From positions 1-36,552 of IMG/VR virus record IMGVR_UViG_3300047557_002212: a stretch of DNA of 36,552 nucleotides. One strand, given 5' to 3'. Shown here piece after piece: positions 1-36,552 of the stretch. The DNA is from a virus. The notes beneath the pieces were generated by a model, which searched no databases, had not been told where the DNA came from, and worked only from the letters and a program-made list of their open reading frames with translations. The position numbers and the translations under genes were made by a program. Each line of letters starts with the position of its first letter. Within the stretch, counting starts at the first letter, position 1.

Positions 1-793
1 AGGATATGGTTATAGAAAACCTTTATTAAATGAATTTGTGCCTGATATAAAATTGGGTAAGTTGAGTGATACTACACCGCTATTTTACTATTATCCATAC
101 AGAGATTTTAAGACAAAAGATATAACAAAATTAAACTATAATGCTTATTCTGTTTTGGTAAGAGTTAGTAGCAACAATAATTCTGTGAAAGATTTGAAAA
201 AACCCAGAACTGGTGCTATTTCACCAGTAGTTGAAACAAAAACAGGTGAAAAAATAGGTTGGGATGTTCCACCTAATCCAAATCAAACAATAGATGTAGC
301 ATTTGGAGACCAAAAAACATTTGGTATGATAAGTGATACTGCTGGTAAATTGTTAGGTAGAACCTATATTAGAACAGCAGATAATGACGCAGGAAATATA
401 GTCAATATAAAATTAGTTGGTATAAGTGATAAAGAGTATTTGAAAAATCTTGCTAAAAAAACTTATACTAAAATGAAATTTACATCACCAGTAAATTTTT
501 GTATTACTAAACCAATCACTGCTCTTGGTAGAATACCAGGTATTTTTGATATAGTTAGAATACTTGATAAGGTAGATACTGAAACAGAGGGTGATTACAT
601 CATAACAAGGACAAGGGTATTTATGGATACTGATAATGGTTTCAATTGTGAAATGGGACTTGGAACAAGGTTTGTAATCAAAGGAGAAAATAACAATCTA
701 AAAGTTGATGATGCTGATGTATTCTTGATTTGGGATTCAAAAGTGCCAGATGATAGTGGCAATTGGTTAGATGAAATAAAAAAATACTCATAA
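1..793 (+). CDS. Tail hub protein, C-terminal part (partial, start outside window)
   Basis: The frame is open from base 2 to the stop at 791-793, with no stop upstream. The GTG at 38 is therefore not a convincing start and the gene probably begins outside the window. The C-terminal part (around bases 590-680, ITRTRVFMDTDNGFNCEMGLG-like) resembles the end of gpD/gp27-type baseplate hub proteins, which form the ring carrying the spike. The next gene, a spike candidate, follows with no gap. The N-terminal half is probably the open gene at 35478-36552. Family assignment is by pattern and context, not by search. The alternative is an independent baseplate protein. Confidence 0.55.
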   Translation, partial: GYGYRKPLLNEFVPDIKLGKLSDTTPLFYYYPYRDFKTKDITKLNYNAYSVLVRVSSNNNSVKDLKKPRTGAISPVVETKTGEKIGWDVPPNPNQTIDVAFGDQKTFGMISDTAGKLLGRTYIRTADNDAGNIVNIKLVGISDKEYLKNLAKKTYTKMKFTSPVNFCITKPITALGRIPGIFDIVRILDKVDTETEGDYIITRTRVFMDTDNGFNCEMGLGTRFVIKGENNNLKVDDADVFLIWDSKVPDDSGNWLDEIKKYS

Positions 794-1444
794 ATGAATT
801 TATCACAGGCTTTAAGAGAACAAATAAAAAATCAACTATCAGTAATGACTGCTGCTATTGGTGTAGTGGTTGCTGAAAATTTGGATGAAACTGGTAATCC
901 TAATGGTAGTTTTGTAATTCAACCAGTTGATAATGAACCACCTTTGTTTAATGTTATTGCTCTTTCCAATAATAAACCTAAACCTAACTCTTATGTGATT
1001 TATCAGTATCTTGACGAGCAAAATGCTTATATTACTGGTATGATGGAATTTGAAAGGATTTCACAAACTACTCAAATAGCACAACTACAAACAGCCACAG
1101 CAAGTATGACTGCTACACAAAACATAAACATACAAACTCAAAAAGATTGTATTGTAGCAGCAACAGAGGACATAGTTTTAGAAAGTAATACTTTAACATT
1201 TAATACACAAGATACATTAAAAGAGTTGGCTAATACTATACAACTAACATCTACATTAGCAACTACTCTTGATGGCAATGGTGTTAAAATAACATCTAAT
1301 GGTATTCAATTATCCCTAATACTTACAGATATATTGGGTGCTTTAACTGCTATAAATACAGCAATAGCAACACTTACTGGCACACCACCAGCAGCAGCAC
1401 AGATTGCTACACTCACTACTAATATACCAGCCTTTAATGCTTAA
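794..1444 (+). CDS. Baseplate spike / tail-tip puncturing protein candidate
   Basis: This 216-residue protein starts directly after the hub stop codon, so translation is probably coupled. The N-terminal half (about residues 20-90) has alternating hydrophobic strands with Gly/Pro turns, as in the OB-fold of gpV/gp5 spikes. Residues about 95-175 are short repeating Thr/Gln/Ile/Val-rich strands (NINIQTQ, IVLESNTLTFN, VKITSNGIQL), typical of the trimeric beta-helix of such spikes. No lysozyme domain is visible. Its position between hub and gp25-like wedge fits a spike that pierces the outer membrane. The call is inference from composition and order. Confidence 0.6.
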   Translation: MNLSQALREQIKNQLSVMTAAIGVVVAENLDETGNPNGSFVIQPVDNEPPLFNVIALSNNKPKPNSYVIYQYLDEQNAYITGMMEFERISQTTQIAQLQTATASMTATQNINIQTQKDCIVAATEDIVLESNTLTFNTQDTLKELANTIQLTSTLATTLDGNGVKITSNGIQLSLILTDILGALTAINTAIATLTGTPPAAAQIATLTTNIPAFNA

Positions 1445-1452
1445 ACTAAATA
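1445..1452 (+). promoter_or_regulatory. ACTAAATA late-type motif
   Basis: ACTAAATA directly follows the spike stop codon and ends 4 nt before the ATG at 1457. It belongs to a set of 15 such sites, mostly ahead of late genes. It may be a late promoter or a translation signal. Confidence 0.5.
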
Positions 1453-1456
1453 TGAT

Positions 1457-1768
1457 ATGAAAGACATAGCATTAAAAGACACACTTGATTTACTAATACA
1501 AAATGGAGATTTAACATTTGTAGAGGATTTAGATTGTGATTTCCAAGATTTAAACTTATTATTGAATATAAATCTTGGTGATAATAAGCAGTATCCGCTT
1601 ATGGGAACTAATATGATTTATTACAAAAATGGTGTATTAGAGGATTTACTTGGTAATTTACAAAAACAATTCATTTATACTAACTTGCCAGTAAATAGAA
1701 TACAAAATACAGATGATAATAGATTAAAAATAAATCTAAATGGCAATTATACATTTGTTGCTTTGTAA
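1457..1768 (+). CDS. Baseplate wedge protein, gp25/gpW-like
   Basis: The 103-residue product opens with a DIALKDTLDLLIQNGDLTFVEDLD-type pattern and continues with a P-x-x-G segment (YPLMGTNM). Both are characteristic of gp25/gpW-like (and DUF2634-like) baseplate wedge proteins, which initiate sheath polymerisation at the baseplate. The length is normal for the family. It follows the spike after a 12-nt gap containing the ACTAAATA motif and precedes a LysM-like tail protein. Confidence 0.7.
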   Translation: MKDIALKDTLDLLIQNGDLTFVEDLDCDFQDLNLLLNINLGDNKQYPLMGTNMIYYKNGVLEDLLGNLQKQFIYTNLPVNRIQNTDDNRLKINLNGNYTFVAL

Positions 1769-1770
1769 AA

Positions 1771-1778
1771 ACTAAATA
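1771..1778 (+). promoter_or_regulatory. ACTAAATA late-type motif
   Basis: ACTAAATAAG lies between the stop at 1768 and the ATG at 1784, ending 5 nt before the start codon. Confidence 0.5.
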
Positions 1779-1783
1779 AGTAT

Positions 1784-2077
1784 ATGGCAATCTGGGTCGC
1801 TTCATCTAATCAATCTGTTTTTGATTTAGCAATACAACTTTATGGAAATGTAAGTTTTGCTAATCAAATATGTGTTGATAATAAATTGGATTGGAATTAT
1901 CAAACAAAAACTAATGATACAATTTATTATGATACTAACATATCAAGTGAAACAGGAACACAAAAAATCTTACAATCTAAAAAGTTCGTTGTAGCAACTG
2001 GCTTTGAAAGTGCTGGTGGTGTCCCACCTTACATTTTAAGAGCATTCAATAATGACTTTTCATTAGCATTTAGTTAA
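1784..2077 (+). CDS. LysM-like tail protein (gpX-type)
   Basis: A 97-residue protein whose residues about 5-50 (SVFDLAIQLYG ... NKLDWN) follow the LysM pattern 'sl.diA...yG......l...N.l'. Small LysM-like proteins (P2 gpX type) lie next to hub, spike and wedge genes and are thought to stabilise the tail/baseplate. The fold is usually structural in phages rather than peptidoglycan-degrading. It is preceded by an ACTAAATA motif and followed after 3 nt by the first fibre gene. Confidence 0.6.
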   Translation: MAIWVASSNQSVFDLAIQLYGNVSFANQICVDNKLDWNYQTKTNDTIYYDTNISSETGTQKILQSKKFVVATGFESAGGVPPYILRAFNNDFSLAFS

Positions 2078-2080
2078 ATT

Positions 2081-2686
2081 ATGAAAACAAGAAATCAAAT
2101 ACAAAATGAAATAGACACCAAGATTGTTAGTAATAATAGTCGCGCTATTACAGCAATTGAGTTAAATGGTATATTCAGTGATATAAATGATTCAACAATA
2201 AATCAATTGAGTGATGCTTCAACATTTGGTTTGTTTGAGTTTGATGTAGCACAAACATATCAAGTAAATCAGTGTTGCGTGTATAATAAAAAGTTATATA
2301 AAGCAAATACACAAGTATTACCTGGTAGTTTCAACCCTAATCAGTGGGTATTACAAAAAGACATTAAAACATTTTGTGCTAAACTTGTTGGTAATTTAGG
2401 AGATGTCCCTACTATGACTGTGTTAAAAGATGATATATTTGGGACATACCCACCATTTACTTTTCTTGGTAATGGTTTTTATATGTTTGAATATGTAAAT
2501 GAGGTATTTGGGACAAGTTCTGTTTATAGTGTAAGATTTGATAATACAATAACCAATTCAAATGCCTTGGCTTATGCTTACGCAACACCTGTAAATGAAA
2601 CTACAAACTATGTTTATTTCTTGAATAATTCTATGGTGCCAGATGATTTAATCACCACCTATTACACCATAAATGTCTATAACTAA
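2081..2686 (+). CDS. Small tail-fibre/receptor-binding protein with carbohydrate-binding-like module
   Basis: A 201-residue protein. Residues 1-45 (K-T-R-N-Q-I-Q-N-E-I-D ... DINDSTINQLSD) are clearly homologous to the N-terminus of the large fibre encoded next, so both probably share an attachment or chaperone domain. Residues about 58-90 (YQVNQCCVYNKKLYKANTQ ... FNPNQW) follow the CBM5/12-like pattern 'Y..g..V.y.g.lY.a......W' found in chitin/glycan-binding modules and tail fibres. The remainder is unrecognised. It probably contributes to receptor binding. Confidence 0.55.
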   Translation: MKTRNQIQNEIDTKIVSNNSRAITAIELNGIFSDINDSTINQLSDASTFGLFEFDVAQTYQVNQCCVYNKKLYKANTQVLPGSFNPNQWVLQKDIKTFCAKLVGNLGDVPTMTVLKDDIFGTYPPFTFLGNGFYMFEYVNEVFGTSSVYSVRFDNTITNSNALAYAYATPVNETTNYVYFLNNSMVPDDLITTYYTINVYN

Positions 2687-2689
2687 ATA
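2682..2689 (+). promoter_or_regulatory. ACTAAATA late-type motif
   Basis: ACTAAATA overlaps the stop codon of the small fibre gene and ends 6 nt before the ATG of the large fibre at 2696. The earlier ATG at 2692 runs into TAG within five codons and is not used. Confidence 0.5.
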
Positions 2690-2695
2690 TAATGT

Positions 2696-5600
2696 ATGAA
2701 AAGTAGAGGACAGATACAGAGCGAGATTGATAGTTATATCATAGCCAATAATCAACAACTAATAACAGCACAGCAAGTAAATCTAATACTTACTGATATA
2801 AATGATTCCACTTACAATCAAGTTAGTGATAGTATTAGTGGAGGACTAAATAACTTTTCTAATGGGGACACTTACCTTGTTGGTGCCACTGTAATCTATG
2901 ATGGTTATATTTGGAAAGCAACATCTGCTAATGGACCTGGTAGTTTTAATGAAAGTGATTGGACTAAAATACAAAAGTTGCGTGTAGCAACTGATAGAGC
3001 AACTATTCTATCACTTATTTCTAATAATAAGTTATTAGCAGGTTCTATGTATGGTATGACTGCTTCAACTATAAATGTTTGGGCTGTTGATACAAATGCC
3101 ATATCAAGTTTAGCATATAAGACATCTACTAATGAAATTGGAACATATGATATAAACACTGATACATTTACAGTGCTTTCATCAGGTCCAGTAGGAGCAA
3201 CAGGAGCACAAGGTTTTACTGGACCGCAAGGTGATATGGGACCGCAAGGTAATACAGGACCGCAAGGTTTTACAGGAAATCAAGGAGCAACAGGAGTTCA
3301 AGGACCTACTGGCGTTCAAGGTTCAACTGGACCACAAGGAAGTATTGGACCAATAGGACCTGGTGGAGATGTTGCTTATTATGGTGTATTTTATAGTGAT
3401 GAATCACAACAAAACTCTGGTGGTGAAAATCCAGTTTATTTTAATCAAACAGACAATACTAATGGTATAACTAACAATTTTAGTGGCATAATAATAGATT
3501 ATGCTGGTATATACAAAATAAATTCCACATTACAATTTACAAAAGCAGATACATCACAAGATTTATTTAATGTATGGTTAAAGATTGATGGGGTAAATGT
3601 TCCATATTCTAACACTGCTTACACATTAGAAAGTGTAAATTCTGCTATGAGAATAAATTATTCTTATATTGTAAATGTTTCTGCTGGAAGTGAAGTTCAA
3701 CTATGTTGGAGTTCTCCTGACTTGGCAATGGAATTGACTACATTAGGGACACAATCAAACCCAGACAGACCAGAACAATCATCAGCATATATTGATGTGA
3801 GTAAGATTGTTTATAGTGGCTTTGAGGGTTTTGCTGGTAGTCCAGGTTATTTCTTGATTGCTTATAGTAATACTACCCAAACTAATCCTGTTGCTAATAC
3901 AGCAAACTATATGACTTTCTCTAATGTTGTTTCCAATCAAGCAATCAACTTATTGAATAATAAAGAAATTCAGTTTGATTATGAGGGTGTATATAACATA
4001 CAATTTTCAGCCCAAGCACAAAAAACAACTACTGGTGATGATGAGTTAGACATTTGGTTTAGAAAAAATGGTAATGATATACCAAACTCTAATACCACTA
4101 TGATGCTCCATAGTAATCCAGGTAAGGCTGTTCCAAGTTGGAACTTTATGCTACAAGCAAATGCTGGTGATTATGTAGAGATTATGTGGAGTTCCGCTGA
4201 TACTACTATGGAGTTTTTAGCAGTAGGGACACAATCATCACCAACAAGACCTGAAATACCATCAATCATACTCACAGTGGGACAACAACAATTTATAGGT
4301 TCTACTGGACCTGTTGGTGGAACTGGAACACAAGGACCTACTGGACTACAAGGTTTTACAGGACCACAGGGTTTCACAGGACCACAGGGAAATACTGGCT
4401 TTCAAGGTTCTACTGGACCACAAGGAAATACAGGAGTTCAAGGACCTACTGGCGTTCAAGGTGAAACAGGAGCACAAGGTCCAAGAGGATTTCAAGGTTG
4501 GACTGGACCACAAGGAGATTTAGGACCACAAGGTAATACAGGAGTTCAAGGATTCACTGGACCACAAGGTAATACAGGATTTCAAGGTGAAACTGGACCA
4601 CAAGGTAATACAGGAGTTCAAGGACCTACTGGTTTTCAAGGTGGAACAGGACCACAAGGTCCTGCTGGTTCTGGCTCAACACAAAATCTTACAAGTGTCC
4701 TTACAACTGGTGCTACTGCTATGTGGAACGCTATTGGTGGTAATAACTATGTAGTTCAACTTACAGATGGTTCTAACATCGCTGGTGTTAAAGGAGATAA
4801 TTTTGATAGTTCAAGAACAGGAACAAAAGTATTAAATTTAGACGGACAATACGGAGTTAAACTTGGTGAAAATGCTTATGATTATATTGACCCATCACCA
4901 ATAACTAATCAAGGAGCAGTTTATTATGCTAAAACAAATATAAATCAACAATCAAGTATTGAGGCTGGTTTTAATGGTGTGGGTAGTAATGATTCTAAAT
5001 CTAACTTTTATGTAGGTCGTATTTCTAATGTAAGTTCCGGACCTGATGTAATAGCACAAACAAAATATGTGATGGGTCCCCTTTCAAATGACCCATATTA
5101 TTCAGCGCGACTACAACTTGCTTCTACAACAGATACATCAAATCTTGCTGACTATGGAATAGGACCTTACGCACAATTCACACTTGATAATAACAATCAA
5201 ACCACATCAACAATTTTAACCTTAAAAGGTGGTAATATAGGTAATCTATATTCAGTAGAGACAAGACCCAGTTTTGAGGTTTCAATTACTGATACAATAG
5301 GTAATAGTGATTTAACTATTGGTGGAGATAATTTAACCATAAATAGTGGTGGAACTTTAAGTTTGGTTTCTACTGGTGCTATACAACTACAACCAGGGGG
5401 TTATTTAGGTGTATTAGGTGATATACCTGTAAATCAAGGAAATGGTGGAGACATTGCTTGGGCTACACCGGCAGCAGGCGCACTATATCTTGATTCATCA
5501 CAACTTGAAGGCTCAGTCCAAACATCAATAAATCAACTTGTAGTGAGTGATGGAGCGGCTTTTACCCCAAGTGTGAGTGGTGTTTCAAAAACTTATGTAG

Positions 5601-6451
5601 GTCTTGATGGGATAAGTATTGAAAAAGGTGCTTTACATCTTATCAACGATGTTTCAAGCCCTACAACAGGTAAAATAACACTAACAGGTTTAACTGTATC
5701 ATCATCTAACTATACTTTATTCTTACCACTTGCTAATGATACACTTGTTAGTAGAAATTTGAGTGAAAACCTTGCTAATAAAAATATACAAACTTCTACT
5801 TTTGATGGTGGTTCAATTGGGTTAAATACACTTGTCCCACTCTATAATGTTGGTGTTGCTGCTGGTAATACCGCTGGTGATATGTTATTTAGGAACACAA
5901 GTGATAATATGTCTCGTTTAGCAATAGGTTCTGCTTCTGCTATGATGGTTGTTGGAACTGCTGGAAATGCTCCAACTTGGGAAAGAAGGTTGTTTTCAAC
6001 TACAACAAATGGTCCAAGTAGAACTGGAACTACTGGTGAAACTTTCTCAAATGCTATTCTAATACCTGCTGGTAGTGTTAGAGTAGGTGATATAGTTGAG
6101 TTTAATGTTAGAGTAAGAAAGACAGGAACAGCAGGCACTACTACACTACGATTCTATATTGGAACAAGTGAAACTACACTTGGAACAGCAATGGCCGTGA
6201 CGGGTGCGTTTGCTGCTACTAACATAACTATACAAATGTTGAGAACAGCAGCAGTAAAATCATCTACAAGCACAGAGGTATTTGGAACTTCTAATGCCTT
6301 GACTATGGACGATGGGCAAGGTTCTACCATAAACGTGAGTTCGTTAAATATAGATTGGAGCGGAGATAGGTGGTTTCAGGTGTCCAGTCAAGCAAGTAGT
6401 GCGGCTGATACTATATTCACATCTTATATGATGGTAAGAATAAATAGATAA
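2696..6451 (+). CDS. Large collagen-like tail fibre with tandem C1q-like domains
   Basis: At 1251 residues this is the largest protein in the window. Domains in order: residues 1-45 share the N-terminus of the preceding gene; 50-90 form a carbohydrate-binding-like module ([16 protein letters not shown] ... DW); 164-224 are collagen-like Gly-X-Y repeats; about 226-375 and 384-530 are two related jelly-roll (C1q/TNF-like) domains sharing a GTQS-P-RPE ending; 535-660 is a second collagen-like block; about 660-1080 is a long fibre shaft; the last ~140 residues are beta-rich and probably the receptor-binding tip. It should be a trimeric fibre. Domain names are from pattern recognition. Confidence 0.8.
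3185..3367 (+). repeat. Collagen-like Gly-X-Y repeat block 1
   Basis: About 20 in-frame Gly-X-Y triplets ([12 protein letters not shown] types), encoded by near-identical 9-nt units such as GGACCGCAA. It separates the N-terminal modules from the first C1q-like domain. Confidence 0.85.
4298..4675 (+). repeat. Collagen-like Gly-X-Y repeat block 2
   Basis: About 42 Gly-X-Y triplets dominated by [15 protein letters not shown] combinations, with near-identical DNA units of 9-18 nt. Blocks of this kind readily gain or lose units by recombination, so length may vary among relatives. Confidence 0.85.
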
Positions 6452-6455
6452 TAAT

Positions 6456-6854
6456 ATGAAAACTTTTACAAAATGGATTGATACACTTTTTGCTTCTTTG
6501 TTTGGCGTTTTATTGCCAGTAGCACCAATAATCTACACACTCACATTAGTAATCTTTGCTGATTTTATATTTGGAATATGTAGAGCAAAAAAAATGAAAG
6601 AAACTATTACAAGTCGTAAAATGTCTCAATCATTACCTAAAATCTTACTATATAACTCTATCATATTAGTTCTTTACTTTGTTGATAAAGAGGTTCTCAA
6701 TACTGGTATAGGACTTGAAAAGTTAGGTGCTTCACTTATGATTATTATGGAAATGAAATCTATTGATGAAAGTTTCAATACTATATTTGGTTATTCTCTA
6801 TGGAATAGATTAGTAGAATCTATTGAAAGGGGTAAATCTTTAACTAAAAAATAA
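6456..6854 (+). CDS. Holin
   Basis: A 132-residue membrane protein with two clear hydrophobic segments: about residues 11-42 (LFASLFGVLLPVAPIIY followed by LTLVIFADFIFGI) and 63-80 (ILLYNSIILVLYF). The charged R-A-K-K-M-K-E loop and the Lys-rich C-terminus fit the class of phage holins common in Bacteroidota phages. It would form the inner-membrane lesion at the end of infection. It follows the fibre gene by 4 nt. No endolysin was recognised nearby. Confidence 0.7.
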   Translation: MKTFTKWIDTLFASLFGVLLPVAPIIYTLTLVIFADFIFGICRAKKMKETITSRKMSQSLPKILLYNSIILVLYFVDKEVLNTGIGLEKLGASLMIIMEMKSIDESFNTIFGYSLWNRLVESIERGKSLTKK

Positions 6855-6855
6855 T

Positions 6856-6886
6856 TTTGTTTTTATCTTTTTTTATATTACCTTTA
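6856..6886 (+). promoter_or_regulatory. Bacteroidota-type promoter, variant -7 (TACCTTTA)
   Basis: TTTG at 6856-6859, a 19-nt spacer and TACCTTTA at 6879-6886 (last base differs from TAnnTTTG). The ATG of the methyltransferase begins 4 nt later, so the transcript would be nearly leaderless. Confidence 0.65.
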
Positions 6887-6890
6887 CATT

Positions 6891-7487
6891 ATGAAACAAA
6901 AAGATTGGAAAGGTGGTAAAAATACATTTAGGAGTTTAGGTGCTTCTAACCACGCATTAGAAACAAGAGAACAACACGACTACTACGCAACAGAGCCAAA
7001 GGCAGTTGAGTTATTAGTAGATATACTACCATTTAATAATAAGATTTGGGAGTGTGCTTGTGGTGAGGGACATTTAAGTGAAGCCCTTATCAAAAAAGGT
7101 TTTCAAGTTAAATCAACTGACTTGATTGATAGAGGTTATGGAACTGGTGGTTATGACTTTCTCAATAGTAATGATACTTGGGATGGTGATATAATAACTA
7201 ATCCACCTTACAAGTTTGCTGAACCTTTTGTTGAGAAAGCACTTTCTTTAATACAAGATGGTAATAAAGTTGCTATGTTTATGGGTATTCAGTTTCTTGA
7301 AGGCAAGCGTAGGAAAGATTTTTTACAAAAGAATAATCTTAAATATGTTTTTGTTAGTTCAAGTAGATTGAATTGTGCTAAAAATGGAGATTTTAAGAAA
7401 TACTCTGGAAACTCTGCCAGATGTTATGCTTGGTATATTTGGGAAAAAGGATATGTAGGTGAAACTATTATCAAATGGTTTAACTAA
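6891..7487 (+). CDS. DNA adenine-N6 methyltransferase (NPPY type)
   Basis: A 198-residue class I SAM-dependent methyltransferase. Motif I is W-E-C-A-C-G-E-G-H-L (about residues 53-62, SAM binding) and the catalytic motif IV is DIITNPPYKFAEPF with NPPY at 104-107, typical of N6-adenine enzymes. No restriction endonuclease accompanies it, so an orphan role in protecting phage DNA or marking the genome is likely. Its 3' end overlaps the convergent gene on the minus strand by 8 nt. It has its own promoter. Confidence 0.8.
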   Translation: MKQKDWKGGKNTFRSLGASNHALETREQHDYYATEPKAVELLVDILPFNNKIWECACGEGHLSEALIKKGFQVKSTDLIDRGYGTGGYDFLNSNDTWDGDIITNPPYKFAEPFVEKALSLIQDGNKVAMFMGIQFLEGKRRKDFLQKNNLKYVFVSSSRLNCAKNGDFKKYSGNSARCYAWYIWEKGYVGETIIKWFN

Positions 7488-8115
7488 CCATATGTTTGGT
7501 TGCCACTTTTAGTTTCATTTCTGCGCTATTTAAAATTTGAGCCACTTTGTTTATATTAGTAATACCTAATAACTTTCTTATTTCATTATTGGTGTAGTTT
7601 GAGTAATACTTAAATGTAAAACAATCAAGTTCTATTTTAGTTAAAACCTCTTGGGCTACACCCATCACTTTTAAGTAAAGTTCGTGTGTATAGATTTCCT
7701 CTTTTGCTTTATCAAGTAAGACCTCCATACTATCACCTGCTATATCTATATCTCCAAAATCAATAAACTCTACACCTTTACCCCTTTCTTTTATTTCATT
7801 AGTCATAACATTAAAACTAACCATACCAAATAACTCTTTAATCTTATTTGCTATTATTGGTTTCTGTCCTCTTTCTATTTGTTTAAGTAGATTTAAGTAA
7901 GTTTGGGTGATAATCATTTTCAAATCACTATCAGTTATAGTGAAAAACCTTTTATTTTGTCTCCTTGCTTTCAAACAATTTTCATAATACTTTATTACCT
8001 TTGGTTGTAAAAACCTATCTAACATATCTTTTGTTAAATGTCTATCACTTGGTAAAGATTTGTAAATGAAAAGTAAAGGGCGTAGTTCAGGTGTTTCATA
8101 AATGTTTGATTTCAC
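7480..8115 (-). CDS. Divergent sigma-factor-like protein (candidate late transcription factor)
   Basis: A 211-residue protein starting at GTG (8115), which overlaps the stop of the upstream gene as GTGA, indicating translational coupling. Residues about 62-112 (DSDLKMIITQTYLNLLKQ ... MVSFNVMTNEIKERGKG) resemble sigma region 2, and about 150-205 (VLTKIELDCFTFKYY ... NNEIRKLLGIT) resemble the region 4 helix-turn-helix. The middle is acidic, like an ECF linker. I infer a phage sigma factor that redirects host RNA polymerase. Similarity is weak, and a generic HTH regulator is the main alternative. Confidence 0.5.
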   Translation of the reverse strand: MKSNIYETPELRPLLFIYKSLPSDRHLTKDMLDRFLQPKVIKYYENCLKARRQNKRFFTITDSDLKMIITQTYLNLLKQIERGQKPIIANKIKELFGMVSFNVMTNEIKERGKGVEFIDFGDIDIAGDSMEVLLDKAKEEIYTHELYLKVMGVAQEVLTKIELDCFTFKYYSNYTNNEIRKLLGITNINKVAQILNSAEMKLKVATKHMVS

Positions 8116-8492
8116 ACATAAAAACTATATTTTTCTGCTAATAGATTGTAAAATATACAGAAATTGTTTGCTGCTTCATATAGTTCAGCATTTTCACATA
8201 ACTTTATCCACTTTTCTACTAACTCTTTGGTATATTTCAACCACTCCAAATATAACTTTGTGTCCCATTTATAGACAAGTTCAAGATTATCACACATATT
8301 CAAGAAATACGCTTCTATTATTAAAGGGTTTAGGAACTTTGGAGTAAAAAATAAACACAGATTATCAAAATCATCAAGTAAAATCTCCCAACTCCTACGA
8401 TGATATAACAATCTTGGTTTTAGAAACTTGGGATATGTGTTGATTTCTACACAAAACAAGGTGTGTAGTTTATCGTTCATTATACTTTCCAT
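8112..8492 (-). CDS. Hypothetical protein, coupled to sigma-like gene
   Basis: A 126-residue protein, not recognised. It is rich in aromatic residues and Leu, with predicted helices (YLEWLKYTKELVEKWIKLCENAELYEAANNF). The start is ATG at 8492; a second in-frame ATG lies at 8480. Its TGA stop overlaps the GTG of the sigma-like gene by 4 nt, so the two are probably made in fixed ratio and may interact, for example as a cofactor or anti-sigma factor. That role is speculation from coupling only. Confidence 0.6.
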   Translation of the reverse strand: MESIMNDKLHTLFCVEINTYPKFLKPRLLYHRRSWEILLDDFDNLCLFFTPKFLNPLIIEAYFLNMCDNLELVYKWDTKLYLEWLKYTKELVEKWIKLCENAELYEAANNFCIFYNLLAEKYSFYV

Positions 8493-8499
8493 ACTAATG

Positions 8500-8655
8500 T
8501 TATTTTTTGGACTTTAACTCCATCATCTTACCTATGTAGTAAGTCATAAGTTCCCTTAAAATAGCAACATCCTCAAACTTTTCATCAAGTGCGTGTTTTG
8601 TGATTTCAAGGCTCATCTCAACAACTCTCTTTTTTAAGTATTCGTAATTCTCCAT
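8500..8655 (-). CDS. Small hypothetical protein (51 aa)
   Basis: A short ORF beginning MENYEYLKKRVVEM and ending MMELKSKK, stopping 7 nt before the start of the 126-residue gene. It is mostly amphipathic helix with many Glu/Lys residues. Same strand and tight spacing suggest it is the first gene of the sigma-like operon. No family recognised. No TAnnTTTG promoter is visible upstream (8656-8720), which is extremely AT-rich. Confidence 0.55.
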   Translation of the reverse strand: MENYEYLKKRVVEMSLEITKHALDEKFEDVAILRELMTYYIGKMMELKSKK

Positions 8656-8708
8656 AAACTATAAATATATTTATTATATATATTAAAGAATAAAAGTGTG
8701 TTTTGGAA

Positions 8709-8716
8709 ACTAAATA
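8709..8716 (+). promoter_or_regulatory. ACTAAATA late-type motif
   Basis: AAACTAAATAAGTTATG: the motif ends 4 nt before the ATG at 8721. This is a transcription-unit start, divergent from the sigma-like operon, not an intergenic gap inside an operon. Confidence 0.55.
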
Positions 8717-8720
8717 AGTT

Positions 8721-8957
8721 ATGATGAGAGATTTTACAGACACTGAACTATTGAAAACTGCTATTGATAGAATAAAGTTAAAACAAGATAGTCAAGTTAT
8801 AGGACCTAATGATTTATTGTTTAATGAAAATGGTATGATGGTAATGGAGGGTAAAGATTGGATTTGGGAAGCAGTAAAAAGTGAGTTAGATGAAATGTTT
8901 ATAGAGGAGCGTAATACAAAAATAAATACTATATTAAATGGAGGAGATACAATATGA
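8721..8957 (+). CDS. Hypothetical protein (78 aa)
   Basis: Small acidic protein, not recognised. Two consecutive ATG codons (8721, 8724) could serve as start. An ACTAAATA motif precedes it directly. It overlaps the next gene by 20 nt, so the two form one operon that reads towards the terminator at 9331. Confidence 0.6.
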   Translation: MMRDFTDTELLKTAIDRIKLKQDSQVIGPNDLLFNENGMMVMEGKDWIWEAVKSELDEMFIEERNTKINTILNGGDTI

Positions 8958-9282
8958 ATTCAAAAAGGGAACTTGTGAAATAGTTGATACACCTAATATA
9001 AATCAACAAAAATGTCTTATCTTGAAAAGAATAGTTCTCAACTATGTAAATAAACAAGAAAAACAATATGTTGATAGTTTAGATTTTTTTGACTATGAGT
9101 TTGGTTTAGATAAAAATACACAAATGATTAGTCAAATAGTAATCTTTAATGGTTATACTAACACTTTGGAATACTTTGATTTCAACCCAATACCAGTAGA
9201 ACTTGTTTGTGGAGATTACACTACTATTGAGGAGTTCTTGGAGCAGATTGAACCTTATATTGACTTTTATACTATTGAATAG
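8938..9282 (+). CDS. Hypothetical protein (114 aa)
   Basis: Acidic 114-residue protein rich in Tyr, Phe and Asp, with no recognised family. It starts at an ATG inside the previous gene; the later ATG at 8955 is in another frame and stops after nine codons. It is the last gene before the terminator at 9331-9359. Confidence 0.65.
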   Translation: MEEIQYEFKKGTCEIVDTPNINQQKCLILKRIVLNYVNKQEKQYVDSLDFFDYEFGLDKNTQMISQIVIFNGYTNTLEYFDFNPIPVELVCGDYTTIEEFLEQIEPYIDFYTIE

Positions 9283-9330
9283 CAAAACTGGTTTGTTATA
9301 CTATATTTCTAATGTGTAAATATGAAAAGG

Positions 9331-9359
9331 GTGGGGAAATTTTCCTCACTTTTTTTTTT
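9331..9359 (+). terminator. Rho-independent terminator
   Basis: GTGGGGAA / TTCCTCAC stem of 8 bp (one G-U pair) with a 3-nt loop at 9331-9349, followed by ten T (9350-9359). It closes the 8721-9282 unit and insulates it from the next promoter. Confidence 0.8.
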
Positions 9360-9367
9360 ACTTTTTG

Positions 9368-9399
9368 CTTGACTTTTGAGTTTTAATCGCTTACCTTTG
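9368..9399 (+). promoter_or_regulatory. Bacteroidota-type leaderless promoter
   Basis: CTTG(AC) at 9368-9371, 20-nt spacer, TACCTTTG at 9392-9399, ATG at 9407. The block GCTTGACTT...AATCGCTTAyCTTTGTAT is shared with the promoter of the minus-strand gene starting at 20133. Confidence 0.85.
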
Positions 9400-9406
9400 T
9401 ATCATT

Positions 9407-9775
9407 ATGAGAGCAATACAAAAACAAATCACCTACTCCTTTGATGGAGACACAGCACTTTATCGTCGCAACCTCAACTACACTTTCACACAGAAAGAGG
9501 CTGGTTGGACTGGCAAGAAAAACAATCGTGGTAAAACTAATCTCAAAACATTTATCAAGTGTAATGGTTTCCTTGTAAATCGTTTTGTAGGTAGTATTGA
9601 GGAGAATATGGCTAAAATCATATTCCAGATTGATAGGCATTTTGATAAAGCCTTGTTAGATAATCAACTACGCACACGTGAGGGTGAGTTATTGTCTAAC
9701 AAAAATATGTATATCTGTGGCAGTAATACTGCTCTCACCAAATCCATTAGTGTTGAAACTAAAATTATTTACTAA
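9407..9775 (+). CDS. Hypothetical early protein (122 aa)
   Basis: A basic 122-residue protein beginning MRAIQKQITYSFDGDT; no family recognised. The start is fixed by the promoter, whose -7 element ends 7 nt before the ATG. It is a single-gene unit; the next gene has its own promoter. The opposite-strand reading frame across it is a shadow. Confidence 0.7.
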   Translation: MRAIQKQITYSFDGDTALYRRNLNYTFTQKEAGWTGKKNNRGKTNLKTFIKCNGFLVNRFVGSIEENMAKIIFQIDRHFDKALLDNQLRTREGELLSNKNMYICGSNTALTKSISVETKIIY

Positions 9776-9779
9776 TAAA

Positions 9780-9811
9780 TTTGTATATTGTTAAACTTTA
9801 TATTACCTTTG
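9780..9811 (+). promoter_or_regulatory. Bacteroidota-type leaderless promoter
   Basis: TTTG at 9780-9783, 20-nt spacer, TACCTTTG at 9804-9811, ATG at 9819. The spacer carries the AACTTTATATTA block shared by five other early promoters. Confidence 0.88.
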
Positions 9812-9818
9812 TATCATT

Positions 9819-10457
9819 ATGAAAAAGACACAGACACCAGAGTTCAAAGTTATTGATTACACAGACAAGTTTATTCTTGTATTAGGAGCCACTCGTCCTT
9901 TAAGAAAGCAGTTTTTACAAATAGGTGGAGTATGGAAAAGTGTTTGTTCTTTGGCAGACAAAGGTTTCAAGTTCAAAAGAGAATTAAAATCACAAGTAGA
10001 GGAAATAATCTTAAATTATATGATAGAATTAGAAAATCCCCCAAAAAATCCTATTATTCAACGCCATATTGATAGTTGTAATAAGGGTGCTGTTAGTTTC
10101 ACTGCTGAAAAACAGATTGTAGATTGGCTACACAAACAAGCCCATACACAAAATGTTTCTGTATCACAAATATGTAGAGACATTATGTCTAACTATATTG
10201 GGTATATGGAACACCTTTCTAAACTTGGTGTTAGAGCCAAAAGTTTTAAGCACACATTACAAAGTGATGCTGGTGATGCTTTTGTTAAAGATGGTGGTGA
10301 AACTACCCAAAGCAACACCAAATATACTTGTAAAGTTTGTAATGGTGAAATACCAGAAGCAAGAGCCAAAGGTGCTTTACAATATAAAAAGACACCCACT
10401 TATTGTTCTAATAAGTGCTATAATGTAGGACATAACTTGTTAAAGAAAGAAAAATAA
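9819..10457 (+). CDS. Early DNA-binding-like protein with C-terminal zinc ribbon
   Basis: A 212-residue protein. Residues about 12-52 (DYTDKFILVLGATRPLRKQFLQIGGVWK) resemble a small domain common in Bacteroidota mobile-element and phage proteins (pattern 'aVfGdTk.iK..Lk.lGGkfn'). About 93-127 (VSFTAEKQIVDWLHKQA ... VSQICRDIMSNYI) look ribbon-helix-helix-like. The C-terminus has a Cys4 cluster at C171, C174, C196 and C200. A regulatory or DNA-binding role is inferred. The start is fixed by the promoter. Confidence 0.6.
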   Translation: MKKTQTPEFKVIDYTDKFILVLGATRPLRKQFLQIGGVWKSVCSLADKGFKFKRELKSQVEEIILNYMIELENPPKNPIIQRHIDSCNKGAVSFTAEKQIVDWLHKQAHTQNVSVSQICRDIMSNYIGYMEHLSKLGVRAKSFKHTLQSDAGDAFVKDGGETTQSNTKYTCKVCNGEIPEARAKGALQYKKTPTYCSNKCYNVGHNLLKKEK

Positions 10458-10467
10458 CTTATATTTG
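10436..10467 (+). promoter_or_regulatory. Bacteroidota-type leaderless promoter
   Basis: CTTG at 10436-10439 (inside the preceding coding end), 20-nt spacer, TATATTTG at 10460-10467, ATG at 10472 after only 4 nt. Confidence 0.75.
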
Positions 10468-10471
10468 TATT

Positions 10472-10924
10472 ATGAAAACAAGAGAAAGTGTATATCAAGA
10501 GTATATGGCGCGTATCAATAACGCTGATGAAAAAACTAAAAGGAGTTGGGCTGTTAAATGTAAAAACAGAGGTTGGGACAGACCTATTGTTGGTTTGACT
10601 TTTTGGGATGAAAGAGGTGAGTGGTTAGTTTATGATATAGCAAAAACTGGCACTTACCCTATACACGTCGTCTGTATTGATTTTGAAGGCAGTGATGTTT
10701 TAGTCAATAGAGAAATGACTTATGGTAGAAACAGAAAAACTATTTTACATTTAGGTAAGCAAATGTGTTGGAGTTGGGGTTGTGAAACTACCAAGAAAGC
10801 AAAAAAATACGCTTGGGCGAAACATAGAGGTGGTTTGGCTGCTTTATTACCACACGAACAAATCAACAGAGACAATAAACTAAATCAACTTATGGATGAA
10901 GATTTTTTTTCATTTCTTGACTAA
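10472..10924 (+). CDS. Hypothetical early protein (150 aa)
   Basis: A 150-residue Trp-rich basic protein with an acidic C-terminus (MDEDFFSFLD); not recognised. It lies 14 nt after the zinc-ribbon gene but has its own leaderless promoter inside that gene's end. Some Trp/Gly patterns (GLTFWDERGEWLVYD) suggest a beta-sheet core. Confidence 0.65.
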   Translation: MKTRESVYQEYMARINNADEKTKRSWAVKCKNRGWDRPIVGLTFWDERGEWLVYDIAKTGTYPIHVVCIDFEGSDVLVNREMTYGRNRKTILHLGKQMCWSWGCETTKKAKKYAWAKHRGGLAALLPHEQINRDNKLNQLMDEDFFSFLD

Positions 10925-10929
10925 AAACA

Positions 10930-10961
10930 TTTGTATATTCAATAACTTTATATTACCTTTG
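10930..10961 (+). promoter_or_regulatory. Bacteroidota-type leaderless promoter
   Basis: TTTG at 10930-10933, 20-nt spacer, TACCTTTG at 10954-10961, ATG at 10966. Confidence 0.88.
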
Positions 10962-10965
10962 TATT

Positions 10966-11400
10966 ATGAAAAACACTAACACACACCCCTCCAACATTTG
11001 TTGTCTATGTAAGCAACCCTTTACAGGTTATGGCAACAATCCAAGTCCTCTCTATGATGACTTTACAATCAATCTTGACGCTGATGACGAACACGATGTA
11101 ATGGTATTCAGTGATGAACCATTAGATGCCAGATGTTGTGATACTTGTAATAGTTCCCTTGTCCTACCATTTAGAATGCGTTTAGCAGTAAGTGGGCGTG
11201 ATTTTATCAAAAGTCAAGATTTCAAAAACATACAAGAAAGATATGGGTATAAACCTGTATCTGTTGTAAGAGATACAAAGATTGATACTATACTAACTCC
11301 TACATTTGCTGAAAGAGAAAAAGCGTTTAAGCAAAGACAGAAAGCAACTTGTCGTAAATACAAGATGCTTGAAATTGGTAGTCCAAAAAGGGTTATATAA
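10966..11400 (+). CDS. Early zinc-binding protein (144 aa)
   Basis: The N-terminus carries paired cysteine knuckles: C12/C13-x-x-C15 and C57/C58-x-x-C61, separated by an acidic loop, a likely zinc ribbon. The C-terminal third is Lys/Arg-rich, consistent with nucleic-acid binding. No family recognised. It is the last gene of the plus-strand early block and ends ahead of the terminator at 11439. Confidence 0.65.
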   Translation: MKNTNTHPSNICCLCKQPFTGYGNNPSPLYDDFTINLDADDEHDVMVFSDEPLDARCCDTCNSSLVLPFRMRLAVSGRDFIKSQDFKNIQERYGYKPVSVVRDTKIDTILTPTFAEREKAFKQRQKATCRKYKMLEIGSPKRVI

Positions 11401-11438
11401 AAATACTTTTATGTTTGTTGTTTCATAATTTTGATGTA

Positions 11439-11466
11439 AAAACACCCACTTTTAGTGGGTGTTTTT
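11439..11466. terminator. Bidirectional rho-independent terminator
   Basis: AAAACACCCACT / AGTGGGTGTTTT: a 12-bp perfect stem with a TTT loop, flanked by A-tract on one side and T-tract on the other. It lies between convergent units (plus-strand genes ending at 11400, minus-strand operon ending at 11508) and should stop both. Confidence 0.88.
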
Positions 11467-11507
11467 CTTTGTTTTTATGGAGTGTCTAACAAACCTGTGT
11501 AAGTATT

Positions 11508-11807
11508 CTAACTTTCCTCCTCCCACTTTCTTTTGTCCTGACTTGAAAAAACATATTCACCAATCTTTCTTGGTTTATACTTTCCTCTCCAACCAACAGG
11601 ACGCCCTCTTTTCTTGGGCGTCTTTTTCCTTTCTTGTTCCTCCTTATGTTTGGCATCTACCTCACCATTTCTACACTCTGGACTACAATAAACATTACTT
11701 GGTGATGTAGGGTAAAACCAATTCTGGCAGTTCCTATATTTACACTGCTGCTTACCATCATATTTGTTTCCAAACATTTCCTCTAATGATACACCTAAAT
11801 ACGCCAT
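11508..11807 (-). CDS. Small zinc-finger protein with AT-hook
   Basis: A 99-residue basic protein with a Cys4 cluster at C22, C27, C41 and C45, followed by a Lys/Arg-rich stretch containing the AT-hook core RGRP (67-70) within KKRGRPVG. This combination suggests binding to AT-rich DNA. It is the last gene of the replication-like operon, one base after the preceding gene. The precise role is unknown. Confidence 0.65.
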   Translation of the reverse strand: MAYLGVSLEEMFGNKYDGKQQCKYRNCQNWFYPTSPSNVYCSPECRNGEVDAKHKEEQERKKTPKKRGRPVGWRGKYKPRKIGEYVFSSQDKRKWEEES

Positions 11808-11808
11808 C

Positions 11809-12066
11809 TCAAATCTTTGTTATTTTTCCATCTAAAAAGTGTCTAAACTCACTTACACTGAAAGGTATTTCAAACCCACATTTAGTCCAATCATCAACAA
11901 ACTTTTTGTAGTAGCCATATTCTTTGTAATAAGATGCTCTGTATTCTTTTTGTTGAGCGAGGTTTTCTGCTTGGTAAGCCTTCATTTTTTCTTTTAGTTT
12001 TGTTTTGTTTTTCTCATAGTATGTCTCCATATAATTCATTAGTTTTTTGTGTGAATACAAATCCAT
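11809..12066 (-). CDS. Small basic hypothetical protein
   Basis: Up to 85 residues, Lys/Tyr-rich, with a long helix (YYEKNKTKLKEKMKAYQAENLAQQKEY); not recognised. The first ATG (12066) gives a 53-nt overlap with the upstream gene. In-frame ATGs at 12039 and 12030 would shorten this, so the start is uncertain. It sits between two zinc-finger genes and may bind nucleic acid. Confidence 0.55.
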   Translation of the reverse strand: MDLYSHKKLMNYMETYYEKNKTKLKEKMKAYQAENLAQQKEYRASYYKEYGYYKKFVDDWTKCGFEIPFSVSEFRHFLDGKITKI

Positions 12067-12313
12067 AACCCTCTTTAATCAATAATCTTATTTCTTGTTC
12101 TGTTAGTTTTTTCAAGATATACCTTACACCATCGTGTGTAATAACTGCGTCTCTGTATTTGAGTTTGGTATAATCTTGATGTTTTCTACTTGTTTGGTTT
12201 TTCTCTCTACCTGCTTGTCTCCTACAATCTTGGCAATCACTTGAACGCTTACCATTATTTTGAAAGTAAAACTCATCATCAGTCAAGTCCCTTTTACATA
12301 TCTTACATATCAT
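12014..12313 (-). CDS. Small zinc-knuckle protein (99 aa)
   Basis: Starts MICKICKRDLTDDEFY with a C3-x2-C6 ... C27-x2-C30 cluster, the pattern of short phage proteins in which a CxxC pair precedes an F-Y-x-N segment and a second CxxC (often beside HNH modules). No H-N-H residues are visible, so it is probably a DNA-binding knuckle rather than a nuclease. It overlaps the end of the polymerase-like gene by 11 nt. Confidence 0.6.
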   Translation of the reverse strand: MICKICKRDLTDDEFYFQNNGKRSSDCQDCRRQAGREKNQTSRKHQDYTKLKYRDAVITHDGVRYILKKLTEQEIRLLIKEGYGFVFTQKTNELYGDIL

Positions 12314-13538
12314 TATTGATTTCTATTTTTTGTATGTGTAGTTTGAATAAAGGGTATTTGTCTTTAATCATTTTAACTACACTATCAGCGTGTTTTTCCT
12401 TTACTATAAATGAGTCGTGTATAGGTAAGCAGAAATCTACCTCATCTGGCATTTGTTTGTAAAACTCATCTACCCAAATGTTTGCTTCTCTCCTTTGTAA
12501 ATGTGAAGCCCTCCTATTTTCTCTAACTAAACTTTTCCAATAGACAACCTCGTCAAAATAACTATCAAGGAATTCACAACACCTTTTTATTTCAAGTTGC
12601 GTCATAATCTGCTCTTTACAAGCAGGTTTGTTAGGTTCCAATCTTGATAGTAGTTTATCTCCTAACTTATCTTTCCAAGAACCACCAAAAACCCATATCA
12701 ACCACAATCTTTTAGAGTTTTTACTACATAATCTTATGTGTGTAATACCCTTTTCATACAATAGATTACTTAAATGGGTGTAAAAGTAAGTATCTCCAAG
12801 TATTGCTTCCCTATATTTAGGGCAAGATATGTTAAATTCCTCCATATCCATTAGTAATTGTGTAGGTTGGGAACATTTACAATCTACAACAACCAGTTTA
12901 TCTTTGTGTTTGTAGTTTTGTATAACCTCTCTCCATTTTGTAATACCTTTCCAATAGATTCTTAAACCAGATGTTCCTTTATGATAGTTGCCTTCACCAG
13001 TAATGCCTATGTCTGCTAATGATGAAAGTAGTAAGTTAAAGTTAGTATTACCAACCTGTTTTAACTCTACTGGTATTTCTACCCATTTATGTTTAGAGTT
13101 TTTCATTTCTGTATCAAACAAATACCACCACCTTTCACAAAATCTATATGACTTGGAAATGTGTAATGAGGTAGAAAATGATTCTTTCTTTCTTGTTTTG
13201 AATAAATCCTTTTCATCTTGAACCTCAACAGATAATGCCTCTAATACTCCCCACTCTTTTAAAGGGAATAGGTATTTGTAGTAATAAGGAGTAATCACCT
13301 CTTTGTAAAAATCTGTTGGTAGTTCAATAAAATCACTTACTTTCTTTTGTTGTTTGTAAAAGTCAAGTTGATATAAATGTAATACAGAATAAATACCATT
13401 TCTAAAAGCATTTTGGGACTTTTTCCCTTTTTTAAGGTATTTTTTTAAGGTTTCACTACCAGTATTAGTTTTTAGGTGATAATCTATGTAATCAACTAAT
13501 ACTTGTGGTAGAAATGTCCTTGTTTCTCTTTTTTCCAT
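12303..13538 (-). CDS. Divergent family A polymerase-like protein (candidate phage replication polymerase)
   Basis: A 411-residue protein. Residues 215-230 (LVVVDCKCSQPTQLLM) match palm motif A of Pol I/T7-RNAP-like enzymes, with D219 as metal ligand. A GDTYFYTHLSNLL segment (248-260), then K276/R277 and FGG (284-286), sit where motif B is expected. LQRREANIWV (347-356) and the motif C-like PIHDSFIV (372-379, H374-D375) complete the palm. No exonuclease domain is visible, and the protein is far shorter than Pol I. It is the only replication enzyme candidate. Its start overlaps the homing endonuclease stop by one base (TAATG). Confidence 0.55.
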   Translation of the reverse strand: MEKRETRTFLPQVLVDYIDYHLKTNTGSETLKKYLKKGKKSQNAFRNGIYSVLHLYQLDFYKQQKKVSDFIELPTDFYKEVITPYYYKYLFPLKEWGVLEALSVEVQDEKDLFKTRKKESFSTSLHISKSYRFCERWWYLFDTEMKNSKHKWVEIPVELKQVGNTNFNLLLSSLADIGITGEGNYHKGTSGLRIYWKGITKWREVIQNYKHKDKLVVVDCKCSQPTQLLMDMEEFNISCPKYREAILGDTYFYTHLSNLLYEKGITHIRLCSKNSKRLWLIWVFGGSWKDKLGDKLLSRLEPNKPACKEQIMTQLEIKRCCEFLDSYFDEVVYWKSLVRENRRASHLQRREANIWVDEFYKQMPDEVDFCLPIHDSFIVKEKHADSVVKMIKDKYPLFKLHIQKIEINNDM

Positions 13539-14002
13539 TAGATTTTGTGATGGATTTTCTTTGCTTGTAAATATGCTTCCCTCGCTTCTGCTTCTGTGTT
13601 AAAATAACCAAGACATTTGGATTTGTAATTTACAGAAATAGTTGCTTGCCACTTTTTTGTATTTTTATGATATGAATAACCTTTTGCGTCTGTATTATGT
13701 AAATTTTGCTGTGTTGTAATTTTTCTTAAATTGATAAAACTATTGTCTAAACTATTTCGGTTTATGTGGTCTATTACAAAAGGCTTTTCAACTAATTCAC
13801 CAGTAGCCAAATACCAAACAAAATGATGGTGATACAACTTATTGATTTTATCATTATGTCTAAAACATATGATTCTATAACCAACACTATTTGTAGAAAT
13901 TATTTCTTTACCAAATTTATTACACACTTTACCTGTGGTTAAATCTGCTGTAAAACCTTTTTTTATCAAGTATTGTATTTTTTCAAGTTTAGTCATCTCC
14001 AA
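13538..14002 (-). CDS. HNH homing endonuclease with AP2 domain
   Basis: A 154-residue protein. An HNH module spans about residues 57-103: HHH at 58-60, VIDHINRN with H79, and N91 in the NLRKIT motif. It is followed by an AP2-like DNA-binding domain (108-149, GYSYHKNTKKWQATI ... GYFNTEAEAREAY). This is the usual layout of free-standing phage HNH homing endonucleases, which lie next to conserved replication genes and cut relatives lacking them. It overlaps the upstream gene by 14 nt. Confidence 0.85.
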   Translation of the reverse strand: MEMTKLEKIQYLIKKGFTADLTTGKVCNKFGKEIISTNSVGYRIICFRHNDKINKLYHHHFVWYLATGELVEKPFVIDHINRNSLDNSFINLRKITTQQNLHNTDAKGYSYHKNTKKWQATISVNYKSKCLGYFNTEAEAREAYLQAKKIHHKI

Positions 14003-14423
14003 TAAGTTTGTTTATCTTGGAATTCCTAATGATACTTTGTGGTTCAAAAACTTGTAAATCCTTTGTATCATTTTCTAATTTCTTAAATTCCTCATCACCA
14101 CGCCAGTATTTAGAAACTGGTTTATTGTTTATACTCCAAACAATAGACATTACCTCTTGCCACTCATTATGTGGTTGAATAGTTTTGGTAAGTTGTCCGT
14201 CCCAATGCGGTGTATCACAATTTGCTGCTGTGTAAATGAAATCCTCACAATCTCTACTTTGTGCTTCTGTATCTAAAAACTCTCCAAAATCTTCAAAATC
14301 TTCTTTTGTGTCCCCATATTCTTTTAACATTTCAAACATTTCTTTTTCTGTTAGGCAAAACTCTTGATAAACAGGAACTATTTGATACTCTGTTCGTGTA
14401 AGTAAGTATTTCTTGGATTTCAT
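13989..14423 (-). CDS. Acidic hypothetical protein (144 aa), first gene of the replication operon
   Basis: A Glu/Asp-rich 144-residue protein, not recognised, with Trp-containing segments (HNEWQEVMSIVWSINNK, SKYWRGDEEF). It starts at 14423; the ACTAAATA motif at 14448-14455 on the same strand precedes it. Being first in the operon with the polymerase-like protein, it may act in replication. That is context only. Confidence 0.6.
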   Translation of the reverse strand: MKSKKYLLTRTEYQIVPVYQEFCLTEKEMFEMLKEYGDTKEDFEDFGEFLDTEAQSRDCEDFIYTAANCDTPHWDGQLTKTIQPHNEWQEVMSIVWSINNKPVSKYWRGDEEFKKLENDTKDLQVFEPQSIIRNSKINKLIGDD

Positions 14424-14447
14424 ATATATTTGTTTTATATATTATTA

Positions 14448-14455
14448 TATTTAGT
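14448..14455 (-). promoter_or_regulatory. ACTAAATA late-type motif (replication operon)
   Basis: On the minus strand, AAACTAAATATAAT lies 24 nt upstream of the ATG at 14423. It continues as ACTAAATATAAT, as at 2682 and 20186. Confidence 0.45.
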
Positions 14456-14482
14456 TTCCCTTAAAGGTTTAGTTAGGTATAA

Positions 14483-14511
14483 GGGAAACCCTCCTTTGAG
14501 GGAGGTTTCCC
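14483..14511. other. Strong hairpin upstream of replication operon
   Basis: GGGAAACC (14483-14490) pairs with GGTTTCCC (14504-14511); the inner TCC/GGA adds pairs with one bulged C. A further TTTCCCTT copy at 14455-14462 can pair alternatively with AAGGGAAA at 14481-14488. This is an attenuator-like pair of exclusive stems ahead of the operon. Confidence 0.6.
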
Positions 14512-14790
14512 AACCAGAATAGTAAAATTAGGTATAAAATAGGTAGTTGTTTATGGTGTGTGCCAAAACAATTATAGTCAGTTAAAGTGTTTAAGATAGT
14601 CAAGAAAGTCAAGAAATACAGGGAGGGAGAAAAAGACAGTTATGACTTTATGTTGCGCTTATTCTATGTATGAGTTGCGCTGATTGTGGTTAGATAAGTT
14701 GAGTTTGGTTGATTGGTTGAGTAAGTATAAGCAAGCGCTTTTGGGAGGGATAAACCAAAAAAAAGATTAAATAATTTATTTTTTATTTTA

Positions 14791-14822
14791 TTTGGACTTT
14801 TCCCACCACTTGACTACCTTTG
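14791..14822 (+). promoter_or_regulatory. Bacteroidota-type promoter inside the non-coding region (plus)
   Basis: TTTG at 14791-14794, exactly 20 nt, TACCTTTG at 14815-14822, then TATT-GTG. It is a full match to the early promoters but no known gene follows. Confidence 0.8.
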
Positions 14823-14826
14823 TATT

Positions 14827-14883
14827 GTGGGAATCTGTGGTGATTGGGTTGATTACTCACACCACGTGTTGCCGGCGATTTAA
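14827..14883 (+). CDS. Possible 18-residue leaderless peptide
   Basis: GTG at 14827 occupies the position that ATG has in other leaderless early genes (TTTGTATT-GTG). The frame runs 18 sense codons to TAA at 14881-14883 and includes W-V-D-Y-S-H-H. It may be a leader peptide or a coincidence on a structured RNA. Confidence 0.25.
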   Translation: MGICGDWVDYSHHVLPAI

Positions 14884-14926
14884 CCACACCTTTGCTCGGC
14901 ACTGCTGTGATTTACTCTAACAGCAT
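14829..14926. ncRNA. Candidate structured RNA between convergent promoters
   Basis: Three consecutive hairpins: GTGGTG/CACCAC (14837-14842 with 14860-14865), TGCCG/CGGCA (14870-14874 with 14897-14901) and TGCTGT/ACAGCA (14903-14908 with 14920-14925). This stretch is visibly richer in G+C than its surroundings. It lies just downstream of a complete promoter on either side, so RNA can start at both ends and run through it. No U-tract terminator follows. No known RNA family recognised. Confidence 0.4.
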
Positions 14927-14928
14927 TA

Positions 14929-14960
14929 CAAAGATACGAACTTACTTTGACTTATCCAAA
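14929..14960 (-). promoter_or_regulatory. Bacteroidota-type promoter inside the non-coding region (minus)
   Basis: Read on the minus strand: TTTG at 14960-14957, 20 nt, TATCTTTG at 14936-14929, then TAATG. It faces the plus-strand promoter at 14791 and could supply a roughly 500-nt leader to the replication operon starting at 14423. Confidence 0.78.
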
Positions 14961-14961
14961 T

Positions 14962-15117
14962 CTATTCACATTTATTTCCATCTATTACATCTATTCACAT
15001 CCACTCCCACCAATCACATCTATCACATTACTCAAACTCCTCTGTGTTGATTGGTGTGAGCCCTGTGATTGATTGGAACCCATCACAACCAGTCCCAACC
15101 AATAAGAACTATCACAT
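14962..15117. repeat. Iteron-like repeats CTAT(T)CACAT
   Basis: Copies at 14962-14971, 14982-14990, 14991-15000, 15020-15028 and 15109-15117, with further AATCACAT and CATCACAA fragments between them. CTATTCACA is one base away from the relaxed DnaA box TTATNCACA. Clusters like this are typical of origins, but protein binding is inference. Confidence 0.5.
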
Positions 15118-15147
15118 TAGTCCCAACTAATCCCATCTATAAGACAG

Positions 15148-15206
15148 AATTATATTTGGTATGATTTAGTTAGATAAATCCCCACAAAATTATATTTGGT
15201 ATGATT
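15148..15206 (+). repeat. Two 19-nt perfect direct repeats
   Basis: AATTATATTTGGTATGATT at 15148-15166 and again at 15188-15206, start-to-start distance 40 nt (about four helical turns). The second copy overlaps the left arm of the inverted repeat at 15179. Confidence 0.85.
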
Positions 15207-15245
15207 ATTTCAGTAAAATCTAAACAAAATATAATTTTGTGGGGA
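15179..15245. repeat. 19-bp perfect inverted repeat
   Basis: Arms 15179-15197 (TCCCCACAAAATT...) and 15227-15245 (...AATTTTGTGGGGA) are perfect complements over 19 bp, with a 29-nt loop containing GGTATGATT. It could be a cruciform, protein-binding site or terminator of the minus-strand early block. Confidence 0.8.
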
Positions 15246-15297
15246 CACGGGGGGTGGGGGGTGATTATTCTTACCCTTTGGGGTTTGGTGGGTTGGG
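15241..15297 (+). other. G-rich tract with G-quadruplex potential
   Basis: G4, G6 and G6 runs at 15241-15261, then G4, GG, GGG and GGG between 15280 and 15297, in an otherwise AT-rich genome. It sits between the inverted repeat and the end of the gene at 15332. Confidence 0.5.
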
Positions 15298-15331
15298 TAG
15301 TATCCACAAAAATTTTAACCAATAAATTGTA

Positions 15332-15733
15332 TTAAACACAACCCAATACCTCATAGTAAAAGTCAAATGGTATATGACTATACATTTCAACAATCCTTTC
15401 ACCATCAAGTTTAACACACCAATAGTTATTGATTTGATACACACCATTATACAAAGAAGCATATTCACCCATAGTTTGACCTGCGTCATCTACAACAATA
15501 GTTCCATCATCCAATAACTCATACGATTCGCACTCAAACCCGACTACAAAGTCGTTCCAATCAAAATCCATAACAAGAGGTTGTAATGAAACATAATGTT
15601 GTGTTTTGATTTCACCAGTAGATTCATCAAACTCACCAGTAATGGTTTCTACTACATCAAAATTAAACCCCTTTTCTTTAAGTTCGTGATACAAACAAAC
15701 TGGGGTGTATTTGCTAAAAAGTTCTTTTTTCAT
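15332..15733 (-). CDS. Hypothetical early protein (133 aa)
   Basis: An acidic 133-residue protein beginning MKKELFSKYTPVCLYHELKE; no family recognised. The acidic, Tyr/Phe/Trp-rich sequence resembles other small early proteins of this block. Its promoter's -7 element ends 4 nt before the ATG, fixing the start at 15733. Confidence 0.7.
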   Translation of the reverse strand: MKKELFSKYTPVCLYHELKEKGFNFDVVETITGEFDESTGEIKTQHYVSLQPLVMDFDWNDFVVGFECESYELLDDGTIVVDDAGQTMGEYASLYNGVYQINNYWCVKLDGERIVEMYSHIPFDFYYEVLGCV

Positions 15734-15737
15734 AATA

Positions 15738-15768
15738 CAAAGATAGAAATTAAAAGTTAGATTACAAA
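15738..15768 (-). promoter_or_regulatory. Bacteroidota-type leaderless promoter
   Basis: Minus strand: TTTG at 15768-15765, 19-nt spacer, TATCTTTG at 15745-15738, TATT, ATG at 15733. Confidence 0.85.
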
Positions 15769-16115
15769 GTTATTCCAATAGTTTCATCACCAACAGTCAT
15801 AGATAATTTTATACAACCAGCAACTAAACCATTATCTTGTAAGATTTTAGCAACCTTTTCACTAATGTCTTTTGTCGCTGTCCCAATATGCCAAAAGATT
15901 TTTCTTGACTTATTGATTTTCTTTTCCTTATAGTCATAAATGGTAAATCTCTCACCATCAAGTGTTTCAAACTCCCACTCATATTGGACTTTATCGCCAT
16001 TATAGTTATGTGGTTGCCCTAATACTTTGACTAACTTGTTAAATGTAGCATTTACTACAAAGTAGTGGAAACTTGTGCCACCTGCTGATTGTGTTGTTGT
16101 TCTAATGTTTTTCAT
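15762..16115 (-). CDS. Hypothetical early protein (117 aa)
   Basis: Start set at ATG 16115 (MKNIRTTTQSAG) because TATCTTTG ends 4 nt upstream. The longer frame from 16151 would place the promoter inside the coding region. The protein has a beta-rich middle (VQYEWEFETLDGERFTIYDYKE) and no recognised family. Its 3' end overlaps the promoter of the next gene. Confidence 0.7.
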   Translation of the reverse strand: MKNIRTTTQSAGGTSFHYFVVNATFNKLVKVLGQPHNYNGDKVQYEWEFETLDGERFTIYDYKEKKINKSRKIFWHIGTATKDISEKVAKILQDNGLVAGCIKLSMTVGDETIGITL

Positions 16116-16119
16116 AATA

Positions 16120-16151
16120 CAAAGATAAATAAATTTTAAGATAATTCCCAA
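16120..16151 (-). promoter_or_regulatory. Bacteroidota-type leaderless promoter
   Basis: Minus strand: TTG at 16151-16149, 21-nt spacer, TATCTTTG at 16127-16120, ATG at 16115. Confidence 0.8.
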
Positions 16152-16372
16152 TCATAATTACAAAAAGAATTCAAAGCATAATAATCTTTGTATTCAGTTT
16201 TACTACAAGGGTCGCAACGGAAATAACCACTATCAGCAGTTTGAATACCTACTGCGTCGCTATTATTCCACCAAACCATAAAACCTTTGTAAAGAAATCC
16301 TCTACCATAGGTAAATGCTTCGTCAGTTTTAAGAAATGCTTTTAAATCTTTTTTAGTTGTTATAGTTTTCAT
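16136..16372 (-). CDS. Hypothetical early protein (78 aa)
   Basis: Start set at ATG 16372 (MKTITTKKDLKAFLKTDEAF), 4 nt after the -7 element TACCTTTG; the ATG at 16390 lies upstream of that element. A small Trp/Tyr-rich protein with three cysteines near the C-terminal half; not recognised. Confidence 0.68.
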   Translation of the reverse strand: MKTITTKKDLKAFLKTDEAFTYGRGFLYKGFMVWWNNSDAVGIQTADSGYFRCDPCSKTEYKDYYALNSFCNYDWELS

Positions 16373-16376
16373 ACCA

Positions 16377-16407
16377 CAAAGGTAATACAAAAAAACACAA
16401 TAACAAA
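16377..16407 (-). promoter_or_regulatory. Bacteroidota-type leaderless promoter
   Basis: Minus strand: TTTG at 16407-16404, 19-nt spacer, TACCTTTG at 16384-16377, ATG at 16372. Confidence 0.85.
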
Positions 16408-16408
16408 A

Positions 16409-16948
16409 TTATTTTACAATAATTTCATTACCCCATACATCCCAACCTTGTCTTTCCTTTCTGGCAAACATTTCAAGTTTGTTTTGTGTAGGAAACATTT
16501 TAGTTATTCTATCATAAACCTCTTGTGGTTTTTCACTATGTTTAGTTCTTTTAGAAACCACCATTTGTCTTTCATTTCTACTACCTCTTGGTTGTGGTAT
16601 TTTACCTTTTTTAAATACAAGGACAGGTTCAGTTTGAGTCATAGTATAAAAGCCAGGGTTTAAGGCTTGTTTGTCCCAAATGAAAGAGGTATGTGTATAG
16701 GTAAAACCAAGTGCTTCACCAAACTCTATTGCTTGGTTTAGGTGCGGCCAAGTAGCCCACATAAAGATTAGACAATCAGTATCAGCCCACTCTTGTATTA
16801 GTGGTTTGAATTCTTTAATCATATCTTTTACTTTCATAGTTGGGTAGTGTGTTATAGCACCACCAGTTTCATCACCACCTTTTCCATTATGTTGTGTTTG
16901 TCCTTTATAGTCCCAAGGCGGGTCCATTGCTATAATCTGGTATTTCAT
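16409..16948 (-). CDS. MT-A70-family DNA adenine-N6 methyltransferase
   Basis: A 179-residue protein beginning MKYQIIAMDPPWDYKG with the catalytic DPPW at 9-12, diagnostic for MT-A70-type enzymes. It also has the family features CLIFMWATWPHLNQAIEF, W-D-K after the strand, and a C-terminal R-T-K-H-S-E-K-P-Q-E-V-Y motif. The length is normal for phage members. It overlaps the upstream methyltransferase by 4 nt (ATGA), so both are translated from one mRNA. Confidence 0.88.
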   Translation of the reverse strand: MKYQIIAMDPPWDYKGQTQHNGKGGDETGGAITHYPTMKVKDMIKEFKPLIQEWADTDCLIFMWATWPHLNQAIEFGEALGFTYTHTSFIWDKQALNPGFYTMTQTEPVLVFKKGKIPQPRGSRNERQMVVSKRTKHSEKPQEVYDRITKMFPTQNKLEMFARKERQGWDVWGNEIIVK

Positions 16949-18000
16949 AATTTAAAGTTTTCTAATCTCCAATAAAAACCACCACAAGTTGTATGTCCCT
17001 CTCTTGAATAACACCTCATTATATCCTCACCACATAAACCAGTTTCTTTTTCAGCAGCAGTATAAGCAGCATAGGATTTAATAGGATTTCCATTTAAGTC
17101 ATATTGATTTACCCAAAGGAATTCATCATTACTACCAGATAATCTTTTCTCACTAAAAGTAGCATACATTTCATTTAACTCAAAACCTATGTAATCTCTT
17201 TTTAGTTCTTTACAAGCAATACCTGTTGTAGCAATGCCAGAAAATGTATCTATGACTAAATCACCCTCATCTGTTAAAAGTTCTATAAAGAATAGTGGTA
17301 GTTCTTTATGGAAAGGTGCTGGGTGTTTGATTGTATTATCTTTTGAAGCAGAAGCAGTGTTAAACCTAAATACATTATCAGGTCTTACTTTTTCTGGCGC
17401 AACCTTTTCTTTGTAGGTATGATTGGCTTGTCCGTCTTTGAAAGATTTTTTGTGTCTATACTTTACTCTTTTTTTCTTTATTCTTGAACCCTCCTCTGTA
17501 AAACCTACATTATCATCAAACTCATAGTCATATCTTTTTACACTACTATCTTTTGGTTCTTGTAAAACTCTATCCATATAGAATTTCATTTGTTTGTAAT
17601 CTTTACAAAAGTGAAATAGGTATTCAGTCATATTCCTAAATCTTTTAGGAGCACCATTAGGAATACCAGATTTTTTATGCCAAAAGTATTTGTCGTAAAG
17701 TAATAACTTATTTCTGGTAGAGTTCTTGTAAAGTAATTCCTCTATAAAGGTTGTTCTATAACCTTTTTCTGTTTTATCATTTATGTTTAAGATAAAACTA
17801 CCACTTGGCTTTAATACACGCCAGATTTCATCAAAAAGTGGTAAAATCCAATCACAATACTCTGTTGATTTAGTTATACTTACTTTTTTTCCATAAGAAA
17901 CTATATCTACATAAGGGGGACTGGTTATTATTAAATCTACTGAATTGTTAGGGATTGTCTTGATTAAATCAAAACAATCCCCTATTAAAATTTTCTCCAT
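16945..18000 (-). CDS. Beta-class DNA methyltransferase fused to a C-terminal NUMOD-like domain
   Basis: A 351-residue protein. Catalytic motif IV SPPY lies at 27-30 (DLIITSPPYVD) and SAM-binding motif I is D-T-F-S-G-I-A-T-T-G (251-260), a variant of DPFxGSGTT. This IV-before-I order defines beta-class N4-cytosine/N6-adenine enzymes. Residues about 296-346 (WVNQYDLNGNPIKSYAAYTAAEKETG ... GGFYWRLE) match the NUMOD DNA-binding module usually found on HNH/GIY homing endonucleases. The fusion could alter target recognition. It is preceded by ACTAAATA rather than an early promoter. Confidence 0.82.
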   Translation of the reverse strand: MEKILIGDCFDLIKTIPNNSVDLIITSPPYVDIVSYGKKVSITKSTEYCDWILPLFDEIWRVLKPSGSFILNINDKTEKGYRTTFIEELLYKNSTRNKLLLYDKYFWHKKSGIPNGAPKRFRNMTEYLFHFCKDYKQMKFYMDRVLQEPKDSSVKRYDYEFDDNVGFTEEGSRIKKKRVKYRHKKSFKDGQANHTYKEKVAPEKVRPDNVFRFNTASASKDNTIKHPAPFHKELPLFFIELLTDEGDLVIDTFSGIATTGIACKELKRDYIGFELNEMYATFSEKRLSGSNDEFLWVNQYDLNGNPIKSYAAYTAAEKETGLCGEDIMRCYSREGHTTCGGFYWRLENFKL

Positions 18001-18004
18001 ACAC

Positions 18005-18012
18005 TATTTAGT
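18005..18012 (-). promoter_or_regulatory. ACTAAATA late-type motif (methyltransferase pair)
   Basis: On the minus strand, ATACTAAATAGTGTATGG: the motif ends 4 nt before the ATG at 18000. This unit lacks the TAnnTTTG promoter that the neighbouring early genes all have. Confidence 0.55.
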
Positions 18013-18024
18013 ATGGAGAGCAGA

Positions 18025-18444
18025 TTAGTCAAGAGATTCTATGTAGATTGCGTCTTTTTTGTAGTTAGTATTTTTCTTATGTAGATAATGAATTCTAAAC
18101 GACATTTCATTATCATTAAATGGAACAGACATTTTTATATCTACAAATATAGAACCCCAAGAACCAATAGTCCAATAGTTGTTATATTGTGGAAACATAG
18201 CGGTAGAACACAAATCATATTCTGCTTTACATTTAGCCAGTTTTGTTTGTTTTAACAAAAAAAGTATTCTGTTTATCATAGAAAATTGTAATTCTTCATC
18301 AGCCATAGGTTCCATTACACAAGAATATGATACACTAAACTCACCCAAGTTTCTATTGAGTATAGAGATTAGTTTTTGGACTTTTTTACAATTTGACTGA
18401 TAAACAGATTGAGAAATGGGGGTAAGTGTGTTAGTGTTATTCAT
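18025..18444 (-). CDS. Hypothetical early protein (139 aa)
   Basis: A 139-residue protein beginning MNNTNTLTPISQSVYQ; not recognised. Predicted helix at residues 18-65 followed by beta strands (NYWTIGSWGSIFVDIKMSVPF). The start is fixed by its leaderless promoter. The opening MNNT-LTP is shared with the gene starting at 19734. Confidence 0.7.
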   Translation of the reverse strand: MNNTNTLTPISQSVYQSNCKKVQKLISILNRNLGEFSVSYSCVMEPMADEELQFSMINRILFLLKQTKLAKCKAEYDLCSTAMFPQYNNYWTIGSWGSIFVDIKMSVPFNDNEMSFRIHYLHKKNTNYKKDAIYIESLD

Positions 18445-18448
18445 AAGA

Positions 18449-18480
18449 CAAAGGTAATATAAAGTTAGACAATATACAAA
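18449..18480 (-). promoter_or_regulatory. Bacteroidota-type leaderless promoter
   Basis: Minus strand: TTTG at 18480-18477, 20-nt spacer, TACCTTTG at 18456-18449, ATG at 18444. Confidence 0.88.
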
Positions 18481-18481
18481 T

Positions 18482-18841
18482 TTATTTAAGATAATTTACT
18501 ATTGAATCATAAGCGGCATATCCTTGATTAAACCAAATGAAATTTGGAGGTGATGTTGTTTTGCGTTTTTTTATACTTAAACCAAGATTTGCTAATGTAT
18601 TACAAGAACTCAAATACCTAAATAAATCATCTTGTGCGAAACCACTATATTTTTCAGTTGTAAAACAAATCAAAATCCACTGCTTAATATAAGGACATTT
18701 GTTTATGTCTTTTAATGTTTTATAGACCTGCCCCCACTCACCATAACCACTACCCTCACCATCCTCTAATAATCTTGGAATAGTGCTTGATTTATACAAC
18801 ATTTGTAATACTTGTGCGTTTGTTAGTTTTTTTGTTTTCAT
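18482..18841 (-). CDS. Hypothetical early protein (119 aa)
   Basis: A 119-residue protein beginning MKTKKLTNAQVLQMLYKSS. The opening MKTKKL is shared with the gene starting at 19288. The body is helical with a YGEWGQVYKTLKDINKCPYIKQW core. No family recognised. Start fixed by its own leaderless promoter. Confidence 0.7.
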   Translation of the reverse strand: MKTKKLTNAQVLQMLYKSSTIPRLLEDGEGSGYGEWGQVYKTLKDINKCPYIKQWILICFTTEKYSGFAQDDLFRYLSSCNTLANLGLSIKKRKTTSPPNFIWFNQGYAAYDSIVNYLK

Positions 18842-18845
18842 AAGA

Positions 18846-18877
18846 CAAAGATAATATAAAGTTAAAGGATATACAAA
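18846..18877 (-). promoter_or_regulatory. Bacteroidota-type leaderless promoter
   Basis: Minus strand: TTTG at 18877-18874, 20-nt spacer, TATCTTTG at 18853-18846, ATG at 18841. Confidence 0.88.
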
Positions 18878-18883
18878 TTTATT

Positions 18884-19288
18884 TTAAGATTTTAACCACC
18901 AATCAAAATACATTTCATAACCATCATCATCAAGACACTCCAAGTCCTCATCACACACACTTGAATCAGTAGTAATTCTTGCCACAAGAAATGCTGCTAT
19001 TTGTTCCATTTTGTAGTAGTTAAAAGATTTGAAAGGTGCTTCACAATTGGCTTCATACTCATCTTTTAAACCTTGATAGTTAAATAATACATCTTTTGTA
19101 TTCATAATGTATGTTTTATCAGTGCCATCAATCCTAAAATGTGTTTCATAGTCAATACCACCAACATTATCATCTATATGAATAATAGTATCTGGTAGAT
19201 TGGTGTTTTCCAAATAAAAAGGTGAATCTTTTGTTCCAAACAACCAAGTTTTGTTTCCAATAAAGTGTTTTAGTTTTTTTGTTTTCAT
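18884..19288 (-). CDS. Hypothetical acidic early protein (134 aa)
   Basis: A 134-residue acidic protein beginning MKTKKLKHFIGNKTW, with an Asp/Glu-rich C-terminus (VCDEDLECLDDDGYEMYFDWW). No family recognised. Small acidic early phage proteins are often inhibitors of host or defence enzymes, but nothing here proves this. Start fixed by its promoter. Confidence 0.7.
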   Translation of the reverse strand: MKTKKLKHFIGNKTWLFGTKDSPFYLENTNLPDTIIHIDDNVGGIDYETHFRIDGTDKTYIMNTKDVLFNYQGLKDEYEANCEAPFKSFNYYKMEQIAAFLVARITTDSSVCDEDLECLDDDGYEMYFDWWLKS

Positions 19289-19292
19289 AATA

Positions 19293-19324
19293 CAAAGATA
19301 GTATAAAGTTAAACATTACCCAAA
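19293..19324 (-). promoter_or_regulatory. Bacteroidota-type leaderless promoter
   Basis: Minus strand: TTTG at 19324-19321, 20-nt spacer, TATCTTTG at 19300-19293, ATG at 19288. Confidence 0.88.
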
Positions 19325-19734
19325 TTTATTTTATATTTTTTTACATCAAGATGCCAAGCAAAACATCTTTCTGGAAAATCTAACATATATTCAAACATTT
19401 TTTCTTTATTTGCCATAATGTCGTAGATTTCACAAAATTTGATTTCTACTATATCACCATAATCACAATCTTGTTTGAAAATCAAATCATTATCAACAGA
19501 AGCAATAATAGTTTGTGTTTCATTATTGATTGAAATAATCCTACACCAGAATCTTTCATCATTAGCACATACTTTTACAAACTTGTCTATTTCTGGAAAA
19601 TGATTGTGTGTAATAGAATAAAAATCTATTATTTCTTTTGATGGAATCTCAAAACTATCAGGATGTAGTTGATTCATTACATAAGCGTTTTTGAAAGAAA
19701 CTTTTTTGGTAGGGGGGGTAAGTGTGTTATTCAT
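19309..19734 (-). CDS. Hypothetical early protein (141 aa)
   Basis: A 141-residue protein beginning MNNTLTPPTKKVSFKN. The middle (RFWCRIISINNETQTIIASVDNDLI ... GDIVEIKFCEIYDI) resembles small SH3-like beta-barrel proteins (DUF2314-like 'E.~Wv.i......~~G.l.n.p......GD.v.~...~I.D'), which is only a tentative match. Its 3' end overlaps the promoter of the next gene. Confidence 0.68.
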   Translation of the reverse strand: MNNTLTPPTKKVSFKNAYVMNQLHPDSFEIPSKEIIDFYSITHNHFPEIDKFVKVCANDERFWCRIISINNETQTIIASVDNDLIFKQDCDYGDIVEIKFCEIYDIMANKEKMFEYMLDFPERCFAWHLDVKKYKINLGNV

Positions 19735-19738
19735 AATA

Positions 19739-19770
19739 CAAAGATAGTATAAAGTTAGAGATTAGACAAA
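19739..19770 (-). promoter_or_regulatory. Bacteroidota-type leaderless promoter
   Basis: Minus strand: TTTG at 19770-19767, 20-nt spacer, TATCTTTG at 19746-19739, ATG at 19734. Confidence 0.88.
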
Positions 19771-19788
19771 TTTATTTTAAGATTTTTA

Positions 19789-20133
19789 TTAAATAAAATC
19801 AGTTATTTTTTCACAGAACTTTACAAGGAAATCCTTATGAACGAAAGGTGTAGAACACCAAAGAGAATTCAACTTACCATTTTTACGCCATTTCAATAAA
19901 CCAACACCCATAACATCATTAAATTGTAGCAGTATCCAATTTCCGTTTATATCGTTTTCAACAGAAATCTTGAAATCAAAAGATTTGGTTTTTGTATCCC
20001 TTGTGTTATGCACCTCAATAACATATGGCATACCATCTGGCAAGAGTGGTAAATGTTTTTCAAGTTGGAGAAACATATTTCTTGCGATAGTTTGTGCTTG
20101 ATTTTTTGTGAGAGTGTTTTTCTGTGTTTTCAT
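19789..20133 (-). CDS. Hypothetical early protein (114 aa)
   Basis: Start set at ATG 20133 (MKTQKNTLTKNQAQTIARNM), 4 nt after TATCTTTG; the ATG at 20172 would include the promoter in the coding region. Residues 10-30 form a helix, followed by a beta-rich part (YVIEVHNTRDTKTKSFDFKISVEND). Not recognised. It is the first gene of the minus-strand early block and is divergent from terminase. Confidence 0.7.
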   Translation of the reverse strand: MKTQKNTLTKNQAQTIARNMFLQLEKHLPLLPDGMPYVIEVHNTRDTKTKSFDFKISVENDINGNWILLQFNDVMGVGLLKWRKNGKLNSLWCSTPFVHKDFLVKFCEKITDFI

Positions 20134-20137
20134 AATA

Positions 20138-20168
20138 CAAAGATAAGCGATTTTCCCTCCCAAGTCAA
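20138..20168 (-). promoter_or_regulatory. Bacteroidota-type leaderless promoter
   Basis: Minus strand: TTG(AC) at 20168-20166, 20-nt spacer, TATCTTTG at 20145-20138, ATG at 20133. The same GCTTGACTT ... AATCGCTTA block is found at 9367-9393. Confidence 0.85.
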
Positions 20169-20185
20169 GCACTTTCTAAAAAAAA

Positions 20186-20193
20186 ACTAAATA
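20186..20193 (+). promoter_or_regulatory. ACTAAATA late-type motif (packaging/head operon)
   Basis: ACTAAATATAAT lies 13 nt before the ATG of the small terminase, at the head of the whole plus-strand late block. Confidence 0.55.
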
Positions 20194-20206
20194 TAATAAA
20201 AAGGTT

Positions 20207-20599
20207 ATGGAATTGAAGCCAAAGAGGGTTCAGTATAGAACCAAAGACATTATTGAAATCATCTTAAAGTTGAGATTAGAAAAGGGTTTCACCAGACAAT
20301 CTATTGTTGAGTGGTTAGAACACGAAATGAAACTAACCAAAGACAAAGCATCTCGTTTGATTACAGAAGCAAACAAAAAGTTTGATGAAATAGCAATACA
20401 AAGGTTTGGTGATGATATAAAGGAGGACATAGAGAGATTTGAAAATCTTTATGAAAAAGCAGTAAAGGCAAATGATACAAGAGAAGCCAGAGAACTCTTA
20501 AAAGAGATTTCCAAGTTAAAAGGACATTATGTTGAAAGGGTTAGTTTGGATGTAAAGGAATATAATGTAAAATTTCCAGGTATAGATGACGCAGTTTGA
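20207..20599 (+). CDS. Terminase small subunit
   Basis: A 130-residue protein directly before the large terminase, which it overlaps by 14 nt. The N-terminal half has a helix-turn-helix-like part (FTRQSIVEWLEHEMKLTKDKASRLITEA), followed by a charged helical region for oligomerisation (ERFENLYEKAVKANDTREARELLKEI), the normal build of small terminases that select the packaging site. It starts the late operon. Confidence 0.8.
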   Translation: MELKPKRVQYRTKDIIEIILKLRLEKGFTRQSIVEWLEHEMKLTKDKASRLITEANKKFDEIAIQRFGDDIKEDIERFENLYEKAVKANDTREARELLKEISKLKGHYVERVSLDVKEYNVKFPGIDDAV

Positions 20600-21890
20600 T
20601 TTAATAACACCACATCCTAAACAAGCAGAGATAATCAAATCTTGTTTAAGTCCAAATTACTTTTTTATAGTTGCTATTATTGGTAGGCAGTTTGGGAAAA
20701 CCCTTGTTGCTGAAAATCTGGCATTATATTGGGCTTTAAGTAAGAAAGATGTGATAGTTTATTGGATTTCACCTACTGATTCACAAATACAAAAGGTTTA
20801 TACTGAAATTTATGATAGTATAGCCCATACCAAGTGTGTAAAGAGTAAAAAAGCAACAAAAGGTGATACTGAAATCAATTTTGATAATGGGAGTAAGATA
20901 GTGTTTAAGTCAGCAGCCAGTGAGGACAACTTGCGTGGTGGTTCAGTCAATTATATGATAATAGATGAAGCAGCCTTCATAAAAAGAGAGACAATTGAAA
21001 CGATTTTAATGCCAATGCTGGCTGTAAAGGGTAAAAAATGTCTTTTTATATCTACTCCAAAGGGTAAAAACTACCTTTATGATTACTTTTTGAAAGGGGA
21101 AAGTGGAGAAAAAGATTGGTGTTCTTTAAGATTTTCTACCTATGATTCACCATTTTCTAACAAACATATTATAGATTTAGCAAGAAAATCATTACCACCA
21201 AAGTTGTTTTCACAAGAATATGAAGCACATTTTGTTGATGCGAGTAGTGTTTTTAACAATATAAATGAGGTTATGTGTCTTGAACCACAACTAAAACCAT
21301 TACCAAGAGAGAAATACTTTGCTGGTATAGATGTAGGGTTGATAAGTGATGCCACAGTGCTTACTATTTTTGATAAAGTAGGTAATATGGTGAGGTATTA
21401 TAGGTGGCAAAACATAGAAACGCCAGTTTTAATCAAAAAAATACTTGAATTGAATAAATTGTGGGGTTTTCATAGGATTATGATTGAAAATAACAATCAA
21501 GGACTACCAATTTACCAAGCATTAAAGGTAGAAATCTCAAATATAGATTCAATAAACACAAATAGTAAGACAAAACCTGAAATGATAAACAATCTTATAC
21601 ACATTTTTAATATGATGGAGTTTAAGTGTTGTAAAGATGACTATTTGAGAATAGAATTAGAGGGTTTTATATTTAAGCAAACTGATTCTGGTGTAATAAG
21701 GTTTATGGCAGATAGTGGTTTTCACGACGATTGTGTAATGAGTATGGCTATTGGTAGGTATTGTTGGGAGTTTTATATGAAAAAGCATTCCGCTCAATAC
21801 TTACAAGGAAAAGAGGAGAAAGATGGAGAATTCACAGGAACTTTATTTGATGGGATTGTGCCAGATGGTATGACTCAACTATATTTCTAA
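20586..21890 (+). CDS. Terminase large subunit
   Basis: A 434-residue packaging ATPase-nuclease. Walker A-type GRQFGKT lies at 33-39, Walker B MIIDEAA at 124-130 and the coupling motif STPKG at 156-160. The nuclease part has acidic residues at D249 (AGIDVG), E301 (IEN) and D381/D382 (GFHDDCVMS). All motifs and spacing fit a complete enzyme that pumps and cuts DNA at the portal. Confidence 0.95.
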   Translation: MTQFDLITPHPKQAEIIKSCLSPNYFFIVAIIGRQFGKTLVAENLALYWALSKKDVIVYWISPTDSQIQKVYTEIYDSIAHTKCVKSKKATKGDTEINFDNGSKIVFKSAASEDNLRGGSVNYMIIDEAAFIKRETIETILMPMLAVKGKKCLFISTPKGKNYLYDYFLKGESGEKDWCSLRFSTYDSPFSNKHIIDLARKSLPPKLFSQEYEAHFVDASSVFNNINEVMCLEPQLKPLPREKYFAGIDVGLISDATVLTIFDKVGNMVRYYRWQNIETPVLIKKILELNKLWGFHRIMIENNNQGLPIYQALKVEISNIDSINTNSKTKPEMINNLIHIFNMMEFKCCKDDYLRIELEGFIFKQTDSGVIRFMADSGFHDDCVMSMAIGRYCWEFYMKKHSAQYLQGKEEKDGEFTGTLFDGIVPDGMTQLYF

Positions 21891-21905
21891 AAAAAAAGAA
21901 TTATT

Positions 21906-22073
21906 ATGAACTTAAAAAATGTAATGAAAGTGATTGGAGTAGTATTTTGTCTATTTTTAGGCACCATACTATGTAAAAACTATATTTTCTATGGTGATAC
22001 TAAAAAAGAAGCGGTTGATACTACCAAAGTAGTAGTTGATACTGCTGTGGTTGATACTACCAAAACTAAATAA
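21906..22073 (+). CDS. Small membrane protein (55 aa)
   Basis: A short ORF with one hydrophobic N-terminal helix (residues 8-23, KVIGVVFCLFLGTILC) followed by a repetitive soluble tail with three VDTT/VVDT units. It looks like a signal-anchored periplasmic peptide. A small spanin-like or superinfection-exclusion role is possible but unsupported. Its end contains the ACTAAATA motif for the next gene. Confidence 0.55.
   Translation: MNLKNVMKVIGVVFCLFLGTILCKNYIFYGDTKKEAVDTTKVVVDTAVVDTTKTK
22065..22072 (+). promoter_or_regulatory. ACTAAATA late-type motif
   Basis: The motif overlaps the stop codon of the small membrane protein and ends 7 nt before the ATG at 22080. Confidence 0.45.
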
Positions 22074-22079
22074 GATAAG

Positions 22080-22748
22080 ATGAAATTTTTAACAGAATTA
22101 GACATAGACATTATCATAAAACCTAACTATTTTCAACAAATAGTAGTTGATAATGCTGTAATAAATCAAGCAGAAAGAATAGCAATAGCAGAAGCAAGTT
22201 CTTACATAACACAAAGGTATGAAACAGATTATTTGTATCGTCCTTATGTTGTAGGTGCTTCTGGTTCAACTATTGAAGCAAACCAAAGGTTATTATGGAC
22301 TGATGGTTTAGTTTATGTAAATGGTTTGACTGGTTCTGTTATTCTTGATAGTGAAATATACCCTGGTTCAACATTTTCAGCAACTCAAAGTTGGTTAGAT
22401 GATGATAGACAACCACATTTAGTAGAAATTACTACCCACATTTTCATTTGGATACTTGCTAATAGAGTTGAGCCAAGGAGAATTGAGGAAATAAGAAAGT
22501 ATAACTATGATATGTCCCTTGAAAAACTTAAACAATATGCTCACGGAGATACAAGTATGGTGGGTATAGTAGTTGGAACTGGTTTGAGAGCAGACAATCA
22601 AGGTGTGAGTGTTTATTATGGTAGTGATTACAATACTATTTTTGATATAAACTATCTTGGGGTTAGTAATAGACCTGGTATTTATGGTTCATACTCAAAT
22701 ATGGTTCCAAATCCATTTTATCTACAAGGATACGCACCAGGCACCTAA
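22080..22748 (+). CDS. Head completion protein, Mu gp36-like
   Basis: A 222-residue protein. The N-terminal part (IIIKPNYFQQIVVDNAVINQAERIAIAEASSYITQRYET) resembles Mu gp36/DUF1320 proteins, which bind the portal ring as head-tail connectors. The position next to the portal and gpG/gp37-like genes agrees. The C-terminal 70 residues (Tyr/Gly/Asn-rich) are not part of the usual domain. Confidence 0.6.
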   Translation: MKFLTELDIDIIIKPNYFQQIVVDNAVINQAERIAIAEASSYITQRYETDYLYRPYVVGASGSTIEANQRLLWTDGLVYVNGLTGSVILDSEIYPGSTFSATQSWLDDDRQPHLVEITTHIFIWILANRVEPRRIEEIRKYNYDMSLEKLKQYAHGDTSMVGIVVGTGLRADNQGVSVYYGSDYNTIFDINYLGVSNRPGIYGSYSNMVPNPFYLQGYAPGT

Positions 22749-22765
22749 TAATTTAATAAAAAACT

Positions 22766-24175
22766 ATGGCTCGTAAGAAAAAGTTAGAAACAATCAACCC
22801 CTATGAAATGATTTTTAGGGATAATCAGTGGCAAAGTATTGTAAGCAACGAACAACAGATTTTTAGGGTAAAAACAGATGCCTTAAATCTAAAAAATGCG
22901 TTAGTAAATGCTGAAAACCCTAAATTGAGGAATAGGTGGTTATTATTCCAAATCTTTGCCAATTTATTAGTAGATGGTTATTTACAAGGTTTAATAACAC
23001 AAAGGCAGTCCTCAATTCTACATAAAAAGTATAAAATACTTGTAAATGGTGTAGAAAATGAAGCAATAAATGATAAGTTTAAGGATTTATGGTTTGGAAA
23101 GTTCTTAAAAATGGCTCACGATGCCATTATTTATGGTTTTTCTTTCGTTCAAATCACAGAGGTTGTTGATGGTAAAGTTGTAGATGTTGAACTTGTCCCA
23201 AGAATATATTGTTGTCCTGAATTTGATTTGATTAGGGACAACTATACATCTTTGACTGGTGCCAACATTTATGATGATAGATTTAAGGACTTTATTGTCC
23301 CTATGTATAGAGACAAGACAGATTTAGGTGAATTGGCTAAAATTGCTGATATACAAATCAAGAAAATGGCTTCATTAGTCAGTTATAGTGAGTATCAAGA
23401 GAAATTTGGTAATCCTTATAGAGTTGTAATGACTGATATAACTAATGAGGAAACAAAGAAACAAATAGCACAAATGTTGGCTAAAATGGGTTCTAATGCT
23501 TGGAGTATTATTGATAAGGATGATAGAATTGAGTTTCTTATGCCTTCTGGTGATGGTTCAATCTTTACAAGTTTCCTACATTATATAGACGAACAAATAG
23601 TTATTGCTCTTTTAGGACAATCTCTAACTACATCTACAAGAGGTAAAGGTGGAAATAGAGCACTTGGTGAGGTTCATCAAGCAGTATTGGAAAGTATCAA
23701 AAGAGAGGATGGAGAGTGGTTAGAAAAGTGGGTAAATCACGAACTAATGCCAAGATTACAGAATTTAGGTGTTGTTCCACAAGGAACTACATTTGAGTGG
23801 GATAATGATTTAGGTTTAGAAGCAAAACTTGATACAATTATAGCATTAGCAAATGCTGGTTATTATGTTGATGAAAGTGAGTTGTCTAATATGTTGGGTA
23901 TGAAATTTACAAAAGAATTACCTAACAATAGAGGTTTTAACCCACCAAAAATAAATGATAAAGTAGATTTTAACCCAAAAAATAGTGTTCCAGGTTTGGT
24001 TCATCCCAATTGTAATTGTGGAATAGATGGTATGGGTAAGTTTATATCATCTGGTGGTTCTTGTGAGGTTTGTTTAGCAGCAAAAGACGCTTGGGAGTTA
24101 GGAGGTGAGTTTATGGATGTATTTGGTAATAAACATAGTTTAGACCAGTATAATGTTCCAATAAAAATAAGATAA
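22766..24175 (+). CDS. Portal protein, DUF935/Mu gp29-like, with C-terminal Cys/His cluster
   Basis: A 469-residue protein with the portal-type core (FANLLVDGYLQGLITQRQSSILHKKYKI ... FLKMAHDAIIYGFSFVQITEVVDG), matching DUF935 portals such as Mu gp29. The dodecameric portal is the gate for DNA. The last ~60 residues hold HPNCNC and CEVC clusters, similar to the HPNCRC signature of Mu gpF/SPP1 gp7 minor head proteins, although no separate gpF gene exists. It could be a fusion remnant or a zinc-binding tail. Confidence 0.75.
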   Translation: MARKKKLETINPYEMIFRDNQWQSIVSNEQQIFRVKTDALNLKNALVNAENPKLRNRWLLFQIFANLLVDGYLQGLITQRQSSILHKKYKILVNGVENEAINDKFKDLWFGKFLKMAHDAIIYGFSFVQITEVVDGKVVDVELVPRIYCCPEFDLIRDNYTSLTGANIYDDRFKDFIVPMYRDKTDLGELAKIADIQIKKMASLVSYSEYQEKFGNPYRVVMTDITNEETKKQIAQMLAKMGSNAWSIIDKDDRIEFLMPSGDGSIFTSFLHYIDEQIVIALLGQSLTTSTRGKGGNRALGEVHQAVLESIKREDGEWLEKWVNHELMPRLQNLGVVPQGTTFEWDNDLGLEAKLDTIIALANAGYYVDESELSNMLGMKFTKELPNNRGFNPPKINDKVDFNPKNSVPGLVHPNCNCGIDGMGKFISSGGSCEVCLAAKDAWELGGEFMDVFGNKHSLDQYNVPIKIR

Positions 24176-24177
24176 GT

Positions 24178-24609
24178 ATGGTATTTAAGGAATTTAGTGC
24201 CAGAGGTGATGCCAGAAATCGTGTTGGTAGGGCTATTTTTACTGCTGCTAAAACATTTACTCCTGCCATTATTAAATGGTATAAAGACCAATATGATAAA
24301 GAGCAATCAAAACCACAAGGAATAACTATACCTTGGCGTCCATTAAAACAATCAACACTTGATTGGAGGAGAAAGATTGGAAAACCATATCCAACATATA
24401 AAATGTTGAATATAAGTGGAAAATTGAGAAACTCAATCAAAGTTAAACCAAAACCTACTGGTTTTACTATTTTTACAAATGTTGATTATGGTAAATACCA
24501 AAATCCTAACAGACCTTTCATTTACGCAAGTAGAGATGTGGAACAAGCCTTCGCTCAACACGCTGCGAACTTGATTGCTTTACAACTAAATAATATGAAA
24601 TGGCAGTAA
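24178..24609 (+). CDS. Tail completion / virion morphogenesis protein, Mu gpG-like
   Basis: A 143-residue protein with the pattern IPWRPLKQSTLDWRRKIGKPYPTYKMLNISGKLRNSIKV, typical of phage virion morphogenesis (Mu gpG, 'phage tail S') proteins that join heads and tails. The length is normal. It follows the portal by 2 nt and overlaps the next gene by 10 nt. Confidence 0.7.
   Translation: MVFKEFSARGDARNRVGRAIFTAAKTFTPAIIKWYKDQYDKEQSKPQGITIPWRPLKQSTLDWRRKIGKPYPTYKMLNISGKLRNSIKVKPKPTGFTIFTNVDYGKYQNPNRPFIYASRDVEQAFAQHAANLIALQLNNMKWQ
24585..24592 (+). promoter_or_regulatory. ACTAAATA late-type motif
   Basis: The motif lies inside the end of the gpG-like gene, 7 nt before the ATG at 24600. Confidence 0.4.
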
Positions 24610-25121
24610 GTGTAATAAAACAATTTTATGATAATGTAGAAGCAAAACTATCCACTATAAGTGATTTAGCCTACATTATTCAGTATCAAACACAAGATGA
24701 GGAACAACAAACAACAAGTTTGTATTCTTATCCTGCTTGTTTGATAGAAATAGATGTTGTAGATGTTTCACAATATATTCAAAGGAGTGATTACAACATA
24801 CAACTAAACATACATTTATTACAAAAGGAAATGAACCACGATATGTGGGGTGGTGTTGAATTATCCAATAAGATTTACAATGCTTTACAAGGACAGCATT
24901 TTACTCAATCTTGTAGTCCTTTGTATTATACTGATATGACTATTGATACAAAACCAGAGAACTTTTCCTCTACTATAATGACTTTTAATACTATAATTAC
25001 TTATAGAGATAATAATGCTCCTTATGGTATGACTGCTTCTATTCACAATATAATAGGCACTTTTAGTTATACTGGTTCTACCCAATCAAGAGGTATTCAT
25101 ATAACACAATCAAATGTATAA
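24600..25121 (+). CDS. Tail terminator-like protein, Mu gp37-like
   Basis: A 173-residue protein of the size and position of Mu gp37/DUF1834 minor tail proteins: an N-terminal helix, then strands including YPACLIEIDVVDV and YNIQLNIHLLQKEM, and a C-terminal strand region FSSTIMTFNTIITY. These proteins cap the tail tube. The assignment relies on context and pattern. Confidence 0.55.
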   Translation: MAVSVIKQFYDNVEAKLSTISDLAYIIQYQTQDEEQQTTSLYSYPACLIEIDVVDVSQYIQRSDYNIQLNIHLLQKEMNHDMWGGVELSNKIYNALQGQHFTQSCSPLYYTDMTIDTKPENFSSTIMTFNTIITYRDNNAPYGMTASIHNIIGTFSYTGSTQSRGIHITQSNV

Positions 25122-25136
25122 AAAACAAATACTATA

Positions 25137-25949
25137 ATGGCAAGAGATATACAAACAATCTATAATGAGATAATAACACAAAAAAACTTACTATTACCAG
25201 AACTGACTGATACAAGACCGCAAGCAGTATGGAACAGATTTGCGTATATTTTTGCTACTATTACAGCAACTTTGGAGCAAGTATTAGATACTTACAAAGC
25301 AGAATTGATTGATATAACTAATGGTGCTGCTTATGGTAGTAAAGATTGGATTAAAAGAAAGTGTTATGAGTTTCAGTATTCAACTACTGACCCCCAAGTT
25401 ATTGCTTGGAACCCACTAACATATAGATATGAATACCCAAGTGTAAATGATACATTAAAAATAATAACACAAGCATCAGTTCAAGTAGCAGGTGCTAATA
25501 ATGTTAGAGTAAAATTAGCAAAAGGACAAATAGGTTCTCTTTCACCATTAGACGCAGCAGAACAATCTGCTGTTGTTGCTTATTTCTCAACTATTTCACC
25601 AGCAGGACAATACTTGACTATTATTAGTGAGTCAGGTGATACAGTGGATTTAGAGTTTTCTATTTGGTTTGACGGACAAATACCAAACTCTACAATACAA
25701 AGTGAAGCACAAGCAGCGGTTCAAGATTATTTGAATAATGTTGCTTTTGATGGTGTTATTTATGCTGCTAAACTTGTAGATGCTATACAAGCAGGTTCAA
25801 GTGTAATAAATTGTGTTTTAACAGATAATGGTGGTTTTATTACAAATATAGGAACAGGAGGACAACCACAGCAATGGTTAAATCAAGTAGTTTGTTATGC
25901 TGGTTATGCTGGAACAGTAAATATAAACTTTAACTTATACCCACAATAA
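25137..25949 (+). CDS. Baseplate wedge protein J
   Basis: A 270-residue protein with gpJ-like features: an N-terminal helical part (IYNEIITQKN ... FATITATLEQVLDTYKAEL), then GQIGSLSPLDAAEQSAVVAYFSTISPAGQYLTI and IQSEAQAAVQDYLNNVAFDGVIYAAKLVDAIQA, the characteristic C-terminal helices of baseplate J. It forms wedges with I. It overlaps the next start codon by one base (TAATGG). Confidence 0.75.
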   Translation: MARDIQTIYNEIITQKNLLLPELTDTRPQAVWNRFAYIFATITATLEQVLDTYKAELIDITNGAAYGSKDWIKRKCYEFQYSTTDPQVIAWNPLTYRYEYPSVNDTLKIITQASVQVAGANNVRVKLAKGQIGSLSPLDAAEQSAVVAYFSTISPAGQYLTIISESGDTVDLEFSIWFDGQIPNSTIQSEAQAAVQDYLNNVAFDGVIYAAKLVDAIQAGSSVINCVLTDNGGFITNIGTGGQPQQWLNQVVCYAGYAGTVNINFNLYPQ

Positions 25950-26677
25950 TGGCTTATTATCAACCTAAACTTGCGGAACAAGCACAATACCTTTTGGAAC
26001 CAGTCCAAAGACAAGATAATATAATTTTGTCTCTAACATCTTGGTTAGAAGGCTTACAATATGTTGCTAATACTTTTAGTTTCAACATAATACCTGATAC
26101 TAACTATTTGGCTTATCTAACATCTTCAAAAGGTGCTTTTGAGTATTATTTGAATAATGAATTTAACATAGCAACCTATTCTGCTTATCAACCTATCTTT
26201 ATTGGAAATCTAACACAAGACATTTTTGGTATGTATGGTTTCAACTCACCACAAGAATTGGAATATGAACCACTTTACTTTTTACAACCAAACCCTCCAC
26301 AACAATTGAGTGGGTTGGGTGTAGCACAATATAATGATACATCAACTTTTCAATCAAATGCTTTTGTGTTTTTTAACATTACAGCACAATTACAATATGC
26401 TTTTCAAAACTTTACTACACAATCAGTAGGACCTGGTGTGCCACCAATACAAAATGGTTTGTTTGTAAATACTAATGTTTGGCAAGTGGCAAATTATGGT
26501 TCTAATGGTTTAGTATCAACACAAGGGGGGCAAGATGTTGATTTTATAGTTTGGGTTCCTACATATTTAAATCCATTATCACCTGACCCAACACAAGCAG
26601 AATTTCACAGGAGAATAACTGCTTTTGTTGAAAAATATAAAATGGCACATTTGAATTTTTTAGTGGATTATTATTAA
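25949..26677 (+). CDS. Baseplate protein, gpI-like (divergent)
   Basis: A 242-residue Gln/Asn/Tyr-rich protein. The C-terminus HRRITAFVEKYKMAHLNFLVDYY fits the 'i...iek.KpAH....l.Y' ending of P2/Mu gpI-type baseplate proteins. Its start is coupled to gpJ (25949). Usual gpI proteins lack the long middle seen here, so the call is tentative. Confidence 0.5.
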   Translation: MAYYQPKLAEQAQYLLEPVQRQDNIILSLTSWLEGLQYVANTFSFNIIPDTNYLAYLTSSKGAFEYYLNNEFNIATYSAYQPIFIGNLTQDIFGMYGFNSPQELEYEPLYFLQPNPPQQLSGLGVAQYNDTSTFQSNAFVFFNITAQLQYAFQNFTTQSVGPGVPPIQNGLFVNTNVWQVANYGSNGLVSTQGGQDVDFIVWVPTYLNPLSPDPTQAEFHRRITAFVEKYKMAHLNFLVDYY

Positions 26678-26682
26678 AAAAA

Positions 26683-26690
26683 ACTAAATA
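26683..26690 (+). promoter_or_regulatory. ACTAAATA late-type motif
   Basis: AAACTAAATAAAAATATG: the motif ends 5 nt before the ATG at 26696. Confidence 0.5.
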
Positions 26691-26695
26691 AAAAT

Positions 26696-27832
26696 ATGAG
26701 ACGATTAGTAAGCCCAGTGGCTGATGGTGGATTACCATACTTAAATAGTGATTTTGGAGACATTTTACAAAATGAATCTTTGAAATCATACGCAGGACAT
26801 TTAGACGCAATAAATGATGTTCCATTATTATCTAATGCCAGTATGGATAGAGGTATATGGTTGCGCCCACCTTTAATTATTTCCACAACACTAACATCTG
26901 CTACATTAGATTTTAGAAATAGTTTGTGTTATATTCCAGGTTTAACTCAATCTGGTGATTTTTTTGAGCCAGCAACAGCAATAAACACTACAATAACTAT
27001 TCCATATCAACAATTTTATATTGTTGCTGATACAGCAACTTATGAAAATAGGGTATTCAAAAGCGCTCAAAGCCAACCAGTAATTGAAAAGAAATACTTT
27101 ACTTGGGACGCAGCACCAGCAAGTAATATACCTTACATAAGGTATTTTGGTGGTAGGACAGCAAGAAATTACCAAAGGGTATTAAAATATAAATTGGCAC
27201 AGGTTGGTGAAATCTTTATTACTTCAAACATAAATGATTTTGATTCAAACCAAGCAGGTTTGGGTGTAGGTAATATGACTGGTTTTGCTCTTTGTAATGG
27301 ATTTAATGGAACATTAGATTTAAGAGGTAGGTTTGTTATTGGATATGACCCTACAAAACCAACCACACCAGTAGATAATACATCTACTACAAATCCTGCT
27401 AATTTGAGTGATTTGTCTTATGATTCTACTGATACTATGAATTATGGTGCTATTGGAAATAAAGGTGGTGGAGTTTTAGATGTATCTAATACTTTATACC
27501 CATCACATCTATTACAATCAAATCAAAATGGTAGGCACACACACGGAAGCGATGAAAAAACAGGATATAATGATGCCAACTTGGACCACCAACATTTACC
27601 AGCAGCACAAAAATATGCTATGGCAGACAATCTAACAAGTTCTGGAAGTGGTAATTCAACAAGGAGTTCTCTTGAAGGAAATAGAACAACACAAACATAT
27701 ACAGGTGGTGTTTGGGGAGGTAGTGATGCTATGAGACATAAACACTCTATTGAGTATCAACCACAATCAGGTAGTCAAAGACACGAAACAAGAGCACCTT
27801 ACATAGTATTAGCATACTACCAAAAAATCTAA
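26696..27832 (+). CDS. Short tail fibre with tail-collar / T4 gp12-like tip
   Basis: A 378-residue protein. The segment VGEIFITSNIND ... GFALCNGFNGTLDLRGRFVIGYDP matches the phage tail collar domain ('G.i.l......pl.lcdG..gTpDLRgrFivG'). After it come HxH pairs (HTH, DHQH, RHKH) and the ending RHETRAPYIVLAYYQKI, as in gp12-type short fibres where such histidines bind metal. It is probably a receptor-binding fibre attached near gpJ/I. The N-terminal ~160 residues are unassigned. Confidence 0.78.
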   Translation: MRRLVSPVADGGLPYLNSDFGDILQNESLKSYAGHLDAINDVPLLSNASMDRGIWLRPPLIISTTLTSATLDFRNSLCYIPGLTQSGDFFEPATAINTTITIPYQQFYIVADTATYENRVFKSAQSQPVIEKKYFTWDAAPASNIPYIRYFGGRTARNYQRVLKYKLAQVGEIFITSNINDFDSNQAGLGVGNMTGFALCNGFNGTLDLRGRFVIGYDPTKPTTPVDNTSTTNPANLSDLSYDSTDTMNYGAIGNKGGGVLDVSNTLYPSHLLQSNQNGRHTHGSDEKTGYNDANLDHQHLPAAQKYAMADNLTSSGSGNSTRSSLEGNRTTQTYTGGVWGGSDAMRHKHSIEYQPQSGSQRHETRAPYIVLAYYQKI

Positions 27833-27840
27833 AAACAGAT

Positions 27841-29028
27841 ATGAATTATATTATTGACTTAAAAGATGAGATAAACCCTTTTACTGCTGATTTTGTTGAA
27901 AGTGAAATACAAAAAGCAAAATCTGCTGGTTATAGAAATCTAACACTTATCATCAATTCTTTTGGTGGTAGTGTTTATGAAGGTTTGAGTATCGTAAGCG
28001 CGTTAAAGAATAGTGGTATGGAAATCACTGCTAAAATAGAAGGTTATTGCGCTTCTATGGCTGCGATTATTGCTATGACGGCAGATAAAATAGTTATGGC
28101 AGAACACGGAATACTTATGTTCCACAATCCTTATATTGAAAACAGAGATGATATGAGTGAAAGTGAAAAAGTTGCTATGGAGAAAACAACTAATAGTTTG
28201 ATTATGCTTGCTTCCAAAAAGATTGATAAAGAGGCTTTAAGACAAATGATGGATAAAGAAACTTGGTTAGACGCCCAAGAAGCATTTGGATTAGGTATGG
28301 TTGATGAAATATATGATATAAACAAGTTAAATGAGTTTAACTTACAAAACGACTTTAAGACAGCAATTGTGAGTAAAAACCAGAATTTACTAAATATGAT
28401 ATACAATAAATTAAATAACTCTATGGAAACTAACGAAACAATAGAAAACACTAATGTGGTAGAGGAAATCAAGGATGAAACTTGTATTGAAATTGAAATC
28501 ACCACAGAAAGTGATGTAGAAGCCATAACTGAAAAAATGTTAGGACTTGAAAATGAGGAGGAAATCTCCCTTGAAATTGAAAACCCAACTGGTGAGGTTG
28601 ATTACAAATCACTCTATGAGGAACTACTTAAAAAGTTTGAGGAAATGAAAAACTCTGTTAGTTCATTAGAGGACAAAATAAAAGATTTTACAGAAAAAGA
28701 AACAACCTTCAATTTGAATAGGGCTATTGAAAAAGTAGAACTTGCTGTAAATGAAGGCAGAATAGAACCATCAGCAAAAGGTGAGTGGGTTGAAACTTTA
28801 CAAAATAACTATGATTTAGGTGTGAAAATGTTAAATACTATTAAAGTATCTACAAAATCACCTGAACTACCATTTATGAATAAAACTCAAATGTCTGTAA
28901 AAAATGATTGGACTATTAGAGATTATGAGGAAAAAGACCCAAAGGCATTAGCGGAAATGTTGAAAAACAATAAGCCTTTATACAAACAACTATTCTTTGA
29001 CTATTACAAAGTAGAGTATAATGGCTAA
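27841..29028 (+). CDS. ClpP-like head maturation protease with C-terminal scaffold
   Basis: A 395-residue protein. Residues 1-160 are a ClpP/S14-type protease: LIINSFGGSVYEG, nucleophile S72 in CASMA, H95 in MFHNP, and D144 in WLDAQEAFGLGMVDEI. Residues about 195-395 are Glu/Lys-rich and coiled (YEELLKKFEEMKNSVSSLEDKIKDF), the typical scaffold. An internal ATG (28423, M195) preceded by ACTAAATA could give scaffold alone. It sits directly before the major capsid gene, as expected. Confidence 0.88.
   Translation: MNYIIDLKDEINPFTADFVESEIQKAKSAGYRNLTLIINSFGGSVYEGLSIVSALKNSGMEITAKIEGYCASMAAIIAMTADKIVMAEHGILMFHNPYIENRDDMSESEKVAMEKTTNSLIMLASKKIDKEALRQMMDKETWLDAQEAFGLGMVDEIYDINKLNEFNLQNDFKTAIVSKNQNLLNMIYNKLNNSMETNETIENTNVVEEIKDETCIEIEITTESDVEAITEKMLGLENEEEISLEIENPTGEVDYKSLYEELLKKFEEMKNSVSSLEDKIKDFTEKETTFNLNRAIEKVELAVNEGRIEPSAKGEWVETLQNNYDLGVKMLNTIKVSTKSPELPFMNKTQMSVKNDWTIRDYEEKDPKALAEMLKNNKPLYKQLFFDYYKVEYNG
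28389..28396 (+). promoter_or_regulatory. ACTAAATA motif inside protease-scaffold gene
   Basis: ACTAAATATGAT overlaps the in-frame ATG at 28396 (M186) and is 26 nt upstream of the in-frame ATG at 28423 (M195), at the protease/scaffold boundary. Confidence 0.45.
28423..29028 (+). CDS. Possible nested scaffold protein (internal start)
   Basis: In-frame internal start at M195 of the protease-scaffold gene (M-E-T-N-E-T-I-E-N-T). The product would be a 201-residue acidic coiled scaffold without protease, as in the lambda C/Nu3 arrangement. Support: position just after the protease domain and an ACTAAATA motif upstream. M186 (28396) is an alternative. Not proven. Confidence 0.4.
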   Translation: METNETIENTNVVEEIKDETCIEIEITTESDVEAITEKMLGLENEEEISLEIENPTGEVDYKSLYEELLKKFEEMKNSVSSLEDKIKDFTEKETTFNLNRAIEKVELAVNEGRIEPSAKGEWVETLQNNYDLGVKMLNTIKVSTKSPELPFMNKTQMSVKNDWTIRDYEEKDPKALAEMLKNNKPLYKQLFFDYYKVEYNG

Positions 29029-29049
29029 TTTTTCTCCATATAGATAGAG

Positions 29050-29065
29050 GGGGTCATACCCCTTT
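29050..29065 (+). terminator. Weak hairpin upstream of capsid gene
   Basis: GGGGT-CAT-ACCCC stem with only three T after it, 22 nt after the protease stop. It may partly insulate the capsid unit or trim the mRNA. Confidence 0.35.
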
Positions 29066-29092
29066 ATCATTTGTGATTAAAAACACAAAAAA

Positions 29093-29100
29093 ACTAAATA
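29093..29100 (+). promoter_or_regulatory. ACTAAATA late-type motif (capsid)
   Basis: The motif is 29 nt before the ATG at 29130, separated by an A-rich leader. The long distance favours a promoter over a ribosome-binding role. Confidence 0.5.
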
Positions 29101-29129
29101 TATCAAAGACAAAAAAAAATTAAAATAAT

Positions 29130-30098
29130 ATGGCTTTACAAAATGAAATTTGGATTCAAGACATACAAAAGCAACTTTTTCAAAGTGATTTAAGTTGGCT
29201 TGCTTTTGGAACCAACCACGATTCATACGCAGGCGCTGCGTTCGGGTCGGGATACAGGACTGTAAATTTACCCCAGGCGACTGCTTTTTCATCTGGAACT
29301 AATGTAGATTACTCCTCTACCCTCCCAAGAACTGTTGCTAAAAGAACAGATAGTATTTTATCATATACTATAAAAGTTTATGATACAGGTGTAATCGCCT
29401 TCCAATACAGCGACGCTTTACAAGTTTCTTATGATTTAAGAGCATCTATCATTACTCAACAGATTGAGGAAATGGCGCAAAAAATTGGCACAGAGGTTCT
29501 TACATCTTGGGGTGTTGCTTCTTTAACTGCTTCCTCTACAAGATGTGTTGCTACATCAGGAGCCACCAGTTCTACTTGGAACGAAACAGGACAAACTGGA
29601 ACAAGGAGATTAGTAAGTATTGTTGATATACAGAAACTTTCAAGAATTCTTGATTTAGACAATATGCCACAGAGTGATAGGTATTTGATTTTGCCCGCTT
29701 CGCTCTACACCCAACTATTCTCTCTTGATGAGGTTAAAAACTCTATTGCCTTCTATGGTTTCCAGAAAGGTAATACTTTACCAGAGAAAAACCTACCACA
29801 ACTATTTGGATTTACAGTGGTTATGAGACCAACAGTGTTGGCTTATGATACTAATGGAGCACAAAAGACAAGTGATGCTTTTGGTTTATACACATTAGCA
29901 GCAACAGACAACATTGCTGGTATTGCTTTCCACAAATCAGCAGTAGCATCTGGTATGGGCGGAATACTTGCGTATCAAGGTATTTTGAACGACCCGCTTA
30001 TGTCGGGCGGACAATCACTCTTGGCAGTATGTGCTATGGGTTCTGCTAAACTACGTAGTGATGAAAAAGGAATTGCTGTTCTATATCAAGGAACATAA
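29130..30098 (+). CDS. Major capsid protein
   Basis: A 322-residue protein after the protease/scaffold gene and before a strong terminator. Extended N-terminal arm and HK97-like features are suggested by the strand/helix pattern (IEEMAQKIGTEVLTSWG spine helix, DRYLILPASLYTQLF, TLAATDNIAGIAFHKSAVA). Parts of the gene (29230-29300) are more G+C-rich and use different codons from neighbours, as often seen in very highly expressed genes. No sequence family was named with certainty; position and build decide the call. Confidence 0.8.
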   Translation: MALQNEIWIQDIQKQLFQSDLSWLAFGTNHDSYAGAAFGSGYRTVNLPQATAFSSGTNVDYSSTLPRTVAKRTDSILSYTIKVYDTGVIAFQYSDALQVSYDLRASIITQQIEEMAQKIGTEVLTSWGVASLTASSTRCVATSGATSSTWNETGQTGTRRLVSIVDIQKLSRILDLDNMPQSDRYLILPASLYTQLFSLDEVKNSIAFYGFQKGNTLPEKNLPQLFGFTVVMRPTVLAYDTNGAQKTSDAFGLYTLAATDNIAGIAFHKSAVASGMGGILAYQGILNDPLMSGGQSLLAVCAMGSAKLRSDEKGIAVLYQGT

Positions 30099-30126
30099 AC
30101 TATATCCAATTTGAATGCTGAAAGAG

Positions 30127-30153
30127 ACCCACCCAGTTTGGGTGGGTTTTTTT
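30127..30153 (+). terminator. Strong rho-independent terminator after capsid gene
   Basis: ACCCACCC (30127-30134) pairs with GGGTGGGT (30140-30147), 5-nt loop, seven T. It makes the capsid gene end its own transcript. Confidence 0.88.
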
Positions 30154-30160
30154 CTAAATA
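30153..30160 (+). promoter_or_regulatory. TCTAAATA variant of the late-type motif
   Basis: One-base variant directly after the terminator T-tract and 27 nt before the sheath ATG. A new transcript must start here because the terminator separates capsid and sheath. Confidence 0.4.
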
Positions 30161-30187
30161 ACTAAACAAAAAAAAATAAAATATAAA

Positions 30188-31825
30188 ATGGCTTTACCAA
30201 ACATAACTGTAAATAGGTCGCAAGGGAATATAATACGTCCAGCGACATCAAATGATAGTGTTAGTGGTATGATTTTCTATTCTAATACTTATCCAAGTGG
30301 ATTTGACGCAAACAATCAGGTAAAGAAAATTACCTCATTTCAGCAAGCATATAACTTGGGTATAGTTGATGATTGGAGCACTGAAACCAAAGCAACTGCT
30401 ACTATTACAATCACAGCAACATCCTCAACAGCAACTGATTATTCAGTATCAACATCAGCATTAGCACCACTTACACCAATTGGTTCATCAGCAACTTTTA
30501 GTTTGACTGGCAACTTTCAGTTTTCAACAACTACTATCAACGGACAAGCAGGTGAATTAGCAAATGCTATAAACAACTATGCTCCATTACAATCTTACAC
30601 TATCAATAATTATAGTGGTAATTGGGCTGCTTTCCAAGCATCAGCAAACAATGCTGTTGTTAGTATTACAGCACCACAAACTAACAAAGGACTTTTGTGG
30701 GGGGCACAAGCAAATGGTATGACTTTTAGCGTAAATGGTTTTAATGCTAATGTATCTAAAACTGCTTTCTCTGGTGGTGTATCTACTAATGTAGCGCCTT
30801 GGGCATATCATATTAAAGAACATTTTAGATTAGGTAATGGACCTCTTTATGTTGGTGTATTCCCTATTCCAGGCAGTTGGGATTTTGAAGAAATTAGAAC
30901 GGTTCAAAACTATGCTGCTGGTGAAATTAGACAAATAGGTATTTACCAAGCAGGTTCTGTTATTGATTCTTGGACTAAAACTTACACTGTTGCTGATGTA
31001 GCATCAATACAAACTATCTGTAATGAATTAGGTGATGAAAAAACACCTCTTTCTGTTGTTTTACAACCAGAATATGTAGATGCTGATACTAATAGTAGTG
31101 GAAACTGGCAAGATGATGCTTATATCAACAACCTTGCTAATCTACAAACTTATACAGCACCAAATGTATCTGTTCTTTTAGGACAGGATGGTGCTGCTGA
31201 TGGTTATTCATTAGCACTTAAATATGGTATGAGTATTGGTTCATTAGGTGCTGTTATGGGTGTTATATCTAACTTTAAGGTTAGTGAGAGCATTGGATGG
31301 GTCGGCAAATTACAATCGCTCCCATTTTCTACGACCGAGTATGATACACCAGCAATGGCAAATGGTTCAGCACTTGTGAATTTCACAGCAACAGACCAAA
31401 ACACACTTGCTGATAAACACTATACATTTTTAAGGAGAATTCCTGATTTGGCTGGTTCATTTATCAGTGATTCCAAAACTGCTGTATCAAATACCAATGC
31501 TTTCTATTCTATTGAAAGAAACAGAACTATTGATAAAGCAAGGAGAGTTGTTGCTGCTGGATTATCTCCACTCTTGAACTCACCTGTAAATGTAAATGCT
31601 GATGGGACACTATCTGCTATTACAATAAATGTGTATAAGCAAGTTTGTAATTCCCAACTTGATGTTATGGTTTCTAATGGTGAATTATCTGCTTATCAAG
31701 TTAGTATTGACCCTAACCAAAATGTATTAGCAACTGATACAATCAACATTACTTTAACTTTGGTTCCAGTAGGTGTTGCCAGATTTATCACTGTGGATGT
31801 ATCTTTTGGCGTCATTACAGCATAA
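30188..31825 (+). CDS. Contractile tail sheath protein
   Basis: A 545-residue protein typical of DUF2586-like/Mu-type sheaths: N-terminal strand (MALPNITVNRSQGNI), a middle inserted beta domain (about 70-200, Thr/Ala/Ser-rich), and a C-terminal core with the sheath-like pattern FLRRIPDLAGSFISDSKTAV ... FYSIERNRTIDKARRVVAAGLSPLLNSPV and a final strand set DTINITLTLVPVGVARFITVDVSF. It contracts to drive the tube through the envelope. This identifies the phage as a myovirus. Confidence 0.85.
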   Translation: MALPNITVNRSQGNIIRPATSNDSVSGMIFYSNTYPSGFDANNQVKKITSFQQAYNLGIVDDWSTETKATATITITATSSTATDYSVSTSALAPLTPIGSSATFSLTGNFQFSTTTINGQAGELANAINNYAPLQSYTINNYSGNWAAFQASANNAVVSITAPQTNKGLLWGAQANGMTFSVNGFNANVSKTAFSGGVSTNVAPWAYHIKEHFRLGNGPLYVGVFPIPGSWDFEEIRTVQNYAAGEIRQIGIYQAGSVIDSWTKTYTVADVASIQTICNELGDEKTPLSVVLQPEYVDADTNSSGNWQDDAYINNLANLQTYTAPNVSVLLGQDGAADGYSLALKYGMSIGSLGAVMGVISNFKVSESIGWVGKLQSLPFSTTEYDTPAMANGSALVNFTATDQNTLADKHYTFLRRIPDLAGSFISDSKTAVSNTNAFYSIERNRTIDKARRVVAAGLSPLLNSPVNVNADGTLSAITINVYKQVCNSQLDVMVSNGELSAYQVSIDPNQNVLATDTINITLTLVPVGVARFITVDVSFGVITA

Positions 31826-31832
31826 CTAAATA
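31825..31832 (+). promoter_or_regulatory. ACTAAATA late-type motif (tube)
   Basis: ACTAAATAAG immediately after the sheath stop, 45 nt before the ATG at 31878, separated by an A-rich leader. Confidence 0.45.
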
Positions 31833-31877
31833 AGTAAAGAAACTTGAATAAAACTCTAAAAAAAATAATAAAATCGT

Positions 31878-32309
31878 ATGGCAACTTTGGTAAATGGTGT
31901 ATCCTATAACTACGCCAACATAAACATATCCTTTCTTGGTATTCTACCAAAGGGTATTAGGTCTATAAATTATGCTGTTTCAAGGGGTAGTGCGCACTTC
32001 TATGGTGTAGGCGACCAACCAGTCGCTCTGGGTTATGGCAACAAAACTTATACCGCCTCATTTGAAATTCAGTTGGAGGATGCGCAATCTATCCACGCAG
32101 CAGCGGCCGCTAATGGTTTCGCAGGCGGAGATATAACCGGTCTGGCTCCCTTTTCGGTTTCCATAACATTTGGAAACGTAGGGCAAGTCATTACTACACA
32201 CACTTTGGTAAATTGTGTGTTTCTTGACGCTGGTGTTGAGGGAACAAGTGGTGATGGAACTTTTGTGAGAACCTATAACATCCTACCTGCTGATATACAA
32301 TTCGCGTAA
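31878..32309 (+). CDS. Tail tube protein
   Basis: A 143-residue protein between sheath and tail chaperone. The pattern (SAHFYGVGDQPVALGYGNKTYTASFEIQLEDAQSI ... FVRTYNILPADIQFA) fits the tube fold of Mu/T4-like myoviruses. Like the capsid gene, it contains G+C-rich stretches (32095-32170) different from its neighbours, consistent with high expression. Confidence 0.8.
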   Translation: MATLVNGVSYNYANINISFLGILPKGIRSINYAVSRGSAHFYGVGDQPVALGYGNKTYTASFEIQLEDAQSIHAAAAANGFAGGDITGLAPFSVSITFGNVGQVITTHTLVNCVFLDAGVEGTSGDGTFVRTYNILPADIQFA

Positions 32310-32327
32310 AAAAAAAATAATAAACAT

Positions 32328-32612
32328 ATGGAGAAAAACATTATTACAATCGTGGCAGAGGAGGGTAAGGAATATAAACTTACCCTCAAAGAGCCAGATT
32401 TTCCAGCCTACGCTAAGGCTATGAATATACTAAACGCCACTGATGATGGTGCTATGAAAATAATTGAAGCAGGTGATGCTATTATTTTAAACACAATCAT
32501 AAATGATGAAAGTGATATGATAGTCCTTACAAGACCTGATTTAAGGGTTATGGCAGCACAAGCAGCAGTTAGTTTGTTGCGTATTTGGAATACTGACTTA
32601 AAAAAAAGTTGA
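32328..32612 (+). CDS. Tail assembly chaperone (short form)
   Basis: A 94-residue protein between tube and tape measure, the place of gpG-type chaperones. It ends ..D-L-K-K-S at TGA 32610-32612, right after an A8 run. A longer form by -1 frameshift is proposed in the next entry. Confidence 0.75.
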   Translation: MEKNIITIVAEEGKEYKLTLKEPDFPAYAKAMNILNATDDGAMKIIEAGDAIILNTIINDESDMIVLTRPDLRVMAAQAAVSLLRIWNTDLKKS

Positions 32613-32773
32613 ACGGACCCATCCACATAAATGATGTGGTATATGCGGTAAATGTGGTTAAACACTTTTTTGGTGTAGATGTGAGTTCCCAAGAGGAACT
32701 CATTTCTTATTGGAATACCTATCGTAGATTTAAGGTAGAGGAAAATAATGCCATAACAAAAGTGTTTAAATAA
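32328..32773 (+). CDS. Tail assembly chaperone, -1 frameshift long form
   Basis: At 32600-32608 the sequence is A-AAA-AAA-AG (zero frame TTA AAA AAA AGT TGA). A -1 slip continues as AAG TTG AAC and stays open for 55 residues (KLNGPIHINDVVYAVN ... ITKVFK) to TAA at 32771-32773. The extension has no ATG of its own and fills the gap to the tape measure, as in the G/GT system of lambda and the paired chaperones of myoviruses. The long form would bind tube protein to the tape measure. Confidence 0.72.
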
Positions 32774-32776
32774 TAA

Positions 32777-32784
32777 ACTAAATA
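32777..32784 (+). promoter_or_regulatory. ACTAAATA late-type motif (tape measure)
   Basis: ACTAAATAGG ends 5 nt before the ATG at 32790. Confidence 0.5.
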
Positions 32785-32789
32785 GGTAT

Positions 32790-34559
32790 ATGGCACAAGT
32801 AATTATTGATATAAATGCTAATGATAATGTTAGTAAGGTTATAGCCCAAATACAAAGAAATCTTGATAGATTACAAAGAAATGCTAATAGAAACACAAAT
32901 GCTGTTAGTGGTGGTAGGAGGGGAGGTGGAGATAATCCAATAGGTGATGTTTCATTTAAATCATTATTAGGTGCTAATCTTGCTTCACAAGCAATCATTA
33001 CTCTGGCAAGTTCAATAGTCAATTTAGGTAAGGCTTCATTAGAACAAGCCAGATTGATGGAACAAGCCAGAAAAAGATTAGATTTTGCTTTTGGTGGTAG
33101 ATATGCTGGTGGGGGTGCTATGGAGAAAGCAGGTGGGTTTGCGGCTCAACTTGGTTTATCAAAGGAATCAACTATTGAAAGTTATAGTAAGTTTGCTGCT
33201 GCTGCGAGTGAATCAGGATTGACTACTGCTGAAACTGAAAAAGTGTTTCAAGGAACCAGTAAAGCAATTGCTGCTATGGGTTTATCAGCAGAAGATTCCA
33301 AAGGTGTATTTCTTGCTTTTTCACAAATCATATCAAAAGGTAAGGCTTCAAGTGAGGAGTTGAGACAACAACTTGGAGAAAGATTACCTGGTGCTATGGC
33401 ATTAGCAGCAAAGGCTTCTAAAATGACTATGCCAGAATTTGTTGAAAGGTTAGAAAAAGGGCAGATTGAGGGAAAGAAACTTGTTTTACAAATGACTGAA
33501 TTGTTTGAGAAACAATATGGTAAAGCAGCAGAGGAAAACCTTGAATCATTAGAGGGGCAAATAAACAATCTTGATAATTCATTTTTTGATTTAAAGACAG
33601 CAATAGCAGACGCTTTCGGTCCTGCTACTCTTTCAGCAATTGCTACACTTGGTGCTGGTATATCAAAACTGACTACTTTAACTAAAATCTTTTTTGGGGA
33701 AAGTATGTCTGGTAGAGGTAAATTAAAGGCTGCTGCTTTTTCCAATACAAAAGAGGGTAAAGAGTTGGCAGCAGCAGTTGAGGCTGGTGATAGAAAAACT
33801 ATTGAGGAAAGACGAAAACAAGCACAAAAGAATTTGGAGAGTAATTTAGGTGCTCTTGGTGCTTCTATTTCTGGAACACAAGGACTCAAAGATATAATAG
33901 GTGAAAGATTATCTGGTAAATTACAAAAGGAAATAGAAAAAAACCAAAGATTACAAGCAATCAATGCGCCTGGTTCTGGATTACAAACACAAGAAGCAGC
34001 AGACGCTCTTGCTGCTTCTAATCAAAACCTTTTAGATTTAACAACACAAGCACAGAAAAAACTTGAAGGAGCACCAAGACAAAGCGCTTTAACAAAAGCA
34101 CTTATGTCTAATCCTATGATTGCTAATAGTTCTATTGGTGGTATGGTTGCTCTTGGTGGTGCTATAAGTGGTTCTACTGCTAATGAGGAAACCTTATCAC
34201 AAGTTGATAAACTTATCCAATCAGTTCAAGATGCTGGTGTTTCAGCAGACGCTTGGAATACTGCTGCCAAAGATTTACAAAAAGTCAAAGACGCAGCAGA
34301 AGCAAATGCTGCCCTATCTCCAAAAGGTAAAGCAGAAAAACTCAAAACAGATTTCCACACACCAAAGATAATAAACATAAACATATTGTCTGGTAATGGT
34401 TCATCTTTGATTAGTGGTGGTGTATCAACAACTATTCAATCAACACAAACAGATGCCAACTCTATCAAAACACAATTACAAACTATGATAGAGCAATCTA
34501 TGATTGATATACTTACTGATACTGGCACATCTCTATCAAGAATAGCCACATCTCAATAA
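32790..34559 (+). CDS. Tape measure protein
   Basis: A 589-residue Ala/Gly/Lys-rich, mostly helical protein. Residues 140-230 (TIESYSKFAAAASESGLTTAETEKVFQGTSKAIAAMGLSAEDSKGVFLAFSQIISKGKASSEELRQQLGE pattern, here in fragments) match the conserved N-terminal domain of phage tape measure proteins. Its position after the chaperone pair is diagnostic. By the usual 0.15 nm per residue, the tail would be near 90 nm. No lytic domain seen. Confidence 0.9.
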   Translation: MAQVIIDINANDNVSKVIAQIQRNLDRLQRNANRNTNAVSGGRRGGGDNPIGDVSFKSLLGANLASQAIITLASSIVNLGKASLEQARLMEQARKRLDFAFGGRYAGGGAMEKAGGFAAQLGLSKESTIESYSKFAAAASESGLTTAETEKVFQGTSKAIAAMGLSAEDSKGVFLAFSQIISKGKASSEELRQQLGERLPGAMALAAKASKMTMPEFVERLEKGQIEGKKLVLQMTELFEKQYGKAAEENLESLEGQINNLDNSFFDLKTAIADAFGPATLSAIATLGAGISKLTTLTKIFFGESMSGRGKLKAAAFSNTKEGKELAAAVEAGDRKTIEERRKQAQKNLESNLGALGASISGTQGLKDIIGERLSGKLQKEIEKNQRLQAINAPGSGLQTQEAADALAASNQNLLDLTTQAQKKLEGAPRQSALTKALMSNPMIANSSIGGMVALGGAISGSTANEETLSQVDKLIQSVQDAGVSADAWNTAAKDLQKVKDAAEANAALSPKGKAEKLKTDFHTPKIININILSGNGSSLISGGVSTTIQSTQTDANSIKTQLQTMIEQSMIDILTDTGTSLSRIATSQ

Positions 34560-34572
34560 AATAATAAAGATT

Positions 34573-35478
34573 ATGCCTTTACAAACACCACAAATACCTA
34601 AACCATTAGTAGAAACTGCTAATTTTTTAGAAGCATCAGTTCAAATACCATCATCTATTATTAGGGGAACACCCACAGTCATAGATGCTAATTCATTAGG
34701 TATATTGATTACTGGCGCTGGCATAGGACAAGTAAAAAGATTTATAGCACAGGCTGCTATAAAAGGAAATCAAGCAGCATTACAAGCAGCACAGATTGAA
34801 AAAAGTTTGACTAATGATTCAATAGACAGCATTTATTCAAACGAAGCAAAATTACAAGGACAAGGAGTTGGTGGTCCAGTTCAAATAATAAACAATCCTT
34901 TTGGAACAAAAAGTCCAAGCAATCTTGTAAAACCTAATCCAGATAATTTGGTTGGTAGTTATGTTTTTGACGCTTTAACTCTTTTATCAACAACTTATAC
35001 TATTGAGGAATTTGATGCCAGAGGACAACTTAAACAAGGTAATGAAATAACTATTCCAAGTTTATTACTTTCAAATGCTGTTGTTTCTTTGAGTATATCA
35101 AGATATATCGCACAAACTATACCTATTGGAGCAGATGTTGGAACAATTAAAGAACTAATAAGCCAAGGTGAATTTGGTATAAAAATACAAGGACATTTAG
35201 TAAATCCTAACAATCCATTTGATTATTTTACAGATGGTGTAAATGCTTTAAAAGAGTTTTCAAGAGCACCTGTGCCAATAAATGTAGATAGTGAATTTAT
35301 GAGGTTATTTGGTATTACAAGTATCATTATTGAGGATTGTGAAATAGAACAAGTAGAGGGTTTTTCTGGTGTTTTAACTTATACTATCAGTGCTATTAGT
35401 GATTCACCAATAGCAATAACAGACGCAGATAGACAACAACTAAATTCAGTTCAACTTAAAAATCAAAAAATTGGATAA
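34573..35478 (+). CDS. Tail/baseplate protein, DUF6046-like
   Basis: A 301-residue protein between tape measure and hub. The C-terminal half (GEFGIKIQGHLVNPNNPFDYFTDGVNALKEF ... NVDSEFMRLFGITSIIIEDCEI ... YTISAISDSP) follows the pattern of DUF6046-type proteins found in Bacteroidota phage tails. It probably forms the proximal baseplate ring between tube and hub (role of gpU/gp53-like proteins). Stop and next start overlap (TAATG). Confidence 0.6.
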   Translation: MPLQTPQIPKPLVETANFLEASVQIPSSIIRGTPTVIDANSLGILITGAGIGQVKRFIAQAAIKGNQAALQAAQIEKSLTNDSIDSIYSNEAKLQGQGVGGPVQIINNPFGTKSPSNLVKPNPDNLVGSYVFDALTLLSTTYTIEEFDARGQLKQGNEITIPSLLLSNAVVSLSISRYIAQTIPIGADVGTIKELISQGEFGIKIQGHLVNPNNPFDYFTDGVNALKEFSRAPVPINVDSEFMRLFGITSIIIEDCEIEQVEGFSGVLTYTISAISDSPIAITDADRQQLNSVQLKNQKIG

Positions 35479-36552
35479 TGGCTTTATATAACCCAAAAGT
35501 TTGTGCTATTCTTTCATATAGAGATGGCAACCAAATTGATAAAATGAAAAATATATTGTTGCCAATTATTAGTTCATTTGAAATTTTGAAACAAAGTGAT
35601 GATATATCTACAAAAGGTTGGGTAAGAATACCTAAAAACCTTGATTTAGGTTTTGATAGAGATACTACATCTAAAAATCTTGCTGGTTTTTTTACAGACC
35701 AAAATAAAAATCCATATCCTTTGAGTTCTCAACTTTTTGAGATTAGAGAGGGATTACAAGTTTTTGATTCTAATGATAAACTTGAATACAAATGGAAATC
35801 AGTTTATCCTGAATACTCTGGTGCTACTAATGATACAAATACAACTAAAAATAACACCAAACTTACTACAAAGAAAACAGAGTTATGGAGGTGGTGGAGT
35901 CCAGCAATATATTACGGACAACTATATTATTATGGAGATACTTATACTGGTAAATCAAAAGAGCAAGTTTGGAATTTGGTAAGAAACTTTATGATTGATG
36001 GTGAAATAGATTTTGAATCAAAACAACCACCTATCAACAAAACAACTGCCAATAGTCCATCTGCTTTAATGAATAAGTTTAAAGTAGGGGATTTATTGAC
36101 TTTGAGATATGGTTATGCTGCTACTACTGGTGATTTTCAATTAGTAGGACCTATTCCAGGTAGTGAGGGACAAAGTGAAACACAAACACAAAGTTTCTAT
36201 ATTACAAACATTATAGCAGAGGAGGAAAATATACTTATAGAACTTGAAGGCTGGACTTGGATGTTGAGACAAATACCAGCAAAACTCTCTATAAGTAAAT
36301 CTATTCCTATAATTGAATTTTTAGAAAAGTATATTTTTCCTGTAATACTACAATCAAGTTATATAAATGGCATTTTAACAAGGGACGCTGAAACTATGCT
36401 TTCCCCAACATTAGTGTATCAAATGGTAGGTGCTGCTCTTGATGCTGGAACTGACCCATTACAAAGGTTTGGTAGTAAAACCACAAGAAATCTTTATACT
36501 AATACAATAGGACCTTTGAGGATTAGTATTACTAATATGTATGATTTACTTT
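35478..36552 (+). CDS. Tail hub protein, N-terminal part (partial, runs off window end)
   Basis: Starts MALYNPKVCAILSYRDGNQ at ATG 35478, coupled to the previous gene, and stays open for 358 codons to the window end. The part KFKVGDLLTLRYGYAA ... FYITNIIAEEENILIELEGWTWML is typical of gpD/gp27 hub proteins ('GD.v.i..Gy...~~~f~G.i....~~~.~.l~~~~~~~~l~'). The first open frame of the window is probably its continuation. A direct join is out of frame by one base. Confidence 0.7.
   Translation, partial: MALYNPKVCAILSYRDGNQIDKMKNILLPIISSFEILKQSDDISTKGWVRIPKNLDLGFDRDTTSKNLAGFFTDQNKNPYPLSSQLFEIREGLQVFDSNDKLEYKWKSVYPEYSGATNDTNTTKNNTKLTTKKTELWRWWSPAIYYGQLYYYGDTYTGKSKEQVWNLVRNFMIDGEIDFESKQPPINKTTANSPSALMNKFKVGDLLTLRYGYAATTGDFQLVGPIPGSEGQSETQTQSFYITNIIAEEENILIELEGWTWMLRQIPAKLSISKSIPIIEFLEKYIFPVILQSSYINGILTRDAETMLSPTLVYQMVGAALDAGTDPLQRFGSKTTRNLYTNTIGPLRISITNMYDLL

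Follow-up and report, generated by a model that had tools for sequence, protein, structure and literature searches.

The transposon-virus polymerase (TV-Pol) family was described by Iyer, Abhiman and Aravind in 2008, and its members were predicted to be prim-pols (PMC2579912). A D5-like helicase is their usual link but is not required; standalone forms were described as well (PMC2579912). According to a 2020 paper, biochemical characterization of TV-Pols was then limited to CcPol: it extends primers using dNTPs and, with its partner MP, primes de novo on single-stranded DNA (PMC7581432). Without MP, CcPol performs primer extension only (PMC7581432, PMC10061031). The MP proteins of PolA-SSB primases were recognized only by structure prediction (PMC7581432, PMC10061031). 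Finally, divPolA2, corresponding to phrog_4756, was reported by Yutin et al. in 2024 (PMC11348598).

The window, by which we mean the whole stretch of DNA analyzed, spans the 36,552 bases of a virus contig from IMG/VR. Its ends are not closed, and inspection of these revealed no ORF crossing the junction. The record carries a myovirus structural module comprising terminase, portal, protease, capsid, sheath, and tape measure, and a presumed tail protein of 1251 residues (2696-6451, plus strand) has collagen-like GPQG/GxT repeats in two blocks. The C-terminal part of a 211-residue protein (7480-8115, minus strand) is weakly similar to sigma factors, and sigma-like proteins recur among related phages. 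Two adjoining DNA methyltransferases, one of the MT-A70 type and the second of the N6_N4_Mtase type, are encoded at 16409-18000 (minus strand); proteins related to the second occur in most of the phages as well as in several chromosomal loci. TAnnTTTG boxes precede several plus-strand genes of the window. Based on these boxes and on the Bacteroidota relatives of the polymerase described below, we infer a Bacteroidota host.

The polymerase, P0001, is encoded on the minus strand at 12303-13538, where the plus strand is full of stop codons. The original prediction had given these exact coordinates for a 411-residue ORF, and the motifs and residue numbers that it quoted were also right: P0001 contains D219 within VVVDCKCSQPTQLL, LQRREA, and IHDSFIV with D375. 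The motifs comprise R193 in a hairpin; motif A, which reads DCKCSQP (D219, S223, Q224, and P225); motif B (K276 and F284-G285); Q348 and E351; and motif C (H374-D375). Its placement in the TV-Pol lineage draws on the ORF, HMM scores, residue conservation, an AlphaFold2 model, and structural matches.

P0001 is the third of six minus-strand genes that form one run from 14423 to 11508. The run opens with a 144-residue protein (13989-14423) that had no notable family match in Pfam and PHROG scans. Directly upstream of P0001 lies an HNH endonuclease (13538-14002; Pfam HNH_3, E = 1.6e-10; phrog_99, E = 8.8e-37), possibly a homing endonuclease, whose stop codon overlaps the P0001 start (TAATG). The P0001 stop is in turn overlapped by the gene for a 99-residue Cys-rich protein that resembles the N-terminal part of endonuclease VII (12014-12313; weak match to phrog_1035, E = 8.6e-5), so that start/stop overlaps occur on both sides of P0001. 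The last two genes encode an 85-residue protein with no convincing family match in the same scans (11809-12066) and a second 99-residue Cys-rich protein (11508-11807) that is weakly NinG-like (Pfam NinG, E = 5.5e-4; zf-CGNR, E = 5e-4; both below the curated cut-off). None of these small neighbors matched an OB-fold family in the Pfam and PHROG scans, which MP-type proteins escape according to the PolA-SSB literature.

Used as the sole query, P0001 retrieved no relative from INPHARED phages, IMG/VR, or GTDB genomes, and it had no Pfam, NCBIfam, or PDB sequence family. Its sole credible profile match was to phrog_4756 at residues 357-394, around motif C (E = 3.6e-4), with no whole-length match to this profile. 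The divPolA2 representative, AUR84708, matches the same profile at E = 1.8e-91. Weak PDB and NCBIfam matches of P0001 to AgrA were attributed to chance, being absent with the relatives or the family profile. Relatives were reached via the terminase (TerL): a related phage, G002, encodes a 326-residue homolog, and an alignment of this protein with P0001 yielded nine IMG/VR loci and seven bacterial genome loci, Flavobacterium and Chitinophagaceae included. A later round yielded 32 IMG/VR loci, in part identical to the earlier ones. The resulting clade comprises 36 standalone relatives, mostly of 320-370 residues, from Bacteroidota phages and Flavobacterium and Chitinophagaceae chromosomes; none was found that is closer to P0001 than ~32% identity. 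A profile search of 397 genomes from the family of one Flavobacterium gave matches in 20, mostly TV-Pol-like proteins of 440-515 residues. In addition, a tblastn search of phages revealed SQP-type sequences in a pair of uncultured phages (635 and 642 kb); these unannotated records encode standalone TV-Pol-like proteins of ~410 residues (L022, 5257-6513; L023, 5272-6492).

Similarity was scored using an HMM of 14 clade members, built without P0001, and an HMM of 20 bacterial and huge-phage TV-Pols, built without the clade, with the search space set to 1000. The TV-Pol label of the latter 20 proteins rests on their motifs and the published description (PMC2579912). P0001 matched the clade HMM at E = 1.5e-30 and the TV-Pol HMM at E = 4.7e-10; among 2000 shuffled copies of its sequence, 0.012 was the best value. 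Since the HMM E-values are far better than that of the best shuffle, the similarity exceeds chance. The clade members themselves matched the TV-Pol HMM at E = 1e-14 to 1e-25. Across 56 relatives (36 from the clade and 20 TV-Pols), R193, D219, Y253, E351, and D375 are invariant, and the position of K276 is Lys or Arg. H374 is conserved in all 36 clade relatives and in 19 of the 20 TV-Pols. The RxxxK motif has its Arg in 36 of the 36 clade relatives and its Lys in 35; in P0001, the corresponding residues are S272-xxx-K276, and K273-xxx-R277 is a possible substitute. Because P0001 lacks this Arg, we term it a divergent relative of the TV-Pol lineage. The original suggestion that it might represent an undescribed subgroup goes too far: the protein belongs to the TV-Pol lineage of 2008, in which CcPol has been characterized, and its PHROG match is the divPolA2 of 2024.

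In a phylogenetic tree, phage and chromosomal copies were interleaved, so the polymerase gene has probably moved between them. P0001 forms a long branch whose exact placement is unsure. Microcystis phage LMM01 encodes, beside a transposase, a hypothetical protein with TV-Pol-like motifs discerned by eye (L021, 22746-24266, minus strand). Because its motif C reads IHNS rather than IHDS, this protein may be inactive. Comparisons by BLASTP and hhalign with individual sequences of divPolA2 and LMM01 yielded no significant similarity.

The AlphaFold2 model obtained with nine relatives had a mean pLDDT of 61, and the stretches 200-284 and 310-408 mostly scored about 77-95; the model from the P0001 sequence alone was useless (pLDDT 33). 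The order of elements in the former is palm-like: a strand at 215-221, fingers helices, and a hairpin at 370-380. Confidence is low before approximately residue 200, where the N-terminal half, which may hold the thumb of two antiparallel helices described for TV-Pols, is helical, and the hairpin around R193 is poorly modeled (pLDDT <50 at 182-193). Using VIA-align, the model superposed on Pol theta (Z = 15.0), T7 DNA polymerase (Z = 14.6), and Klenow (Z = 13.5) over ~215 residues at ~3 angstrom, and the structural matches listed were all DNA polymerases. Among predicted viral structures, the matches included divPolA2-type proteins of Rheinheimera and Aeromonas phages and, lower down, the virophage TV-Pols of Zamilon and Qinghai Lake. 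According to the model, P0001 is a palm-fold polymerase with palm and fingers, and superposition on the known polymerases suggests that D219 and D375 are adjacent.

These data bear out the family A-type palm of the original prediction (Z of 13-15); a fold without a palm was looked for, and the palm was present. The small size and lack of an exonuclease domain were likewise confirmed. The claim that there are no clear fingers did not hold, as the fingers region carries motif B. Specifically, a joint profile aligned collinearly with PolA from motif A to motif C in hhalign (E = 0.0058), in a register that places K276 on the motif B Lys of PolA and F284-G285 on YG.

In Pol I, the position corresponding to Q224 (D+5) holds the steric-gate Glu. 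Q224 at this position fits the use of dNTPs, with a motif A register that is uncertain by one or two residues, and, if the register is right, argues against P0001 being a DNA-dependent RNA polymerase of an N4 RNAP2-like or mini T7-like kind that serves phage transcription or makes RNA primers. The HDS of motif C is as in T7-type RNA polymerases, and a broad profile had N4 RNAP2 as its sole match among PDB sequences (E = 0.13), where hhalign covered motif C only. Moreover, Yutin et al. left this option open for divPolA2 (PMC11348598). T7 RNAP, however, did not align with the joint profile in hhalign, and CcPol uses dNTPs (PMC7581432). The sigma-like proteins of the phage and its relatives also fit the use of host RNA polymerase. 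Overall, we consider an RNA polymerase improbable.

In 18 phage records (the window and 17 others, some of them fragments), no match was obtained with the DnaB_C profile of DnaB-like helicases or with the D5_N and Toprim_2 profiles. This agrees with the prediction that the window has no recognizable helicase, primase, or further polymerase. P0001 and one DNA methyltransferase are the only non-structural ORFs of >250 residues at 7.5-20 kb of the window, and no MP- or SSB-like partner or processivity factor was recognized alongside P0001. In seven relatives, judged from their sequences and partial family scans, the non-structural genes of at least 200 residues appear to encode the polymerase, DNA methyltransferases, sigma-like and nuclease-like proteins, and a few unknown proteins. 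As far as sequence can tell, P0001 is the only recognizable replication protein of its phage. On this point the original prediction stood. Its term replicase names just one option for the enzyme, which may with the same or greater likelihood prime or initiate synthesis for the host replisome.

As a replicase, P0001 would be a primer-dependent, minimal Pol I-like enzyme that copies the whole genome from primers made by host primase or RNA polymerase. The DNA polymerase folds closest to the model among solved structures, the lack of another recognized polymerase in the phage, and the behavior of CcPol without MP, which merely extends primers (PMC7581432, PMC10061031), are consistent with this role. 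Nevertheless, the protein is very small and lacks proofreading, no processivity factor, helicase, or SSB was recognized alongside it, and TV-Pols were predicted to be prim-pols (PMC2579912). The data fit either this role or that of priming or initiation, and we estimate the former to be unlikely.

The polymerase gene of the clade sits in changing neighborhoods. Chromosomal copies are often near tyrosine integrases and small conserved genes (~50, 70, and 97 residues); methyltransferases also lie close to them, as does an AAA ATPase of a type known from defense systems. On sequence grounds, these integrase-polymerase loci look like small integrative elements with possible defense genes nearby. 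In these chromosomes, which are from Flavobacterium and further Bacteroidota, a tyrosine integrase and small conserved ORFs precede the polymerase gene (L024, 6399-10969; L030, 4919-8282; also L026-L029). The L024 polymerase, from Flavobacterium sp. KMS, has an intact RxxxK. Record G415, of 37.5 kb, contains one clade polymerase together with structural genes and an ORF that was judged integrase-like by eye.

Variable neighborhoods are among the features expected if P0001 were an accessory repair or recombination polymerase that is dispensable for genome replication. Others are the neighbors resembling endonuclease VII and NinG, the replacement of the RxxxK Arg by S272, and the failure to find the polymerase in G001 and G003, which are nearest by TerL and whose records are partial; a repair role was also suggested for divPolA2 (Yutin et al., PMC11348598). 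However, phages with divPolA2 have a second, regular polymerase, and none was recognized in the P0001 phage. Further, at ~28% identity P0001 keeps all other catalytic residues. Its lineage is also present in small integrase-bearing elements, for which replication would be the more probable requirement. An accessory role seems to us as improbable as that of an RNA polymerase.

An intergenic region of ~900 bases at 14430-15331 contains imperfect direct repeats and an inverted repeat. The inverted repeat is of 22 nt (15179-15200 and 15224-15245), is 95% complementary, and encloses a 23-nt loop; beside it lie a G-rich run and a pair of direct repeats of 40 nt each. The single-strand DNA fold of 15140-15270 is far better than those of shuffles (z = -5.1). 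No exact copy of the inverted repeat at 15179-15245 was found in the fetched relative loci, and Rfam gave no RNA family match. We infer from the repeats and the fold that this region is a candidate origin or regulatory site.

Given that neither a helicase nor a primase nor a second polymerase was recognized in the phage, we propose that P0001, a putative DNA-synthesizing enzyme of the TV-Pol lineage, primes or initiates phage replication and that host DnaB and Pol III continue it, a reading that we hold to be probable on balance. D219 and D375 in the palm would be the two-metal aspartates, K276 of motif B would sit in the fingers, and R193, in the segment before the palm, would correspond to the template-contacting hairpin Arg. 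The enzyme would make DNA primers or initiate synthesis at the phage origin, perhaps in the repeat region at 14.4-15.3 kb, and the fork would be handed to host DnaB and Pol III after initiation. The invariant catalytic set, the occurrence of the same gene beside integrases in chromosomal elements, and, by analogy, the priming activity of CcPol argue for such a role; S272, the lack of a recognized MP- or SSB-like partner, and the absence of the usual D5 helicase argue against it. A broader proposal, which we advance tentatively, is that the clade polymerase, mostly of ~325 residues and of 411 here, is a putative self-sufficient primer-initiator that acts without MP/SSB or helicase. It would then be a portable one-gene replication module, serving unrelated small phages of Bacteroidota, as well as small integrase-bearing elements, as their sole replication protein.

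TV-Pols have been proposed as the minimal core of polymerase family A (PMC7581432). The helicase-less clade, whose polymerase is the sole recognized replication enzyme of its phages and integrative elements, could serve as a compact model in which to study the start of DNA synthesis by a palm polymerase. The clade, which is not named in the Pfam, NCBIfam, and PHROGs libraries, would also explain how some Bacteroidota phages of 30-37 kb replicate without annotated replication genes.

P0001 shares with TV-Pols the Arg before the palm, the two palm aspartates, the motif B Lys, the SQP after the first Asp, and LQ..E. Like them, it lacks a nuclease domain, and its kind occurs as standalone proteins, with integrases close by, in viruses and mobile elements. 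In contrast to TV-Pols, the clade phages encode neither a D5 helicase nor a helicase fusion. P0001 is without the RxxxK Arg, and most clade members have 320-370 residues versus 440-515 in the TV-Pols of Flavobacteriaceae. Similarly, divPolA2 is a divergent phage family A polymerase of ~430 residues with no exonuclease, to which P0001 is connected by the weak motif C profile match and the structural matches. It is found beside a regular polymerase in large phages, whereas P0001 is the sole recognized polymerase of its phage, and significant pairwise or profile similarity between the two is absent beyond motif C. CcPol-MP of SCC elements is alike by description, being a TV-Pol with a family A catalytic domain from a mobile element and a proposed replication starter (PMC7581432, PMC10061031). 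CcPol, however, has its partner MP and a helicase in the operon and retains Pol I N-terminal remnants; no such partner or helicase was recognized for P0001.

The classical family A enzymes, Pol I/Klenow, T7 DNA polymerase, and Pol theta, have the same palm and fingers fold, and motif B lines up at its Lys and at [YF]G. Nevertheless, P0001 is 10-13% identical to them, lacks the exonuclease domain, and has SQP in place of DYSQIELR and HDS in place of HDE. Consistent with these differences, the Pfam scan gave no match to PF00476, and motif A departs from DYSQxExR. Judged by its sequence, P0001 is a standalone protein divergently related to TV-Pols, whose lineage was already known from the work of 2008, 2020, and 2024. 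What is new is a compact, helicase-less TV-Pol clade in Bacteroidota phages and integrative elements.
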